DNA from: Eubacterium sp. | GTDB lineage: Bacteria; Bacillota; Clostridia; Oscillospirales; Acutalibacteraceae | Length of the DNA: 64,000 nt | Direction of reading: 5' to 3' | NCBI GenBank assembly: GCA_017445905.1 | Contig: JAFSRX010000070.1 | Span: forward strand, 25,654 to 89,653 | Shown here: piece by piece, positions 1-64,000 of the stretch | Numbering within the stretch: position 1 is the stretch's first letter | How the letters are laid out: each line of letters opens with the position of its first letter | Made by a program: the position numbers and the translations under genes | The notes under the pieces: generated by a model | What the model was told of the DNA's origin: nothing | The model's database searches: none | The model's input: only the letters and a program-made list of their open reading frames with translations

Positions 1-176
1 GCGTCCATCTCGGAATAATATGTCCAGTCAAAACTGTAGCTGTCATCATCTGGGCTTTCATAGTGTCCGCTGATTATTTCAGGTTCTTCCTCATCTGCAA
101 GCGCCGTCAGCGGTGCTGAGGAAATGGTCATTAAAAGAGCAAGAATAATTGAAATAAATCTTTTAATCTGTTTCAT
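1..176 (-). CDS. Secreted protein, N-terminal part only (runs off the window)
   Basis: The ATG at 176 opens a frame that continues past base 1, so only the first 58 residues are visible. They start with MKQIKRF, a hydrophobic stretch and a likely signal-peptidase site at ...TALADEEE, followed by an acidic segment. An AGGAG ribosome binding site lies about 10 bases upstream. It follows the ECF sigma factor and the LRR membrane protein on the same strand, 17 bp behind the latter, so it is probably the third gene of that operon. No function can be given from this fragment. Confidence 0.75.
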   Translation of the reverse strand, partial: MKQIKRFISIILALLMTISSAPLTALADEEEPEIISGHYESPDDDSYSFDWTYYSEMD

Positions 177-193
177 AAAATAATTCTCCTTTC

Positions 194-2167
194 TCACTCA
201 ATAACAGTGTAGTTGATTTTATTATCTATTGCGTATTGATAGGGGACTGTGTCTTTATAAACGCTCATATTCATCCTTGTGCTCTTGAATATTGCATTTT
301 CTCCGAGCTTTTCAATATTCTTTCCGAAGCTGATATTCCTGAGCCTTACTGAATAAAGTCCGTATGTTCCAACCTTTTCAACACTATCGGGAACATTCAG
401 TTCTCTGAATTCAGTGCTCATAAAGGCATAATCATCAATTTCCTTTAAGCCTTCGGGAAGGTAAAGCGTTGAAATATGAGCTCCCCTGAATGCGCCTTCG
501 GGGATAATTGTTGTTCCTTCGGGAATTGTGACTTCCGTCAGTTTATTGCAGTATGCAAAGGAATATTTATCAAATTCTTCAATATCCTTGCTGAGTTTTC
601 CGAAATCAATCTTTTTGCAGTATGCAAAGGCATATTCTCCTGCTTTTTTTATATTTGAAAGTGAAGAATCCGTTTGTGCATTTTCGCAATTATAAAATGC
701 GAAGTCATCTGCTGTTATAATATTATTGGTATTTTTAAAATCTTCAAGTGCGCTGCATTCTGAAAATGCACTCTTTGAAACAACTTTTGTGTTTTCGGGT
801 AAAACAACTGATTTAAGCTGCTTACAGTTTTCGCAGAGGCTTTCGGGAATTTCGCTTAGGCTTCCTGTAAGCGTTAATTCTTTAACTGCTGAATCCCTGA
901 ATACTGCTTCACCGAGATAAGTTATATTATCGCTGAAAACGGCATTTTCAAGCTCTTTGCAGTTTTCAAAAGCTGAGGCGAAAATCTTTTTAACATATAC
1001 TGCTGTTATTTTCTTTATATTGCTGTTTTTGAAAACATTAGCACCGATTGCATAAACTGATTTACCTTCAATAACATTCATATTTATTTCAGTATCCGAG
1101 CCTTTATATCTGGTAACATATGCTCCCTTTGATGAAAGAAAGTAATCAAAATCGTCATTACTGCAAATTTCAGAGCCCCTTGTTTCTTCATCGGGTCGAA
1201 CAGTAATCTTGATTTTTACAACGCAGTTTTCATATATAATTCTGAGAGTATAGTCGGCTGTTGTATTCATATTAAGACTCTTTGTATAGTCGCAATCTGA
1301 AAGAGCAACCTCCTTTTTACTTTCGTCGCTCATTACAGCCTTTAGTTTAAGTCCGTTATAGCTTAGCTCCTCGCCATATATATAATCAGTTTTAAAATTA
1401 TCATATTCGGCTTCAAGTGCTTTAACATATGCCTTTTCAGGCTCATATTCAGGCTCAACAATACTTGCTTTTTCAGTAGTATTTTCGGGCTGTTTTTTTG
1501 TTGTTGAAGGAGTTGTTGTTGTTTCATCGTCCTCTTCATCATCGCCTAGCTGGTCTATATGAGGTTTAGTTGTAGTTGTTGCTGTTGATGTAGGAGAGAG
1601 TGAGGGAACATTTTTAACTGAAACAACCTTTTCTTTTTCTGTTGTTATTTCCTGATGAGTTGTTGTTTCCTGAGTATTATTTATTTCATTAGTTTTAATC
1701 GGGTTTTTATTATCTTCGATTAACTCGATATCATTATCATTTTGTTTATCAGTTTTAATTATGCCGCTGTCCTCAAGTTTTGTTTGAATAACCCGGGATA
1801 GATTTTGGAGTAAATCAACTCCCGTTGCGTTCTTGTATGCAGCATTTGCTGTAAGTGCCGAAGCAGCGAGAATTGCAGCAACTAAAGATGCGCGGGCAAA
1901 AACGTTCAGGCTTTTAAATTTATTCTGTGTTGGCTGTAGCTTTTTAAGAAAATCACTTGAACTCATCAAAGGAATAAGAACTTTGAAGGAATTATCTTCT
2001 TCCTTTTCTAATTCCAAAAGAGCGTCAACACATTGGTCAATAAGCCCTACATTCATACGGCTTACATCTTTAGATAACTCTTTATCTATTATTTCATTCA
2101 GGGCAGCAGCAATATTTTCGTTATTAAAGTTGCATAGTACTTTTGAATCAATATCAATGCAAGCCAT
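194..2167 (-). CDS. Membrane-anchored LRR protein, putative anti-sigma/sensor partner of the adjacent ECF sigma factor
   Basis: This is a 657-residue protein. Residues 1-88 are predicted cytoplasmic, ~90-110 form one membrane helix (LVAAILAASALTANAA), ~150-240 are a Thr/Lys/Glu-rich linker, ~250-330 look like a small Ig-like domain, and ~340-640 are BspA-type leucine-rich repeats (repeated xxIxxYAFxxCxxL patterns). The start has an AAAGGAG site. It lies 24 bp behind the sigma factor gene, the usual place for an anti-sigma factor. The architecture (short cytoplasmic domain, one helix, large outside binding domain) resembles RsgI-type anti-sigma factors, which carry carbohydrate-binding domains outside. 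I do not see a zinc-binding anti-sigma motif (HxxxCxxC) in the N-terminal part, so the anti-sigma role is inferred from context. The LRR assignment is firm. Confidence 0.8.
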   Translation of the reverse strand: MACIDIDSKVLCNFNNENIAAALNEIIDKELSKDVSRMNVGLIDQCVDALLELEKEEDNSFKVLIPLMSSSDFLKKLQPTQNKFKSLNVFARASLVAAILAASALTANAAYKNATGVDLLQNLSRVIQTKLEDSGIIKTDKQNDNDIELIEDNKNPIKTNEINNTQETTTHQEITTEKEKVVSVKNVPSLSPTSTATTTTKPHIDQLGDDEEDDETTTTPSTTKKQPENTTEKASIVEPEYEPEKAYVKALEAEYDNFKTDYIYGEELSYNGLKLKAVMSDESKKEVALSDCDYTKSLNMNTTADYTLRIIYENCVVKIKITVRPDEETRGSEICSNDDFDYFLSSKGAYVTRYKGSDTEINMNVIEGKSVYAIGANVFKNSNIKKITAVYVKKIFASAFENCKELENAVFSDNITYLGEAVFRDSAVKELTLTGSLSEIPESLCENCKQLKSVVLPENTKVVSKSAFSECSALEDFKNTNNIITADDFAFYNCENAQTDSSLSNIKKAGEYAFAYCKKIDFGKLSKDIEEFDKYSFAYCNKLTEVTIPEGTTIIPEGAFRGAHISTLYLPEGLKEIDDYAFMSTEFRELNVPDSVEKVGTYGLYSVRLRNISFGKNIEKLGENAIFKSTRMNMSVYKDTVPYQYAIDNKINYTVIE

Positions 2168-2191
2168 GTTTTCTCCTTTCCGAGAGAGTAG

Positions 2192-2713
2192 CTAATCGGA
2201 ACTTTCAATCAGCGTTCTTAATTTTTCTCTCATTCTTGATAATCGCGTTGAAACATTTGTAACGGTTAAATTCAGCCTTTCGGCTATTTCATCAATTTTA
2301 AGTTCTTCTGAGTATCTTAGTGTAAAGATTTCTCTGTCAGTGTCGTTAAGTGCATCACTTATCATTCTTGAATATTCTTCAAATGTCAGTCTGTCGTCTA
2401 TATCAACGCTATGGTTAACAACTTCTCTGATATCATCAATACTGACAATGTTTTCTTGCTTTTTAAGCTGAACATATCGCTTTTTAATCAGATTTGAAGC
2501 CGTTTTATATAAGAAAGCAAGAGTATATTCAAATTTTTCTCCTTCAAGCAGTCTGTTATATAAAACAAGATATGTTTCCTGAACACAGTCATCAACATAT
2601 GTAACATCGTTTTTCAGCTTTGAAAGACAGAATTTATACAATGTTGAATAATATCGGCTATAGGCATTTTTCAGCTCATTATCAGCCGCTTTTTTCAGAT
2701 TTCTGTTTGACAA
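2192..2713 (-). CDS. ECF-type RNA polymerase sigma factor
   Basis: The protein has about 173 residues with region 2 near the N-terminus (YSTLYKFCLSKLKND...DDCVQETYLVLYNRL) and region 4 at the C-terminus (LNDTDREIFTLRYSEELK followed by IDEIAERLNLTVTNVSTRLSR, a helix-turn-helix). It would direct RNA polymerase to a small set of promoters, probably including its own operon. The start chosen is the TTG at 2713, because the strong GAAAGGAGG site ends 7 bases before it; a GTG at 2722 would overlap that site. The next gene is the membrane LRR protein, its likely regulator. Confidence 0.9.
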   Translation of the reverse strand: MSNRNLKKAADNELKNAYSRYYSTLYKFCLSKLKNDVTYVDDCVQETYLVLYNRLLEGEKFEYTLAFLYKTASNLIKKRYVQLKKQENIVSIDDIREVVNHSVDIDDRLTFEEYSRMISDALNDTDREIFTLRYSEELKIDEIAERLNLTVTNVSTRLSRMREKLRTLIESSD

Positions 2714-2872
2714 ATGATGCACCTCCTTTCACACTTTTTTTAACCTCTTCATATGTATGTACTTTTAAGAGGGTAAAACGTCACACTTTTTTTGAAATTT
2801 TTTTAAAAAATTTTTTTACAGCTATATAAACACTATATCATAGAATGAAAATAATTAACAGAATATTTATTT

Positions 2873-2902
2873 GTAATATATTCCCATTTATTTGCATATC
2901 AT
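2873..2902 (+). promoter_or_regulatory. Possible sigma-E type sporulation promoter of the sipL-spoIVA operon
   Basis: GTAATATA at 2873-2880 and CATATCAT at 2895-2902 are 14 bases apart, which resembles the -35/-10 pattern of mother-cell sigma-E promoters (ATA-rich -35, CATA-type -10). It lies 27 bases upstream of the sipL-like start. The match is by eye and the region is AT-rich, so this is tentative. Confidence 0.35.
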
Positions 2903-2929
2903 TTTTTAGGAACAGAAAGGAGCAAATAA

Positions 2930-4417
2930 ATGGAATATGAAAAAAACTATTCGTGCATTGAAAAGAACGAGAAGGTATTTAGTAAAAACATTGATATAGA
3001 ACAGGATTTCAGCGAGTCAATTCCTGCATACTGCGATGATATTTATAGGATTGTTAAATGCTTATCCCACAGCTTTATAACATCAGTTAGCGTTTCGTCA
3101 AACGAAATACTTATTTTCGGAAAAACCGAAATTATGCTGACATATTATAATGAAAGCTCTTGCCTTTGCTATGCAGATTTTGATGAGGAATTTTCTCGTA
3201 ATATCAATGTTGAAAATCTAAGCGATTATGCATTTGCCTGCGCGGATATATGCGATAAATATACTAATTTCAGAGTTATTAACCAAAGAAGAATTGATGT
3301 TCATTCGTCAGCTGTAATAAATCTTAATGTTTACGACAGAATAAAATATCCCTGTTTGCTTGATTGCAATGGAGCAAAGCTTAACAAACAGGGAATAAAA
3401 AGCTCAGATATTATTGCATTTAATATTTCAAAAATTGAATTTGATGAAGAATTTTCGCTTCCTTCCACTTCATCTGAATTAAAACGGATTATTTCATCAA
3501 ACTGTTCTGCATATCTGACCGAAACAAAAATAATTAAGGATAAAGCTTTGATTAAAGCGGACATTGATTTTGAAATTCTTTATACTGTCGGCGACGAGGA
3601 TGAAATACAATCCGTTCGAAATACCGTCAGCGTTTCAAAAATCATTGACCAAAGCTCGATAGATGACGGCGATATTTCAATCAGCAATGTAACTGTTGGA
3701 GATGTTTTCCAAAAAGCAAAAGCTGTTTCAGGGGACAATCTTGATACTATTGAAGTTTTCGGCGAAATTGAAGTTAGTACTCTTTTCATCAGAGAAAACG
3801 AAAACGCCTACATAACAGACGGATACATACCAAAAAGAAAATGTGAATGTTCTTACTCTGATTACAAACTGATAACTAACGGAAGGGAACTAAAAGACAA
3901 TTCTGTTTTCAATGTTGCAACTGATTTTTCAAGTGATATAAAAGAGATTAAAGAAGTTTCAGTTAATCTTTCAACAGTTAATATGAGAAACAGTAAGCTC
4001 GTATCAAAAGTTGATATTTCAATAATCTATGAAAATGAAAGTGACTCGCTTGCTTCAATGAACTCAACATCTGAAATTGAATATGATTTAAAAGGCGCAG
4101 AAAATGCATTTGCAGCATTTAACCTCAAATCGCTCGATTATGCCTTGCCAAGTTCAAAAAGAGTTGAAATAAGGCTTAATGTTGATATAAACGGCTATGC
4201 GTTTGATGAAAGAAATATCAAAATACTTTCTGATATTGAATCAGATGATGAGGAAATTGATTCACCATCAATAACAATCTATTTTGCAAAACAAAGCGAC
4301 ACTGTCTGGGATATTGCAAAGAGCTTTTCTTCAGATGAAGAAATGATAAAAAAAGAAAATAATCTCCAGAATAGTGTTATTGATAAAGACAGAATACTGA
4401 TAATTCCAAGAGTTTAG
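2930..4417 (+). CDS. sipL: SipL-like spore morphogenesis protein (SPOCS/DUF3794 plus LysM)
   Basis: This is a 495-residue protein with a C-terminal LysM module (~450-495: FAKQSDTVWDIAKSF...LQNSVIDKDRILIIPRV). Upstream are beta-rich repeats typical of DUF3794/SPOCS domains (around residues 150-245 and 290-410). There is no signal peptide, as expected for a mother-cell protein. In Clostridioides difficile a SPOCS-LysM protein of this layout, SipL, binds SpoIVA and is needed for coat assembly on the forespore. Here it lies 13 bases upstream of the chosen spoIVA start, which strongly supports the same role. The AAAGGAG site precedes the ATG at 2930. Confidence 0.82.
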   Translation: MEYEKNYSCIEKNEKVFSKNIDIEQDFSESIPAYCDDIYRIVKCLSHSFITSVSVSSNEILIFGKTEIMLTYYNESSCLCYADFDEEFSRNINVENLSDYAFACADICDKYTNFRVINQRRIDVHSSAVINLNVYDRIKYPCLLDCNGAKLNKQGIKSSDIIAFNISKIEFDEEFSLPSTSSELKRIISSNCSAYLTETKIIKDKALIKADIDFEILYTVGDEDEIQSVRNTVSVSKIIDQSSIDDGDISISNVTVGDVFQKAKAVSGDNLDTIEVFGEIEVSTLFIRENENAYITDGYIPKRKCECSYSDYKLITNGRELKDNSVFNVATDFSSDIKEIKEVSVNLSTVNMRNSKLVSKVDISIIYENESDSLASMNSTSEIEYDLKGAENAFAAFNLKSLDYALPSSKRVEIRLNVDINGYAFDERNIKILSDIESDDEEIDSPSITIYFAKQSDTVWDIAKSFSSDEEMIKKENNLQNSVIDKDRILIIPRV

Positions 4418-4430
4418 GAGGATGATTAAT

Positions 4431-5906
4431 ATGAACAATAATATATATCGCGATATATCCTCAAGAACTCAGGGGGATATTTATATAGGTGTAGTTGGTC
4501 CTGTAAGGTCGGGCAAATCAACCTTTATTAAAAGATTTATGGAAACTCTTGTTGTTCCGAATATTCAGGGAGAATTTCAAAAGGAAAGAGCACGGGATGA
4601 GCTGCCTCAATCTGCTGCAGGAAGAACAATAATGACAACTGAGCCTAAGTTTATACCTGAGGAATCAATAGAAATTTCTATGCAGGATAACATTCAGCTA
4701 AAAGTCAGAATGATAGACTGCGTTGGCTACATCGTTCCAAGCAGCGAGGGTTATATCGAGGATGAACAGCCTCGAATGGTTATGACTCCATGGTATGAAG
4801 AGGAAATTCCTTTTAATATGGCTGCTGAAATAGGGACAAAAAAGGTTATTCAGGAGCATTCAACAATAGGTCTTGTTGTAACAACCGACGGCTCTATCAG
4901 TTCAATAGACCGAGCTGAATATGAAGAGGCAGAGGAAAGAGTTATAAGCGAGCTTAAAGAGCTCAACAAACCCTTTGTTGTTCTTATGAACAGCATTGAT
5001 TCTAAGAGCGATAATGTTAAAGCTCTTGCCAAAGATATGAGTGAAAAATATTCAGTTCCTGTTATACCTGTTAACTGTCTTGAGCTTGATGAGGATGAAA
5101 TAAAAGAGATTTTACTCAATGTTTTATATGAATTTCCGATTAACTCCATAGGTATTAATCTTCCTTGTTGGTTCTCATCTCTCGATGATGACGATAAACT
5201 GAGAAAGTCTGTTTTGAATACCGTTAAAGGTAACTGTTCTGAAATATCAAGCGTTCGTTCAGTATATAAATTTGCAGGCGATATTAACGAGGATGAATAT
5301 ATTCAGTCTTCATCAGTTGCTAAAGCGGATTTATCAAACGGAAATGTTTTAATTAATCTTGATATAGATAATAAATATCTGTTTAAGATTATCAGTGAAA
5401 AATGCGATGCTGATATTAAAAACGAAGAGGATTTGTTAAATCAGTTAACCGATCTTGCTCAGACAAGAAATAAGTTCAATAGAATTGCAAACGCACTTGA
5501 ACAGGTTGAGCAAACAGGCTACGGCATTGTTATGCCAACTCTTGAAGAGCTTTCTCTTGAAGAGCCTGAGATAATGAAGCAGGGCGGAAAATACGGCGTT
5601 CGTCTTAAAGCACACGCACCGTCAATTCATATGATTAAATGCAATACTTATACCGAGGTTGCTCCAATAGTTGGCAGTGAGTCACAAAGCGAGGAATTAG
5701 TTGTTTACCTGCTAAAAGAGTTCGAAAACAATCCTGCTGAAATATGGGAAACAAATATTTTCGGAAAGTCGCTCAATTCCTTAGTAAATGAAGGATTGAA
5801 CAATAAACTCTATCGAATGCCCCAGGATGCAAGAGATAAGTTCAGAGAAACTATTGAAAGAGTTATTAATGAAGGCTGCAGCGGACTCATTTGCATAATT
5901 TTATAA
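4431..5906 (+). CDS. spoIVA: Stage IV sporulation protein A, spore coat ATPase
   Basis: SpoIVA is the ATPase that polymerises on the outer forespore membrane and forms the base of the spore coat. The 491-residue length matches the family (about 492). A Walker A motif, GPVRSGKST, lies at residues ~19-27, the conserved DCVGY follows at ~95, and the C-terminus ends in the short amphipathic tail typical of the family. The start chosen is the ATG at 4431: an AGGAGG site at 4416-4421 is spaced correctly for it, whereas the ATG at 4422 directly abuts that site. It forms an operon with the sipL-like gene and ends at a strong hairpin terminator. Confidence 0.95.
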   Translation: MNNNIYRDISSRTQGDIYIGVVGPVRSGKSTFIKRFMETLVVPNIQGEFQKERARDELPQSAAGRTIMTTEPKFIPEESIEISMQDNIQLKVRMIDCVGYIVPSSEGYIEDEQPRMVMTPWYEEEIPFNMAAEIGTKKVIQEHSTIGLVVTTDGSISSIDRAEYEEAEERVISELKELNKPFVVLMNSIDSKSDNVKALAKDMSEKYSVPVIPVNCLELDEDEIKEILLNVLYEFPINSIGINLPCWFSSLDDDDKLRKSVLNTVKGNCSEISSVRSVYKFAGDINEDEYIQSSSVAKADLSNGNVLINLDIDNKYLFKIISEKCDADIKNEEDLLNQLTDLAQTRNKFNRIANALEQVEQTGYGIVMPTLEELSLEEPEIMKQGGKYGVRLKAHAPSIHMIKCNTYTEVAPIVGSESQSEELVVYLLKEFENNPAEIWETNIFGKSLNSLVNEGLNNKLYRMPQDARDKFRETIERVINEGCSGLICIIL

Positions 5907-5938
5907 AAAATATGCCTGTGAAATCACAGGCATATTTT
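5907..5938. terminator. Bidirectional terminator between spoIVA and the DUF1294 gene
   Basis: Two perfect 15-base arms, AAAATATGCCTGTGA and its complement, enclose a 2-base centre. The A/T ends can serve as U-tracts on either strand. The stop codon of the convergent DUF1294 gene lies inside it. Confidence 0.85.
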
Positions 5939-6199
5939 AGATATAAGTATTAAAACTATTATATTCAAAACAATCAGAATCGGCATTCCAATCATAAAGC
6001 TTTTATGCTTTGTTTTATGTCGGATTATTTTCATAGTTGCATATGAGCAAGGGGCTCCGCCAAGAAGTCCGATAATCCAGAGCGTTGCTTCCTTAATTCT
6101 CCATTTATTATGTTTCGCTTTATATTTATCAAGACAGTTAACAATAACACCGAGTAAATTAATAGCTAAGAAATAATATATAACATAATTAAACTTCAA
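5924..6199 (-). CDS. DUF1294 family small membrane protein
   Basis: A 91-residue protein with hydrophobic segments near residues 4-22, 38-55 and 70-90. It has the family pattern DKYKAKHNKWRIKEATLW...GLLGGAPCSY...RHKTKHKSF. The biochemical role of DUF1294 is unknown. It starts with TTG at 6199, preceded by AAAGGAG about ten bases away, and overlaps the end of the upstream zinc-ribbon gene by 11 bases, so the two are probably translated together. Confidence 0.85.
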   Translation of the reverse strand: MKFNYVIYYFLAINLLGVIVNCLDKYKAKHNKWRIKEATLWIIGLLGGAPCSYATMKIIRHKTKHKSFMIGMPILIVLNIIVLILISKICL

Positions 6200-6479
6200 A
6201 TTTTTCAGGCTCCTTTAAATCGAAATTACCGATTGAAAGTTTTTCTCCTTTTTTGAATGTATCTGCTTTATCTTCATCAACTGTGAAAACAGAGGAGCAT
6301 TCAGGACAAACAAGGATAAAAACATTGCACGTCTTATAAAAAGGAAACTTAGAATCAAGTCTTCCGTCAGAATTTGAAAACACAGAAAAACTGACTTTTT
6401 TATCACAATTTGGGCAGGTGAGTTTTTCTGTTAAGCCATGCTCTTTAATCTTTATTGCATTACCAAATCTGTATTCCAT
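6189..6479 (-). CDS. Small zinc-ribbon-like protein
   Basis: A 96-residue protein with CPNC at ~23-26 and CPEC at ~60-63, the spacing of a four-cysteine zinc ribbon; a further isolated cysteine lies between them. The frame is open back to 6536, but the ATG at 6479 is preferred. It has a GAGG site eight bases upstream and leaves room for the divergent lipoprotein gene starting at 6537. Function unknown. It is translationally linked to the following DUF1294 gene. Confidence 0.7.
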   Translation of the reverse strand: MEYRFGNAIKIKEHGLTEKLTCPNCDKKVSFSVFSNSDGRLDSKFPFYKTCNVFILVCPECSSVFTVDEDKADTFKKGEKLSIGNFDLKEPEKFEV

Positions 6480-6536
6480 AAAATAACCTCGCAAATTTAC
6501 TGATAATATGATACTACATAAATCGGAAGTGTTCAA

Positions 6537-7769
6537 GTGAAAAAAGTAATATTAATCGTTTTATCCCTTGCGTTAATTCTTTGCGGCTGTTCTCTGAATA
6601 TGGCTGAGGAAGATAAAACCTCCATTCAGCCCTTCATTGAAAGCGATGCAAAAGAAGAATATATCAAGTCTGTCTGGATAACTTACTATGAACTAAGAGA
6701 TTTGATAGGGGATAGTAATGAAAATGAGTTTAAAATAAAGATTGATAATGTTTTTAATGACCTTAAAAATTGGGGCTTTAATTCTGTTACCGTTCAGATC
6801 AGAGCGTTTGCGGACTCCTTTTATAGATCTGATTACTACCCGCTTAGTAAATACTGTTTTGGTGTAGAGGGCGGAAAAATGAAATATGATGTTCTTGAGC
6901 TTCTTTGCTCTGCAGCTGAAAAATCCGGCATTAAAATTGAAGCATGGATTAATCCCTACAGAGTTAGTTTTGATAAGGATATAAAAAAGTTGAGCGATAA
7001 TAATATTGCTAAAAAATGGTATAAAAATAAGGAAAAGAAATCCAATGTTTATATTTGTAAAAGCGGAATATATTTTAATCCTGCATCAAAAGATGTTACT
7101 AATCTGATTATAAACGGAGTCAAAGAAATAGTTAAGAACTATAATGTTGATGCAATTCATTTTGACGACTATTTTTACCCTGAAACAAATAAAAAAATTG
7201 ATAGTAAGGAATATGAAGAAAACGGCGGTAATATTAGCCTTTCCGATTTCAGACGAAAAAATGTAAACGATATGATAAAAGAGGCTAACAAAGTTGTTAA
7301 ATCAACTAAGAGCAATGTTAAATTCGGAATAAGCCCTGCTGCAAACATTGATAATGATTATAATTCCTTATATGCAGATGTTGAAAAATGGGCAAGCGAT
7401 AATGAATTCTGCGATTATATTTGTCCTCAGGTATATTTTGGCTTTAAGAATGTTTATCAACCTTTTATGTTTACGGTTAAGAAATGGACAGAGTTTACAA
7501 CAAATGATTTATATATCGGACTTCCGCTTTATAAATGCGGTAAAAAAGATAAATATGCTGCCGAAAACGATTCGAATGCAATTAATGAATTTAAAAACAA
7601 TAAAAATATAATTGCAAGGCAGATAAACTACCTTGCAAAGATTGATGATATTAAAGGATTTTATGTTTTTTCATATTCATCGATAATTGATGAAAAGAAC
7701 AGGGAAGAGGTTGAAAATATGATTAAAGCAATCCGAAACACACATCCGAATCAGAATCAAACTCAGTGA
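6537..7769 (+). CDS. Lipoprotein with glycosyl-hydrolase-like GHL10 (DUF187) domain
   Basis: This 410-residue protein has a lipoprotein signal peptide (VLSLALILCGC, modified Cys ~20) and then a TIM-barrel GHL10 domain. Recognisable signs are SVWITYYELRDL, WGFNSVTVQIRAFADSFY, KIEAWINPYRVS, the Asp-rich VDAIHFDDYFYP and FGISPAANID. Proteins of this group (YngK-like) are cell-surface proteins thought to act on polysaccharide, but the substrate is unknown. The start is GTG at 6537. Its 3' end overlaps the convergent mtaB gene by 47 bases. Confidence 0.85.
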   Translation: MKKVILIVLSLALILCGCSLNMAEEDKTSIQPFIESDAKEEYIKSVWITYYELRDLIGDSNENEFKIKIDNVFNDLKNWGFNSVTVQIRAFADSFYRSDYYPLSKYCFGVEGGKMKYDVLELLCSAAEKSGIKIEAWINPYRVSFDKDIKKLSDNNIAKKWYKNKEKKSNVYICKSGIYFNPASKDVTNLIINGVKEIVKNYNVDAIHFDDYFYPETNKKIDSKEYEENGGNISLSDFRRKNVNDMIKEANKVVKSTKSNVKFGISPAANIDNDYNSLYADVEKWASDNEFCDYICPQVYFGFKNVYQPFMFTVKKWTEFTTNDLYIGLPLYKCGKKDKYAAENDSNAINEFKNNKNIIARQINYLAKIDDIKGFYVFSYSSIIDEKNREEVENMIKAIRNTHPNQNQTQ

Positions 7770-9015
7770 TTTTAACCTCAATTTCTTTTCCAATTAAGTC
7801 TTTTTCTGACTTAACTCTTATTGGAATATAGCTTTTTGTGTATCCCTGATAAATGTTTTCGCTGATTTCATTTTCAAAGAGAACAATATCCTTCATTCCA
7901 ATTAGCTTTCTGCAATAGCTTTCTCTTATAACATCAGTTTCGTTTATCATAATAGATGCTCGGCGTTCCTTTTCTTCTTTAGGAACGCTGTCTCCTTTTT
8001 TGGAGGCGGCTGTTCCTTTTCTTTCAGAATATGGGAAAACATGAACTTTTTCAAATGCTATTTCTTTAACAAAATCAAGGGATTTATTAAAATCATCGTC
8101 ACTTTCGTTATTAAAGCCAACCATTACGTCGGTTGTAATCGTAGCACTTTTAAACGAATTTCTGAGTTTAATGCAAAGCTCTTTATATTCCTCAGCAGTG
8201 TAGTGCCTGTTCATTTCTTTAAGTGTTTTATCGCAACCGCTTTGCAGAGAAATGTGAAACTGAGGGCAGAATTTTTCAATTTTGCTCAGACCATTTATAA
8301 CATCATCAGTTATATGATCGGGTTCGAGCGAGCCAAGACGAACTCTTTTTATCTTTTCATTTTCCGAACAGATATGAACTGCGTCAACTATGTTATAATC
8401 TTTTCCTTTTCCGTATGACGAAAGATTAATACCAACTAAAACAATTTCTTTAATCCCGTTATCGGCGAGCGCTTGAACTTCTTTTCTTAAATCTTCAGGC
8501 TCCTTAGAACGAACAAAGCCCCTTGATTTTGGAATAATGCAGTAAGAACAGTATCTATCGCATCCGTCTTCAATTTTAACAAATGCTCTGATTCTTTCAG
8601 AAAATCTGTTTATAGAGCATTTATTAAATTCATCACCGTTTTTATGCTCTTCAATCTTAACGATTTTACTTTTCTGAATATTATGCTGATTGATTAAATC
8701 TAAAATATCTGAATTGTTTTTATTACATAATATAATATCTGCTTCGTTAAGCTCTTTTGCCTTATCAGGAAACGCCTGAGGCAAACATCCTGTAAGAATA
8801 ATTGTTGAATTAGGATGCTTTCTTTTAAACTTACGAACATTCTGCCTCGTTTTCTGATCCGCGGTTGCAGTAACCGTACATGAATTAATTATGTAGTAAT
8901 TTGCATCCTCGCTTGGTGCAACAATCTCAAATCCTGCACTCTTTAAAAGCTCAGCCATATATTCAGTTTCATACTGATTAACCTTACATCCGAGAGTATA
9001 AAACGCCGCTTTCAT
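7723..9015 (-). CDS. mtaB: tRNA t6A37 methylthiotransferase MtaB
   Basis: MtaB is a radical-SAM enzyme that adds a methylthio group to t6A37 in tRNAs reading ANN codons. The 430-residue protein has the N-terminal UPF0004 domain with the MtaB-type signature TLGCKVNQYE and two further cysteines (NSCTV, TGCLPQ). The radical-SAM cluster motif follows (CDRYCSYC, ~150-157), and a C-terminal TRAM-like region closes it. It is one of two methylthiotransferases here; the other is RimO. A consensus promoter and a repeat element lie in its leader. Confidence 0.95.
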   Translation of the reverse strand: MKAAFYTLGCKVNQYETEYMAELLKSAGFEIVAPSEDANYYIINSCTVTATADQKTRQNVRKFKRKHPNSTIILTGCLPQAFPDKAKELNEADIILCNKNNSDILDLINQHNIQKSKIVKIEEHKNGDEFNKCSINRFSERIRAFVKIEDGCDRYCSYCIIPKSRGFVRSKEPEDLRKEVQALADNGIKEIVLVGINLSSYGKGKDYNIVDAVHICSENEKIKRVRLGSLEPDHITDDVINGLSKIEKFCPQFHISLQSGCDKTLKEMNRHYTAEEYKELCIKLRNSFKSATITTDVMVGFNNESDDDFNKSLDFVKEIAFEKVHVFPYSERKGTAASKKGDSVPKEEKERRASIMINETDVIRESYCRKLIGMKDIVLFENEISENIYQGYTKSYIPIRVKSEKDLIGKEIEVKITEFDSDSDVCFGLL

Positions 9016-9028
9016 AAAATAATTTAAC

Positions 9029-9085
9029 CTCTTTGGCTCCCTTGTTAAAGGGAGCTGTCACGAAGTGACTGAGGGATATCCTCCA
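9029..9085. repeat. REP/MITE-like palindromic element in the mtaB leader
   Basis: There are two adjacent hairpins: GGCTCCCTTGTTAAAGGGAGCT (arms CTCCCTT/AAGGGAG) and GTCACGAAGTGAC (arms GTCAC/GTGAC), then TGAGGGATATCCTCC. It is GC-richer than its surroundings. I recognise this hairpin pair as a dispersed intergenic repeat common in genomes of gut Clostridia. Only this copy was found in the window. It lies between the mtaB promoter and its start codon. Confidence 0.65.
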
Positions 9086-9099
9086 AAATAATTTTATTT

Positions 9100-9128
9100 A
9101 TTATATCAAATAAAATTCATTATTACAA
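9100..9128 (-). promoter_or_regulatory. Promoter of mtaB
   Basis: On the minus strand TTGTAA (9128-9123) and TATAAT (9105-9100) are separated by 17 bases. The transcript would carry a leader of about 80 bases containing the palindromic repeat. Confidence 0.6.
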
Positions 9129-9161
9129 GAATTATAGAATAATAATGTAGTGGTGATGATT

Positions 9162-10289
9162 ATGAAAAAAACAATAACATTTATATTAGTCCTGAGCATT
9201 CTTTTGGTAATTCCTGTTTATTCTTACGCAAAGGACGATAAAGTTAAAGCACAGGCTGCTGTCTTAATGTGTATGGATAATAATGAGGTGCTTTATAAGA
9301 AAAATGAACTTGAACATCTTTCTCCTGCTTCAGTTACAAAAATAATGACTATTTTACTCGTTATGGAAGCTTTGGACAGGGGAGATATAAACCTATCTGA
9401 TAAAGTAACCGCATCAAAAAATGCTGTTTCTATGGGCGGTTCACAGATATGGCTTGAAGAGGGAGAAGCAATGACTGTTGATGAACTTCTTAAAGCAGTT
9501 GTTGTTGCAAGCGCAAACGACGCCTGTACTGCACTGGCAGAGCACATTGGAGGTTCCAGTGAAGGTTTTGTAAAAATGATGAATGACAGAGCTGAAGAGC
9601 TTGGTTGCGAAAATACTCATTTTGAAAACTCCAACGGACTTGATGATACTACTAAAAACCATTATTCATGTGCTTATGACCTTGCATTGATTTCTTCAGA
9701 AGTATTCAAACATAAAAAAATTACTGATTACACAACAATATGGCTTGATTCTCTGAGAAACGGAGAAACCGAGCTTAATAATACAAATAAACTTATAAAT
9801 CAGTATAATGGCATAACGGGGCTAAAAACAGGTACAACTTCGAATGCTGGCTTCTGTATTTCGGCGACTGCCTGCAGAGATGATTTAAACCTTGTTGCTG
9901 TTGTTCTTAAAAGCGATACCAGTGATGATAGATTTAACACAGCCTCTTACCTTCTTGATAAGGGATTTGCCGATTATGAAGCAATTACTCCTCTTATAGA
10001 CCAGAAGAAAATAACTCCTGTAAAGGTTAACGGGGGAGTGTTTAAAGAAGTAACACCCGTGGTTTCCGAAAATAATAAGATTATTACACCAAAAGGTAGT
10101 AAGGATATTGAATATGTTTATGATATAAGAAAAACTATAGAAGCTCCTATTGAAAAATCCGATGAGCTCGGATGTATAAAAATTAAGAGTGGTGAAAAAA
10201 CTATTGGTGTAATAAAACTTACTTCTCCCAATTCTATTTCAAAGGTAACATTATCTTCAATTTTTAAGGATTTGCTTTGCAAAATATAA
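9162..10289 (+). CDS. dacF: D-alanyl-D-alanine carboxypeptidase (DacF/PBP5 type)
   Basis: This secreted penicillin-binding protein trims the terminal D-Ala from peptidoglycan stem peptides. The 375-residue protein has a signal peptide (ending ...SYA-KDD). The three active-site motifs are SVTK (~57-60), SAN (~112-114) and KTG in GLKTGTTSNAG. A PBP5 C-terminal domain follows. The start is the ATG at 9162, preceded by GGTGAT; the upstream GTG codons overlap that site. DacF-type enzymes often act in spore cortex formation, but this sequence alone does not separate vegetative from spore roles. A second such enzyme lies at 47797-48990. Confidence 0.9.
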   Translation: MKKTITFILVLSILLVIPVYSYAKDDKVKAQAAVLMCMDNNEVLYKKNELEHLSPASVTKIMTILLVMEALDRGDINLSDKVTASKNAVSMGGSQIWLEEGEAMTVDELLKAVVVASANDACTALAEHIGGSSEGFVKMMNDRAEELGCENTHFENSNGLDDTTKNHYSCAYDLALISSEVFKHKKITDYTTIWLDSLRNGETELNNTNKLINQYNGITGLKTGTTSNAGFCISATACRDDLNLVAVVLKSDTSDDRFNTASYLLDKGFADYEAITPLIDQKKITPVKVNGGVFKEVTPVVSENNKIITPKGSKDIEYVYDIRKTIEAPIEKSDELGCIKIKSGEKTIGVIKLTSPNSISKVTLSSIFKDLLCKI

Positions 10290-10305
10290 TATATATAGAT
10301 TTTTG

Positions 10306-10334
10306 TTGATTTTTTGAACGATATGTAGTAGAAT
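10306..10334 (+). promoter_or_regulatory. Promoter of pgi
   Basis: TTGATT (10306-10311) and TAGAAT (10329-10334) are 17 bases apart, about 32 bases upstream of the pgi ATG. Confidence 0.5.
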
Positions 10335-10365
10335 AATGTGCAATAATAAAAGGGAGAATAAAATA

Positions 10366-11706
10366 ATGGCTTTAAAGTTTAATTATAAGTATTCGAGCCT
10401 TGTTGATGCTGCAGATATTGAAAACATTAGAAATAAAGCAGTAGAGGCTATTAGAACTCTTGATAATAAAACAGGCGAGGGAAATGATTTTCTCGGCTGG
10501 ACTTCGCTTCCCGAAGATTATGATAAAGATGAATTTGAGAGAATTAAGAAAGCTGCTGAATATATAAAGAATAATGCTGATGTTCTTATTGTTATCGGTA
10601 TTGGAGGCTCGTATCTGGGCGCAAGAGCTGTTATAGAGGCGCTTAAATCATCTAACTATAATCTTCTTGCAAAAGATACACCGCAGATTTTCTTTATTGG
10701 TAATTCAATAAGTCCAACTTCTCTTAATGAAATTGTATCTCTATGTGAAGGCAAGGATTTATGCGTTAACGTTATTTCAAAGAGCGGAACAACAACTGAA
10801 CCCGCTATTGCTTTCAGAGTTTTCAGAGAGCTGGTTAATAAGAAGTATTCAAAAGAAGAAGCGGCGAAAAGAATTTTCTGTACTACTGACAGAGCAAAAG
10901 GAACTCTTAAAGGTCTTGCAGATAAAGAAGGGTATGAAACATTTGTTGTTCCCGATGATGTTGGCGGAAGATATTCTGTTCTTACCGCTGTTGGACTTCT
11001 TCCAATTGCAGTTGCCGGAATTGACATAGATGCTCTTATGATGGGCGCACGCAACGCCATGAAAGAGTATAGTGCCTATGACATTAATGATAACGACTGC
11101 CTTAAATATGCTGCGGTTAGAAATATTCTTTATAATAAGGGAAAAAAACTTGAATGTTTTGTATCTTATGAGCCATCAATGGCAATGTTTAATGAGTGGC
11201 TTAAACAGCTTTTTGGCGAGAGTGAGGGTAAGGACGGAAAAGGTCTTTTTCCTGTGTCCTGTGTATTTTCAACCGATCTTCATTCTCTTGGTCAGTATAT
11301 TCAGGAAAGCGGAGCGCCTTTGATGTTTGAATCAGTTGTAAACTTTAAAAATCCGCTCAGCGAATATATCATTGATGAGCAGGAAGGTAATATTGATGGA
11401 CTTAACTTCCTTGCAGGTGAAAAGATGAGCACTGTCAATGATAAGGCGAGACTTGGAACTCTTCTTGCTCATACTGACGGCGGAGTTCAAAACCTTATTA
11501 TTGAAGCTGATAAAATTGATGAAGAACATATCGGTAATTTAATATATTTCTTTGAAAAAGCATGTGCTGTTTCCGGTTATATTCTCGGTGTAAATCCGTT
11601 TAATCAGCCAGGTGTTGAAAGCTATAAAAAGAATATGTTTGCTCTTCTCGGAAAACCCGGATATGAAAATGAAAAAGAAAACCTTGAAAAACAATTAGGT
11701 TTGTGA
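10366..11706 (+). CDS. pgi: Glucose-6-phosphate isomerase
   Basis: The enzyme interconverts glucose-6-phosphate and fructose-6-phosphate in glycolysis. The 446-residue length fits the short Firmicute form. Family signs are [43 protein letters not shown] and the C-terminal [16 protein letters not shown]. The start is the ATG at 10366 with an AAAGGGAG site; an in-frame ATG at 10336 has no good site. Confidence 0.96.
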
Positions 11707-11751
11707 TACTATATATTTGTAAATAAGCTTACCTACTTAGGAGGATTAAAA

Positions 11752-12168
11752 ATGATCAAACTTATCATCGGAAACAAAGGCGCAGGAAAAACAAAGAAAT
11801 TAATTGACCTTGTTAATCTTTGCGTTGAAAAGTCAGACGGAAATGTTGTTTGCGTTGAAAAAGAACCTAAATTAACTTATGATGTTTCTTCAAAAGCACG
11901 TCTTTTAGAAACTGATACATATGCCATCAGAGGGCATAAGGCATTCTATGGATATCTTGCTGGTATCTGTGCAGGAAACTATGATGTTACTGATATTCTT
12001 GTTGATGCAACCTTCAAGATTGTAGGAAGAGAATATGAAAAGCTTCCTCAGTTTTTTGAAATGCTCACTAATCTCAGCAACGCAACAGATATTAACTTCT
12101 ATTTCACAATCAGCTGCGATAAAGAAGATCTTCCTGTTGAAATATTTGATTTCTGTGAAGAAATCTAA
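11752..12168 (+). CDS. Small P-loop NTPase-like protein, function unknown
   Basis: A 138-residue protein starting MIKLIIGNKGAGKTKKL, with a clear Walker A motif (GNKGAGKT, ~7-14) at the extreme N-terminus and an ILVDATFKI strand that could be Walker B. It is too short for most ATPase families. Similar proteins in Clostridia are labelled PilT-like, which is not supported here beyond the P-loop. AGGAGG precedes the ATG. It is followed by a strong hairpin. Confidence 0.7.
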   Translation: MIKLIIGNKGAGKTKKLIDLVNLCVEKSDGNVVCVEKEPKLTYDVSSKARLLETDTYAIRGHKAFYGYLAGICAGNYDVTDILVDATFKIVGREYEKLPQFFEMLTNLSNATDINFYFTISCDKEDLPVEIFDFCEEI

Positions 12169-12181
12169 CCTATACTAAATT

Positions 12182-12210
12182 ATTAAGGGCGGATATAATC
12201 CGCCCTTAAT
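12182..12210. terminator. Terminator after the P-loop gene
   Basis: Perfect 13-base arms (ATTAAGGGCGGAT and its complement) enclose a 3-base loop. The T-rich TAGTTTTAGATATTTTT follows. Confidence 0.8.
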
Positions 12211-12248
12211 TAGTTTTAGATATTTTTAATATGTTAGAAAAATAAGTA

Positions 12249-12277
12249 TTGACAAATTCCAATCTTATATATATAAT
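12249..12277 (+). promoter_or_regulatory. Consensus promoter of yceD-rpmF
   Basis: TTGACA (12249-12254) and TATAAT (12272-12277) with exactly 17 bases between, a perfect vegetative promoter, 29 bases upstream of the yceD-like ATG. Confidence 0.85.
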
Positions 12278-12306
12278 ACTTAGTGCAATCTTAAAGGTGA
12301 GAATAT

Positions 12307-12810
12307 ATGCAGCTGAACTTTTCTAATTTGTTTAATTTCAATAATGAATCAATTGAAATAGATACAAAGCTATTCTTTAACGATTTTGAATACAGCACCT
12401 ATAAACCACTCAAAAACGGTGTTGAAGTTAAAGGAAGAGCATATTGCAAAGCAGACGTTGTTTATATGGACCTTAACATTTCTTTTGATTTTTTCGGCAT
12501 CTGCGACAGATGTGCTGAGGATTTTGAAAGAAAATATAGCTTCGAATTAAATAAAGTTGTTGTTCGAAAGCTTGAAAATGAAGATGATGATTTCGATGAT
12601 TTCGTAATCGTTGAAAACGAAGTACTTGATTTAGACGATTATGTATATCAGGAAATTCAGTTATTTCTTCCGCAAAAAATGCTTTGCCAAGAGGAATGCA
12701 GAGGATTGTGTCCGAAGTGCGGAAAGAACTTAAACAAAGAAGAATGCAGCTGTGAAAAAGAGGTTGATCCGAGAATGGCGGCTCTTTTACAGCTTCTTGA
12801 TCAAGAATAA
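12307..12810 (+). CDS. yceD: YceD/DUF177 family protein
   Basis: A 167-residue acidic protein of the DUF177 family, which is linked to 23S rRNA accumulation and is regularly found directly upstream of rpmF, as here (12 bases). It has a DRCAEDFERK segment mid-protein and a C-terminal Cys cluster (CQEECRGLCPKCGKNL...CSCE), which probably binds zinc and is typical of the family in Firmicutes. Confidence 0.9.
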   Translation: MQLNFSNLFNFNNESIEIDTKLFFNDFEYSTYKPLKNGVEVKGRAYCKADVVYMDLNISFDFFGICDRCAEDFERKYSFELNKVVVRKLENEDDDFDDFVIVENEVLDLDDYVYQEIQLFLPQKMLCQEECRGLCPKCGKNLNKEECSCEKEVDPRMAALLQLLDQE

Positions 12811-12822
12811 GGAGGAAACATC

Positions 12823-13002
12823 ATGGCAGTACCTGCAAGAAGAACTTCAAAGACAAAAAAGAATAAGAGACGTTCAAGCGTTTGGAAGTTAAATGCTCCA
12901 ACACTTGTTAAATGCCCGAATTGTTCCGAATATACTGTTCCGCATAAAGTTTGCCCAAGCTGCGGATATTATAACGGAAAAGAAGTAATCAGCAAAGACT
13001 AA
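12823..13002 (+). CDS. rpmF: 50S ribosomal protein L32
   Basis: A 59-residue protein starting [17 protein letters not shown], with the zinc-binding pairs CPNC and CPSC (residues ~31-34 and ~44-47), so this is the cysteine-containing form of L32. GGAGG lies just upstream. It shares the yceD transcript. Confidence 0.97.
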
Positions 13003-13014
13003 TAGTTTTTATTT

Positions 13015-13047
13015 GGCGGCTTATTGCTTATAAGCCGTCTTTATTTA
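13015..13047 (+). terminator. Terminator between rpmF and der
   Basis: Arms GGCGGCTTAT and ATAAGCCGTC with a 5-base loop, then TTTATTTAT. It may be partial, with der receiving some read-through, because no clear separate der promoter was seen. Confidence 0.7.
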
Positions 13048-13073
13048 TAATTCTGAATAAAAGAGGTGAGATT

Positions 13074-14405
13074 ATGGCAAAACCTGTTGTTGCAATTGTC
13101 GGCAGACCGAATGTTGGAAAATCAACTCTTTTTAATAAACTGATTGGTTCAAGGCTTTCCATTGTTGATGACACTCCGGGTGTCACAAGAGACAGAATTT
13201 ACGGTGACTGCGAATGGCTAAATCGTTCTTTTTTACTTGTTGATACAGGGGGAATTGAACCCGATACAAATGATATTATTTTCTCGCAGATGCGCTCACA
13301 GGCAGAAATTGCAATAGATACTGCCGATGTTATAATTCTTGTAACAGATATCAGAAGCGGTGTTGTTGCAAGCGACTATGAAGTTGCCTCAATGCTCCAG
13401 AAGAGCGGAAAGCCAGTTGTTTTATGCGTTAATAAATGTGACAAAATCGGTGAAGTTGATCCTGAATTTTATGAGTTTTATAATCTTGGTATCGGTGATC
13501 CGTTTGCTGTATCTTCTGTTCACGGACATGGAACGGGGGATTTGCTTGATGAAGTTATAAGTCTATTACCTGAGAACTCTGATTCTGAGGAAGAGGATGA
13601 AGAGGTTATTAATGTTGCAATTATTGGTAAGCCAAATGTCGGTAAATCATCTCTTGTTAATAAGATTAGCGGACTTAACAGAGCCATTGTTTCTGATATA
13701 GCTGGAACAACAAGGGATACAACTGATACTTTTGTTGAAAACTCATTCGGAAAATTCAATTTTATAGATACAGCGGGATTAAGACGTAAAAGCCGCATTA
13801 ATGACGATATTGAAAAATACAGCATAATAAGAGCAAAAATGGCTATTGAAAGAGCTAATGTCTGCGTTATAATGATAGATGCAACTGAAGGCTTTACTGA
13901 ACAGGATTCCAAGGTTGCAGGAATTGCGCTTGATCAGGGAAAAGCTTGTATTATTGCTGTTAATAAATGGGATGCAGTTGAAAAAGATAGTAACACAATG
14001 AAAGAATTCAGAGAAAAACTTGCTGTTGACTTTTCGTTTATGAGCTTTGCTCCTGTAATATTTATTTCTGCTCAGACCGGTCAGAGAATTGATAAACTGT
14101 ATGAGATGATTGTTCATGTTCATTCTCAGAACTCAATGAGGATTTCAACAGGTAAGCTCAACGAAGTTCTTTCTGTTGCTACTGCAAGAGTTCAGCCTCC
14201 GACAGATAAAGGAAGAAGGCTTAAAATATACTATATGACTCAGGCATCAACCCGTCCGCCAACATTTGTATTCTTTGTTAACAGAGCTGATTTATTTCAC
14301 TTCTCTTATCAAAGATATCTTGAAAATCAGATTAGAGAGATTTTTGGTCTTGACGGAACCCCTGTAAGATTTATAATCAGGGAGAGGGGAGAAGGAAATA
14401 AATAA
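13074..14405 (+). CDS. der: Ribosome assembly GTPase Der (EngA)
   Basis: Der is a tandem GTPase needed for 50S subunit maturation. The 443-residue protein has G domain 1 (GRPNVGKST ~9-17, DTGG, NKCD), G domain 2 (GKPNVGKSS ~186-194, DTAG, NKWD) and a C-terminal KH-like domain (RRLKIYYMTQASTRPPTFVFF). It ends at a terminator hairpin. Confidence 0.97.
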   Translation: MAKPVVAIVGRPNVGKSTLFNKLIGSRLSIVDDTPGVTRDRIYGDCEWLNRSFLLVDTGGIEPDTNDIIFSQMRSQAEIAIDTADVIILVTDIRSGVVASDYEVASMLQKSGKPVVLCVNKCDKIGEVDPEFYEFYNLGIGDPFAVSSVHGHGTGDLLDEVISLLPENSDSEEEDEEVINVAIIGKPNVGKSSLVNKISGLNRAIVSDIAGTTRDTTDTFVENSFGKFNFIDTAGLRRKSRINDDIEKYSIIRAKMAIERANVCVIMIDATEGFTEQDSKVAGIALDQGKACIIAVNKWDAVEKDSNTMKEFREKLAVDFSFMSFAPVIFISAQTGQRIDKLYEMIVHVHSQNSMRISTGKLNEVLSVATARVQPPTDKGRRLKIYYMTQASTRPPTFVFFVNRADLFHFSYQRYLENQIREIFGLDGTPVRFIIRERGEGNK

Positions 14406-14408
14406 AAG

Positions 14409-14442
14409 TATAACACGTGTATTATTGCACGTGTTATTTTTT
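14409..14442 (+). terminator. Terminator of der
   Basis: Arms ATAACACGTG and CACGTGTTAT around a TATTATTG loop, followed by a T-run. Confidence 0.85.
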
Positions 14443-14444
14443 GT

Positions 14445-14473
14445 TTGACATAAATTTAAAATTACTATATAAT
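14445..14473 (+). promoter_or_regulatory. Consensus promoter of the giant exoprotein gene
   Basis: TTGACA (14445-14450) and TATAAT (14468-14473), 17 bases apart. The start codon is 138 bases downstream, leaving a long AT-rich leader of about 130 bases in which I see no clear riboswitch fold. Confidence 0.8.
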
Positions 14474-14611
14474 AATTTTGTACAAGTATATAAATTTACT
14501 TACACATTCTGAAATTTGCAATTTTTTCAAAATATTTGTGATGTTTTTATGCATTAAAAGTACATATAAATGTAGGCAATTAAGTCGAATAATTATTAGA
14601 GGGTGATTATT

Positions 14612-17600
14612 ATGAAAAAATCTAAAGGACTTTGCAGTATAATCAGCGTAGTAACTGCGCTATCGATTATGCTCACTTGCGTTATTCCTGCATTTTCTGC
14701 TTATGCAGACGGAGGAATTTACCACAATGATGAGATCCAGATTTATTATCAGGATAGCGATACCATGGTTCCTGACACGGACGATGAGGGTAACTCATAC
14801 AGAGAGGTTATGGTTGAAGGCGATAAGCTTCAGCTGACCTATAAGCTCATTGAAACGGGTATGCCCGATGGCGGCTCTGTTTATTGGTATAGCGATACGC
14901 CGACCCTTGTTAACGTTGACCAGACAGGTCTTGTTCGTGCTTTTGATTCTTCAAAGGGAGCGGCTATTCAGACCTGGATAGACAGCAGCGTTAAAACAAT
15001 TCCGCTTATCGGAGGCGCAATCGGTTCTCTTATTGAGGGTGCACTCTTTAATGATGTTGTTGATCTTGATTCAATGGACACGGACCAGATTGTTTCTGTT
15101 CTTAAAATTGCTTTCGGTAATAATTCATATGCCGATAGCGTTTTAGATTCGCTTCAGAATTATCTTGATTCCTTAAATTCAATTATTCACTGTCAGCTTA
15201 AGGATGCACAGGGTAATGTTGTTTGCGAGGATACTGTTAAAATTCAGGTCAAAAAGAATGAAGCGTGGTATGCAAACTTCCTTCCTAACGGAACACATAT
15301 AACAAATAAAGAGGAAGTCAGCACAACTGTTGCAGTTGGTTCAACTGTTCAGTTAACAGCAATAACAACGCCTCTCAGACTTCACTATGGTGTTAACTAC
15401 AGCATAAGAAGCTCCTCTATTTTCAATAACGGCGCTGAAATTGCAACTGTTGATGAAGACGGATTTGTTACCTTTACAGGAACAGGTACTGTTACCGTTA
15501 CAGCCTCACCCGATTCAGAGGATGTTCTTGAAGGCGTTAAAAAGATGCTTATATTTATCGACGGAATGCTTGATTCTGCCGAGGGCATGGATACGGACGC
15601 AGTTGCAGATGTACTCATTAACTATCTTGGCGTTAATGTCAGCAAAACTGTTTTAAAGGGCGCCCTCGATTTAATGGTTGCAGCAAGACAGAGAACTGGC
15701 GGAATTTCTGAATACCTTGAAAACTCAAACGGAACACTTCAGACACTTGCTAACTATGCGCTTCAGTTTGCTTATAACGATTCAATCACCTTTACTGTTA
15801 TCGATCCCGTTCCTCTTGAGGATTTCTCTCTGAGCGGACTTTCAAGTGTTCAGGAGGGATCTCAGATTCAGCTCAGCGTAACTGATATTGTTCCCGAAAC
15901 AGGGGATAAAAATGAGGTTAGATGGTCTTCTTCCAATCCTAATATTGCTTATGTTGATGAAGACACAGGCATTATAACCGGACGTGATTCAGGTGGTTCA
16001 CTCAGTACCTCATCGCAAGAGGTTACAATTAATGCAACCTCGATTGAAAATCATATTTCAAGATCAAAAACAATTAAGGTAACCGGCAAAACAGGTCAGT
16101 ATCTTTCAGATATTGTTATTGAGGGACCCGATTATATCGATACAAATGAAGAATGTGATTTCACTTATACGGCTTATCCGTCAAGAACAAGTTCCTGGGA
16201 CTTAACGGTTAAATGGGGTCTTGTTTCGGGCTACGATGATGAAGGTAATGAAATAATAAGCTGGGCAACAGGTGAAACTCCTGCTGCTGATAACTTTGCT
16301 GAAATAGATAAAAACGGTCACTATACTTCTATTGGCAACGGCACATCAACGATTGTTCTTGAAGTTAAAACAGGATACGATTTAAGTGACGGAAGTTTTT
16401 ATGAAATTTCTTCAATTACTAAAAAGCATGAAATCAGCAACAGCACTCCTGTTAAATCAATTAAATTATCACCCGAAAAACTAAGCAATTCTTCAACACC
16501 TGATGTTAAAGAAGTAATTGTTAACGGAGAAACAACAACTTTTGTAACTGTTAAGGAAAGCACAGCTGCAATTCTATATAATAAAGGAATTAAAGTAAGC
16601 GCTGCCGTTAATCCTGAAAACGCTGCGAATGCTAATATTATCTGGCATATTGATAACGATAGCTTCCAGTTTAAAAATGAAAGCACTTCTGCTAAATCAG
16701 TTGAGGTCAGGGCTAAATACGGCTCTGAAAGCGCCGCTTCTGTTAATATCTGGTGCGAAAGTGAGGATGGAAATGTTAAGTCCGACACTATAACCTTAGT
16801 TCTAACAAGAAATAACGCAGCATCAAATACCATTGATGGAGATGAGTTTGAAGTAGCAAGAGGAAAGTCGCTGAATGTTACTCATACAATGACCTTTGAT
16901 GGCAGTTTAACAGCAAATCTTTATGCTTGTGACGACGCGCACTGGTATTCGGATAATGAAAAGGTTTTGAAAGTTTCCGATTCATCAGACGGAAATGCAG
17001 TTATAACAGGTGTTGATGTTGGATATGCTAATCTTTATTGCGTTAGTGCAGACGGAGGATTAATTGATTCAAAGCCTGTTACTGTTGTTGCAGATAAGGA
17101 TTATCTGAGCAATATTGTTAATCTCTGCGACAGAACCGTTATACAGAAAACTGATGAAAATAAAACGCTTTACAGCGAATATATGAAGAAGCTTGACAAG
17201 GCATACTTTGTTTTATATGACTATAAAATGGCTTCTCAGTCAACCTGCAACACATATGCAGATAATTTGCTTGATGTTTTCAACAGAATCGGTGCATATG
17301 TTCCTGTTGGCGGAGTAAGCATAACTTCAAGAAGAAATGAAGCTCTTGCTAAACCATATGTTTCTGTTAATGTCGGAACTCTCAGCAGCTATACTTCAAG
17401 CACATATGACTTGAACTATGCTCTTACTCCAAGCAATTCTATGTATAGCAAGATTGAATGGGTTTCTTCAAGCTCTGCTGTTTCAGTAGATAGCAGCGGC
17501 GTTTGCCGTCCAACCTCTAATAACGCATGCGCAGCTAAGATAACCTGCAATGTTTTTGATTATCTCGGCAATGTTATCAGCGACAGCGTTTATATTGCAT

Positions 17601-20600
17601 TTTCAAAAACTCCTGCAACGGGAATTGAGCTTAATACATACAGCATTGAAGAGGGAAAATTTGATGAAACCTATACTTTAGGCGTAACTGTTCTTCCGAA
17701 TGAAAGATTTAATTCAGTAAGCTATAGTGAAGTAGCTTTTAAATCAAGCGATGAAAGAGTTGCAAGCGTTGATGAAAACGGCGTTATCAGCTTCAACAGA
17801 GGCGGTCAGTGCGTTATTACTGTAACAACTATCGACGGTGGCTTTACTGCTGAATGCAATGTTAATGTTGTAACAAACTTCAATAAGCTCGGGGCGCTTA
17901 TTAGTTCATATGAAAGCGCTGGTTTACAGAGAACCGACTATTATCCGGCAACCTATGACGCATTTGCTGAAGTTCTTGAGGAAGCAAAGGAAATGGTTGA
18001 TGAGGCAAGCGCTTCTCAGGATGAGGCTGATGCAATGTATGATAAGCTTGAGGATGCATATAATTCACTTGAAGTTTATCACTATATAACCTCAACAGAG
18101 CTTTATCTTGATGGTGAAAAAGCTGCTGATTATTATCAGGAAAAGGTTGGCTTGCTAACTTCATATACATCTGCTTCTCAGCAGATTAATGTCAGACTTT
18201 ATCCATATAATGGCTCATATGAATCAATCGAATGGAGCTCATCAAACAGTGATGTAACCGTATCTGATTCGGGACTTTGCAAGCCCGCTTCAAATAAAGC
18301 TTGCTACAGCACAATAACCTGCACAGTTACCGACCATTTTGGAAATGCTTTTGAAGATTCTGTTCATGTTTCATTTGCTAGAAACCCTGTTACATCAATT
18401 GAGCTTTCAACAAAAGAAATTTTCGGTGACATCGATGAAACAGCAAAGCTCAGCTACACAATAAGCCCGAGTTCAGCTAATATTAAAGCCGTAACCTTTG
18501 CAAGCGACAACGAAGATGTTGCAACTGTTGATGCAAGCGGAAATGTAACCTTTGTTTCAACGGGTGCAGCAAACATTACTGTAACAACATGTGACGGCGG
18601 ATTTACCGATGTTTGCTTTGTTGCAACAAAGGGTGACAGGGAAGCTTTAGATGAAGCTGTTGAAGCATACAAGGATATTAACTATCTTGATTATGAATAT
18701 GAATATGGAATTGCATTTAAAGAGGCGTATGAGGCTGCTGTAACCTCTCAGACTGATTATTTCTTAAATCAGGATCAGATTGATGAGAGAGTAGAGACTC
18801 TTAATTCTGCATATGAAGCACTCAAAGAGCATCCGTTTATTGAAATTGAAGAAATAAATCTTGATTATGTAGGCAAAAATGGATACGGAACTGAAAAAGA
18901 GCGCGGAAGCGTTGATGAGAGAAATAGTGTTTCAATCAGCTTCAGCAACGGATATTCAAATATCTTTACAACAAATACATGCGCTATAACAGCGTCAGTT
19001 TATCCTGAAAATGCAATGTATTCTAATTTGAGAATTGAAACCGTTGATTCAACTCGTATGAGAGTTCAGACCAGCGGAGCAACAGCAACCTGCAATGCAA
19101 CTCTCAGAAACGGCGGCATTGCAAATCTAAAGTTTATCTATACCGACGCATATGGAAGAGAAACCTCAAGAACGATAACCGTTGTTATGGCTGAATATAC
19201 TGTAACGGGTATTAATATTGAACAGGATGATTTCAGTGTTGTTGCAACCGATGGTTCCGCTCAACTCACAGCAAATCTTTCAAGCGGCGGAAGCCTTAGC
19301 TTCAGCGATATTAAATGGACTTCAAGTGATGATGAAACTGCAACTGTTGACTCAAACGGTCTTGTTACATTCATCAATGACGGTGAAGTTACAATCACTG
19401 CAAGATCAGTTGACGGAGGATATACAGATTCAGTTACAATAACAATTCTTGCAGATTATTCAAAGCTTGCTGAAAAGGTTGCAGAATATGCTGAATTAAT
19501 AGAAACAACAAGAGGAAAGTTTGTTTATACAAATGAATCCCTTGATGTTCTTGAAGCTGCTGTTAATGAAAGCGCAGCAATTGTTGAAGAGGCAACAGCA
19601 AGGCAGGCTCTTGTTAACGAGAACTATGATAAGCTTGTTGCGGCTTATGAAACGCTTGAAAAGTATGTTCCTTGCGAGAGCATAACTCTTGGCTTAAGCG
19701 AGGATGAAACGAGCGCAAGTGTTGTTAATGAAGGTTATATTAGACTTTCAAACAGCTCACTCAACAATAAAACAATTAAGTTAGCTGTTGAAACATCCCC
19801 GGCTCGTTCAAGATATGAGGAAATCAGCTGGGAGAGCAGCAATTCAAATATCAGCGTTGCAAGTGACGGAACAGTTACAAGCAACAATTCATCTTCGAAG
19901 GCTGCTCTTATAACCTGCACAGTTACTAATTATGACGGTGAAACTCATACAAATACTATTTACGTTTCATTCGTAAGATATGGCGTAACTGGTATTTCAT
20001 TCTCGGATAATGATGTATATGGTGTTTCGGGTGCTACTGCTTCAATCAGCCCAAGCATAAGCTATTCATCTTCATGGATACTTTCATCATCATATGTTTG
20101 CAATGATTGCATCTGGACTTCTGACAATCCTGAGATTGCAACAGTTGATGAAAACGGAACAGTAACCTTTGTTTCCTTTGGTAAAGCAACAATAACCGCA
20201 ACAACTATGGATGGCGGATATACTGCTTCTAAAGATGTCTATACAACCTGGGATACAACTGCACTCAATGCTGCAATCAGCGAAGGCAGCAAAATTGAAT
20301 ATACTGATTACGCTTACTCATACGGAATGGATTTTAAGAATAAGTATGAAAGCGCAGTTGCTGTAAGCAAGAATTATCTTGCGTCTCAGGGGGAGATAGA
20401 CAGTGCATGCGAGCTTCTTATGGAAGCAATGAGCGCGCTTGAAGGACATGAGTTTATCAAACCGAATCCTGCAATTATGGTTAACGGTGAGTCAATTTCA
20501 AACAATGCTTCAATTCCTACTGATGAAAACAATCAGGTTGAAATTAATGCATATATTGTTGAAAATGCAATGATAAAATCATCATCCTTCACATACAGCA

Positions 20601-21082
20601 ATGCAGAAGGTTTAACAGTTGAGCAGAATGGCAATCAGCTTGTTTTAACAAGGACTGAAGATAAAGGATATATAACTCTTAACCTTAATGTTGTTGATGA
20701 TTATGACAGAGAATACAGCCTCGTCTATAACGTAACTATTGTAGAGCAGATAGTAAATGCAACTGATATTGTTTTAACTGCAAACGGCGAGGAAATTGGT
20801 TCAAACTACGCAGTTTCATGCTCAGGAAGCTATAGTAACTTCCCGGGACTGACCGTTGGCTATAATACTGTTCCTGCAAATGCGAATGCAGTTAGCAGTG
20901 TTTCATACAAAACCAGCTCCTCACTTTCACCGATTAAAATCAATTCATTAACAGGTGTTGTTAATCTCAGCGGTGCAAGCTCCTGGTTATCAAGCTACAG
21001 CGTAACTATAACCTGCACAGTTACAAATACAGACGGCTCAACAGTAACCAAATCATTTACTCTTAAAGTCACTAAGGCATAG
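14612..21082 (+). CDS. Giant secreted modular protein (Ig-like Big2 domains and FIVAR-like helical modules)
   Basis: This is a 2156-residue exoprotein. A signal peptide covers residues ~1-32 (cut after ...AFSAYA-DGG). The first half holds Ig-like domains of the Big2 type (repeated WSSSNPxIAxVDxxTGxI and TGxxTVTAS cores). From about 17,100 to the end there are roughly five repeats of ~250 residues, each a helical FIVAR-like segment (for example ALISSYESAG...YDKLEDAYNSLE) followed by one or two Ig-like domains (SSDxxVASVDxNGVISF...ITVTTxDGG). Such proteins are surface adhesins or enzyme scaffolds. Unusually there is no LPXTG signal, SLH or dockerin at the C-terminus, which simply ends in an Ig domain. 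The start is the ATG at 14612 with GAGGGTGAT upstream. The LRR/EF-hand exoprotein follows 12 bases later, so the two are probably co-transcribed. Confidence 0.85.
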   Translation: MKKSKGLCSIISVVTALSIMLTCVIPAFSAYADGGIYHNDEIQIYYQDSDTMVPDTDDEGNSYREVMVEGDKLQLTYKLIETGMPDGGSVYWYSDTPTLVNVDQTGLVRAFDSSKGAAIQTWIDSSVKTIPLIGGAIGSLIEGALFNDVVDLDSMDTDQIVSVLKIAFGNNSYADSVLDSLQNYLDSLNSIIHCQLKDAQGNVVCEDTVKIQVKKNEAWYANFLPNGTHITNKEEVSTTVAVGSTVQLTAITTPLRLHYGVNYSIRSSSIFNNGAEIATVDEDGFVTFTGTGTVTVTASPDSEDVLEGVKKMLIFIDGMLDSAEGMDTDAVADVLINYLGVNVSKTVLKGALDLMVAARQRTGGISEYLENSNGTLQTLANYALQFAYNDSITFTVIDPVPLEDFSLSGLSSVQEGSQIQLSVTDIVPETGDKNEVRWSSSNPNIAYVDEDTGIITGRDSGGSLSTSSQEVTINATSIENHISRSKTIKVTGKTGQYLSDIVIEGPDYIDTNEECDFTYTAYPSRTSSWDLTVKWGLVSGYDDEGNEIISWATGETPAADNFAEIDKNGHYTSIGNGTSTIVLEVKTGYDLSDGSFYEISSITKKHEISNSTPVKSIKLSPEKLSNSSTPDVKEVIVNGETTTFVTVKESTAAILYNKGIKVSAAVNPENAANANIIWHIDNDSFQFKNESTSAKSVEVRAKYGSESAASVNIWCESEDGNVKSDTITLVLTRNNAASNTIDGDEFEVARGKSLNVTHTMTFDGSLTANLYACDDAHWYSDNEKVLKVSDSSDGNAVITGVDVGYANLYCVSADGGLIDSKPVTVVADKDYLSNIVNLCDRTVIQKTDENKTLYSEYMKKLDKAYFVLYDYKMASQSTCNTYADNLLDVFNRIGAYVPVGGVSITSRRNEALAKPYVSVNVGTLSSYTSSTYDLNYALTPSNSMYSKIEWVSSSSAVSVDSSGVCRPTSNNACAAKITCNVFDYLGNVISDSVYIAFSKTPATGIELNTYSIEEGKFDETYTLGVTVLPNERFNSVSYSEVAFKSSDERVASVDENGVISFNRGGQCVITVTTIDGGFTAECNVNVVTNFNKLGALISSYESAGLQRTDYYPATYDAFAEVLEEAKEMVDEASASQDEADAMYDKLEDAYNSLEVYHYITSTELYLDGEKAADYYQEKVGLLTSYTSASQQINVRLYPYNGSYESIEWSSSNSDVTVSDSGLCKPASNKACYSTITCTVTDHFGNAFEDSVHVSFARNPVTSIELSTKEIFGDIDETAKLSYTISPSSANIKAVTFASDNEDVATVDASGNVTFVSTGAANITVTTCDGGFTDVCFVATKGDREALDEAVEAYKDINYLDYEYEYGIAFKEAYEAAVTSQTDYFLNQDQIDERVETLNSAYEALKEHPFIEIEEINLDYVGKNGYGTEKERGSVDERNSVSISFSNGYSNIFTTNTCAITASVYPENAMYSNLRIETVDSTRMRVQTSGATATCNATLRNGGIANLKFIYTDAYGRETSRTITVVMAEYTVTGINIEQDDFSVVATDGSAQLTANLSSGGSLSFSDIKWTSSDDETATVDSNGLVTFINDGEVTITARSVDGGYTDSVTITILADYSKLAEKVAEYAELIETTRGKFVYTNESLDVLEAAVNESAAIVEEATARQALVNENYDKLVAAYETLEKYVPCESITLGLSEDETSASVVNEGYIRLSNSSLNNKTIKLAVETSPARSRYEEISWESSNSNISVASDGTVTSNNSSSKAALITCTVTNYDGETHTNTIYVSFVRYGVTGISFSDNDVYGVSGATASISPSISYSSSWILSSSYVCNDCIWTSDNPEIATVDENGTVTFVSFGKATITATTMDGGYTASKDVYTTWDTTALNAAISEGSKIEYTDYAYSYGMDFKNKYESAVAVSKNYLASQGEIDSACELLMEAMSALEGHEFIKPNPAIMVNGESISNNASIPTDENNQVEINAYIVENAMIKSSSFTYSNAEGLTVEQNGNQLVLTRTEDKGYITLNLNVVDDYDREYSLVYNVTIVEQIVNATDIVLTANGEEIGSNYAVSCSGSYSNFPGLTVGYNTVPANANAVSSVSYKTSSSLSPIKINSLTGVVNLSGASSWLSSYSVTITCTVTNTDGSTVTKSFTLKVTKA

Positions 21083-21094
21083 GAGGGCGATATA

Positions 21095-22282
21095 ATGAAA
21101 TATAGATTTAAAAAGCATATGTCGCTTCTTCTTGCCGGGGCACTTGCTCTGAATATTGCGATTCTTTCAATAATGGCATACGCTTTTGACGATGTTGAAT
21201 TAAATGAGGATAACTTCCCCGACGCAAATTTCAGAGCGGCGATTGCTTTGATGTATGATATCGACAGCGACGGAATTCTGACAAGCAGGGAGAGAAGCAC
21301 TCAGACAATGACTGTTTCGGGTATGATTGAAATGCTTGCTTTTGAGCTTGACGTTGATGAGGATAGCCTTAAGGTAAATGATTTAAAGGGTATTGAATAC
21401 TTTGAAAACCTCAAAACCATAAGATGCAGCAGCATCGGAACAATTGAAAGCCTTGATGTTTCGTCTCTTTCAGCTCTTGAAGTTTTAACCTGCAACGATT
21501 TGGGATTGAAAAGCCTTGATGTCAGCGGAAATTCTGCTCTCAGAGAGCTTTCAGTCTGCTCAAATGAGATTGAAGAATTAAACCTTGATAGCAATGTTAA
21601 TTTAACAAGACTTCACTGCTACACTAATCCAAATCTAACAGAGCTTGATTTATCAAATCAAATTGCTTTAGCCGATTTAAGATGCGATTATTGTCATTTA
21701 TCAGAGCTTGATTTATCAAATAATGTTAATCTTGAATATATCAACTGCTCATATAACTATTTAACCAAGCTTGATTTAAGTAATAATACAAAGCTTGTTT
21801 CAGACGGAAGGGCAATAACAGAGTATAATATCGGTCATCAGCAAACAACAGCGTTTGTTCAGGTTAAAGATGGAATGATTGTTGTTCCAATGGATTTAGC
21901 AAACGGCAACGTTGCTTCAACAAGCCTTGACGTTAATGAGAATGTTTCTTTTGCAGACGGGTATTTCTTTACCGACGATTTTGATAATATGAAAAACGGT
22001 ATTGATTATTCATATAACACAGGAATTTCTGATACAGCATTTTTAACTGTTCACATTGACGTTATAGAAAACGAGCATGCATATGGTTTTGCCGATTTTG
22101 ATTTTGAAAGTAATGAAGCAATTATAAAATGCTTAATCTGCAAGGATGAATACCGCCTTGATTTCGAAGATGCAATTAATTCAAGAGAGAATGAAGATGA
22201 ATATAGTAGCTTCCTTGATGTTACTCAAGACGGAATAATCAATGCTAAGGACTTTGCAGCAATAATAAATGAATATAAATAA
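21095..22282 (+). CDS. Secreted LRR protein with EF-hand and C-terminal dockerin-like repeat
   Basis: A 395-residue protein with a signal peptide (cut near ...MAYA-FDD). An EF-hand-like calcium loop (DIDSDGILTSRE, ~50-61) is followed by leucine-rich repeats of the internalin-like kind (LDVSGNSALRELSVCSN, LDLSNNVNLEYINCSYN and similar, ~95-235) and a beta-rich region. The C-terminus ends in DVTQDGIINAKDFAAIINEY, a single dockerin type-I half-repeat. Calcium binding and protein binding are likely. A full dockerin has two such repeats, so cohesin binding is uncertain. It lies directly behind the giant exoprotein. Confidence 0.82.
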   Translation: MKYRFKKHMSLLLAGALALNIAILSIMAYAFDDVELNEDNFPDANFRAAIALMYDIDSDGILTSRERSTQTMTVSGMIEMLAFELDVDEDSLKVNDLKGIEYFENLKTIRCSSIGTIESLDVSSLSALEVLTCNDLGLKSLDVSGNSALRELSVCSNEIEELNLDSNVNLTRLHCYTNPNLTELDLSNQIALADLRCDYCHLSELDLSNNVNLEYINCSYNYLTKLDLSNNTKLVSDGRAITEYNIGHQQTTAFVQVKDGMIVVPMDLANGNVASTSLDVNENVSFADGYFFTDDFDNMKNGIDYSYNTGISDTAFLTVHIDVIENEHAYGFADFDFESNEAIIKCLICKDEYRLDFEDAINSRENEDEYSSFLDVTQDGIINAKDFAAIINEYK

Positions 22283-22289
22283 GCAAAAA

Positions 22290-22325
22290 AATAAAACCGC
22301 CGAGAATCGACGGTTTTGTTTTTTA
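22290..22325. terminator. Bidirectional terminator between the LRR exoprotein and rpmB
   Basis: Arms AAAACCG and CGGTTTT with an 11-base loop, A-rich before and GTTTTTTAC after, so it can work on both strands for the two convergent genes. Confidence 0.75.
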
Positions 22326-22330
22326 CTTAA

Positions 22331-22516
22331 TTAAGCTCTTTCAACCTTACCTGAACGAAGGCATCTTGTGCAAACATAGATTCTCTTTGGTGAGCCGTTA
22401 ACAATAGCCTTAACCTTTTTGATATTCGGCTTCCAGGTTCTGTTTGATCTTCTGTGTGAGTGAGATACCTTAATACCAAAGGACATTTCTTTTCCGCAGC
22501 ATTCACATTTAGCCAT
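22331..22516 (-). CDS. rpmB: 50S ribosomal protein L28
   Basis: A 61-residue protein, MAKCECCGKEMSFGIKVSHS..., with the L28 core SHRRSNRTWKPNIKKV. It keeps both cysteine pairs (C4/C7 and CTRC), the zinc-binding form of L28. An AAGGAGG site precedes the ATG. Monocistronic. Confidence 0.97.
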   Translation of the reverse strand: MAKCECCGKEMSFGIKVSHSHRRSNRTWKPNIKKVKAIVNGSPKRIYVCTRCLRSGKVERA

Positions 22517-22634
22517 TTGCGTACACCTCCTTAAATATAACGGATATATATTAACAGAAAGTTATAAAAAAAGCAAGTGTTTTTTTCATTTATTTTTTTA
22601 AGGCGAAAATTATTGTGCTTTTTAGTATATTTTC

Positions 22635-22663
22635 TTGATTTTAAATACAATATTTAGTATAAT
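22635..22663 (+). promoter_or_regulatory. Promoter of recA
   Basis: TTGATT (22635-22640) and TATAAT (22658-22663), spacing 17. I did not find a clear LexA box (GAAC-N4-GTTC type) next to it. Confidence 0.7.
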
Positions 22664-22699
22664 AAACAGGATATAAAATAAAGATACGGAGGAATAATT

Positions 22700-23833
22700 A
22701 TGGCAACTAATAAAAATGCATCAAACATAAATAACGATAAAAAAGTTGCACTTGATTCAGCTCTTAAGCAGATTGAAAAGCTCTATGGAGCCGGGGCAAT
22801 TATGCGTCTTGGAGAAAACAGCGGTCTGAAGGTTGACGCTATTTCAACCGGTTCGCTGACACTTGATATTGCAACTGGTATCGGAGGACTTCCAAAGGGA
22901 AGAATTATCGAGATTTTTGGCCCTGAATCATCGGGTAAAACAACTCTTGCTCTTCACTGCATTGCCCAAGCACAGAAGGAGGGCGGCGAGGCTGCCTTCA
23001 TTGATGCCGAGCATGCTCTTGATCCTGTTTATGCCGCTAATCTCGGCGTTGATGTTGACTCTCTTCTTGTTGCACAGCCCGATAACGGTGAACAAGCTCT
23101 TGAAATAACCGAGCAGCTCGTTAGAAGCGGCGCTATTGATATTATTGTTGTTGACTCAGTTGCGGCTTTGGTTCCAAGAAGTGAAATTGACGGTAATATG
23201 GGTGACTCCCATGTTGGTCTTCACGCAAGACTTATGTCTCAGGCATTACGAAAGCTTGCAGGTGCAATAAACAGATCGAATTGTATTATTATCTTTATCA
23301 ATCAGCTTCGTGAAAAAGTTGGCGTTATTTACGGTAATCCCGAGGTTACAACAGGTGGACGTGCGCTTAAATTCTATTCATCAATGAGAATTGATGTAAG
23401 AAAGAGCGAACAGATTAAAGCACCAGGAAATGAATTTGTCGGCTCTCACACAAAGGTTAAGATAGTTAAAAACAAGGTTGCGCCTCCGTTTAAGACTGCT
23501 GAATTTGATATTATGTACGGAACAGGTATCGACAGAGTTGGTGAGATTTGCGATCTTGCAGTTAACCTCGGAATTGTTAAAAAGAGCGGCTCCTGGTTCT
23601 CATATGGTGACCAGAGATTCCAGGGTAAGGATAAGCTCAAAGAATTAATTAAAACTGAGCCGGAATTCGGAGAAGAAATTGAAAACAAGGTTCTTGCTCT
23701 TATGAACAATAACGGTGAAGCTGTTAAGGACGAAGCTCCTGAAATCAGCGAACCTGTTGCTAAAGCTCCGATTTCTCAAACAAGAGCAGATGCAAAAGCA
23801 AAGTTTGATATTGAAATTGACGACGAAGACTGA
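22700..23833 (+). CDS. recA: Recombinase RecA
   Basis: RecA is the DNA strand-exchange protein and SOS co-protease. The 377-residue protein has Walker [10 protein letters not shown] (~72-80), [10 protein letters not shown], the L1 region [20 protein letters not shown]2 [19 protein letters not shown] and an acidic C-terminal tail. It is complete, with no intein. It heads the operon recA-recX-rimO-pgsA. Confidence 0.98.
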
Positions 23834-23835
23834 TA

Positions 23836-24447
23836 ATGAAAATTTCGTATAAAAACGGACGGGGAAACAAAATTCATCTCTTCATTGACGGTGAATATCG
23901 GATAACAACAACTTCTGACTTTTTTGCTGAAAACTACTATAAAGAAAACAGCGAAATTGATGATGAAGAATGGTCCGAACTTGTTGATAAGATTAATTAT
24001 TCAAAGGCTGTTGGAAAATGCTATGATTTATTATCCAGAAGAGCGCATTCCGTTAAAGAACTCAGAGATAAACTTATTAAGTCATTCGACAGAGAAACTG
24101 CTGATAAAGCGATAGATTTAATGCTTGAATACGGTTATCTGAATGATGAAGAGTATGCCAAAGAGCTTTTTACATACCTTTGCGAAAACAAGAAGCTGTC
24201 CGAAAGATTTATTGTTCTTGAAATGAATAAAAGAGGAATTTCAAACGAAATAACTCAAAGTTTAATTTGTGATGCCGACATTGATAATGTCGGCACTGCA
24301 TTTGATGTAATAAATTCAAAATACCTAAATAAACTTAATCAGGAGGGCGGAAGACAAAAGGTTATTGCCGCAATGTCAAGAAAAGGTTTTTCATATTCTG
24401 ACATTGTTTCTGCACTCGAAAGAATAGAAAACTATGATGAATTTTAA
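23836..24447 (+). CDS. recX: RecA regulator RecX
   Basis: RecX binds and modulates RecA filaments. The 203-residue protein has three-helix repeats typical of the family (CYDLLSRRAHSVKELRDKL, GYLNDEEYAKELF, AAMSRKGFSYSDIVSALE). It starts 2 bases after the recA stop and overlaps the rimO start by 14 bases, so the genes are tightly coupled. Confidence 0.93.
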   Translation: MKISYKNGRGNKIHLFIDGEYRITTTSDFFAENYYKENSEIDDEEWSELVDKINYSKAVGKCYDLLSRRAHSVKELRDKLIKSFDRETADKAIDLMLEYGYLNDEEYAKELFTYLCENKKLSERFIVLEMNKRGISNEITQSLICDADIDNVGTAFDVINSKYLNKLNQEGGRQKVIAAMSRKGFSYSDIVSALERIENYDEF

Positions 24448-25759
24448 AGCGGGAATGATTTCGCTCGGCTGTCCGAAAAATCAGGTTGACGGTGAAATCA
24501 TTCTTTCCAAACTCAAAAAAGCAGGTTTTGATATTGTTTCAAATATTGAAGATAGTGATGTTATGATTATTAATACCTGCGGTTTTATTGAAAGCGCAAA
24601 ACAGGAGGCTATTGAAGCGATTCTTGAAGTGGCTGAATATAAAAATGCAGGTCTTATTAAAGCAATAGTTGTAACGGGTTGTCTTGCTGAGCGTTATCAG
24701 GATGAGGTTTTAAAGGAAATGCCTGAGGTTGATGCAGTTGTTGGTATTGGTGCTAACTCAGATATTGTTAAAACCTGTCAGAAAGCGCTTGTCGGAATTA
24801 AAACATCTCAATTTCCAAATAAATGCTATCTTCCTCTTAGCGATGAAAGGCTTATTTCAACGCCTTCTCATTGGGCTTATTTAAAGATTTCTGACGGATG
24901 TGATAACAGATGCTCCTATTGCGCAATTCCGTCAATAAGGGGTAAGTTTCGCTCCAGAGAAATGGAAGATATTCTTAATGAAGCAAAAACACTTGCGTCT
25001 TATGGAGTTAAAGAAATAATACTCATCGCTCAGGATACTACAAAGTACGGTCAGGATTTATACGGTGAATATAAACTTGATGTTCTTCTAAAAGAGCTTG
25101 TAAAAATTGATGGAATAAAGTGGATAAGGCTTTATTATTGTTATCCTGAAAGAATAACGGATTCGCTTATTGATGTAATTTCCAATGAAGATAAGATTTG
25201 TAAATATATTGATATACCGCTTCAGCATGCTGATAAAGAGGTCCTTCATAATATGAATAGGCTGGGGGACTCTGAAAGTTATAAATTGCTGATAGAAAAA
25301 ATGAGGAAGAAAATTCCCGATTTAGCTTTAAGAACAACATTTATGGTGGGTTTTCCCGGTGAAACTGAAAAGCAATTTGAAAACCTCTGCAATTTTGTAA
25401 TCGATATTCATTTTGATAAAATGGGAAGTTTTACCTTTTCTCCCGAAGAAGATACTCCCGCTTTTGATATGGATAACCAGATTGACGAAGATATTAAATT
25501 AAGACGTCAGGAAATCCTTATGGATGAGCAATATACAATAACCGAGCAAATCAATAAATCAAAGATTAATAAAATATACCAGGTAATTATTGATGAGTTT
25601 AACGGTGAAAGCTATATTGGCAGAGCATATTTTGATTCTCCTGAAATTGACAGCGGTATTATTGTATATTCTGATAAAGAACTGAAAATCGGTGAATTTT
25701 ACGATGTTAAAATAACTGATTTTGACGGATATGACTTAAAAGGGAAGTGTTTGAATTGA
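24434..25759 (+). CDS. rimO: Ribosomal protein S12 methylthiotransferase RimO
   Basis: RimO is a radical-SAM enzyme that methylthiolates an Asp of ribosomal protein S12. The 441-residue protein has the N-terminal UPF0004 cysteines (SLGCPKNQVDGE, NTCGFI, TGCLAERY), the radical-SAM motif CDNRCSYC with SIRGKFRSR, and a C-terminal TRAM domain. Two adjacent ATG codons (24434, 24437) are possible starts; both fall inside the end of recX. Confidence 0.95.
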   Translation: MMNFKAGMISLGCPKNQVDGEIILSKLKKAGFDIVSNIEDSDVMIINTCGFIESAKQEAIEAILEVAEYKNAGLIKAIVVTGCLAERYQDEVLKEMPEVDAVVGIGANSDIVKTCQKALVGIKTSQFPNKCYLPLSDERLISTPSHWAYLKISDGCDNRCSYCAIPSIRGKFRSREMEDILNEAKTLASYGVKEIILIAQDTTKYGQDLYGEYKLDVLLKELVKIDGIKWIRLYYCYPERITDSLIDVISNEDKICKYIDIPLQHADKEVLHNMNRLGDSESYKLLIEKMRKKIPDLALRTTFMVGFPGETEKQFENLCNFVIDIHFDKMGSFTFSPEEDTPAFDMDNQIDEDIKLRRQEILMDEQYTITEQINKSKINKIYQVIIDEFNGESYIGRAYFDSPEIDSGIIVYSDKELKIGEFYDVKITDFDGYDLKGKCLN

Positions 25760-26340
25760 ATTTACCAAATAAGCTGACTGTGTTCAGATTTGCCTGTGTT
25801 CCGTTTTTATTCTTAAGCGCACTTATTGAGTTCAGATATCATTGGACTGTTACGCTTATAATCTATTTTATAGCTTGTATGAGCGACAAGGCAGACGGAA
25901 TAATTGCAAGAAAAAGAGGGTTAGTTACCGACTTCGGTAAATTAATGGACCCGCTTTCAGATAAGTCACTTGTACTTGCTGCATTTTTGATTCTTATGAA
26001 TCTTGGCTGGCATACTGATATTGTTATTATGATTATGATGGCAAGAGAATTTCTTGTTGCAGGAATGAGGATGGCTGCAATTAATGAAGGCGAGGTTATC
26101 GCTGCTAACGGTTTTGGTAAAGCAAAAACGTTTCTTCAGATGTCAACAACCGGTCTTGCATTTTTATTTCTTTCAATTCTTGAAAAAGACGGCGAGATTG
26201 TTATATCAACTACGCCAACAACTGCTCCAAGTTGGTTATTCGTTTTCTGCACAGTGTCCTTTTGGATTGATGCACTGGTAACTTTGCTTAGCGGTTTAAA
26301 ATATGCAAAGGATGGCTGGCATCTTATTAAAACAAAATAA
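25756..26340 (+). CDS. pgsA: CDP-diacylglycerol-glycerol-3-phosphate 3-phosphatidyltransferase
   Basis: The enzyme makes phosphatidylglycerol phosphate, the first committed step to phosphatidylglycerol and cardiolipin. It is a membrane protein with several hydrophobic helices and the CDP-alcohol phosphotransferase signature DG-x2-AR-x8-G-x3-D-x3-D (DGIIARKRGLVTDFGKLMD, then SDK). The start chosen is TTG at 25756, which overlaps the rimO TGA and gives the family-like MNLPNKLTVFR; a GTG at 25747 is the alternative. It closes the recA operon. Confidence 0.93.
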   Translation: MNLPNKLTVFRFACVPFLFLSALIEFRYHWTVTLIIYFIACMSDKADGIIARKRGLVTDFGKLMDPLSDKSLVLAAFLILMNLGWHTDIVIMIMMAREFLVAGMRMAAINEGEVIAANGFGKAKTFLQMSTTGLAFLFLSILEKDGEIVISTTPTTAPSWLFVFCTVSFWIDALVTLLSGLKYAKDGWHLIKTK

Positions 26341-26343
26341 CTG

Positions 26344-26371
26344 TTGCAAAAATTTTATAAATGTATATAAT
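26344..26371 (+). promoter_or_regulatory. Promoter of the cysE-cysS T-box leader
   Basis: TTGCAA (26344-26349) and TATAAT (26366-26371), spacing 16, just upstream of the T-box stem I. Confidence 0.65.
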
Positions 26372-26397
26372 ATAAGTAGTTAATATCTAAATGCTTT

Positions 26398-26611
26398 GAT
26401 TAGGAGAAGTAGCCGATAAACAAGGTATTAAAGAGAGCGGGTTGTTTGCTGAAAAATCCGCATATTTTGGCGGTGAAATGCACCTATGAGCTTCTTGGAG
26501 GAAATTAAGTATTCCGAGACGGTCGCCCCGTTACAGGCTTTGAGTATAAACAGGAGTGGAACCGCAGTAACTATTGCCTCCGTCGATTGATTTCGGCGGA
26601 GTTATTTTTTT
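26398..26611 (+). ncRNA. T-box leader, cysteine-specific
   Basis: This tRNA-sensing leader reads through its terminator when uncharged tRNA-Cys is bound. Stem I begins near GATTAGGAGAAGTAG. A specifier-like GAAATGCACC carries TGC (Cys) at 26479-26481. The T-box core appears as GGAGTGGAACCGCAG (26553-26567), a little off the usual AGGGTGGNACCGCG. A terminator (arms CTCCG/CGGAG, then TTATTTTTTT) ends at 26611. The downstream genes cysE and cysS agree with a Cys specificity. Only the boundaries are approximate. Confidence 0.9.
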
Positions 26612-26623
26612 GAAAGGTGATTT

Positions 26624-27280
26624 ATGAGTTTTATATCAGACTACAGAGAGGACGTTAAAAGCTTTTTAGAACACGATCCCGCCGCATCAAGTGCATTCGA
26701 GGTTGTAACGCTTTACCCTGGTTTTAAGGCACTCAGAAGTCATAGAAAAGCTAATTGGTTTTTCAGACATAATATGAAGCTTATTGCAAGGGCAATTAGC
26801 CAACGATGTGCTCACAAAACAGGAATTGAAATACATCCCGGTGCAACAATAGGCAGAAGGGTTTGTATTGACCACGGAACAGGAATTGTAATCGGCGAAA
26901 CAACTGAAGTAGGGAACGACTGTATTATTTATCAGGGCGTTACCCTTGGAGGTACAGGTAAGGATACCGGTAAACGTCATCCAACCATCGGAAACGGTGT
27001 TCTTGTAGGCGCAGGAGCTAAGGTTTTAGGACCTATTAATATCGGAAACAATGTTAAGATTGCCGCAGGTGCAGTTGTTGTTAAAGATGTTGAGGATAAC
27101 AGCACAGTTGTCGGCGTTCCGGGAAGAATAGTTAGAATCGACGGTGAGAAGGTAGATGATCTTGACCAGATACATCTTCCTGACCCTGTTATGAACGCAA
27201 TAAGAGATAACGCTATTCTTATCAGTGATCTCAGCAAAAGAATTGAAAAACTGGAGGAAAAAGAAAATGAGAGTATTTAA
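26624..27280 (+). CDS. cysE: Serine O-acetyltransferase
   Basis: The enzyme acetylates L-serine with acetyl-CoA, the first step of cysteine synthesis. The 218-residue protein has an N-terminal helical part and a left-handed beta-helix of hexapeptide repeats (GIEIHPGATIGRR, IDHGTGIVIGET, GVTLGGTGKDTGKRHP, GAGAKVLGPINIG). The GAAAGGTGA site precedes the ATG. It is controlled by the Cys T-box and overlaps cysS by 14 bases. Confidence 0.96.
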   Translation: MSFISDYREDVKSFLEHDPAASSAFEVVTLYPGFKALRSHRKANWFFRHNMKLIARAISQRCAHKTGIEIHPGATIGRRVCIDHGTGIVIGETTEVGNDCIIYQGVTLGGTGKDTGKRHPTIGNGVLVGAGAKVLGPINIGNNVKIAAGAVVVKDVEDNSTVVGVPGRIVRIDGEKVDDLDQIHLPDPVMNAIRDNAILISDLSKRIEKLEEKENESI

Positions 27281-28661
27281 TACATTATCAAGAACAAAGG
27301 AAGAATTTGTTCCTATCAGCGAAAATGAAGTTAAGATTTATGCTTGCGGACCGACTGTATATAATTTTATTCATATCGGCAACGCAAGACCGCTTTGTGT
27401 TTTTGATGTTTTGAGAAAATATCTTGAATATAGGGGATACAATGTTAAATTTGTTCAGAATTTTACCGATGTTGACGATAAAATAATCAGAAGAGCAAAC
27501 GAAGAGGGACTTAGTTTTTCTGAGGTTTCTGAAAAGTATATTAATGAATTCTGGACTGACGCTAAGGGGCTTAACTTCAAGGAAGCAACTTATCACCCGA
27601 AAGCAACTGAAAATATTGAAGAAATAATTGAAATTATCAAAACTCTGATTGAAAAGGGCTATGCATACGAGGCTAACGGTGATGTTTATTACCGCGCATT
27701 GAAATTTAAAGGATATGGAAAGCTTTCTCATCAGCCGATAGACGACCTTCAGAGCGGAGCGAGAATTGCAGTTGATGATTTAAAAGAAAACCCTCTTGAT
27801 TTCGCTTTATGGAAAGCTGCAAAAGAGGGCGAGCCTTATTGGGATTCGCCTTGGGGCAAAGGACGTCCAGGTTGGCATATCGAATGCAGCGCAATGAACA
27901 GAAAATATCTTGGAAAAACTATTGATATCCATTGCGGCGGTCAGGATTTAGTCTTCCCTCATCATGAAAATGAGATTGCTCAAAGTGAAGCTGCAAACGA
28001 CGCTCCTTTCTCAAATTACTGGATGCATAACGGATATATTAATGTTGATAATGTTAAAATGAGCAAGTCCCTCGGTAACTTTAAAACAGTTAGAGAAATT
28101 GCAGATGTTTATGGATATGAGGTTATTAGATATTTTCTTATTTCCTCTCATTACCGTTCACCGATTAACTATTCTCTTGAAATTATTGAACAGTGTAAAT
28201 CAGCACTGGAAAGGCTTTATACCTGCAGAGAATCACTCTATTTTGCTATAAAAAATGCAAGGGACGATGTTGCTGACGATGAAGAACTTATTAAGCTTAT
28301 CGACTCAAGAAAATATCAATTTATAACAGCAATGGACGATGACCTTAACACCGCTGACGGACTTGCTGCAATATTTGACTTGGTTAAGGACATTAATACC
28401 AAGATTCTTGAAAAAGAAGTTTCAAAGAATGTTTGCGAGAGAGCAGCAAAAATCTTTGACGAGCTTTGCGGTGTTCTCGGAATTCTTTATAACAGAAAGA
28501 ATAACGATCTTGATTCTGAAATTGAAGAGCTTATTGAGCAAAGACAAACTGCTCGTAAGAATAAAGACTGGGCAACCGCCGACAAAATCAGAGATGATTT
28601 GAAGGCAAGAGGAATTATATTAAAAGACACACCCAACGGTGTAACATGGACAAAGGAGTAA
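27267..28661 (+). CDS. cysS: Cysteinyl-tRNA synthetase
   Basis: Class I synthetase of 464 residues with the HIGH motif as HIGNARP, KMSKS as KMSKSLGN, and zinc ligands including CGPTVY and the [11 protein letters not shown] segment. The start is the ATG at 27267, which has GGAGG eight to ten bases upstream and gives the family-like [14 protein letters not shown]; the frame is open further back only because it overlaps cysE. Confidence 0.97.
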
Positions 28662-28665
28662 AATT

Positions 28666-29796
28666 ATGATTGACAGAGTTAAGTTTAAGGATATTGAAGT
28701 ATCCCGTCTTGGACTCGGAACAATGCGCCTCCCCTGCAAAACCCCATTCAAAAGAGAAGCAAACCCGTTAATTGACTATGATAAAGGGTGCGAATTAGTT
28801 GATTTAGCATATAAAAACGGAGTCAACTATTTTGATACTGCATATATGTATCATGCCGGTAAGAGCGAAAAATTCATTGGAACAGCGCTTAAAAAATATC
28901 CAAGAGATACATATTATCTTGCTGATAAGCTTCCAATTTGGATTTGCACAAAGAAAAGCGATATGGAAAGGGTTTTCAATAAGCAGCTTGAAAGAACCGG
29001 TCATGATTATTTTGACTTTTATCTTCTTCACGCTCTCGATGGCGGTAACTTGAAAAAATGCCTGAAATTTGGAGCTGTTGAATTCTGTGAGCAAAAAAGA
29101 AAAGAAGGAAAAATCAAGTATTTTGGATTTTCTTTCCACGGAAGCATTGAAGATTTAAAAGAAATAGTTGCGGGTCATAAATGGGATTTTGCACAGATTC
29201 AGATGAATTATCTCGATTGGAAAAACCAGAACGCAAAAGAGCAATATGAGATATTAACCGAAGCGGGTATTCCGGTTATAATTATGGAACCTGTTAGAGG
29301 AGGAAAACTCGCCGATCCACCGAAATCTGTTAAAGAGCTCTTCGATAAATCTTTCCCGAATAAGAGCTATGCTTCAACTGCAATTCGTTTTGATGCAAGT
29401 TATGATAATGTTTTAACCATTTTAAGCGGAATGAATGCGCCTGAACAAATGCTTGATAACATTGAAACACTAACTGATTTTAAACCCTTCAGTGATACAG
29501 AGCTGAAAATTTGTTTCAATGCTGCATCTTTAATTAACAAAACGGATATAATTCCGTGTACAGGTTGTGACTACTGTGCTGACTGTCCTAAATCTGTTAA
29601 GATAAGCAGCATATTTGCACTATATAACAATGTTAAGAATGACGAAATGACTCCTCAGGAAGCTCAGGAGGCATACGATAAAATTGATATAAATGCATCA
29701 GAATGTGTTAAATGTAATAAGTGCAAGGAACACTGTCCTCAGGGAATTGATATTCCGTCACTTCTTGAAAAACTTAAAAACGATTTCTTTGCATAA
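28666..29796 (+). CDS. Aldo/keto reductase with C-terminal 4Fe-4S domain
   Basis: The 376-residue protein has an AKR barrel (FDTAYMYHAGKSE with catalytic Tyr, LADKLP with Lys, LLHALDG with His) and a ferredoxin-like C-terminus with two cysteine clusters (CTGCDYCADCP ~302-312, CVKCNKCKEHCP ~350-361). Such fused oxidoreductases are common in anaerobes; the substrate is unknown. It starts 4 bases after cysS but ends at its own terminator, so it may share the Cys T-box control. Confidence 0.9.
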   Translation: MIDRVKFKDIEVSRLGLGTMRLPCKTPFKREANPLIDYDKGCELVDLAYKNGVNYFDTAYMYHAGKSEKFIGTALKKYPRDTYYLADKLPIWICTKKSDMERVFNKQLERTGHDYFDFYLLHALDGGNLKKCLKFGAVEFCEQKRKEGKIKYFGFSFHGSIEDLKEIVAGHKWDFAQIQMNYLDWKNQNAKEQYEILTEAGIPVIIMEPVRGGKLADPPKSVKELFDKSFPNKSYASTAIRFDASYDNVLTILSGMNAPEQMLDNIETLTDFKPFSDTELKICFNAASLINKTDIIPCTGCDYCADCPKSVKISSIFALYNNVKNDEMTPQEAQEAYDKIDINASECVKCNKCKEHCPQGIDIPSLLEKLKNDFFA

Positions 29797-29798
29797 TT

Positions 29799-29828
29799 AA
29801 AAGGCTTTCCGTTTTTGGAAAGCCTTTT
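29799..29828. terminator. Bidirectional terminator
   Basis: Arms AAAAGGCTTTCC and GGAAAGCCTTTT with a 6-base loop. It serves the aldo/keto reductase and the convergent nucleotidyltransferase-fold gene. Confidence 0.9.
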
Positions 29829-31014
29829 AAAGTTTTAAATCAAGTTCGTTTATAATGTCGCTAATCATTATTGCTGTTTTATTATTAGTAAAAAGATTTT
29901 TTATTGCTTTTTTATTTGATTTACCTCGTTTAAACACAGCATCAAATAGCCTGTTAAAAAATGCAATAGGCAAAAGTAGGTGGCATTTATCAGCATACTT
30001 GTAAGTTCTGTATAAATATAGCTTTGAAGGGAATATCATTGAAATAAAAGCAATTAATGGTGATTTAAACCCTTTATTTTCTGTTGAATTAATGCTTTTG
30101 ACAAGTCTTCCCGTAGCATGGTCACTGATTGCAAATCCGAAAACACCACCCGTCAGAATAACCTTTTCCAAGGATGACTTCAACTGTTCATCAATATTGA
30201 AACCGATATCTGTTGGAGTATTGAAATATTCCTTTGACAGTGATATTAACACCATAGAAGACTTTTCAATGTTAAGTTCTTTAACAACCTCAAAAAACTT
30301 ATTTATATCGATTTCATGACTTCTCAACATAACATCAACATCCATAAGCTGCCTTATTCCAACTCCTCCAGTAGTCAGATGTCTGAGAAGATGAGAAATG
30401 ATATAAACCAGGTGATATGTCGGCTCAAGATTATATGAGTATTCTTTAACTTTTATTGCTTTTTTGTCAAATGGATTGCTGAAATAGTTTTCACAATCTG
30501 AATTAACTCCGTCAAGATAGTTTTTTACTTCATATTCTTCATTATTGAAAAACAGAACATTCTGAATATCTGAAGTTTGGGAAAGAGTGAAACCGTTTTC
30601 AACAAGAATTTCCGCTGCCTTTTTCAGATTATCATTTTCAACTATAACGTCAGTATCTCCGCTTGTTCTGACCTCTCCCGAGGGGTAATATTGCCGTATT
30701 GCAGCGCCTTTGACAAATAAATGTTTAATCTTGTTTTCGTTTAAAACTACTGTAAGTTTATCAATTCCCTCTATTTTATTTTCATAGCTTTGGATAGTCA
30801 TTCCAAGCGCCTGATTAAATAGATTCATTATTTTTGCAGGCGGTCTTGATTCAATAGGTAACTTTTTAATTGAAAGAGTAATCATTGCTGTAACATTATG
30901 GAGTTCACCAAGCTTAAAAACTCCCATCCAGTCTGTCTGAGGGTCAGACAGAGGAGGGGAGTTATTTAAATAAGATGATAAAAGATGTATGAAATACTTC
31001 TGTGTTTTATCCAT
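29827..31014 (-). CDS. Nucleotidyltransferase-fold protein (NTP_transf_5 type)
   Basis: A 395-residue protein with the sequence KHLFVKGAAIRQYYPSGEVR then SGDTDVIVENDNLKKA, the GG/S...DxD pattern of the minimal nucleotidyltransferase family PF14907. The rest is helical (LRHLTTGGVGIRQLMDVDVML). Members often sit in surface polysaccharide loci; no such genes are next to it here. It follows dapB by 5 bases on the same strand, so it may be the last gene of the dap operon. The true target is unknown. Confidence 0.75.
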   Translation of the reverse strand: MDKTQKYFIHLLSSYLNNSPPLSDPQTDWMGVFKLGELHNVTAMITLSIKKLPIESRPPAKIMNLFNQALGMTIQSYENKIEGIDKLTVVLNENKIKHLFVKGAAIRQYYPSGEVRTSGDTDVIVENDNLKKAAEILVENGFTLSQTSDIQNVLFFNNEEYEVKNYLDGVNSDCENYFSNPFDKKAIKVKEYSYNLEPTYHLVYIISHLLRHLTTGGVGIRQLMDVDVMLRSHEIDINKFFEVVKELNIEKSSMVLISLSKEYFNTPTDIGFNIDEQLKSSLEKVILTGGVFGFAISDHATGRLVKSINSTENKGFKSPLIAFISMIFPSKLYLYRTYKYADKCHLLLPIAFFNRLFDAVFKRGKSNKKAIKNLFTNNKTAIMISDIINELDLKL

Positions 31015-31019
31015 AATAA

Positions 31020-31772
31020 TTATTTAACAAGTTCACCCATATCATACATACCGGGTGTTTTACCGCACATAAACTGAGCAGCATTAACAGCACCAACGGC
31101 AAAAACTTCTTTACTTCTTGCTGAATGCGAAAGGGTTATGTTTTCATCTCTTCCTGCAAAAAGAATTGAATGCTCGCCAACAATAGTTCCGCCACGAATT
31201 GAATGAATACCGATTTCATCCTTTGTTCTTTTTTCTCTTTTGGAATGGCGGTCATATTCATATTTCATTGGTTTATCAAATTCCTCGCTTATTGCGTCAG
31301 CAAGCATTAAAGCAGTTCCAGAGGGCGCATCAATTTTCTGATTATGATGCTGTTCAATAATTTCAATATCAAAATCATTTCCGAGAACGGCAACTGCTTT
31401 TTTAGCAAGAGATGCAAGAAGGTTAATTCCAATGCTCATATTATAAGTAAAGAATATCGGACACTGCTTAGAAGAGTCAACAATTTTCTTTTTCTGACAT
31501 TCGTCAAAACCTGTTGTAGCAATAACCAGCGCAGTGTTATTTTTTGTTGCATAATCGAGCAACTCATCAAGAAGCGAAGGATTGGAAAAATCAATAATAA
31601 CATCCGCCTCTTCCTTAACTTCTCTGAGAGATGAATAAACAGGGAAGGGGGATAAATTATCATTGTATTTGTCAACGCCTGCAACAATATTACAGTTTTC
31701 TCTTGCGTCAACAACGCTCTGAATAACTTTGCCCATTTTTCCGCAAGCGCCTGTTAAAATAATATTTGTCAT
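31020..31772 (-). CDS. dapB: 4-hydroxy-tetrahydrodipicolinate reductase
   Basis: This is the third step (after Asd and DapA) of the lysine/diaminopimelate route and the branch that supplies dipicolinate. The 250-residue protein has the Rossmann start ILTGACGKMGKVI and the catalytic/substrate segment EQHHNQKIDAPSGTA. Part of the operon asd-dapA-dapB. Confidence 0.96.
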   Translation of the reverse strand: MTNIILTGACGKMGKVIQSVVDARENCNIVAGVDKYNDNLSPFPVYSSLREVKEEADVIIDFSNPSLLDELLDYATKNNTALVIATTGFDECQKKKIVDSSKQCPIFFTYNMSIGINLLASLAKKAVAVLGNDFDIEIIEQHHNQKIDAPSGTALMLADAISEEFDKPMKYEYDRHSKREKRTKDEIGIHSIRGGTIVGEHSILFAGRDENITLSHSARSKEVFAVGAVNAAQFMCGKTPGMYDMGELVK

Positions 31773-31788
31773 TTATAAATCCTCGGTT

Positions 31789-32679
31789 TTATTTAGTAAG
31801 TCCGTATTTATCCATTACTTTCTTAAGATACTGAGTATGTTCCTCGGTCATTTCACTGAGTGGCATTCTGCAGCGTCCCATATTCCATCCCATCATATTG
31901 CATGCCGCTTTAACAGGAATTGGATTAACCTCAACAAACAGAGCGTTAGCAAGCTCTAAATATTCAGCCATCATATCGGTGCATTTATTAGCATTACCGT
32001 CAAGATAGTGTTGAACGATATCATGTGTTTCCTGGGGACAAACGTTTGAAAGAACAGAAATAACTCCTTTTCCGCCGCAGCTCATTACAGCAGGAATCTG
32101 GTCATCATTACCGCTCCAGATATTAATATCATCACCGCAGAGCGCTCTGATTTTCATTACCTGGGAAATATCTCCCGATGCTTCTTTAACTCCGTTGATT
32201 CTAGGAAGTTCAGAAAGCTTCTTAACAGTTTCCGGAAGAAGATTAACGCCTGTTCTTGATGGAACATTATAAAGAATGATCGGAATGTCTGTTGCGTCAT
32301 GGTATGCTTTGTAATGCTCATATAAGCCTTTTTGTGTACACTTATTATAGTACGGTGTTACAAGAAGAAGAGCATCAGCACCGCATTCGCAAGCCATTTT
32401 TGCAGTTCTTAAACCGTATTCTGTATTGTTTGAACCTGCGCCGGCAATTACGGGTACTCGTTTATTAACATAATCAACACAGAATTTAACTGCTTCATAA
32501 TGTTCAGCAGTTGAGAGAGTTGATGCCTCTCCACTTGTTCCACAGATAACAATAGCGTCTGTTCCGTTTTCAATCTGCCAATCTATAAACTTTTTGAATT
32601 CTTCATAATTAACGGCTAAATCTTCGTTAAAAGGTGTAATAATAGCAACAGCTGCACCAGTAAATACGGGTTCTTTCAT
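31789..32679 (-). CDS. dapA: 4-hydroxy-tetrahydrodipicolinate synthase
   Basis: The enzyme condenses aspartate semialdehyde and pyruvate. The 296-residue TIM-barrel protein has GTSGEASTLS, catalytic Tyr in YNVPSRTG and the Schiff-base Lys in NGVKEASGD. It lies between asd and dapB on the same strand with short gaps. Confidence 0.97.
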   Translation of the reverse strand: MKEPVFTGAAVAIITPFNEDLAVNYEEFKKFIDWQIENGTDAIVICGTSGEASTLSTAEHYEAVKFCVDYVNKRVPVIAGAGSNNTEYGLRTAKMACECGADALLLVTPYYNKCTQKGLYEHYKAYHDATDIPIILYNVPSRTGVNLLPETVKKLSELPRINGVKEASGDISQVMKIRALCGDDINIWSGNDDQIPAVMSCGGKGVISVLSNVCPQETHDIVQHYLDGNANKCTDMMAEYLELANALFVEVNPIPVKAACNMMGWNMGRCRMPLSEMTEEHTQYLKKVMDKYGLTK

Positions 32680-32705
32680 AGTTTTTCTCCTTATAATTAA
32701 TTGAG

Positions 32706-33788
32706 TTATTCCATATATCCTTCGGCTGCAAGAAGTTCTGCAAGTAAAACTGCGCCTCCGGCTGCGCCGCGAAGAGTATTATGGGAAAGGCAAACAAATT
32801 TATAATCGTACTGTGTATCTTCTCTGAGTCTTCCGATAGATACTGCCATGCCGTTTTCAAGTTCTCTTTCGCTCTTAATCTGAGGTCTATCCGGCTCAGT
32901 GAAATAGTTAAGGAATTTTTTCGGAGCAGAGGGGAGATTAAGTTCCTGCGCTCTGCCTTCAAAACTATTCCAGATTTCAATCATTTCATCAATTTTAGGC
33001 TTTTTATCAAAGTTTACAAAAACAGCGCCAAGATGTCCGTTAGAAACAGGAACTCTTATACACTGAGCTGTGAAATTCGGCTTATCTGCTGAAACAATTT
33101 CATCGCCTTCAATTTTACCCCATAGTTTAAGAGGTTCTTTTTCGCTCTTTTCTTCTTCTCCGCCGATATACGGTATAACATTATCAATCATTTCAGGCCA
33201 GGTTTCAAATGTTTTACCTGCGCCGCTTATTGCCTGATATGTACAAACAAGAACATCTTTAACTCCAAATTTTTCATGAAGAGGGAAGAGTGCGGGAACA
33301 TATGACTGAAGAGAACAGTTAGATTTAACAGCAATAAAACCTCTCTTTGTTCCAAGTCTTTTTCTCTGAGAAGGAATAATACTAATATGCTGGGCATTAA
33401 GCTCAGGAACTACCATAGGAACGTCCTTTGTAAATCTATGTGCTGAGTTGTTTGAAACAACAGGGCACTCATGTTTTGCATATTCCTCTTCAAGTGCTTT
33501 AATCTCGTCTTTCTTCATATTTACAGCGCAAAAAACGAAATCAACAAGTGATGTTATCTTTTCAATATCATTAGTTGCGTCCATAACAACCATATCTTTA
33601 AACTTATCAGGAATTTCTGTATCCATACACCATTTACTTCCGATAGCTTCGATGTATTTCTTTCCTGCACTTCTTGAAGATGCAGCAAGAACAACTACAT
33701 CAAACCAGGGGTGTTCGCTTAAAAGAGTCATGAAGCGCTGACCAACCATACCGGTTGCGCCCACAATACCAACTTTGTATTTTTTCAT
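32706..33788 (-). CDS. asd: Aspartate-semialdehyde dehydrogenase
   Basis: The enzyme reduces aspartyl phosphate to the semialdehyde that feeds lysine, threonine and methionine. The 360-residue protein has GATGMVGQRF at the N-terminus and the active-site Cys in KSNCSLQ. The length and the motif details (SNCSLQ, HTLRGAAGGA) look like the archaeal/fungal-type ASADH rather than the E. coli type. First gene of the dap operon. Confidence 0.95.
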   Translation of the reverse strand: MKKYKVGIVGATGMVGQRFMTLLSEHPWFDVVVLAASSRSAGKKYIEAIGSKWCMDTEIPDKFKDMVVMDATNDIEKITSLVDFVFCAVNMKKDEIKALEEEYAKHECPVVSNNSAHRFTKDVPMVVPELNAQHISIIPSQRKRLGTKRGFIAVKSNCSLQSYVPALFPLHEKFGVKDVLVCTYQAISGAGKTFETWPEMIDNVIPYIGGEEEKSEKEPLKLWGKIEGDEIVSADKPNFTAQCIRVPVSNGHLGAVFVNFDKKPKIDEMIEIWNSFEGRAQELNLPSAPKKFLNYFTEPDRPQIKSERELENGMAVSIGRLREDTQYDYKFVCLSHNTLRGAAGGAVLLAELLAAEGYME

Positions 33789-33936
33789 ATTTTTTCTCCT
33801 TTGAACTTGTAATATTAATTAATATGCAATATAATATCATTCAAGCCGCAATAAATGCTATATTACTCAAATTAATATTATTTATATAATACTATTATAT
33901 TATTTTATTGTCAATTATACAATTTGGAGAATATTA

Positions 33937-34965
33937 ATGAAAACATCAGATTTTTTCTATGAACTTCCACAAGAATTGATTGCTCAGACTCCCATCGAGC
34001 CGAGAGATTCATCAAGACTTATGGTTCTTCATAAAGACAGCGGAGATATTGAACATAAAAGATTTTATGATTTGATTGATTATCTGAATGAGGGTGACTG
34101 TCTTATTCTTAACAACACAAGAGTTATTCCGGCACGAATTTACGGAGTAAAAAAAGAAACGGGTGCTGTTGTTGAATTTCTTCTTTTAAAACAAAAAGAA
34201 AACAATATTTGGGAATGCCTTTGTAAGCCGGGTAAAAGAGCGAAAATCGGAACTGAATTTGTTTTTGGAGAAGGCATAACAGAATGCGAAGTAATTGATA
34301 TTACAGACAACGGAAACAGAATTATTCAGTTTAAATGCGACAGCAAGGAAATATATAACATTCTTGATAAAATTGGGAAAATGCCCCTTCCGCCATATAT
34401 AACCGAGGAACTAAAAAACGGCGAAAGATATCAGACAGTTTATTCAAAAGAGCTTGGTTCTGCAGCCGCGCCAACAGCAGGTCTTCATTTTACTGAGGAA
34501 ATGCTCAGTAGAATTAAAGAAAAAGGCGTTAATATTGGATATGTAACTCTTCACGTAGGTCTTGGAACCTTCAGACCAGTTAAGGTTGATGATGTTACTT
34601 CTCATAAAATGCACAGCGAATACTATGTTCTGCCAAAAGAGACTGCTGATTTAATTATTAATACAAAGAAGAACGGAAAAAGAGTTATCAGCGTCGGAAC
34701 AACGAGCACAAGAACTCTTGAGAGTGTTGCAACAAAGCTCGGTGAAATTCGTGAAGATGAGGGAAATACAGATATTTTCATATATCCCGGTTATAAATTC
34801 AAGATAATAGATGCTCAGATAACTAATTTTCATCTGCCTGAAAGCACTTTGATAATGCTTGTAAGTGCTTTTGCAGGATACGATAAAACAATGAAAGCAT
34901 ATAACGAAGCCGTAAAAGAGGAATACAGATTTTTTTCATTCGGCGATGCGATGTTTATAGTTTAA
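33937..34965 (+). CDS. queA: S-adenosylmethionine:tRNA ribosyltransferase-isomerase
   Basis: QueA builds epoxyqueuosine on preQ1 in the wobble base of GUN tRNAs. The 342-residue protein starts [19 protein letters not shown] and has the conserved [19 protein letters not shown] and NFHLPESTL segments. It lies 74 bases upstream of tgt. Confidence 0.96.
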
Positions 34966-35021
34966 AGGATGTATAAAAATTCACATCATATAAACCGTAA
35001 GCATCGGCGATGCAATACTGA

Positions 35022-36173
<1,152 letters not shown>

Positions 36174-36244
36174 AATAAAACTTGCAATATTAAACAATAT
36201 ACTATATAATCAATTTGTTATTTAAAACTATGGAGGAATAATAT

Positions 36245-36691
36245 ATGTTTAACTTTTTATTAATGCAACAGGCTGGGGGAACTGCTCAACAGCAGGGAGG
36301 AGCTGCTCAGTATTCCGGAATTATTTTAATGGTTGTTTTAGTAGGTGTTATGTATTTTCTTATGATAAGACCTCAGAAAAAACGCCAGAAGGAAGAACAG
36401 GAAATGAGATCATCTCTTGAAATTGGTGATGATATCATAACAATAGGCGGTATTGTTGGTAAGGTTGTAACTATCCGCGAAGAGGATATTGTTATTGAAA
36501 CAGGCTCAGACAGAAACAAAATGAAAGTTATGCGCTGGGCAATCAATACAAACCTTACAAAAACAGAACAGCACAGAAAAGAAGTTGAAGCTGCAAAAAC
36601 AGCAGCTCAAGAAAAGAAATCTAAGAAAAACAGCGATGTTCCGGAGATTTCTGATACTGCAAAAGAAGCAGAAGAAAAAATCGAAAAATAA
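36245..36691 (+). CDS. yajC: Preprotein translocase accessory subunit YajC
   Basis: The 148-residue protein has a short N-terminal Gln/Gly-rich stretch, one membrane helix (~22-42, IILMVVLVGVMYFLMIRPQ), the YajC signature RPQKKRQKEEQEM and a charged cytoplasmic C-terminus. It assists SecDF/YidC. Its usual place after tgt is kept. Confidence 0.94.
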   Translation: MFNFLLMQQAGGTAQQQGGAAQYSGIILMVVLVGVMYFLMIRPQKKRQKEEQEMRSSLEIGDDIITIGGIVGKVVTIREEDIVIETGSDRNKMKVMRWAINTNLTKTEQHRKEVEAAKTAAQEKKSKKNSDVPEISDTAKEAEEKIEK

Positions 36692-36702
36692 AGTTATAAA
36701 TA

Positions 36703-36745
36703 AAAACTCCCCTGAATATCTTTAAATAGATATCGGGGGAGTTTT
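36703..36745 (+). terminator. Terminator hairpin whose 3' arm is the next gene's ribosome binding site
   Basis: AAAACTCCCC (36703-36712) pairs with GGGGAGTTTT near 36736-36745, with further pairing inside (GATATC around TTTAAATA). The U-run TTTTTT ends two bases before the ATG at 36748. The GGGGGAG in the 3' arm is the only ribosome binding site visible for that ATG, so the same hairpin would end yajC transcripts and hide the site in read-through transcripts. Confidence 0.75.
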
Positions 36746-36747
36746 TT

Positions 36748-37149
36748 ATGAAAAAATATAGCACGTCGTCAACCGAAAGACTTCTTATTAAATATGTTTT
36801 AAAGGTTGTTTTAACTAGTTTGATAACAATACTACTGTTTACATACTTCTTTTCTCAAACAGTTTATAAACTTGACCTTGACTTAGAAAGCAACAGCATT
36901 TTTTCAGTATTTATTGTTCTTATTTGCAGCTCTTTAACAGCATATATTTCTGTTTTATCTATAAAAAATAACGGCGCATTAATGGGTGTAATAGCCCAGA
37001 TTCCGCTTATTTTTTATTCTGTTATAAATCTGATATTTAATGATAACAGCTTTATTTTATTTTTAATAAAACTTGCTATATCACTGTTTTGCGGAGCGTT
37101 ATTCGGTATTCTTGCATCTAAAAAATCAAGCAAATTCAAGGTGAAATAA
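36748..37149 (+). CDS. TIGR04086-like membrane protein
   Basis: A 133-residue protein with four predicted membrane helices (~15-33, 48-67, 75-95, 102-123). Small four-helix proteins of this kind (TIGR04086 family) are found behind yajC in Clostridia; the role is unknown. Its start codon sits immediately after a terminator-like hairpin that contains its ribosome binding site. It ends in TAATG, overlapping the next gene by one base. Confidence 0.75.
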   Translation: MKKYSTSSTERLLIKYVLKVVLTSLITILLFTYFFSQTVYKLDLDLESNSIFSVFIVLICSSLTAYISVLSIKNNGALMGVIAQIPLIFYSVINLIFNDNSFILFLIKLAISLFCGALFGILASKKSSKFKVK

Positions 37150-37754
37150 TGCAGGATTCAATAAAGATAAAAAAAGATTTATCACAGATAATTGTTGGAA
37201 ATAAGGATTATATTTATTCCTCAATGTTTTACCTTGCCGGTCTGATTCTCGGAGCATTCATTTTCAGAATTACTAATAACTCTGCGCTTTCAAAACTTAT
37301 TGAAATAATAATAAAAAGCACTCAGACGACCTTCTCGGCGGTATTTTTGAATAGATTTTTTCTTTATTTTTCTATATATGTTTTATGTGTTTTGCTTGGA
37401 ATGTGTTTAATCGGATTTCCTTTGCTGAATTCAGTTCCTTTTATCATTGGTCTTGAGCTTGCAATAAAAATATCGTATTTTTATGTAAATTATAAAATAA
37501 AAGGAATAGGCTTTTCACTATTAATGATTATTCCTGAAGGTGCAGCGGTAACAACGGTTTTAATATATTCAATTAAAACAAGCACTAATCTTAGCAAAAA
37601 AATCTATGCTTTATCAAAAGGAAATGGCAATGAAATCGGGATTGATACAAAAGAATATTTCAAGCAGTACATTCTTTATGCTTTGATAATAACTGCAATA
37701 TCCCTTATAAATGCGCTTATTTCATTTCTTATAGGCGGAATTGTTAAGATGTAG
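37149..37754 (+). CDS. spoIIM: SpoIIM-like membrane protein
   Basis: A 201-residue protein with about five membrane helices. It matches the stage II sporulation protein M layout: a long N-terminal helix (YSSMFYLAGLILGAFIF), an amphipathic stretch, and the late FSLLMIIPEGAAVTTVLIYSI. SpoIIM is the core of the DMP complex that drives engulfment. It overlaps the preceding membrane-protein gene by one base and is convergent with the tyrosine recombinase 4 bp away; in many Clostridia these two genes are co-directional. Identity is likely but not certain. Confidence 0.65.
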   Translation: MQDSIKIKKDLSQIIVGNKDYIYSSMFYLAGLILGAFIFRITNNSALSKLIEIIIKSTQTTFSAVFLNRFFLYFSIYVLCVLLGMCLIGFPLLNSVPFIIGLELAIKISYFYVNYKIKGIGFSLLMIIPEGAAVTTVLIYSIKTSTNLSKKIYALSKGNGNEIGIDTKEYFKQYILYALIITAISLINALISFLIGGIVKM

Positions 37755-37758
37755 ATTA

Positions 37759-38739
37759 TTATTTATTATCTGTAGTAGAAATATTGGCAAGAGGATTGGA
37801 GTTTATTGCATTTCTTGTTGCATCGGATGTAATATGAGTATATATTTCCGTTGTTCCGAGATTTTCGTGACCGAGAATCTCTTTCAAGAGCAATAAATCA
37901 ACATTACCGTGTTGATACATAAGAGTTGCAGCAGTATGCCTTAACTTATGAACTGATAAACCTCTTCCTCCAAGACCCGCTTTTTCAAGATAATTACTAA
38001 CCATTATTTCAACCATTCTCGGGCTTATTCTCTGATTTCTGCTGCTTAAAAATAAAGCTCTGTCACGAACTCCATCGTTCGGACGAACTTTCATATATGC
38101 AGTAACTGCATCAAGGCACGCTTGATTGAGATATATCGTTCTTTCCTTATTTCCTTTACCGGTTATAACTATAGTTCCGTCTGATTTTATATCTGAATAA
38201 TCAATCGAAACAAGTTCTGCAAGACGCATTCCGCAGTTTAAAAACAGGGTAATAATCGCATAATCACGCTCTTTATTCTTACCGTCTATAACACTAAGAA
38301 GTTTTTGAGCCTCTTCCAGAGTTAAATACTTAGGAAGAGATTTTTTTATTTTAGGAGTATCAAGATTTTTCATAGGATTGGTCTTTAATAATCCTAAATT
38401 ATCTGTAAGATAAGTATAAAATCTTCTTATACTGACAACTCTTCTTGCTCTTGTTGCTTCGCTGTTTTTTCTCACATTTCTGCAATATATAAGGAATTGA
38501 TAAGCGTCGTTAAGAGTAACAGAGGAAATAACATTAATATCAATACCTGATATATCTATTAAATTTTCATCAATATCAGCAGGGGATAGATGCTTCTGAA
38601 CAGAAATATACCTGAAAAATGTTCTTAAATCACTTGCATATTCAATTACTGAAAGCTCACTGTGGCCTTTTATTGCTTCAATATAGATTAAATAATCCTG
38701 AACAAGCTGAGGTAGCTGTGAAAACTCTTCTCTTCTCAT
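37759..38739 (-). CDS. xerD: Tyrosine recombinase of the XerC/XerD type
   Basis: A 326-residue site-specific recombinase with the N-terminal SAM-like core-binding domain (LVQDYLIYIEAIKGHSELSVIEYASDLRTFF is its core, in several helices) and the catalytic set R (CGMRLAELV), K, H-x-x-R (HKLRHTAATL), H (GHENLGTTEIYTH) with Tyr in EIYTH. Size and lack of an extra domain fit a chromosome-dimer resolvase rather than a phage integrase. The start chosen is the ATG at 38739 with an AGGTGAT site. A dif site was not found in the window. Confidence 0.88.
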   Translation of the reverse strand: MRREEFSQLPQLVQDYLIYIEAIKGHSELSVIEYASDLRTFFRYISVQKHLSPADIDENLIDISGIDINVISSVTLNDAYQFLIYCRNVRKNSEATRARRVVSIRRFYTYLTDNLGLLKTNPMKNLDTPKIKKSLPKYLTLEEAQKLLSVIDGKNKERDYAIITLFLNCGMRLAELVSIDYSDIKSDGTIVITGKGNKERTIYLNQACLDAVTAYMKVRPNDGVRDRALFLSSRNQRISPRMVEIMVSNYLEKAGLGGRGLSVHKLRHTAATLMYQHGNVDLLLLKEILGHENLGTTEIYTHITSDATRNAINSNPLANISTTDNK

Positions 38740-38900
38740 ATTATCACCTGAAACATTTAATTTCGCAAAACTTTTTAAAATCACGAATATATAATACCAA
38801 AAGGGAACTAAATAATCAAGTTTTTATATAAGGTTTTATTATAATAGTTGAAATCATCAAATAACAAAAAAGAAATAGAACATACTAACATTTCAAATAA

Positions 38901-39082
38901 TTCTATCGTCTGGAAATCAGATACTAATATGTTTAATTGACACCAGCTTTCTTTTAACGCATAACATTTATTATTCATAATTAAATGAATTATATTTTTT
39001 CGCTAATGCTTGGAAGCCTAAATTTTTTATCAAATAGAAAAGATTGAAACGATAGAATGTTCATTAAAAATATTTCTATCGT
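38901..39082. repeat. Three copies of the 9-mer TTCTATCGT, two forming an inverted repeat
   Basis: TTCTATCGT occurs at 38901-38909 and 39074-39082, and inverted (ACGATAGAA) at 39049-39057; the last two form an inverted repeat with a 16-base gap. They lie in the roughly 500-base gene-free stretch between the recombinase and radA, which is otherwise AT-rich with no ORF I can support. Purpose unknown: a protein-binding site or the remains of a mobile element are both possible. Confidence 0.45.
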
Positions 39083-39107
39083 CTCCTGAGCAGAGGTTAA
39101 ATTTCAT

Positions 39108-39155
39108 AAAAATATAAAAAAGCTCAAAAAAGCCTTTATTGGGGCGGTTTTGAGC
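39108..39155 (-). terminator. Terminator of the radA transcript
   Basis: Read on the minus strand, GCTCAAAA pairs with TTTTGAGC (39155-39122) with an inner GCC/GGC pairing, and is followed by TTTTTTATATTTTT. Confidence 0.75.
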
Positions 39156-39199
39156 ATGTCGGGGGCTATTTAATAATTTTTTGAAAAAAAGTCCCCTAC

Positions 39200-39227
39200 A
39201 TTTCGCAAAATATTAATTTTGCGAAAT
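39200..39227. repeat. Perfect palindrome in the radA-recombinase gap
   Basis: ATTTCGCAAAA and its exact complement, 11-base arms around TATTAA, between the small membrane ORF and the terminator of the radA transcript. It could be a second terminator-like hairpin or an operator. Confidence 0.6.
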
Positions 39228-39272
39228 TATTAATATTTTTTAATGTAATACTTTCTTCCCTGCAATCGATAA

Positions 39273-39368
39273 TTATTTTTTTGAATTATTTATTGCAACA
39301 ACAATAATGGCAATAACTAATATAAGAATTATGGGAAGAACAAATAATAATGATAGCGCGTTAAACAT
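39273..39368 (-). CDS. Possible 31-residue membrane peptide downstream of radA
   Basis: ATG at 39368 opens a 31-codon frame encoding MFNALSLLFVLPIILILVI followed by AIIVVAINNSKK: one membrane helix with a short basic tail. It has a strong AAAAGGAGA ribosome binding site seven bases upstream and starts 11 bases after the radA stop on the same strand, with a terminator beyond. The good start signals and the single-helix composition argue for a real gene; there is no homology evidence. Confidence 0.5.
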   Translation of the reverse strand: MFNALSLLFVLPIILILVIAIIVVAINNSKK

Positions 39369-39379
39369 TTAATCTCCTT

Positions 39380-40747
39380 TTATTCTGTTACTGCTTCGAA
39401 AGCAGCTCTTATTGTTCTTACTGGTACTATATCAACATTAATCTTAATATCTTTTGATAAAGATTTATAATTATGAAAAGGTATAACGCATTTTGTAAAA
39501 CCAAGCCTCATAGCTTCGCTTATTCTCTGTTCACAGTTATTTACAGCTCTTATCTCCCCTGCAAGTCCTATTTCTCCGAATGCAAGAGCATTATCATTGA
39601 TAACAACGTCTTTTAGCGATGATATGAGCGCTATTGTAACGCTTAGATCGGCAGCCGGCTCATATAACTTTAATCCGCCTACAACATTCAGATAAGCATC
39701 CATTCCATTAAAGAAATATCCTGCTCTCTTTTCTAAGACTGCAATTAGCATACTCATTCTATTATAGTCGAAGCCTGTGCTCATTCTTCTCGGAGTTCCG
39801 AATCCTGATGCAGTAACAAGTCCCTGAACTTCCGCTAAAATCGGTCTTGAACCTTCCATAGTGCATGCAACACAGGTTCCACTTGAATTTTTAGGTCTTC
39901 CTGAAAGCATTAAAAGCGAAGGATTTTCAACCTCTTTAAGCCCGCTTTGTGTCATTTCAAAAACACCGATTTCATTTGTTGAACCAAATCTGTTTTTTAC
40001 ACTTCTTAGTATTCTGTATGAATAATTGCGTTCCCCTTCAAAATATAAAACAGTATCAACAATATGCTCAAGAACTTTCGGTCCTGCAATAGCGCCATCT
40101 TTATTAACGTGGCCAACAATAAAAATAGGAATTCCCATACTTTTTGCAAGGTGCATAAAAAGATTTGTGCTCTCTCTTACCTGTGTAACACTTCCTGCAG
40201 TTGAAGATATGCCGTCAATAACCATGGTCTGGATTGAATCTATAATAACAACATCGGGCTTCTCTGCTTTTATTGTTTCAATAATTGCTAAAACGTCTGT
40301 CTGAGCAAGAACGAAGAGATTTTCTGTCGTTACTCCGAGACGGTTTGCCCTAAGCTTAATCTGCCTTGCTGATTCCTCACCGCTGATATATAAAACTGAC
40401 TTATTTTTGCCAAGATACTCGCATATCTGAAGAAGAATTGTTGATTTACCTATACCGGGATCACCGCTGAGAAGTATTAAACTTCCCTCAACTATGCCAC
40501 CGCCTAAAACGCGGTCAAACTCGCCTACTCCCGTTAAAATTCTTTTTTCAATAGTGCTGTCTATTTCGCTCAGTCTTTTAACAGACATTGCAGCTCTTGA
40601 AGCAACTGAAACGCCTTTCCCTTTTGTCTGAACTGCCGGAATATGTTCCTCCATTGTATTCCATTCAGAACATGAGGGGCATTTTCCATACCATTTAGCG
40701 CTTTCATATCCGCAATTTGAACATACATAAACACTTTTAACTGCCAT
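39380..40747 (-). CDS. radA: DNA repair protein RadA
   Basis: RadA is a RecA-related branch-migration helicase. The 455-residue protein has the N-terminal zinc finger (CSNCGYESAKWYGKCPSC, residues ~8-25), Walker A GDPGIGKST, the RadA signature KNRFGSTNEIG and a C-terminal Lon-like domain. It precedes the 31-residue membrane ORF and follows cwlD on the same strand. Confidence 0.97.
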   Translation of the reverse strand: MAVKSVYVCSNCGYESAKWYGKCPSCSEWNTMEEHIPAVQTKGKGVSVASRAAMSVKRLSEIDSTIEKRILTGVGEFDRVLGGGIVEGSLILLSGDPGIGKSTILLQICEYLGKNKSVLYISGEESARQIKLRANRLGVTTENLFVLAQTDVLAIIETIKAEKPDVVIIDSIQTMVIDGISSTAGSVTQVRESTNLFMHLAKSMGIPIFIVGHVNKDGAIAGPKVLEHIVDTVLYFEGERNYSYRILRSVKNRFGSTNEIGVFEMTQSGLKEVENPSLLMLSGRPKNSSGTCVACTMEGSRPILAEVQGLVTASGFGTPRRMSTGFDYNRMSMLIAVLEKRAGYFFNGMDAYLNVVGGLKLYEPAADLSVTIALISSLKDVVINDNALAFGEIGLAGEIRAVNNCEQRISEAMRLGFTKCVIPFHNYKSLSKDIKINVDIVPVRTIRAAFEAVTE

Positions 40748-40762
40748 TTTTATCTTCCTTTG

Positions 40763-41446
40763 TTATACTATATTACATATACCGCTCATTATACAGTATG
40801 CCATATCGTTTTGATATTCTTCCTGTTGAAGTAGGTTGTTTTCTCTAACATTGCTCATGAATCCGCATTCAATCATAACTGACGGAACAGAGGCCTTATA
40901 AAGCAAATAATAGCTATTATCAGACTGTTTATTCTCTCTTTTATTATCAGGTTGAATAAGGTCTTTAACGTTATTAAGTATAGAATCAGCAATCTCTTTG
41001 CTTTCGGGAGTATTGGCTGAATACCAAATCTGAGTCCCCCACTCCGATTCACTGTCAAAATGATTTTGATGAATTGAAATTAATACTGCGTTTTCTGTTG
41101 AATTAACAAAATCAAGCCTGTTATATAAATCAGATTTATCTCTTTTTTCATTCGGTGCATAAAATTCGCTATCGTCATTTCTTATCATAACAGAGCTGAT
41201 TCCGCTGACTTTCAAAAAATCATATAAGGATTTAACAATGCTGAGGTTGATATCTTTTTCCTTAACACTGTCAACTCCAATTGTTCCGGCGTCTTTTCCT
41301 CCATGCCCGGCATCAATAACAACAGTGTATTTTGAGGAAATCTCCTTGCTGTCAACATTATTTGCTTTATTATGTATATGATCTGCAAAGGAGCAAGAAG
41401 TAACAACAATTATTAATGATAAAACAACTAAAACAATTCTTTTCAA
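40763..41446 (-). CDS. cwlD: N-acetylmuramoyl-L-alanine amidase CwlD
   Basis: A 227-residue exported protein with an N-terminal membrane anchor or signal (VLVVLSLIIVV) and an Amidase_3 domain: VIDAGHGGKDAGT (first zinc His), a conserved E region, ISIHQNH and the catalytic MIECGFMSN. CwlD cuts peptide side chains to allow muramic-lactam formation in the spore cortex; the size and single-domain form fit it better than vegetative amidases. The TTG start at 41446 is preferred because GGTGAT lies just before it. Placed upstream of radA. Confidence 0.8.
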   Translation of the reverse strand: MKRIVLVVLSLIIVVTSCSFADHIHNKANNVDSKEISSKYTVVIDAGHGGKDAGTIGVDSVKEKDINLSIVKSLYDFLKVSGISSVMIRNDDSEFYAPNEKRDKSDLYNRLDFVNSTENAVLISIHQNHFDSESEWGTQIWYSANTPESKEIADSILNNVKDLIQPDNKRENKQSDNSYYLLYKASVPSVMIECGFMSNVRENNLLQQEEYQNDMAYCIMSGICNIV

Positions 41447-41509
41447 TAATATCACCATTAATAATATGATAATATTATACATTATATTTATTTTATGTTC
41501 AATAATAAG

Positions 41510-41538
41510 TTGATTTTATTAGTTTTAAGAGATATAAT
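41510..41538 (+). promoter_or_regulatory. Promoter of the 2-hydroxyacid dehydrogenase
   Basis: TTGATT (41510-41515) and TATAAT (41533-41538), spacing 17, ending 18 bases before the chosen ATG. Confidence 0.7.
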
Positions 41539-41556
41539 TTGTACAGAGGTGAGGTT

Positions 41557-42513
41557 ATGAAAATAGTTAATCTTGACGGATATTCAACAAATCCGGGTGA
41601 TCTATCGTGGGATTGGTTAGAAAAATACGGTGAGAGCGTAGTTTATGAAAGAACAAAACCTGATGAAATTATAGAAAGAGCAAAAGACGCTGATTGCCTT
41701 ATTATCAATAAATCTCAGATTACTGCTCAGATACTCGATAACCTTCCGAAACTAAAATATGTTGGGCTTCAGTCAACAGGATATAATGCTATTGACTGCA
41801 AGGCTGCGAAAGAAAAAGGAATTATTGTTTCAAATATTCCATCTTATTCAACAAATGAGGTTGCTCAGCATGTTTTTGCATTAATTTTAGAAATAACAAA
41901 TCAGGTAGCTCTTCATTCTCAGGCAGTTCACGATTGTGAATGGAGCACCTGTCCCGATTTCTGCTTCTGGAAAAGTCCACTTGAAGAGCTTAATAATAAG
42001 ACTATTGGAATAATCGGATTCGGTTCAATCGGAAAAAGGGTTGCTAAAATAGCTCAGGCTTTCGGTATGAAAGTTTTTATTAATACCCCCCACCCTGCTG
42101 AAAATGACTATTCAGAATACAGATTTTGTTCTTTGAATGAATTACTTACAAAAAGCGATATTATAACCTGCCATTGCCCATTGAATGAGAATACAATAAA
42201 TCTTATAAACAAAGATACTATTTCAAAAATGAAAAGAACTGCAATTTTTATTAATACTTCAAGGGGCCAGATAGTTGATGATAAGGCGCTTGCCTTTGCA
42301 CTTAACAATAATATGATAAAAGCTGTCGGACTCGATGTATTAAGCGAAGAGCCGCCAAAGAGGAGTAATCCTTTACTGACGGCTAAAAACTGTTATATAA
42401 CCCCTCATATAGCCTGGGCAGCAGTTGAAACAAGAACAAGGCTTATTAAAACTCTTGAAGAAAACCTTAAAGCATTTACCGAAGGAAAACCGCAGAATGT
42501 TGTAAATATGTAA
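41557..42513 (+). CDS. D-2-hydroxyacid dehydrogenase (glycerate/hydroxypyruvate type)
   Basis: A 318-residue NAD(P)-dependent dehydrogenase with the Rossmann motif GIIGFGSIGKRVAKIA, catalytic Arg in NTSRGQIVDDKAL, Glu in DVLSEEPP and His in ITPHIAWA. The variant with C-terminal HIAW resembles hydroxypyruvate/glycerate dehydrogenases; the exact substrate is not decided by sequence alone. The start is the ATG at 41557 with GAGGTGAGG upstream. A strong terminator follows. Confidence 0.9.
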   Translation: MKIVNLDGYSTNPGDLSWDWLEKYGESVVYERTKPDEIIERAKDADCLIINKSQITAQILDNLPKLKYVGLQSTGYNAIDCKAAKEKGIIVSNIPSYSTNEVAQHVFALILEITNQVALHSQAVHDCEWSTCPDFCFWKSPLEELNNKTIGIIGFGSIGKRVAKIAQAFGMKVFINTPHPAENDYSEYRFCSLNELLTKSDIITCHCPLNENTINLINKDTISKMKRTAIFINTSRGQIVDDKALAFALNNNMIKAVGLDVLSEEPPKRSNPLLTAKNCYITPHIAWAAVETRTRLIKTLEENLKAFTEGKPQNVVNM

Positions 42514-42548
42514 AAAACGAGTGAAGAGATTATCTCTTCACTCGTTTT
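42514..42548. terminator. Bidirectional terminator between the dehydrogenase and tRNA-Leu(UAA)
   Basis: Arms AAAACGAGTGAAGAGAT and its complement, 17 bases each, one-base centre. It directly abuts the 3' end of the tRNA on the minus strand. No second tRNA 3'-end copy follows it, in contrast to the other two full tRNAs with trailing elements. Confidence 0.9.
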
Positions 42549-42634
42549 GGTGCTGGTGACCGGACTTGAACCGGTACGGTATTTCTACCGAGGGATTTTA
42601 AGTCCCTTGCGTCTGCCTATTTCGCCACACCAGC
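42548..42634 (-). tRNA. tRNA-Leu (anticodon UAA)
   Basis: The 87-base gene folds with acceptor GCTGGTG/CACCAGC, anticodon loop CTTAAAA in the stem GGGA/TCCC, a long variable arm typical of tRNA-Leu, the T-arm GGTTCAAGTCC and an encoded CCA. Confidence 0.95.
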
Positions 42635-42927
42635 TTAACAACAAATATATTAATTGATTTTAACTTCAATGTCAAGTATAAATAATCAATTTTTATTGCA
42701 ATTTTTAATGTTGCTTTTTCTTATTTTGATATTGACTTAGCCAAATAATATATGATACTATTCAATGTATTTTTTATTACGAATAATAATTAATTGAATT
42801 ATTTATTAAAAATTGGTATTTAATTATCATAAAAAATAAAAATTTGTAAAAAATATTGAACCAAACGCTTTAGTTATTCGTCTATATAGTATGACATTAA
42901 TAATTAACGGTTTTCGGAGAAGAAAAT
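42635..42927. promoter_or_regulatory. Intergenic region with likely promoter of the capsule operon
   Basis: This AT-rich 290-base stretch has no ORF. TTGACT near 42733 followed by ATACTA about 17 bases on is the best promoter candidate. GGAGA lies just before the capB ATG. No riboswitch or repeat was recognised. Confidence 0.4.
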
Positions 42928-44175
42928 ATGGAATCATGGAAATTAAGTCTAATAATAATTATAGTTTGTCTGATTGCATTCATCCCGTTTGCGTTGGAAA
43001 AGAATAAAAATGAAAAGAATTTAAAGAAACTCGATGTTAGAATAAACGTAAACGGAATACGTGGAAAATCCACTATCACAAGACTTATTACTGCAATTTT
43101 GAAAGAAGCAGGTTATCATGTAGTCGGCAAAACAACAGGTACAGCAGCACGGATTATTTATTGGAATAAAGAAGAGGAAGAAGAAATTGTTCGTAAGCCG
43201 CGTGGAGTCAGTATAAGTGAACAGATAAGGGTTATTGATAAAGCGGTAAAAGCAGGGGCAGATTCGTTAGTGTGCGAATGCATGGCGGTTCGCCCACAGT
43301 ACCAAAAAGTATATCAGCATGAAATACTAAAAGGCAACATTGTTGTTATTGTTAATGTTATTGAAGATCATCTTGAAGAGATGGGTCCAACATTGGATCA
43401 ACTGGCATGGGCATTCGGAGACACGATTCCATATAACGGGACTGTCGTTGTTCCTGACTGCGAATACACTCCCTATTTCAAAGCAATTGCGAATGAGCGG
43501 AATACAAGAGTAATTGTTGCAGAAGAAGGGACGCTTCCGGAAGGTTATCTGGAGCGATTTTCTTACAAAATATTTGAAAATAACTGCATTATGGCATTAG
43601 GTGTTTCGCGTGCCCTCGGCATTAGTGATGAAATAGCATATCGAGGCATGCTAAATGCTGCCCCGGATCCCGGCACAGTGAAAATTGAAACCATTGAAAA
43701 CAAAAACATGCGCACATGGATGGTAAATGCGTTTGCAGCGAACGAACCGACATCTACTTTGGAAATATGGGAAAGCCTTGTTGAAGAAGGATTACCGATG
43801 GAGCTGCCCATTGTTGTAATGAACTGCCGTCCGGATAGAGTTGAACGTACATATCAATTTGCCCATGACTGCCTACCCCAGATGGGTGATATTCAATTAA
43901 TTGTTATTGGAGAAAATACAGAGCCTATAGAGCGATCATACCGCAAAGGTAAAATACCTAATGCGAAAGTATATAAAAACTTTAGAAATAAATCCGTTCA
44001 AAGTATTATGAACGAACTTACACCAATGTTAGACGGACATGTTATATTCTGTATTGGAAATATTCACGGCAAAGGCAGAGACTTTCTGGATGCGGTACGT
44101 GCGTTAAATATTGACCGAGAAAAAACAACAGATTTGAATGAGGAGAATATAAAACAGGAGGAAGTATCAATATGA
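42928..44175 (+). CDS. capB: Poly-gamma-glutamate synthase ligase subunit
   Basis: CapB/PgsB is the ATP-dependent amide ligase that joins glutamates through their gamma-carboxyl groups. The 415-residue protein has an N-terminal membrane helix (~7-24), the Mur-ligase P-loop GIRGKST (~43-49) and typical CapB segments (CECMAVRPQYQ, NVIEDHLEEMGPT, NAFAANEPTST, GNIHGKGRDF). It heads capB-capC-capA-capD and overlaps capC by 4 bases (ATGA). By eye it uses CGN arginine codons more than its neighbours, which prefer AGA, so the operon may have been acquired. Confidence 0.95.
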   Translation: MESWKLSLIIIIVCLIAFIPFALEKNKNEKNLKKLDVRINVNGIRGKSTITRLITAILKEAGYHVVGKTTGTAARIIYWNKEEEEEIVRKPRGVSISEQIRVIDKAVKAGADSLVCECMAVRPQYQKVYQHEILKGNIVVIVNVIEDHLEEMGPTLDQLAWAFGDTIPYNGTVVVPDCEYTPYFKAIANERNTRVIVAEEGTLPEGYLERFSYKIFENNCIMALGVSRALGISDEIAYRGMLNAAPDPGTVKIETIENKNMRTWMVNAFAANEPTSTLEIWESLVEEGLPMELPIVVMNCRPDRVERTYQFAHDCLPQMGDIQLIVIGENTEPIERSYRKGKIPNAKVYKNFRNKSVQSIMNELTPMLDGHVIFCIGNIHGKGRDFLDAVRALNIDREKTTDLNEENIKQEEVSI

Positions 44176-44624
44176 ATATAACGGAATTTTACATTGCTTT
44201 GCTTGTAGGTTTGCTGTTAAGCCTTGCAATTGAGGAATTATTTGGTATTAGTTGCGGTGGTGTTATTGTTGCAGGATATCTGGCTATGGTATGCGATGAT
44301 TTGCTCTCAATTGGAGTCGTAATCCTTATATCGCTGTTAACATTCTTTATTGTCGAGTATATTCTGCCGAGGTTTATGCTTCTCTTTGGAAAGCGAAAGT
44401 TTGTTGCATGCTTGTTATTTGCACTTATTTTCAAAGTGATATCAGTATTCTTTGTGCCAACCTTGCCTTTTGCTACAATGGCGTTCAGAGGAATTGGTGT
44501 TGTTACACCGGGACTCATAGCGCATACCTCAACAAAGCAAGGTATCCGTATTACCATTCCTGCAGTTATAGTAGCCACCTACATAACGTTTGCGATAGTA
44601 CAGGGTTTAATGATGCTTATATGA
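44172..44624 (+). CDS. capC: Poly-gamma-glutamate synthase membrane subunit
   Basis: A 150-residue integral membrane protein with four to five helices and the CapC/PgsC signatures EELFGISCGGVIVAGYLA and FRGIGVVTPGLIAHTSTKQG. With CapB and CapA it forms the membrane synthase/exporter. It starts in the capB stop (ATGA). Confidence 0.95.
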   Translation: MNITEFYIALLVGLLLSLAIEELFGISCGGVIVAGYLAMVCDDLLSIGVVILISLLTFFIVEYILPRFMLLFGKRKFVACLLFALIFKVISVFFVPTLPFATMAFRGIGVVTPGLIAHTSTKQGIRITIPAVIVATYITFAIVQGLMMLI

Positions 44625-44634
44625 GGTACTATAT

Positions 44635-45927
44635 ATGGTTCACAGAAAAATAAAAAAGTTCTCAAAAAAGATATTGAAGCCGTTAGGATATCAGGTTGAC
44701 TATAAAGCTCAAAAGTTATCTCTAAAACAACGAATGCAGATTATTATAAGAAAGGATATGACTGGAAGTCAACATCCTGCTCCGCTATGGATAATCATAG
44801 CAATAATTATCGTTCTTGCGCTTGTAATAGGCGGTGGCAAACTCCAGAACAAATTATGTGAAGCAAAAACTCCTGCACCGGTTCCTGTACTGGATAATGA
44901 AGTTCAGCTCTCGTTTGTCGGAGATGTTATGCTTAGCAGATATGTTGCTTCTTATGGGGAAAAAGAATCATATTCTTCTATTTTCAGAGACTCCCAAAAA
45001 TTATGGGGACAATCGGAGTTAGTTTTTGCAAATCTTGAATGTGCTGCTGTTAATAAAGGGAAAAACGTTTATTATAAAGACAAAAATATCCAACTGCCTG
45101 CAAGCCCCGCCGCACTTCAGATGTGCGCCAAGTCCTGAATTGATGCTGTAAGTTTAGCAAACAATCATGTTGCTGATTTTGGTCGCGATGGTGTTCGCAA
45201 TATGATAGAATTGCTGCAAGAATATGATGTTGAATATGCCGGCGCAGGCGCAAACAGAGATGATGCAGGTACATATCGCCTTCTAGAGGCAGACGGGTTA
45301 ACGGTTGGCTTTGTTGCATGCACTGAGGTACTCCCGAATCATTTTGCTGCCACAAATGATGACTACGGCGTTTGTTCTACCGGATACCCTAATCTATATG
45401 AGAATGTTTTAGAAGCTTCATTATATTCAGATTTTGTTGTAGTATATGTTCATTGGGGCAACGAATATGATCTGAGAATTACAGAATCTCAGCGCGAAAT
45501 TGCCCAACGACTTATTGATTGCGGAGCAGATATAGTTATTGGCAGTCATCCTCATATTCTGCAAGAAGTTGAACAGTATAAAAATGGCATAATTTTTTAT
45601 AGCCTCGGCAATTACATTTTTGACCAAGCATTAAGGCAATCCAGGAACACAATAATGCTTCAATTAAATGCTAACAAAACTACGGGTGAAGGCTATTTTA
45701 CCCTTATTCCTATGAGGATAAACAATTTTCATCCATATGAAACAAAAAATAGATTTTATATTTCAGAGATTCATCAATCACTTTTAAAGGAATTGCCGAT
45801 CAAAGCTTATACTGTTCTTGAAAACGGTAGAATTCAGATTCCAATTAAACTATTTACCCCCGGAGATAAAAAAGTTCAACAGGTTTCCGGCTCTGATTTT
45901 TCTGAAAATCGTATTCTGAACGACTAA
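44635..45927 (+). pseudogene. capA: capA (pgsA-type) with an in-frame TGA at codon 168
   Basis: The frame would encode about 429 residues: an N-terminal membrane helix (APLWIIIAIIIVLALVIGG, ~43-63), then a PGA_cap metallophosphatase-like domain (SFVGDVMLSRYV, LANNHVADFGRDG, VYVHWGNEYDLRI, IGSHPHILQEVEQY). TGA at 45136-45138 interrupts it between CAKS and IDAVSLANNH, and the frame continues unchanged after it. The family usually has Gly-(I/F)-D there, so GGA to TGA is the simplest origin. Two partial reading frames remain: 44635-45138 (167 aa) and from the ATG at 45202. CapA is thought to be required for polymer export. Other genes here end in TGA, so TGA is a stop codon in this organism. Confidence 0.85.
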
Positions 45928-45969
45928 AGAATCTCTTAATTAAAAAAATGATTATTTACGGAGAATAAT

Positions 45970-47577
45970 ATGAATCAAAAAGCATTAAGTAAAAGGATTA
46001 TATCAGGATTACTGGCATGCTTCATCGCTTTTTCCTTCTCATCCTGTAAAAATAAGGATAATAACGGCAGTGAAATATACCGACCAAAAGATATTGTAAT
46101 GCCTGAGACTTCTGAGGATTCAAAATCACTTGGAGGATTTGCTGTCAGCAGCTCCTCTGAGGAAGCTACTTCGGTAGGAATGCAGATCCTTTCATCTGGA
46201 GGTAATGCAGTTGATGCAGCTGCTGCTATGTCTTTAACGCTTTCAGTAACTGAGCCGTATTCTTCCGGAATCGGTGGCAGCGGAGTTATGCTTATATATG
46301 ACACACGGACAAAACTAGGTTATACGCTTGACTATTATTGCAGTGCGGGAAAATCTTCATCTTCAGATGATTATATCGGAGTTCCGGGACTACTTGCGGG
46401 AACTCAGGATGCATTGGATCGCTTTGGAACAATCACAATGGCTGAAGCTCTGCAACCTGCTATTGACTACGCAGAAAAAGGATTTACTGCCACAAACACA
46501 TTTATATCAAGGTTGAGGAGTTCGGATTCTCTGCGTGAAAATCCTGCATACAGTGATCTTAAAAAAGGAGATAAGATAATTCAGTCAGAATTAGGTGAAA
46601 CATTGAAAACTATTCAAAAAGAAGGTATAAGCGTTTTCTATGAAGGAAGCATCGCACAGAAAATCGCTGATAACTGTGAACTGACAACTGATGATTTAGC
46701 AAGCTATCAGACTTACTGCGAAGATATTATTCGCTCTTCTTTTAATGAATACAGCATTATCGGTGCATATGCTCCTTTCTCAAGCGTAACTGTAATGCAA
46801 ATGCTAAAAGTAGCAGAGAATTTGCATATTCCTTCTGTGAAAGCAGATCCAAATGCGTATCTTAGTGTTTTGAAAACAGCAACGATGAGTTCATTTGATA
46901 GCAGAAACAGAACGCTGGTTGATCCAAGATTTTATAAATTTGATTCGGATGATTTACTTTCAGATGATTATATTGAATCTTTGGCTAAAAAAAACGTCAG
47001 CAATTATAAAGATGATCCCGAACAGTTATGCACAACACAGTTTTCGGTTATAGATAATAACGGACTTATTGTCTGTGTAACAAACTCGTTATCAGATTCA
47101 TGGGGATCCTATAAATGTGTTGGCGGATTCTATTTGAATAATTCTTTGATTAACTTTGGTAACACAAGTAAGAACGTTTATGAGCCCGGGAAAAGGCCAA
47201 GAACTCATTTTGCTCCAATCATTGTTGAAGGCAATAACGGTGAAGTTCTTGCTATTGGATCTCCCGGCGGTGTTTATATTCCTAAAATTGTTACCGGAGT
47301 GCTTATCGATATTCTCTCGGAGAAGGAAGATGTGCTTACCGCTGTTAATAAAACAAGAGTAATGTATAATTCTGAAGGCAATCTCTGTGTTGAAACAGAT
47401 GATAAGTTTTCTTCCATTATCGATGTAAAGAAAGTTAAAGAACAGTTTTATTATAACACATCACATATCTTTTTCGGGTGCACATCAATAGTTGGTTATA
47501 AGCCCGAAGATGGATTTATTTCAGTGAGCGACCATAGACGCGAAACATCTAAAGCGCTGGTTTACTATTATGATTAA
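45970..47577 (+). CDS. capD: Gamma-glutamyltranspeptidase of the CapD type
   Basis: A 535-residue lipoprotein (signal ending FSFSSC) with the gamma-glutamyltranspeptidase fold: SSGGNAVDAAAAMSLTLSV, SSGIGGSGVMLIYD, and the autocleavage site at DPEQLCTTQFSV, where the nucleophilic Thr is ~355, close to the catalytic position in Bacillus anthracis CapD (Thr352). Near the end GSPGGVYIPKIV and RTHFAPIIV fit the family. In B. anthracis CapD attaches the capsule to peptidoglycan and trims it; the gene order capB-C-A-D is the same here. It may still act even if CapA is broken. Confidence 0.9.
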   Translation: MNQKALSKRIISGLLACFIAFSFSSCKNKDNNGSEIYRPKDIVMPETSEDSKSLGGFAVSSSSEEATSVGMQILSSGGNAVDAAAAMSLTLSVTEPYSSGIGGSGVMLIYDTRTKLGYTLDYYCSAGKSSSSDDYIGVPGLLAGTQDALDRFGTITMAEALQPAIDYAEKGFTATNTFISRLRSSDSLRENPAYSDLKKGDKIIQSELGETLKTIQKEGISVFYEGSIAQKIADNCELTTDDLASYQTYCEDIIRSSFNEYSIIGAYAPFSSVTVMQMLKVAENLHIPSVKADPNAYLSVLKTATMSSFDSRNRTLVDPRFYKFDSDDLLSDDYIESLAKKNVSNYKDDPEQLCTTQFSVIDNNGLIVCVTNSLSDSWGSYKCVGGFYLNNSLINFGNTSKNVYEPGKRPRTHFAPIIVEGNNGEVLAIGSPGGVYIPKIVTGVLIDILSEKEDVLTAVNKTRVMYNSEGNLCVETDDKFSSIIDVKKVKEQFYYNTSHIFFGCTSIVGYKPEDGFISVSDHRRETSKALVYYYD

Positions 47578-47626
47578 TAACACTTAATTCGTAAATATAT
47601 CAGATTCGCCCATTATATAAATAAAA

Positions 47627-47756
47627 TGACCTACTTCCAAATGTGGCAGAAAAAGCCCTGTTCAGTTCAGAACTGAACAGGGCTTTCCTAACTAAATCAT
47701 TATTAAACTTTTTTATTGTCCACTTTTACTTGACAACTTCACCAACTGGTAGGTCA
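47627..47756. mobile_element. 130-bp non-coding mini-element derived from an IS3-family insertion sequence
   Basis: Terminal inverted repeats TGACCTAC (47627-47634) and GTAGGTCA (47749-47756) bound 130 bases with no transposase. Inside are a near-perfect palindrome of 17-base arms (47652-47686, AAAGCCCTGTTCAGTTC) and, read from the right end, GTAAAAGTGGACAATA. The same core, GTAAAAAATGGACAATA, lies at the right end of the deleted IS element at 59046-59505, again next to a hairpin. The element therefore looks like an IS end pair that has lost its genes. It lies 50 bases behind capD. Confidence 0.65.
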
Positions 47757-47796
47757 TTATATTTATTGTGTATTCATTTAAAAAACTGTTTTAATA

Positions 47797-48990
47797 TTAG
47801 TATTTGGTTGATGCGTATTTATCAATGTATTTATATAGCTTTTTCATATCACTCCATCGATATTCAGCTTTTTTAGCTCCTAAAACACATACTGCATAAT
47901 CCTTGCCCTTATGCTCATAAATGCTTGTAAAACAAAGACCTGCTCCGCTTGTATATCCGGTTTTTCCACCTTTATGCTTATCGGAATAATCCTTCATTAA
48001 ATCGGTTGTATTAACAACCTGTTTCCTTCCGCGCTTTGATTTAACAGTATATTTCTTTTTAGCAATAATTTCCCTGAAGGTCTTATTGTTTTTATATGTA
48101 TAGCCCATAATATAGGCAACATCATGTGCACAGGAATAATGTTTTTTTGCATCAAGTCCGTGAGGATTTGTGTAGTGAGTGTGATTCATTCCAAGCTCTT
48201 TTGCCTTGTTGTTCATTTCTTTAACAAAGAGCTTTGTTGTTCCGCTTACGCCTTCAGCAATAGATACAGCTGCTCCGTTTGATGATTTAAGAAGCATAGC
48301 ATGAAGAAGTGCTCTAAATGTATATGAATCACCCGGCGCCATCCATGGAGTTGAATAAGGAGTATTAGACGCTTTATTTGAAACACGAACATAATCATTA
48401 AGCTTATTCTCACTTTCAAAAAAGAGCGCTGCAGTCATAACTTTTGTAGTACTTGCCTGTTTAAGTTCTTTTTGTGAGTTCTTAACGTAAATAATTTTAT
48501 TATCATCAACGCAAATAATACATGCTGCTTTTGAATGAAGTTCTTTATGTACTATGTTTCTTGTCGTTATATTAATATATTTTTCAGCGCTTCTTGCTTC
48601 TTTAGTTTTAGAAACGTATATGCGCCATTTACCGCAAACCTTTTTCCTGTGTTTTTTAGGAAAAACTATTTTAATTTTCGCAGAATCAGCGTCAGCAGTC
48701 ACATATTTTTTTATCGTTTTATACATTTTTTCTTTGGAATTATATAACTGCAGACGAACCGTTCTTGTACCGTTGGCAGGAGTAACGGTTATTGTTCTTT
48801 CAAGCGTTGATTCCCTGAGCGCATTAATAGAAGAAGCAATTCCGCTGATTTTTGTTGTAATCTTGTCAGCTTCATCAATGTTGTCATTTGCTAAGCAAGT
48901 AAACGTTGAAAATAAGAAAAATACACAAAGAACAAATGCTATTGATTTTTGAAGTATCTTTCTTCCTTCGTTTTTATGAACATTTATCAT
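47797..48990 (-). CDS. D-alanyl-D-alanine carboxypeptidase family protein
   Basis: A 397-residue secreted protein with a signal sequence (~15-35), a basic N-terminal beta-rich region (~40-150) not seen in the first carboxypeptidase, then the penicillin-binding domain: STTK (SxxK), SSNGAAVSIAEG (SxN) and GGKTGYTSGAG (KTG). The domain ends near the protein end, so the PBP5 C-terminal domain is lacking. It overlaps the GH13 gene by 4 bases (ATGA), an unusual partner. Confidence 0.88.
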   Translation of the reverse strand: MINVHKNEGRKILQKSIAFVLCVFFLFSTFTCLANDNIDEADKITTKISGIASSINALRESTLERTITVTPANGTRTVRLQLYNSKEKMYKTIKKYVTADADSAKIKIVFPKKHRKKVCGKWRIYVSKTKEARSAEKYINITTRNIVHKELHSKAACIICVDDNKIIYVKNSQKELKQASTTKVMTAALFFESENKLNDYVRVSNKASNTPYSTPWMAPGDSYTFRALLHAMLLKSSNGAAVSIAEGVSGTTKLFVKEMNNKAKELGMNHTHYTNPHGLDAKKHYSCAHDVAYIMGYTYKNNKTFREIIAKKKYTVKSKRGRKQVVNTTDLMKDYSDKHKGGKTGYTSGAGLCFTSIYEHKGKDYAVCVLGAKKAEYRWSDMKKLYKYIDKYASTKY

Positions 48991-50888
48991 AATACTCTAT
49001 AAACACTTCCTTCAAAAGGCCTTAACACATTTCTGACGTTACCTTTAGTAGATAGAATTAATTCCATTCCTGTTGTATCAATAAATCTTTCATGAGCTTT
49101 TTTGCTAAGGTTGAGTTCAATAAAATACTTCTGATTATTATACACTCTGTAGTAACAATAAACAGGAGATTTGTTTTTATCTGAATTAATAAACTCTCCG
49201 TAAATTAAAACTTTGTTGTTCTTTCTGAGATTGATTGCTTTTTTATAAAAATTCAGAACGCTGTCATCTCGTTTTTCTTCATCCTCAGCATTAAATCTTC
49301 TGTAATCAGAAGTAATTTTCAGCCATGGTTTCCCTGTTGAAAATCCTGCATTCTTACTGTCGCTCCACTGGAAAGGAGTTCTTGCATTATCCCTTGTTCC
49401 GGTTTTTGCTTTATTGAATGCTTTTTCCTTGCTTCTTTTCTTTTTCAGCTGATCATTATAAACTCCAAGAGCCTGAACATCATTAATCTCATCAATACTT
49501 TTAAAATCGCCGTTACCCATTGAGATTTCCTGACCCTGATAAATATAAGGAGTTCCTCGAAGAGTCATTTCAATAAGAGCGCATAGTTTTGATATGTCTT
49601 CTCTGTATGCTCCGCTTTTATCAACCTTGTTAACTATTCTCGGATTATCATGATTTTCAAAGAAAACTGCAGGCCAGCAGTGATTAGTGAAATCCTTCTG
49701 ATATCTTTCAAATTCCTTCATTACTTTAAATAAATCAAAATCATAGTCATCGTAGTTATCATGACCCTGATTCATAAGAAAATCGAAATTGAAAACCGTA
49801 TCGAGTTCTTTTCGGTAGTCAGCAGTGAGCATCTTATCCATTTCAATGCCTGCGCCACCACATTCACCGACGGTATAAGCATCAAAATTGCCAAATGTTT
49901 TTTCTCTCATTTCTCTGAGATATTTATGAAGGCGAGGTCCGTAGAAATAATACTCAGCGCCTTTATAGCCTGTTAATACGCCTAAAAATGGGCTTGCATC
50001 GGGTAAACCGTCCGTTTTACTGATAAAATTTATAACATCCATTCTGAAGCCGTCAATGCCTTTTTCAAGCCACCAGTTCATCATGGAATATATATCATTT
50101 CTCATCTTTTCGTTTTCCCAGTTTAAGTCCATCTGCTTTTTACTGAAAAGATGAAGTGCCCACTGGTCTATGTTTTCATAATAATTCCAGGCATTGCCTT
50201 TAAAAAGACTTGTCCAGTTATTCGGAGGTGTTTTATTACCATCTTTTGCATCCCGCCATATATAATAATCGTGGTAAGGATTGTCCTTTGACTTTTGCGC
50301 TTCAATAAACCACTCATGTTCGTCACTTGTATGATTAACAACAAGATCAATTATAAGCTTCATACCACGTTTATGAATTTCGTTCAAAAGATTATCGAAA
50401 TCCTCCATAGTACCGAATTCTTTCATTATCTTTTTATAATCTCTTATATCATAACCGTTGTCATCATTGGGAGAATCATAAAAAGGAGAACACCAAATTG
50501 CTGTAACACCTAAGTCGTTAAGATAGTCAAGTTTCTCACAAATTCCGTTTAAGTCACCTACTCCGTCCCCATTGCTATCATAAAATGAACGAGGATAAAT
50601 CTGATATATTATCGCCTCTTTCCACCATTTTTTCTGAAGCTCGCCTTCGTCAGTTATAACCTCGTCTTCTTCAAGATTAAGCATATTGCAAAGCTGACCG
50701 ACAGTTTTTCTGTTTATAAGTCCTGCAGTCAAAGCTGTCAGAGATTTGAACTTTAGATTGCCAAAGAATCCACCGTCAAATGAATCTGACGGAAGTCTCA
50801 TAGCAAGGAGCAATTTTTCAATAATATCTTTTGCCATTGGATTACTTATTGCATCCTTAAACTTAGTTTCAGGTGTTATTTTCAGCAT
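48987..50888 (-). CDS. Oligo-1,6-glucosidase/alpha-glucosidase (GH13) with an extra N-terminal domain
   Basis: A 633-residue intracellular enzyme without a signal peptide. Residues ~1-85 form an extra helical domain (MLKITPETKFKDAISNPMAKDI...VGQLCNMLNLEEDEV); then the GH13 barrel starts at WWKEAIIYQIYPRSF. Catalytic positions are Asp in GFRMDVINF, Glu in VGECGG and Asp in FFENHDNPRIV. The calcium-like loop DSNGDGVGDL and DVQALG region match the oligo-1,6-glucosidase type. It would release glucose from imported maltodextrin or isomaltodextrin. The N-terminal part is not a usual GH13 module. Confidence 0.93.
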   Translation of the reverse strand: MLKITPETKFKDAISNPMAKDIIEKLLLAMRLPSDSFDGGFFGNLKFKSLTALTAGLINRKTVGQLCNMLNLEEDEVITDEGELQKKWWKEAIIYQIYPRSFYDSNGDGVGDLNGICEKLDYLNDLGVTAIWCSPFYDSPNDDNGYDIRDYKKIMKEFGTMEDFDNLLNEIHKRGMKLIIDLVVNHTSDEHEWFIEAQKSKDNPYHDYYIWRDAKDGNKTPPNNWTSLFKGNAWNYYENIDQWALHLFSKKQMDLNWENEKMRNDIYSMMNWWLEKGIDGFRMDVINFISKTDGLPDASPFLGVLTGYKGAEYYFYGPRLHKYLREMREKTFGNFDAYTVGECGGAGIEMDKMLTADYRKELDTVFNFDFLMNQGHDNYDDYDFDLFKVMKEFERYQKDFTNHCWPAVFFENHDNPRIVNKVDKSGAYREDISKLCALIEMTLRGTPYIYQGQEISMGNGDFKSIDEINDVQALGVYNDQLKKKRSKEKAFNKAKTGTRDNARTPFQWSDSKNAGFSTGKPWLKITSDYRRFNAEDEEKRDDSVLNFYKKAINLRKNNKVLIYGEFINSDKNKSPVYCYYRVYNNQKYFIELNLSKKAHERFIDTTGMELILSTKGNVRNVLRPFEGSVYRVL

Positions 50889-50931
50889 ATTAACACATCC
50901 TTCGACAAATATTTTAATATATAATATTTAA

Positions 50932-50964
50932 AAAAGCAAGCATGAATTAATCATGCTTGCTTTT
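50932..50964 (-). terminator. Hairpin behind the displaced tRNA-Leu 3'-end copy
   Basis: Perfect 14-base arms AAAAGCAAGCATGA/TCATGCTTGCTTTT with a 5-base loop. On the minus strand it is directly downstream of the second copy of the tRNA-Leu(CAA) 3' end and is followed by T-rich sequence, so it is probably the tRNA's original terminator. Confidence 0.75.
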
Positions 50965-51141
50965 GGTGCCGGCGGCGGGGTCGCCACGATGCTGTCGCAT
51001 CTACACGCCCACGTCGGCAAAAACAGTCCACTGGACTGTTTTTTTCCGAACTGCTTTGCAGTTCTCCCTCCTTTTCGACCCCCATTGATTCTGACGAATC
51101 AAAAAAACAACAACCCAACCTAAAGGTTGACTTGTTGCTTT
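50965..51141 (-). mobile_element. tRNA-tail element A: about 178-bp non-coding element behind tRNA-Leu(CAA)
   Basis: The stretch GCTTTTGGTGCCGGCGGCGG occurs at the tRNA 3' end (51138-51157) and again 178 bases further on (50960-50979). Between the two lie, read on the minus strand, a terminator hairpin, GGGGGTCG (which can pair with the GCGACCCC next to the second copy), GAACTGC-AAA-GCAGTTC (51064-51048), then AAACAGTCC and GGACTGTTT (51041-51021). Element B behind tRNA-Gly has the same order of parts. It contains no ORF I would support. Confidence 0.65.
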
Positions 51142-51864
51142 TGGTGCCGGCGGCGGGGGTCGAACCCGCACCCTGTTGCCAGGACCGGATTTTGAGTCCG
51201 GCACGTCTGCCAATTCCATCACGCCGGCAAACTGTACTAATACAGTATATTTATTTTCGAATGAAAAGTCAAGATAAATGAGTTTGTTTTTTAACTTTTC
51301 GTAAATCTCAACTGCTTTGAATTTGACGATGTATTTATCCTTTTCAATCAGATTTCTTTCATTTTCTGTTAAAACTTCGTCAAAATCCTTTGTGCACCCT
51401 GATATACATACGCTTGGAAACATAACACACCACCAGTTATGCCCCTTTCCGCTTCCAATTTCAACAATCAGTGATTCGTAAACTCCGGCGGGAAGTGTAA
51501 AATCGTCGTACTTTCTTGTATTGAAATACTCTTTACCGATTCTTACCGAGCAGCCATATTCATAACCGTTTGCTCTGATTGTATTGATAACAGAATCTTT
51601 TATAATATCAATATTATCTTTTGCGCTTCTTATAGCTTCATCAACTGATTTACAATTATTAAAAATGCTTTCTGTATCGTTAAGAAGTTCATCACGAACT
51701 TTAAGTTTTAAATTCTGGTCGAACATTTCATCGCTGTTTGCTCTTATATGGAGTCTGAATACTTTATTGCTGATATCCTCGCTCAGTTTTATGCTTGAAG
51801 TCAGACTTGTTATAAGTAGTAAAAGAATAAAAATCGGTGTGAAAACATAGATGGTTTTTCTCAT
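51001..51864 (-). CDS. spoIIR: Stage II sporulation protein R with a reading frame that runs through tRNA-Leu(CAA)
   Basis: SpoIIR is secreted from the forespore and triggers SpoIIGA to process pro-sigma-E. The SpoIIR domain is clear: a signal anchor (IFILLLLITSL), FRLHIRANSDEMFDQNLKLKVRDELL, and GSGKGHNWWCVMFPSVC. It ends about residue 190-195 (EIYEKLKNK). After that the frame has no stop: ~197-207 are translated tRNA promoter, ~213-241 translated tRNA-Leu (MELADVPDSKSG is the usual sign of such read-through) and ~242-287 translated trailing element, up to the stop at 51001. The tail is therefore not a protein domain; the original stop seems to have been lost. Whether the extended protein works is unknown. 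Confidence 0.85.
   Translation of the reverse strand: MRKTIYVFTPIFILLLLITSLTSSIKLSEDISNKVFRLHIRANSDEMFDQNLKLKVRDELLNDTESIFNNCKSVDEAIRSAKDNIDIIKDSVINTIRANGYEYGCSVRIGKEYFNTRKYDDFTLPAGVYESLIVEIGSGKGHNWWCVMFPSVCISGCTKDFDEVLTENERNLIEKDKYIVKFKAVEIYEKLKNKLIYLDFSFENKYTVLVQFAGVMELADVPDSKSGPGNRVRVRPPPPAPKATSQPLGWVVVFLIRQNQWGSKRRENCKAVRKKTVQWTVFADVGV
51101..51138 (-). terminator. Terminator next to tRNA-Leu(CAA)
   Basis: Read on the minus strand, CAACAAG-TCAACC pairs with GGTTGGG-TTGTTG and is followed by TTTTTTT. Confidence 0.7.
51142..51228 (-). tRNA. tRNA-Leu (anticodon CAA)
   Basis: The 87-base gene has acceptor GCCGGCG/CGCCGGC, anticodon loop CTCAAAA, a long variable arm, T-arm GGGTTCGACCC and an encoded CCA. 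Its promoter lies within the spoIIR frame. Confidence 0.95.
51244..51272 (-). promoter_or_regulatory. Promoter of tRNA-Leu(CAA), inside the spoIIR reading frame
   Basis: On the minus strand TTGACT (51272-51267) and TATACT (51249-51244), spacing 17, ending about 15 bases before the tRNA 5' end. Confidence 0.8.
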
Positions 51865-51912
51865 AATAAAACCTGCCTTTCTTTTCAGAGATTATTGGCA
51901 GGTTTTAAAATT

Positions 51913-52800
51913 TTATTCAGTTATATTTGTTATTTTGCATCCCTTGCTAACCGGAAGGCAAACATAAATGTCTTTTGCGAGATTTACAAGCTCGCTTGCT
52001 GCCTTATGGGCGTCCTCTTTCTTTTCAAAAATTCCGAAAATTGTTGGACCCGAGCCACTCATACAGGTTCCGAGTGCGTTATTATTTCTCATTATCTCTT
52101 TAATATTTATTCTGTTTTGAACTTCAATAAACTGTTCAAAAACATTTTCAAGCCTTGATGAAATATCCTTTAAATCACGACTCTGAATAGCTTTAAGCAT
52201 TCCAAGCTGATCGGGAGTATGTGTTTTTCCAAATTCATCAAATTGAGAATACGCCATTCCCGTATTAACAGAGCAGTCCGGCTTAGCAAGAAGAATATAA
52301 CATCTTCTAAGTGGTTTAACCATGCTTAATACCTCACCTATACCCTGTGAAAGAAGAGTTCCGCCCTTTATACAAAACGGAACATCTGCGCCGATTTTAA
52401 CGCCTATATCGCATAATTCATCATCACTGAGGCAAGTTTCATAAATCTGATTCAGCGCAACAATAACTGCAGCGCCGTCTGCGCTTCCTCCTGCCAGCCC
52501 TGCAGCGTGAGGAATTCGCTTAACAATATCAATATGTATTCCTGTATTTCTGATTTTATTTGCCTTAAAGAAAGCAGTTGCCGCTTTATGAGCAATATTT
52601 TTTTCATTAAGAGGAATATCATCGATATTGCAACTTATTTCGATATTCCTTCCCTTGATTTTTTCAACTGTAACAGTATCATAAATACCAACGCTTTGCA
52701 TTATCATAAATAAATCATGGTAATTATCCGTTCTCTTATAGTTGATATCAAGCATTAAATTGATTTTTGCGTACGCATTAACTGTTGCCTTTGATTTCAT
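51913..52800 (-). CDS. ispE: 4-diphosphocytidyl-2-C-methyl-D-erythritol kinase
   Basis: This is a GHMP kinase of the MEP isoprenoid route. The 295-residue protein has VNAYAKINLMLDI at the N-terminus, the P-loop PHAAGLAGGSADGAA and the C-terminal CMSGSGPTIFGIF. The start is the ATG at 52800 with AGGTGAG upstream (the GTG at 52812 lies inside that site). It overlaps the aminotransferase end by 23 bases, so the four genes Lrp-aminotransferase-ispE-spoIIR may share transcription. Confidence 0.94.
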   Translation of the reverse strand: MKSKATVNAYAKINLMLDINYKRTDNYHDLFMIMQSVGIYDTVTVEKIKGRNIEISCNIDDIPLNEKNIAHKAATAFFKANKIRNTGIHIDIVKRIPHAAGLAGGSADGAAVIVALNQIYETCLSDDELCDIGVKIGADVPFCIKGGTLLSQGIGEVLSMVKPLRRCYILLAKPDCSVNTGMAYSQFDEFGKTHTPDQLGMLKAIQSRDLKDISSRLENVFEQFIEVQNRINIKEIMRNNNALGTCMSGSGPTIFGIFEKKEDAHKAASELVNLAKDIYVCLPVSKGCKITNITE

Positions 52801-53959
52801 TAACAAACTCACCTATTGCTTTTAATGCATCTTTAATATTATCTATTGAATAACAATATGAAACTCTGATAAAGCCTTCTCCGCAATCTCCAAAAGCATT
52901 TCCCGGAACAACTGCAACCTTTTTGGATTTAATGAGCTGTTCGCAAAACTCTTCACTTGAAAGTCCGGTTGACTTTATACACGGGAAGCAGTAAAATGCA
53001 CCCTTCGGCTCAAAACATTCAAGTCCGATTTTATTAAATCCGTCAACAATAAAACGACGTCTCATATCATATTCTCTTCTCATTTTCTCAATATCTTTAT
53101 CACCGTTTTTAAGAGCGTCTATTGCTGCATACTGAGAATTAGTCGGAGCAGACATTATTGCAAACTGATGAAGCTTTGTCATCTGCTGAATAATTGCAGC
53201 AGGACCGAGAGCATATCCGAGTCTCCATCCTGTCATTGAATAGGTTTTAGAAAAACCGTTTATAACAATGCATCTCTCCTTCATACCTTCTATAGAAGCT
53301 ATGGAAGTATGCCCTTCTTTTGTATATGTAAGCTCGCTGTATATTTCATCCGATAAAACAAAAATGTCTTTTTCAATACAAACTTTTGCAATTTTTTCAA
53401 GTTCGTCATTCGTCATAATAGCGCCTGTAGGATTATTCGGGAAAGGCAGAACAAGAAGCTTTGTTTTTTCTGTAATAGCATTTATAAGCTCCTCTGGTGT
53501 TAGCTTAAACTCGTTTTCCTGCTTTGTTACAAGAGGAATTGCAACACCTGAACTTACTTCAACAATGGGTTTATAGCATACAAATGAAGGCTCAACGATA
53601 AGAACCTCATCACTCGGCTCAACCATTGCTCTTATTGCCATATCAATGCCTTCTGAGCCGCCTACAGTGATAAGAACTTCACTTTTAGCATCATATTCAA
53701 TATTAAATTTTCTTTTATAATACCTTGTTATCTCTTCTCTCAGTTCAATAAGACCCGAATTTGAAGTGTAACGGGTTTTCCCTTTTTCAAGATATTCAAT
53801 TCCCTGTTGGCGAATATGCCAGGGAGTTTTAAAATCAGGCTCACCGACGCCGAGCGAAATAACGTCATCCATTTCTTCGGCAATAGCAAAAAATTTACGA
53901 ATTCCCGATGGTTTAACGTCAGTAAGCTTTTTATTTAAAAATCTTTCATAGTCAATCAA
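52778..53959 (-). CDS. Pyridoxal-phosphate aminotransferase (class I/II, aspartate/aromatic type)
   Basis: The 393-residue protein has the cofactor lysine in GFSKTYSMTGWRLGYALG, plus FPNNPTGAIM, VLSDEIYSELTY and the C-terminal Arg in FIRVSYCYS. The sub-family (aspartate versus aromatic or alanine) cannot be fixed from sequence alone. It overlaps the Lrp-type regulator by 4 bases (ATGA), a common pairing in Clostridia. Confidence 0.93.
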   Translation of the reverse strand: MIDYERFLNKKLTDVKPSGIRKFFAIAEEMDDVISLGVGEPDFKTPWHIRQQGIEYLEKGKTRYTSNSGLIELREEITRYYKRKFNIEYDAKSEVLITVGGSEGIDMAIRAMVEPSDEVLIVEPSFVCYKPIVEVSSGVAIPLVTKQENEFKLTPEELINAITEKTKLLVLPFPNNPTGAIMTNDELEKIAKVCIEKDIFVLSDEIYSELTYTKEGHTSIASIEGMKERCIVINGFSKTYSMTGWRLGYALGPAAIIQQMTKLHQFAIMSAPTNSQYAAIDALKNGDKDIEKMRREYDMRRRFIVDGFNKIGLECFEPKGAFYCFPCIKSTGLSSEEFCEQLIKSKKVAVVPGNAFGDCGEGFIRVSYCYSIDNIKDALKAIGEFVNEIKGNS

Positions 53960-54444
53960 AGTGAAATTGTCCTCCTGTCATCTGACTGTGAATCAAACAA
54001 AATAACATCCTGTTCTTTATATCTCTTGAGTATAAAGTTAGTTTTTGTTGAAATAACATCTTCAAGTGTTGAAAGGCGCTTAGCAACAAACAATGCAACC
54101 TCCTGGAAGGTCTTATTATTAACAAGACAGCAAAGGTCATATCCTCCGCTCATAAGATAAACACTTTCAACCTCATGGAAGTTTGAAATTCTTTCTGCTA
54201 TTTCTTCAAATCCGTGGTCGTATTTAGGATGAACCTGAATTTCAATCAGCGCAGTAACATTCTGATTCTGAGTTTTATCCTTATCGATAATTGCACGATA
54301 TCCCTTGATAATTCCGCCGTTTTCAAGTTCTTTTATCTTCTTTTCAACCTCTTCTTCGGATGTGCCGAGCAAAACAGCAAGCTCAGCATTGCTGAGTCTT
54401 GGATTTTTTTCAATTAAATCAAGTAATGTTTCCATAATATCCAT
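53956..54444 (-). CDS. Lrp/AsnC family transcription regulator
   Basis: A 162-residue regulator: helix-turn-helix at ~14-40 (NPRLSNAELAVLLGTSEEEV), then a RAM ligand-binding domain (VTALIEIQVHPKYD...VYLMSGGYDLCCLV). It is translationally coupled to the aminotransferase gene and probably controls it according to an amino acid. Confidence 0.92.
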   Translation of the reverse strand: MDIMETLLDLIEKNPRLSNAELAVLLGTSEEEVEKKIKELENGGIIKGYRAIIDKDKTQNQNVTALIEIQVHPKYDHGFEEIAERISNFHEVESVYLMSGGYDLCCLVNNKTFQEVALFVAKRLSTLEDVISTKTNFILKRYKEQDVILFDSQSDDRRTISL

Positions 54445-54447
54445 CTC

Positions 54448-55257
54448 CTATTTAATGTCAATTAGTATCGGTTGTCTGTTTTTAAAAATTGTAAATTGGC
54501 TATATCCGCATTTTTTCAGAATATCATATCCCTTATCAATGCCGATACAAACTCTATCATAATAATGGGAATCTGAGCCAACTGTTACATATTTTCCACC
54601 CATATCATGAAATCTCTTAATAAGTGAAATATTGGGCAGAGTATCCCCTATTTCAGAATAAAGTCCCGAAACATTAAGTTCAAGCGCTTTATTGTTTGAA
54701 ATTATTGTTTTAAATATTTCATCAATTATATCATAATAATCAGAAATATCAACCTTGATTCCATCTCTTCCGGTAATATATCTTAAAGGATAAGTCAAAT
54801 GTGCTATCGAATCTGTTTTATTCCACTGAGCAAGTTTTAAAACACATTTAAAATACTCAGTCAGCAAGTTTTTTATATCCTTATCAGAATAATCCATAAA
54901 ATAAAAATCTTCTGTATTTTCAAGATTATGTATTGAGCCGAGAATAAAATCATAATTAAATTTATTGAGTATAGCGAGGCTCATTTCTTTTTCGTAAATT
55001 CCCTGCCCGAGTTCAATACCGATTAAAACATCAAGCCTATCTTTAAAAGCGGTTTTAGCTTTGAACGCCTCAACATACTGATTAGTTGAAAAAGCCCTGA
55101 AATCATAGTCTTTTCCGTCTATATCACAGTGATCTGTAATTGCAATACCAGCTCCTCCTTTTGAACAAGCTCCCTCACAGAGCAATATACAGGAATGATT
55201 TCCGTCAAAAGAGTTATCTGAGTGAGTATGCATATCGTAAATATTCTTATATTTCAA
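54448..55257 (-). CDS. PHP-domain phosphatase (histidinol-phosphatase/HisJ type)
   Basis: A 269-residue protein with the PHP metal motifs DMHTHSDNS (first), AITDHCD, LGIELGQG, SIH and GSDSHYYD. It resembles HisJ-type histidinol-phosphatases, but no other his gene is near and PHP enzymes also act on other phosphates, so the substrate is open. TTG at 55257 is the preferred start, with AAAGGGGA about eight bases upstream. Confidence 0.83.
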   Translation of the reverse strand: MKYKNIYDMHTHSDNSFDGNHSCILLCEGACSKGGAGIAITDHCDIDGKDYDFRAFSTNQYVEAFKAKTAFKDRLDVLIGIELGQGIYEKEMSLAILNKFNYDFILGSIHNLENTEDFYFMDYSDKDIKNLLTEYFKCVLKLAQWNKTDSIAHLTYPLRYITGRDGIKVDISDYYDIIDEIFKTIISNNKALELNVSGLYSEIGDTLPNISLIKRFHDMGGKYVTVGSDSHYYDRVCIGIDKGYDILKKCGYSQFTIFKNRQPILIDIK

Positions 55258-55387
55258 TGTCAATTCCCCTTTAACAGTAGTAATATAACACAAATGGATA
55301 AAAAATTAAATATATTTTGAAGATTTATTGAAAAATAATTATTATTTTGATATAATTCTTATATTAATTTTAGAAAGTAGATGCATT

Positions 55388-55657
55388 ATGAGAGCTATAA
55401 TTACAGTAGTTGGAAAAGATATGGTAGGAATTCTGGCAAAGGTTTCAAATCTCTGTGCTGAATGTAACGTAAATATTCTTGAAGTAACTCAGTCTATTCT
55501 TCAGGATATGTTTTGTATGATAATGCTTGCAGACACATCTCAGAGCACTATTGATTTCACTGAATTCAGTGATAAACTTGCCAAATACGGCGATGATAAC
55601 GGACTTGTTATTCATGCAATGCATGAGGATATTTTTAATTCGATGCACAGAATATAG
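55388..55657 (+). CDS. ACT-domain protein (UPF0237 type)
   Basis: An 89-residue single ACT domain ([20 protein letters not shown]...[14 protein letters not shown]), a small-molecule sensing fold. The start is the ATG at 55388; the frame is open to 55328 but without a ribosome binding site there. It precedes the UPF0210 gene by 11 bases, the standard pair in many bacteria. Confidence 0.93.
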
Positions 55658-55668
55658 GAGGCTTAGTC

Positions 55669-57024
55669 TTGATTAATTCTTATGATATTCTTGAAACAAT
55701 TAGGATGATTGAAGATGAATGCCTTGATATAAGAACTATAACAATGGGCATTTCACTTCTTGAATGCGGAGACAGTGATATAAACGCTTCCTGCAATAAG
55801 GTTTACGACAAAATTTGCAGAAAAGCTGAAAGGCTTGTTGAAACAGGAGTAAATATTGAAAAGGAATACGGAATACCGATAATTAACAAGAGAGTCAGCG
55901 TTACCCCAATTTCTTTTCTTGCCGGAATAAGTGGCGGAGATCCTGTTAAATACGCCCTCACTCTTGAAAAAGCCGCTCAGACAATCGGAGTTAATTTCAT
56001 CGGCGGATACAGTGCACTTGTTCAAAAAGGCTTTGCTAAAGGTGATCTTGAACTAATTAAATCTATACCGCTGGCACTTGCTCAAACAGAACATATTTGC
56101 TCTTCTGTTAACATCGGTTCAACTAAAGCCGGTATAAATATGGACGCTGTAAAAATTATGGGCGAAAAGATTAAGGAAGCAGCTATACTGACAAAAGATA
56201 ACGATTGTATTGCAGCAGGAAAACTCGTAGTTTTCTGTAACGCACCCGAGGATAATCCCTTTATGGCAGGAGCATTTCACGGCGTATCTGAGCCTGACTG
56301 TGTTATTAATGTCGGCGTTTCAGGACCCGGTGTAGTTCGTGCAGCAGTTTCTAAGTACCCCGATTATTCAATTAATGAAATAGCTGAGCTGATTAAGAAA
56401 ACAGCCTTTAAAGTTACAAGAATGGGTCAGCTCGTTGGAACGCTTGCAAGTTCAAGACTTGGAGTTCCGTTCGGAATTGTTGATTTATCACTTGCTCCAA
56501 CCCCTGCTGTTGGTGACTCTGTTGCATATATTCTTGAAGAAATAGGTCTTGAAAAGTGCGGTGGAACAGGAACAACTGCTTGTTTGGCATTGCTTAATGA
56601 CGCAGTAAAAAAAGGTGGCGTTATGGCTTCATCAAGCGTTGGCGGTCTTTCTGGAGCATTTATTCCTGTCAGCGAAGATGCAGGAATGATTGACGCTGCA
56701 CGAAGCGGAGCTTTGACTATTGAGAAACTTGAAGCAATGACTGCTGTTTGTTCCGTTGGTCTTGACATGATTGTTATTCCTGGTGATACAACACCTGAAG
56801 TTATCAGCGGCATTATTGCTGATGAAGCTGCAATAGGAATGGTTAATTCAAAAACAACTGCTGTTCGAATAATCCCCGCTATAGGTAAAAAAGTTGGTGA
56901 TGAACTTGAATTCGGCGGACTTCTCGGAAGCGGTCCTGTTATGCCTGTTAATACTCACTCACCTGAAAAATTTATAAACAGAGGCGGCAGAATACCTGCT
57001 CCACTGCACTCACTTAAAAACTGA
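55669..57024 (+). CDS. UPF0210/DUF711 (PFL-like) family protein
   Basis: The 451-residue protein belongs to a conserved family with a fold related to pyruvate-formate-lyase enzymes; function unknown. Recognisable segments are [38 protein letters not shown] and [11 protein letters not shown]. It starts with TTG at 55669, preceded by AGGAGG. The ACT protein upstream probably regulates it. Confidence 0.92.
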
Positions 57025-57034
57025 GGAGAAGAAT

Positions 57035-59038
57035 ATGATAAAAGTTAATTGGAGTAAAATTAAAAAATTTGAAAAAAAAGGTTTTGCGTTCTCATTTATA
57101 GGTGCAGAGCTTCTTTTCGCAATTATCCTTTTTATTATCGGAATGATAATATCTGTCAGCATTCTCAATTATTTAAGTGCTCTTTTTATTATGTTTATAG
57201 GCGCATTCTATATTCACATTGAATCAAGAATGATTCAGATATACTTCCTTCTTGCTTTATACGATATTTCGTCTTGTATATTTACATTCTCTAATATAAG
57301 CAAAGAAGGCAGATACTCAGTTCTTTTGATAACATCTGCAATTCTTCTGATAACGCTTATTCTGAGCCTGATTGTAGAAAGCTATGTTAACGAAAACACA
57401 AGATATCAACCCACGGATTCAAGTAATAAAGTGTTTTTTGAAAACAAAAACGTTATGTTTTTTGCACCCCATGAGGATGATGAAATTAATGTTTTCGGAG
57501 GAGTTATTGAACAGTATATTAAAAACGGCTCTGACGTTAGAATTGTTTTCTTAACTAACGGCGACTGCTACGGTATCGGTCAGACAAGAATTAAAGAAGC
57601 GCTTGATGTTGCTAAGGTTTATTCTATTCCCGAGGAAAACATAATTTTTCTCGGATATAGTGATTCTCTTACTAAAGACGGCGTTCACATATACAATGCA
57701 GACAATGATGAGGAATACACCTCAATAAAAGGCTACACCGAAACATATGGCTCAAAAACTCATCCTGCATTTAAAACAGGAAGAAAATATACCAGAAAAA
57801 ATATTGTTGAAGATTTTGAAGATGTAATTAAAAAATACAGACCTGATGAACTATTTTGCTGTGATTATGACTCTCATCCTGACCACAGAGCTATCAGCCT
57901 ATTTTTTGAAGAAGCGATGGACAATATTCTTCGTGAAGGTCTTGACTATACTCCCGTTGTTTATAAAGGCTTCGGTTATTCAACAGCATGGAACGGAAAA
58001 CAGGATTACTATTCACTTAATATTGTTTCAACAAGAAAGGAATCAAAATCTCTTTTGATGGATGAAAATAATATCTATGAATGGAACGAGAGAATGCGTT
58101 TTCCTGTTGCAGATGAATTTCTTTCAAGAGTTATGCAGAATTCAAGGTCATACAGAGCAATGATGATGCACTGCTCTCAGACAGCAACAGACCATGCAAA
58201 CGGTATTCTTAACGGAGATAAGGTTTTCTGGAAGCGCAGAACAGACAGCATATTATGTGATGCAAAGGTTATGGCAACAAGCGGAAATGCAGATTCAATA
58301 ACGTCTTTTAAACTTGCTGAGAGCGAGGATATTACAAAATCTGATTATCTCCCCTGCTCCGATATGTGGATTGCAGATAATGACGACAAAAATAGAATTG
58401 TTATGTTTGCTCTGCCTGAAAAACGGCGTATTAAAGAAATTGCAATTTATGGCTCTCCCGATGAAGAAAATAAGATTTTAAATGCAACGCTGAAAATTGG
58501 AAGCTACCAGTTTGAAACAGGAATAATTGATAATTACTCAGTGTTTGAATTTGACGAGATACTAACGGACAAAATTGCGCTTAAAATTGATGAATATACG
58601 GGCGAAGCAGCAGTTTTAAAGATTGCAGCATATGAAACTCCGAGTGAACAGAAAACTCAGCTTATAAAGCTTATGAACCGCAGTTCCGATTTCTGCTACG
58701 ACTACATAATAAGAAAAAGCGGAAAAGAAGAGTTATTTGTCTATACATATCCTCAGAACGATGAGCTAAAATTTGATTTAAAAACTGAGGGTGACGTTAG
58801 CGCTGAATTTACCGACAACGGAATTCTTGTTAAATGTAAGCAAAACGAAAAAGGAAAACTACGAGTTACAATTAAAGATAATCCTGAAATTTTTGATGAA
58901 ATAAATATAAGCAATCCTGATGACAAAAAGAGAAATCAGATTAAGTTCAAACAAGTTCTTGAACATATTGTTTATAGCTACCCAATGCAAAAGGATTATT
59001 ATTTAGGCTTAATCAGAAGACTTGGAGTATATAAATAA
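57035..59038 (+). CDS. Membrane-anchored PIG-L (LmbE) family deacetylase
   Basis: The 667-residue protein has three to four N-terminal membrane helices (~18-40, 43-62, 67-85, 95-115), a PIG-L zinc-hydrolase domain (APHEDDEINVFGG ~144-156, LTNGD, CDYDSHPDHRAIS) and a C-terminal beta-rich region from ~430 on, perhaps a carbohydrate-binding domain. PIG-L enzymes remove N-acetyl groups from sugars. With its catalytic part apparently on one side of the membrane, it may modify a cell-surface glycan or lipid. Substrate unknown. Confidence 0.85.
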   Translation: MIKVNWSKIKKFEKKGFAFSFIGAELLFAIILFIIGMIISVSILNYLSALFIMFIGAFYIHIESRMIQIYFLLALYDISSCIFTFSNISKEGRYSVLLITSAILLITLILSLIVESYVNENTRYQPTDSSNKVFFENKNVMFFAPHEDDEINVFGGVIEQYIKNGSDVRIVFLTNGDCYGIGQTRIKEALDVAKVYSIPEENIIFLGYSDSLTKDGVHIYNADNDEEYTSIKGYTETYGSKTHPAFKTGRKYTRKNIVEDFEDVIKKYRPDELFCCDYDSHPDHRAISLFFEEAMDNILREGLDYTPVVYKGFGYSTAWNGKQDYYSLNIVSTRKESKSLLMDENNIYEWNERMRFPVADEFLSRVMQNSRSYRAMMMHCSQTATDHANGILNGDKVFWKRRTDSILCDAKVMATSGNADSITSFKLAESEDITKSDYLPCSDMWIADNDDKNRIVMFALPEKRRIKEIAIYGSPDEENKILNATLKIGSYQFETGIIDNYSVFEFDEILTDKIALKIDEYTGEAAVLKIAAYETPSEQKTQLIKLMNRSSDFCYDYIIRKSGKEELFVYTYPQNDELKFDLKTEGDVSAEFTDNGILVKCKQNEKGKLRVTIKDNPEIFDEINISNPDDKKRNQIKFKQVLEHIVYSYPMQKDYYLGLIRRLGVYK

Positions 59039-59045
59039 TAAGAGC

Positions 59046-59505
59046 TGTCCGCTCAATGAACTGCACCAGGTTGTGCAGACAGCACAAAAACAGCCTACCA
59101 AGGTAGAATATTAAGTTTTAAGAAACGAACTGACATCTTTGTTCCAAAGGTGTCAGTTTTGTTTTAGTTTGAATACGAATGTTGTTGTCGTACAAATCAC
59201 GAATGACAGAAAGATAGAGAAATTCTTCCGATGTTTTGATATATGAAATGTCAGTAACCCACTTTTGATTCGGTCTTTCTGCAGTAAACTCTCTGTTCAG
59301 AATGTTTGGATAGCGATGAAGATATTGACTGCAATAGTGAAACTTCTTACGCCTAACAACTGAAAGCAGATTGTACTTTTGCATGACACGCAATACCAGT
59401 GTTCATAACTTTTTGGCATGAAAATTCCCCCTTGATGTATATTCTACACCAAGGGGGCTCTTTTTTCTATTGTCCATTTTTTACGGACTTGTGCACAAGC
59501 GGGCA
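59046..59505. mobile_element. Internally deleted IS3-family (IS150 group) insertion sequence
   Basis: The 460-base element is bounded by imperfect inverted repeats: AGCTGTCCGCT on the left and, on the opposite strand, AGCTGCCCGCT on the right. It keeps an orfB fragment (59118-59393), a hairpin with arms CCCCCTTG/CAAGGGGG and the core GTAAAAAATGGACAATA (reading inward from the right end). orfA is missing. No clear target duplication was seen. Confidence 0.7.
59118..59393 (-). pseudogene. Remnant of IS3-family transposase OrfB
   Basis: The 91-residue frame has the orfB signature MRVMQKYNLLSVVRRKKF, then FTAERPNQKWVTDISYIKT and LYLSVIRDLYDN, which contain the first catalytic Asp. It then jumps to KTKLTPLEQRCQFV, the normal C-terminus, so the middle of the catalytic domain with the other two acidic residues is deleted in frame. 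It cannot be active. Confidence 0.85.
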
Positions 59506-59557
59506 GCTTTTTCTATAAATAAAGGAGAAAGCATTTCTACCTTCTCCTTATTTTAAG

Positions 59558-60220
59558 TTAATTGAAAATATAATTTGTATTCTTAAATGTTACCGGAATA
59601 TATTTTCCGCCAGAATACATATAAACTGATGATAGCTTAACTGAAACTGCATATGTTCTTCCGCCAGCCGAGAAAACATAACAATCAGAATTGTTGATGT
59701 TTGTTATTCTCGAAGTATAGTTAATTGAGCCGGATGAAGGATCACCATGGTAACCAAGCTGTTTCCAGTTATCGTGAAGAACCTGTTTCAGAAGAGCCTT
59801 TGCTTCAGCAACTGAATAATCAGGTGTTGTTGTTATTTTATGAGGATTCTCATATCTGTCATATTCACCAATTTCAGCACTTGCAGTTGTTTCTTCTTCG
59901 GGGCTTAAAACAGGTGGAGTATATTGGAACCACATAACAAGAAAGTAGATTAAGTACCAGATTAAAAGAATAAGTATTATAAGAAGAATAATCTTCTTTG
60001 CCTTACTTCCGCCTGCAGCTGCGAATGCTTCTTCCTGAGTTGGAACAGGAGTTGGAACAAATGGCTTGCCCTTCTTATTTGCTTTCTTTTCAGCTTTAGC
60101 GTTTTTCTTATCTATCTTTTTAACAAGTTTAGCATAAGCGGCTGCTTGACTTTTTTCAAGTTTAGCTGCCTTCTTAGCTGCCTTTTTTTCTTTTTTTGCA
60201 AGCTTCTTTTCTTTACTCAA
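59558..60220 (-). CDS. Lys-rich single-pass membrane protein, unknown function
   Basis: The 220-residue protein has an N-terminal Lys/Ala-rich helical, probably coiled-coil segment (~1-52), a membrane helix (~76-98) and an outside domain of ~120 residues (LKQVLHDNWKQLGYHGDP...YAVSVKLSSVYMYSGGKYIPV) that resembles small beta-rich sensing domains. I do not recognise the family. The long basic N-terminus would be cytoplasmic and could bind nucleic acid or membrane lipid. Confidence 0.7.
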   Translation of the reverse strand: MSKEKKLAKKEKKAAKKAAKLEKSQAAAYAKLVKKIDKKNAKAEKKANKKGKPFVPTPVPTQEEAFAAAGGSKAKKIILLIILILLIWYLIYFLVMWFQYTPPVLSPEEETTASAEIGEYDRYENPHKITTTPDYSVAEAKALLKQVLHDNWKQLGYHGDPSSGSINYTSRITNINNSDCYVFSAGGRTYAVSVKLSSVYMYSGGKYIPVTFKNTNYIFN

Positions 60221-60427
60221 AGCAGTCCCCTCCTTATAAGTACTAAGTTAGTATAACATTAATCCCCTGAAAATTCAATAATAATTTTTAAGATATTCAC
60301 TTGATTTTGTAAACAATTTGTAAATATGATTGATTAAAAAATCAAAATATATTGTATATTTTAACAAATTTTTTCTTGCATTTAGTGTTATTTCGTTTTA
60401 ACATAATATTAAAGGAGGCAAATATTT

Positions 60428-61483
60428 ATGAGAGATTACTTCAATATAATAATTGGTTTTTTAAACGAGAATGATAAAATTGTCAGAATAATTGCTGGCA
60501 TAATAGTATTTATTTTATTTGTTGTTTTAAGAAATCTTGTTTCAAGATTTCTGCTTTCTATTTTATCAAAATTTGCTTTTAAAGATAGTGAAGAAAAGAA
60601 GGAATCTTTTATTAAAACAATGCTAAAGCCTCTTTCGATTTTCTTTTTTATCTTTGGCTTATTTATTGCTCTTCAGCTAAACTTTAAATCAGTAGTTGTT
60701 GTTAAGGTATTCAAAATTACAATAATCATTTTAATATGCTGGGCAATTATTAATTATCTTTCTGCAAATATCGGATCCTTTATGAAGTTAACTGAAAACG
60801 ATAAGACAAATCTTACTGCTATCAGATTTATCAGCAATATTCTTAAAATAGTTGTTGTTTTGTTCGGCATTGTTATGATTATAAGCGAACTCGGATATAA
60901 TATAAACGGACTTTTAACAGGTCTCGGAGTTGGAGGTCTTGCAGTTTCTCTTGCAGCTCAGGATGCAGTTTCTAACCTCATAAGTGGATTTATTATTGTT
61001 TTTGAAAAACCTTTTATTGTTGGCGATTTTGTTATAACCGATTCGATTATGGGAACTGTTACGGATATAACTATGCGTTCAACAACAATCAAAACACTTG
61101 AAAACAGCATTGTTACCCTGCCTAACTCGTCTGTTGCAAATTCATCAATAACGAATTTAAGCAGAATTGATCATAGATTAATGGAATTTGATATCGGTCT
61201 TTTATATTCAACTCCAAACGAGCTGCTTGAAAAGTGTATTAATGATATAAAAGAATACCTTAAAAATGATGAAGAAGTTCTTAATGAGCCAATCAGAGTT
61301 AATTTCACGAAGCTCGATGATTCAAGCCTAAATATTTCAATATTCTGTTATTCAGTAAAGTCGGACTTGGGAGAACATTTAGAGGTATTTAACAAAGTTA
61401 ACTTTAACGTTAAAAGAATTATTGAAGAAAACGGTGCATCATTTGCATATCCTTCAACAAGCGTTTATATCGAAAAAAAATAA
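60428..61483 (+). CDS. mscS: Small-conductance mechanosensitive channel (MscS family)
   Basis: The 351-residue protein has three to five N-terminal helices, the pore helix with the conserved GLGVGGLAVSLAAQDAVSN (~173-191), FEKPFIVGDFV, and the cytoplasmic MscS domain (TTIKTLENSIVTLPNS). It would release osmolytes on sudden dilution. A terminator follows. Confidence 0.95.
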   Translation: MRDYFNIIIGFLNENDKIVRIIAGIIVFILFVVLRNLVSRFLLSILSKFAFKDSEEKKESFIKTMLKPLSIFFFIFGLFIALQLNFKSVVVVKVFKITIIILICWAIINYLSANIGSFMKLTENDKTNLTAIRFISNILKIVVVLFGIVMIISELGYNINGLLTGLGVGGLAVSLAAQDAVSNLISGFIIVFEKPFIVGDFVITDSIMGTVTDITMRSTTIKTLENSIVTLPNSSVANSSITNLSRIDHRLMEFDIGLLYSTPNELLEKCINDIKEYLKNDEEVLNEPIRVNFTKLDDSSLNISIFCYSVKSDLGEHLEVFNKVNFNVKRIIEENGASFAYPSTSVYIEKK

Positions 61484-61488
61484 AAACC

Positions 61489-61515
61489 GGGATATCTCAA
61501 AAAATGAGGTATCCC
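61489..61515. terminator. Bidirectional terminator after mscS
   Basis: Arms GGGATATCTCA/TGAGGTATCCC with a 5-base A-rich loop, followed by TTATGTTTT. Confidence 0.8.
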
Positions 61516-61526
61516 TTATGTTTTAA

Positions 61527-62258
61527 TCAGAAGTTCTTTTCAGCAATGAATTTACCATTAGAATCAACAACAACAAATTTCAGCTTCATGCCATTAATCT
61601 TTGACGACTTCTTAATCTTTTTAAATGCTTTTATTTTCTTTTTATCTTTTTTTAGCGCGTTGAGATATTTTTTATAGTGTTTACTTACCTTCTTAAATGA
61701 TTCATCATCAACAGCTTTTTTATATTTGTGTTCAATTAATAAAGTATCACCTGAGGCATAAGCGTCAACAATAACCCTACCTGCAGCTTCAGTTTTTTCC
61801 GCATAAGAATCAATAAACTTCTGAAATGAAGGACTCTCTATGTATTCATCAATTAAATCTTCAGTTGTCAGTTCATCATCAAAGCTTCCTAAATCCCTAT
61901 CCTGATTTTTTAATGAATCCTCAATAACATAAACAATGTCATTAAGCTTAAATGAGGAATGGCTTAATTTTTTATAAACAAAAACATCAGGAACATTCTC
62001 AGAGTTTATAGTAACTGAATTTTCAGGAATTGAAAAAGCATCTCCTTCAATCTTATATTTAACAAAAATGCTCTGTCCGCCGGCTTCAATCTGAACATAA
62101 CTACCGTTAAATTCAATGGAATCAAATATAATTTCAGAATTATATTGGTCTTCAGGAATATATTTCCCTTCCAATTCCTTAGAACAAGAAGACAAAAGAA
62201 CTGATAATAAGAATATCAGCAAAAGAAATATAAGCGATTTGTTTTTTATAATTTGCAA
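61527..62258 (-). CDS. Putative lipoprotein, unknown function
   Basis: The 243-residue protein has a lipoprotein signal (LLSVLLSSC, lipid-modified Cys ~25), a beta-rich half (~28-120: YVQIEAGGQSIFVKYKIEGD) and a helical Lys-rich C-terminal half (~125-243). No family is recognised with confidence. It lies between mscS and tRNA-Cys and has no operon partner. Confidence 0.78.
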   Translation of the reverse strand: MQIIKNKSLIFLLLIFLLSVLLSSCSKELEGKYIPEDQYNSEIIFDSIEFNGSYVQIEAGGQSIFVKYKIEGDAFSIPENSVTINSENVPDVFVYKKLSHSSFKLNDIVYVIEDSLKNQDRDLGSFDDELTTEDLIDEYIESPSFQKFIDSYAEKTEAAGRVIVDAYASGDTLLIEHKYKKAVDDESFKKVSKHYKKYLNALKKDKKKIKAFKKIKKSSKINGMKLKFVVVDSNGKFIAEKNF

Positions 62259-62289
62259 TATTAATCAGTCCTTTCAAAATTTTCATAAA

Positions 62290-62319
62290 AAAGACCCTTG
62301 ACAATAATCAAGGGTCTTT
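62290..62319. terminator. Terminator of tRNA-Cys
   Basis: Arms AAAGACCCTTGA/TCAAGGGTCTTT with a 6-base loop, five bases from the tRNA 3' end. No second tRNA 3'-end copy follows it. Confidence 0.85.
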
Positions 62320-62324
62320 CCTGT

Positions 62325-62399
62325 TGGAGGCACCACCCAGATTTGAACTGGGGCATAAAGCTTTTGCAGAGCTCTGCCTTACCACTTGGCTATGGTGCC
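62325..62399 (-). tRNA. tRNA-Cys (anticodon GCA)
   Basis: The 75-base gene has acceptor GGCACCA/TGGTGCC, anticodon loop CTGCAAA, T-arm AGTTCAAATCT and an encoded CCA. Its product is the ligand of the Cys T-box before cysE-cysS. Confidence 0.95.
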
Positions 62400-62717
62400 A
62401 TTTGTTATTTGCAACGGGAATTATTATAATAGATTATATAAACTTTGTCAATACTTTATACTGAAAATAATAAAAATATTTCGACACGCTGTAAGACTTT
62501 TGAAAAAGACACAGAAATTTTTTCTCTTGCGAACATTGCTGTACTCCTCCAAACATATTACAGGACTGAAGCATTTTGTTCTCAAAATGTTTTAATCACG
62601 CAGGATATTATGACGACGCAAAAAACAAAATGCGCTAAACAGGGGCTGTAAAAAACAGCCAAATAGAAACCAGGATTAACCGTAAACTTTTTCTTTCACA
62701 AAAGTGTTTATAAAAAC

Positions 62718-62737
62718 GGGAGGGTGTAAACCCTCCC
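62718..62737 (-). terminator. Terminator of the secreted fibronectin-like gene
   Basis: Arms GGGAGGG/CCCTCCC; on the minus strand it is followed by GTTTTTATA. The roughly 430 bases between tRNA-Cys and this gene hold this hairpin and only very short unsupported frames. Confidence 0.7.
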
Positions 62738-62832
62738 TTAAAAGAATTATAAATTACTTTGTTTTAACCTTTTTATAAGCGTTGTAATTAACATATCATT
62801 TTTTCTCATGTTAATATTAAGCGTTATTTAAA

Positions 62833-63606
62833 TTATTTCTTTGTAACAACGGTTTTCTTAGAAGACCATTTGCCGTAATATGTTTTATTAATGCCGCTAC
62901 CTTTAATCTTTTTGTATGTTCTTATTCTAACATAATACTTTTTCTTTGCACTAAGCTTTTGTGTTGCATAAGAAACCTTTGTGTTTTTTAGACAGGTTAT
63001 AGTTTTTGCAGAGGACATATTGCTGTTTCTTGAATACTGAATCTGATAGCCCGTTGCGCTTGAAGCCTTTTTCCAGGTTGCTTTAAAGCCTTTCTTTAAT
63101 GCAACAACCTTTGTTAAAGAAACATTTGAAAACTGAGGATAAAAAGAAAGAGAATAGTCAAAATATCCGCTCTCAACATATCCGTGTAAATCCATCATTA
63201 AATAATATGAGCCCTTTGATAGAGTAACTGCAAAGCTATCTTGATAACAGCCTAATCCGCTGTAGTAATCAAGTTCATCGAAAAAATCGCCATTATAAGT
63301 ACTTCTTAGAGGATTTTCTAAATTATTGCTTTTAAAAATCATGAAGTCGGTAGGAAGATCGTATTCTGAATTTGCACGTGCTTTAAAGGTAATTTTTCCT
63401 GCTGCGGGAAGCGTGAAATAACAGCCCTTTAAATAAGAATTTTCATTAGAATCGTAGTCGTAATTAGTAACTACGGCGCCGTACCATGTGTTTAAATCAA
63501 CATTTTTGCAATCTGACACCCAATTTGCATACGCAGTAAGGTTGAAACCTGCCAATGTAGATAACAACATAATGATTGATAACACTAAACTAATTGATTT
63601 TTTCAT
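62833..63606 (-). CDS. Secreted protein with a PPC-like domain and a fibronectin type III domain
   Basis: The 257-residue protein has a signal peptide (~1-26, ending ...LTAYA-NW). A beta-sandwich region (~40-155: YFTLPAAGKITFKARANSE, SFAVTLSKGSYYLMMDLHGY) resembles pre-peptidase C-terminal domains. A C-terminal fibronectin-III-like domain follows (~165-257: GFKATWKKASSATGYQIQYS, KKKYYVRIRTYK). It has no surface anchor. The start is the ATG at 63606 with AAAGGAG; the earlier start at 63627 has none. Confidence 0.82.
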   Translation of the reverse strand: MKKSISLVLSIIMLLSTLAGFNLTAYANWVSDCKNVDLNTWYGAVVTNYDYDSNENSYLKGCYFTLPAAGKITFKARANSEYDLPTDFMIFKSNNLENPLRSTYNGDFFDELDYYSGLGCYQDSFAVTLSKGSYYLMMDLHGYVESGYFDYSLSFYPQFSNVSLTKVVALKKGFKATWKKASSATGYQIQYSRNSNMSSAKTITCLKNTKVSYATQKLSAKKKYYVRIRTYKKIKGSGINKTYYGKWSSKKTVVTKK

Positions 63607-63722
63607 ATTATTACTCCTTTGTAACATAATGAAAATATTATATCACTAATATATAAGTCTGTCAATATATCAAAAGATTACAATAAGTTAAAAATACTTA
63701 AATGTTTGCTAATTACGAAAAT

Positions 63723-63889
63723 GCGGATTACGAGACTCGCTCGGCACACTTTCGCGCTCTCCGGCACGCACACGGGCACCAAAACAGTCCGCCAGACTGT
63801 TTTTATTTGCCGTTGGCAAATTGCCCTGATTGAGTCTCGTCCGCTTTTCCAGAACAAAAAGCACCCGAATGGGTGCTTTTTGTTCTGGA
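63723..63889 (-). mobile_element. tRNA-tail element B: about 167-bp non-coding element behind tRNA-Gly(GCC)
   Basis: The tRNA 3'-end sequence GCGGATTACGAG (63890-63901) recurs at 63723-63734, 167 bases further on; the second copy continues as ACTCGC, matching the T-arm part CTCGC, but has lost CCA. Between the copies lie, read on the minus strand, a 16-base-arm terminator, GCGGACGAGACTC (which can pair with GAGTCTCG next to the second copy), ATTTGCC-AAC-GGCAAAT (63821-63805), AAACAGTC and GACTGTTT (63802-63782), and GTGTGCGTG. The part order matches element A. No ORF is supported. Confidence 0.65.
63851..63886 (-). terminator. Terminator of tRNA-Gly(GCC)
   Basis: Perfect 16-base arms AGAACAAAAAGCACCC and their complement, 4-base loop, starting at the first base after the tRNA body. 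Confidence 0.85.
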
Positions 63890-63961
63890 GCGGATTACGA
63901 GGATCGAACTCGCTACCTTCACCTTGGCAAGGTGACGCTCTACCGAATGAGCTAAATCCGC
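63886..63961 (-). tRNA. tRNA-Gly (anticodon GCC)
   Basis: The 76-base gene has acceptor GCGGATT/AATCCGC, anticodon loop TTGCCAA, T-arm AGTTCGATCCT and an encoded CCA. Confidence 0.95.
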
Positions 63962-63966
63962 ATATT

Positions 63967-64000
63967 TGGTGCTTCCGGACGGAATCGAACCATCGACACG
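63967..64000 (-). tRNA. tRNA, 3' part only (cut by the window end)
   Basis: Read on the minus strand the window ends within a T-arm (GGTTCGATTCC) and acceptor GGAAGCACCA. The anticodon is outside the window, so the isotype cannot be given. It lies 5 bases upstream of tRNA-Gly, as a tRNA cluster. Confidence 0.85.

Follow-up and report, generated by a model that had tools for sequence, protein, structure and literature searches.

In the DNA analysed here, a stretch of 64,000 nucleotides from a Eubacterium genome (hereafter the window), the gene for tRNA-Leu(CAA) is followed on its 3' side by a non-coding element of approximately 180 bases, in which part of the tRNA's own end appears once inverted and once in direct orientation. 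Related inserts are dispersed over other genes and patchily distributed; they form a defined added segment with a boundary at the T-loop, they share an internal insert, and their outer arms match the tail of the gene that they adjoin. We consider it somewhat probable, at a little under 60%, that the element is a very small, non-coding and non-autonomous mobile repeat that lives at the 3' ends of tRNA genes. Neither an autonomous copy nor an excised form was seen among the copies examined, and this counts against such a reading.

The host gene (positions 51142 to 51228 of the window, found by ARAGORN and by the Rfam tRNA model, with its CCA encoded) has spoIIR upstream and an alpha-amylase gene downstream; since it lies on the minus strand, as do the other features given here, "downstream" means towards lower coordinates. 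A 24-nt direct repeat, TTGCTTTTGGTGCCGGCGGCGGGG, occupies 50957-50980 and 51135-51158, at a spacing of exactly 178. The earlier note had reported this recurrence of the tRNA end 178 bases downstream, along with terminators, a stretch able to pair with an arm, and further hairpins between and after the two copies; all of these are present, and the observation is real and correctly described. Read on the tRNA strand, the order is tRNA end (B'), first terminator (T1), a small hairpin, inverted B', the insert X, direct B' and distal terminator (T2). B', the segment that is copied in the element, comprises the last 23 nt of the tRNA from the T-loop to the CCA (51142-51164). T1, a terminator-like hairpin with a T-run (51101-51141), was delimited by folding and by comparison with empty relatives, and falls within the added 178 bases. 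After it comes the small hairpin GATTCGTCAGAATC (51087-51100), similar ones of which occur in two other filled relatives (L237 and L238); its sequence is also found after the terminator of an insert-free relative (L227), where it may be a leftover. The left arm, GGGGGTCGAA (51074-51083), is a 10-nt reverse complement from B', namely the T-loop and the 3' side of the T-stem inverted, and can pair with the right arm to make a closing stem (P1). Between the arms lie a hairpin GAACTGC-AAA-GCAGTTC (51048-51064), the core palindrome AAAAACAGTCC-AGT-GGACTGTTTTT (51019-51043), which is common to the family and has both sides of its stem changed in some copies, and, near the right end of the insert, a hairpin GATGC-GACA-GCATC (50988-51001). 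The right arm, CGACCCCGCCGCCGGCACCA (50964-50983), is a direct copy of the tRNA end with one C fewer than the gene, the copy being exact over the 17 nt to the end and extending to 20 nt with one base missing. T2 (50930-50963) holds the position of the terminator of empty relatives with the same neighbour gene. The element is present here as a single copy, and tandem units are found in some relatives.

No plausible gene and no integrase of its own were found in the element, the open reading frames of at least 40 codons that touch it being 43 to 61 codons long, except for a frame of 287 codons derived from spoIIR. This last frame (51001-51864, minus strand) reads without a stop up to the tRNA, across that gene and on into the element, for which reason gene callers may give it a false C-terminus. 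The 216 nt behind tRNA-Leu(CAA) fold to -98.3 kcal/mol, where shuffled sequences average -59.1 (z -8.96; none of 200 shuffles reached so low a value). Rfam, searched at gathering and at loose thresholds, has no family for the element in the window, in the element region or in 20 related loci.

A sample of 60 genomes of the genus was used to establish the state of this site in relatives; a search for tRNA-Leu(CAA) located the gene in 40 of them, the own genome included. The element is present in six (the own genome, G000, and G016, G029, G031, G032 and G034) and absent from 33, the one remaining genome having only 21 nt downstream of the gene. If 178 bases are skipped, the window aligns with the empty relatives G074 and G002 at scores of 221 and 239, versus 90 to 112 in six other empty genomes; G074 and G002 share the downstream amylase gene, the start of which gives most of the alignment score, and in the terminators themselves the match is visible for G074 and poor for G002. 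From the alignment after skipping, T1, the left arm, the insert and the right arm make up the added part, and T2 stands at the place of the terminator in the empty genomes.

Within the own genome, the core pattern ACAGTCC-NNN-GGACTGT occurs at 13 places, and a reversed-pattern control at none. Direct repeats of 16-45 nt span 11 of the 13 cores within 450 nt (the cores L057 and L063 have none within that distance), as compared with 3 of 189 control positions in other loci that have a spanning repeat of at least 14 nt within 350 nt. Several of the cores lie behind complete tRNAs (Arg, Ser, Gly, Leu, Val, Pro), others adjoin partial tRNA ends, and one (L056) is near the 3' end of a gene read by eye as guaA; the core stem is found in paired variants built on ACAGTCC, AGCTCC, CAATTC and GTGCC. 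An inverted arm, a tail copy or both follow 12 of the 28 distinct tRNA genes of this genome, 2 of the 28 having too little downstream sequence, and in most cases they surround a hairpin insert. The insert X is mostly about 80-140 nt long, foldable, and common to different tRNAs. Similar inserts also stand behind protein genes, namely rpsI in L034, L035, L039, L110 and L114 and a serC-like gene in L038 (gene names by eye), loci which entered the sample through the core and were counted without a control. An intrinsic terminator only, that is a hairpin and T-run with nothing more, was ruled out as an account of the element, the anatomy of the whole unit recurring across loci. At one own-genome locus (L058:1318-1390), behind a tRNA-Gly(GCC) on contig C42, a match to Gut-1 RNA (RF01706) lies just past the element.

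A further possibility is that selection maintains the element as a functional RNA or 3' trailer, as may be the case for RttR in E. coli; the arms would then form a closing stem, the dispersal would go back to ancient duplication and the patchiness would reflect loss. This has the conservation of pairing in its favour. In a structure alignment of 12 copies at five tRNA genes, the closing stem and core show 94.9% paired cells against 85.8%, and a covariation score of 0.227 where shuffles average 0.080, both values exceeding those of all 500 shuffles; the closing stem was chosen from the same 12 sequences, and the slid control is not independent of that choice. The pairing is maintained through changes on both sides. 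The number of further pair types is not outstanding (9 versus 7.4 shuffled, reached by 90 of 500 shuffles). A second and more decayed copy in the window itself (63719-63838, minus strand; the covariance model match G000:C50:89372-89491), which lies behind tRNA-Gly(GCC) at 63886-63961, has a 12-nt direct tail copy at 63723-63734 and has lost the exact tRNA match in its arms, ACGAGACTC and GAGTCTCGT, which by eye still pair with one another; either selection maintains the stem, or the tRNA itself has since changed. RttR, furthermore, is annotated as an sRNA in E. coli. Against a selected RNA stand the filling of only six of the 40 tRNA-Leu(CAA) loci and the similar inserts behind protein genes, and, given that the window element lies 3' of a terminator-like hairpin, low transcription is to be expected. 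We regard this explanation as improbable, and count the covariation among the evidence for the mobile repeat too, although a selected RNA may be what the conserved structure reflects.

The arms follow the tail of the gene beside which they lie. Of 142 tRNAs, 32 are followed by both a direct copy of 13 nt or more and an inverted copy of 9 nt or more, versus 0.5% of 4924 pairings with the sequence downstream of another tRNA; as the 142 were partly picked by nearness to a core, this control bears only on the match of the arms to the preceding tRNA. The clearest series comes from a single genome, G265, in which nine copies, with a mean pairwise identity of 0.82 in the inner X (0.67-0.92), are each closed by an 8-bp arm pair. 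Six of them closely follow a complete tRNA and repeat 21 nt of its tail exactly, the tRNAs being Arg(TCT), Ser(GGA), Leu(GAG), Gly(CCC), Arg(CCG) and Ala(GGC); of the others, two are in tandem behind a partial tRNA end, and one begins at a contig end and matches a tRNA-Val(CAC) located at the edge of another contig. In the tRNA copies inspected, the direct copies start in or beside the T-loop. The terminators are less regular: T1 is closest to its own T2 in 10 of 35 loci, there is no recognisable T1/T2 duplication in the other 25, and exact block repeats of 58 and 80 nt are present in L071 and L133. Distal terminators at different tRNAs (L296, L298 and L303, all in G265, and L082 and L097) have the loop TTTGTCTACCAA or a close form in common, and the terminator hairpin looks as if it were a repeat itself.

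These observations bear upon the earlier note's interpretation. Its proposal that a small non-coding insert sits at the tRNA 3' end agrees with the empty sites in relatives and the related inserts behind many other tRNAs. Its call for a search of related genomes and other tRNAs returned copies behind different tRNAs with a shared internal order, and the comparison of genomes with and without the element at tRNA-Leu(CAA), which it had also proposed, revealed the patchy state (6/40 filled). Given the empty relatives and the inserts at other tRNAs, the element is neither fixed at one place in all relatives and confined to it, nor a set of copies lacking a common internal order, the two outcomes that the note had held to be damaging to its view. 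Its further suggestion, that the element brings its own replacement end, is doubtful: the arms in G265 are identical to the adjacent tail, and the terminator is recognisably duplicated in the 10 loci noted above, so that local copying of the tail fits better than a carried end. The recognition of the inverted arm as a copy of the tRNA, the copies behind protein genes and the kinship of layout with the E. coli RtT repeats (see below) go beyond that note.

The most substantial alternative to consider at this point is that a site-specific recombinase carried out the integration, or that the element is what such an event left behind: the repeats would then be attL and attR at the T-loop, and a cis-mobilised island would have been stripped to its ends, the integrase coming from elsewhere. 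Direct tail repeats with a T-loop boundary fit a tRNA attachment site, the tail being regenerated, and partial tRNA ends lie beside several copies. One own-genome copy (L052/L252, G000:C10 at about 4437-6000) consists of an insert of this type, preceded by part of a tRNA end in inverted orientation, directly after an open reading frame that reads, by eye, as a tyrosine recombinase. Above all, the core L057 (G000:C41, at about 102045) is chimeric, with the tail of Leu(CAG) and its inverted arm upstream of the core and the tail of Pro(TGG) downstream; that its far side is the tail of a different tRNA fits an exchange between loci, as a two-locus recombination would leave. However, the same structure could equally have arisen by homologous recombination between two inserts. 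Similar inserts have different arms at each tRNA, whereas a circle arriving from another tRNA would leave a foreign 3' end, and the inverted arm is left unexplained. No integrase is linked to the window copy. On balance we judge recombinase integration to be unlikely, though not negligible.

Replication slippage or template switching at terminator hairpins, with no mobile element involved, is another possibility, and tandem units (L192, L267/L290, and the 178-bp units of E. coli) as well as the duplicated terminators are what it would produce. However, X is common to unlinked loci and genomes, and the inspected tRNA copies have direct repeats whose start falls in the T-loop or just beside it. 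Slippage is very improbable as an account of the family.

In order to gauge the reach of the family, a covariance model (R1) was built from 12 copies and applied with strict filters, at which weak matches are lost. The class was sampled with 391 genomes, 24 of which gave matches. Inspection of 46 of the 48 listed matches showed a tRNA on the same strand, no more than 600 nt upstream, in 34 cases; its tail is repeated over at least 12 nt in 32 of the 34. Most of the other inspected matches are at partial tRNA ends or contig ends. The model contains columns from the tRNA end, and so the association with tRNAs seen through it is partly circular, which the core search in the own genome is not. A scan of public genomes for the core gave, among the matches listed, 105 cores with enough flank, 19 of them with a tRNA within 400 nt and 17 with a spanning repeat of at least 14 nt. 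With so few of the listed public cores adjoining tRNAs, the core alone is not diagnostic; the palindrome is also common as a terminator-like hairpin. On viral contigs the bare core occurs at 9 loci, none of which has a tRNA within 600 nt of the core, and two longer insert patterns gave no matches there. Two records named for other phyla were also encountered, one (L326, Curvibacter) in which a tRNA-Ser has a AAAACAGTCC-type core behind it, and one (L086, Planctomycetota) in which a tRNA-Ala is followed by the core and a direct tail copy.

A comparable layout exists in the RtT repeats (RF00391) of E. coli. Behind tyrV of E. coli K-12 there are three units 178 nt apart, each of which holds the 19-nt tail AATCCTTCCCCCACCACCA in direct orientation and, 100 nt ahead of it, the inverted copy GGGGAAGGAT. 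RtT and the window element are thus alike in lying 3' of a tRNA with a direct copy of its end (the last 19 nt in E. coli) and in having an inverted tail copy ahead of the direct one (GGGGAAGGAT in E. coli, GGGGGTCGAA in the window), the latter not being a published criterion. In other genomes, RF00391 copies with matching tails follow tRNAs for Tyr, Gln and Ser. Among 5426 E. coli genomes, 4692 have RtT, at 1 to 10 places each (median 3); 18 of these 13174 places are on plasmids. The Rfam RtT model also matches 65 of 369 genomes of the class of a Curvibacter genome, which we take to be the Gammaproteobacteria. A tRNA accompanied by a direct tail copy of 12 nt or more is present at 22 of 30 RtT loci inspected, and 17 tRNAs of Tyr, Gln and Ser type at RtT loci have an inverted copy of at least 8 nt as well. 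An inverted copy of at least 9 nt occurs for 13 of 39 tRNAs, versus none of 1214 pairings with the downstream sequence of other tRNAs, and at a threshold of 8 nt the figures are 17 of 39 and 0.5% of control pairings. There are also clear differences. RtT is in tandem behind its tRNA, in numbers that vary between E. coli strains, whereas the window element is single; by eye, the tyrV repeats have no AACAGTCC-type core and no evident intrinsic terminator; and there is no Rfam RtT match in the window, in the element region at the loose threshold or in 20 related loci. As the layout is shared without such a match, the two are the same kind by anatomy and are not members of one family. A difference of 175 bp in repeat number in the rtT RNA appears in a Salmonella comparison (PMC2658671), and rttR is given among the sRNAs with a predicted REP (PMC12306157); in annotation and in the accessible literature, RtT is described as an sRNA and not as a mobile repeat. 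The titles and opening lines of abstracts in the open-access literature likewise gave no description of an element of the present type as mobile. Taken with the shared E. coli layout, the family suggests a little-noticed kind of tiny mobile DNA.

Such an element would have points in common with several known classes. Integrative elements that target tRNA genes use tyrosine integrases and attachment sites in the T-loop, and they may leave cis-mobilised remnants. Partial tRNA genes left behind by integrating elements have been described (PMC9897764). The window element resembles these elements or their remnants in the duplication of the tail at the tRNA 3' end and in the intact tRNA regenerated by direct repeats. 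It differs in its size of some 180 bp, in its lack of an integrase (although a remnant need not have one) and in its inverted arm; furthermore, there is no single fixed attachment sequence, the arms changing with the target, and L057 is chimeric. REP elements are small palindromic non-coding repeats moved in trans by REP-associated tyrosine transposases (RAYT), and the family is likewise one of small palindromic non-coding repeats, with GTAG beside the hairpin in most of the G265 inserts. Unlike REP elements, its arms are specific to the host gene, and the Y1 transposase genes of carriers are not flanked by X where inspected. MITEs, lastly, are short, non-coding, multi-copy and foldable, with constant terminal inverted repeats. 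The family shares the first four of these properties, but its terminal arms differ from target to target, and what is duplicated is the tail of a gene, together with a terminator in some loci.

For the mobile repeat that we favour, it is reasonable to postulate that each copy is a foldable insert X that entered at the T-loop of a tRNA. The order of tRNA end, terminator, inverted B', X, direct B' and terminator means that the tRNA keeps an intact end. The arms would be copied from the target at each move, and the block of tail and terminator would be duplicated during insertion. The nearly universal T-loop sequence GTTCRA may serve as the point of annealing or cutting, for its complement TCGAA is present at the left end of X; this end could anneal to the GTTCRA of any tRNA gene, whereupon extension, on a DNA or RNA template, would copy the tail. 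A putative enzyme would be supplied in trans. We put forward tentatively, and at less than even odds, the wider proposal that there is a class of bacterial mobile DNA, the E. coli RtT repeats included, whose ends are remade at each jump by copying the target tRNA tail in both directions from the T-loop. We set aside a snap-back mechanism, in which the whole tail would be copied on through the terminator, on the ground that the inverted arm spans the T-loop and T-stem and usually not the rest of the acceptor strand.

As to candidate enzymes, reverse transcriptases (PF00078) were found in 4 of 13 carriers and 1 of 5 other genomes, and a resident enzyme of this type is disfavoured as the present mover, being absent from both G000 and G265. 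A Y1 transposase is present in 10 of 13 carriers and in none of 5 others, in a small post hoc test chosen after the hairpins had been seen, confounded by kinship, and with the non-carriers judged by model R1 alone. The Y1 genes at eight loci inspected are not flanked by X, and several look like ordinary IS200 genes; as a mover, the Y1 transposase is a weak lead. Divergent Y1-type transposase genes were also noted at L363, L364, L366, L367 and L369, those at L367 and L369 being flanked by GGGGTACGACCCC or GGGGACAGTCCCC palindromes and not by X. In G265, insert ends lacking a partner, which might reveal a longer autonomous copy, were sought; this yielded the known copies, the contig-end copy behind tRNA-Val and one degenerate right end.

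Should a class with ends copied from the target exist, a single insert could settle harmlessly behind any tRNA gene, and behind some protein genes such as rpsI. We know of no accepted origin for the tRNA piece that every unit of the E. coli tyrT repeats carries; if RtT and the present family are of one kind, that piece would be the footprint of an insertion. Many tRNA-tail repeats currently filed as sRNAs or as attachment-site debris would then be explained, and the family would represent a mode of movement in which it is the target that writes the ends of the element.
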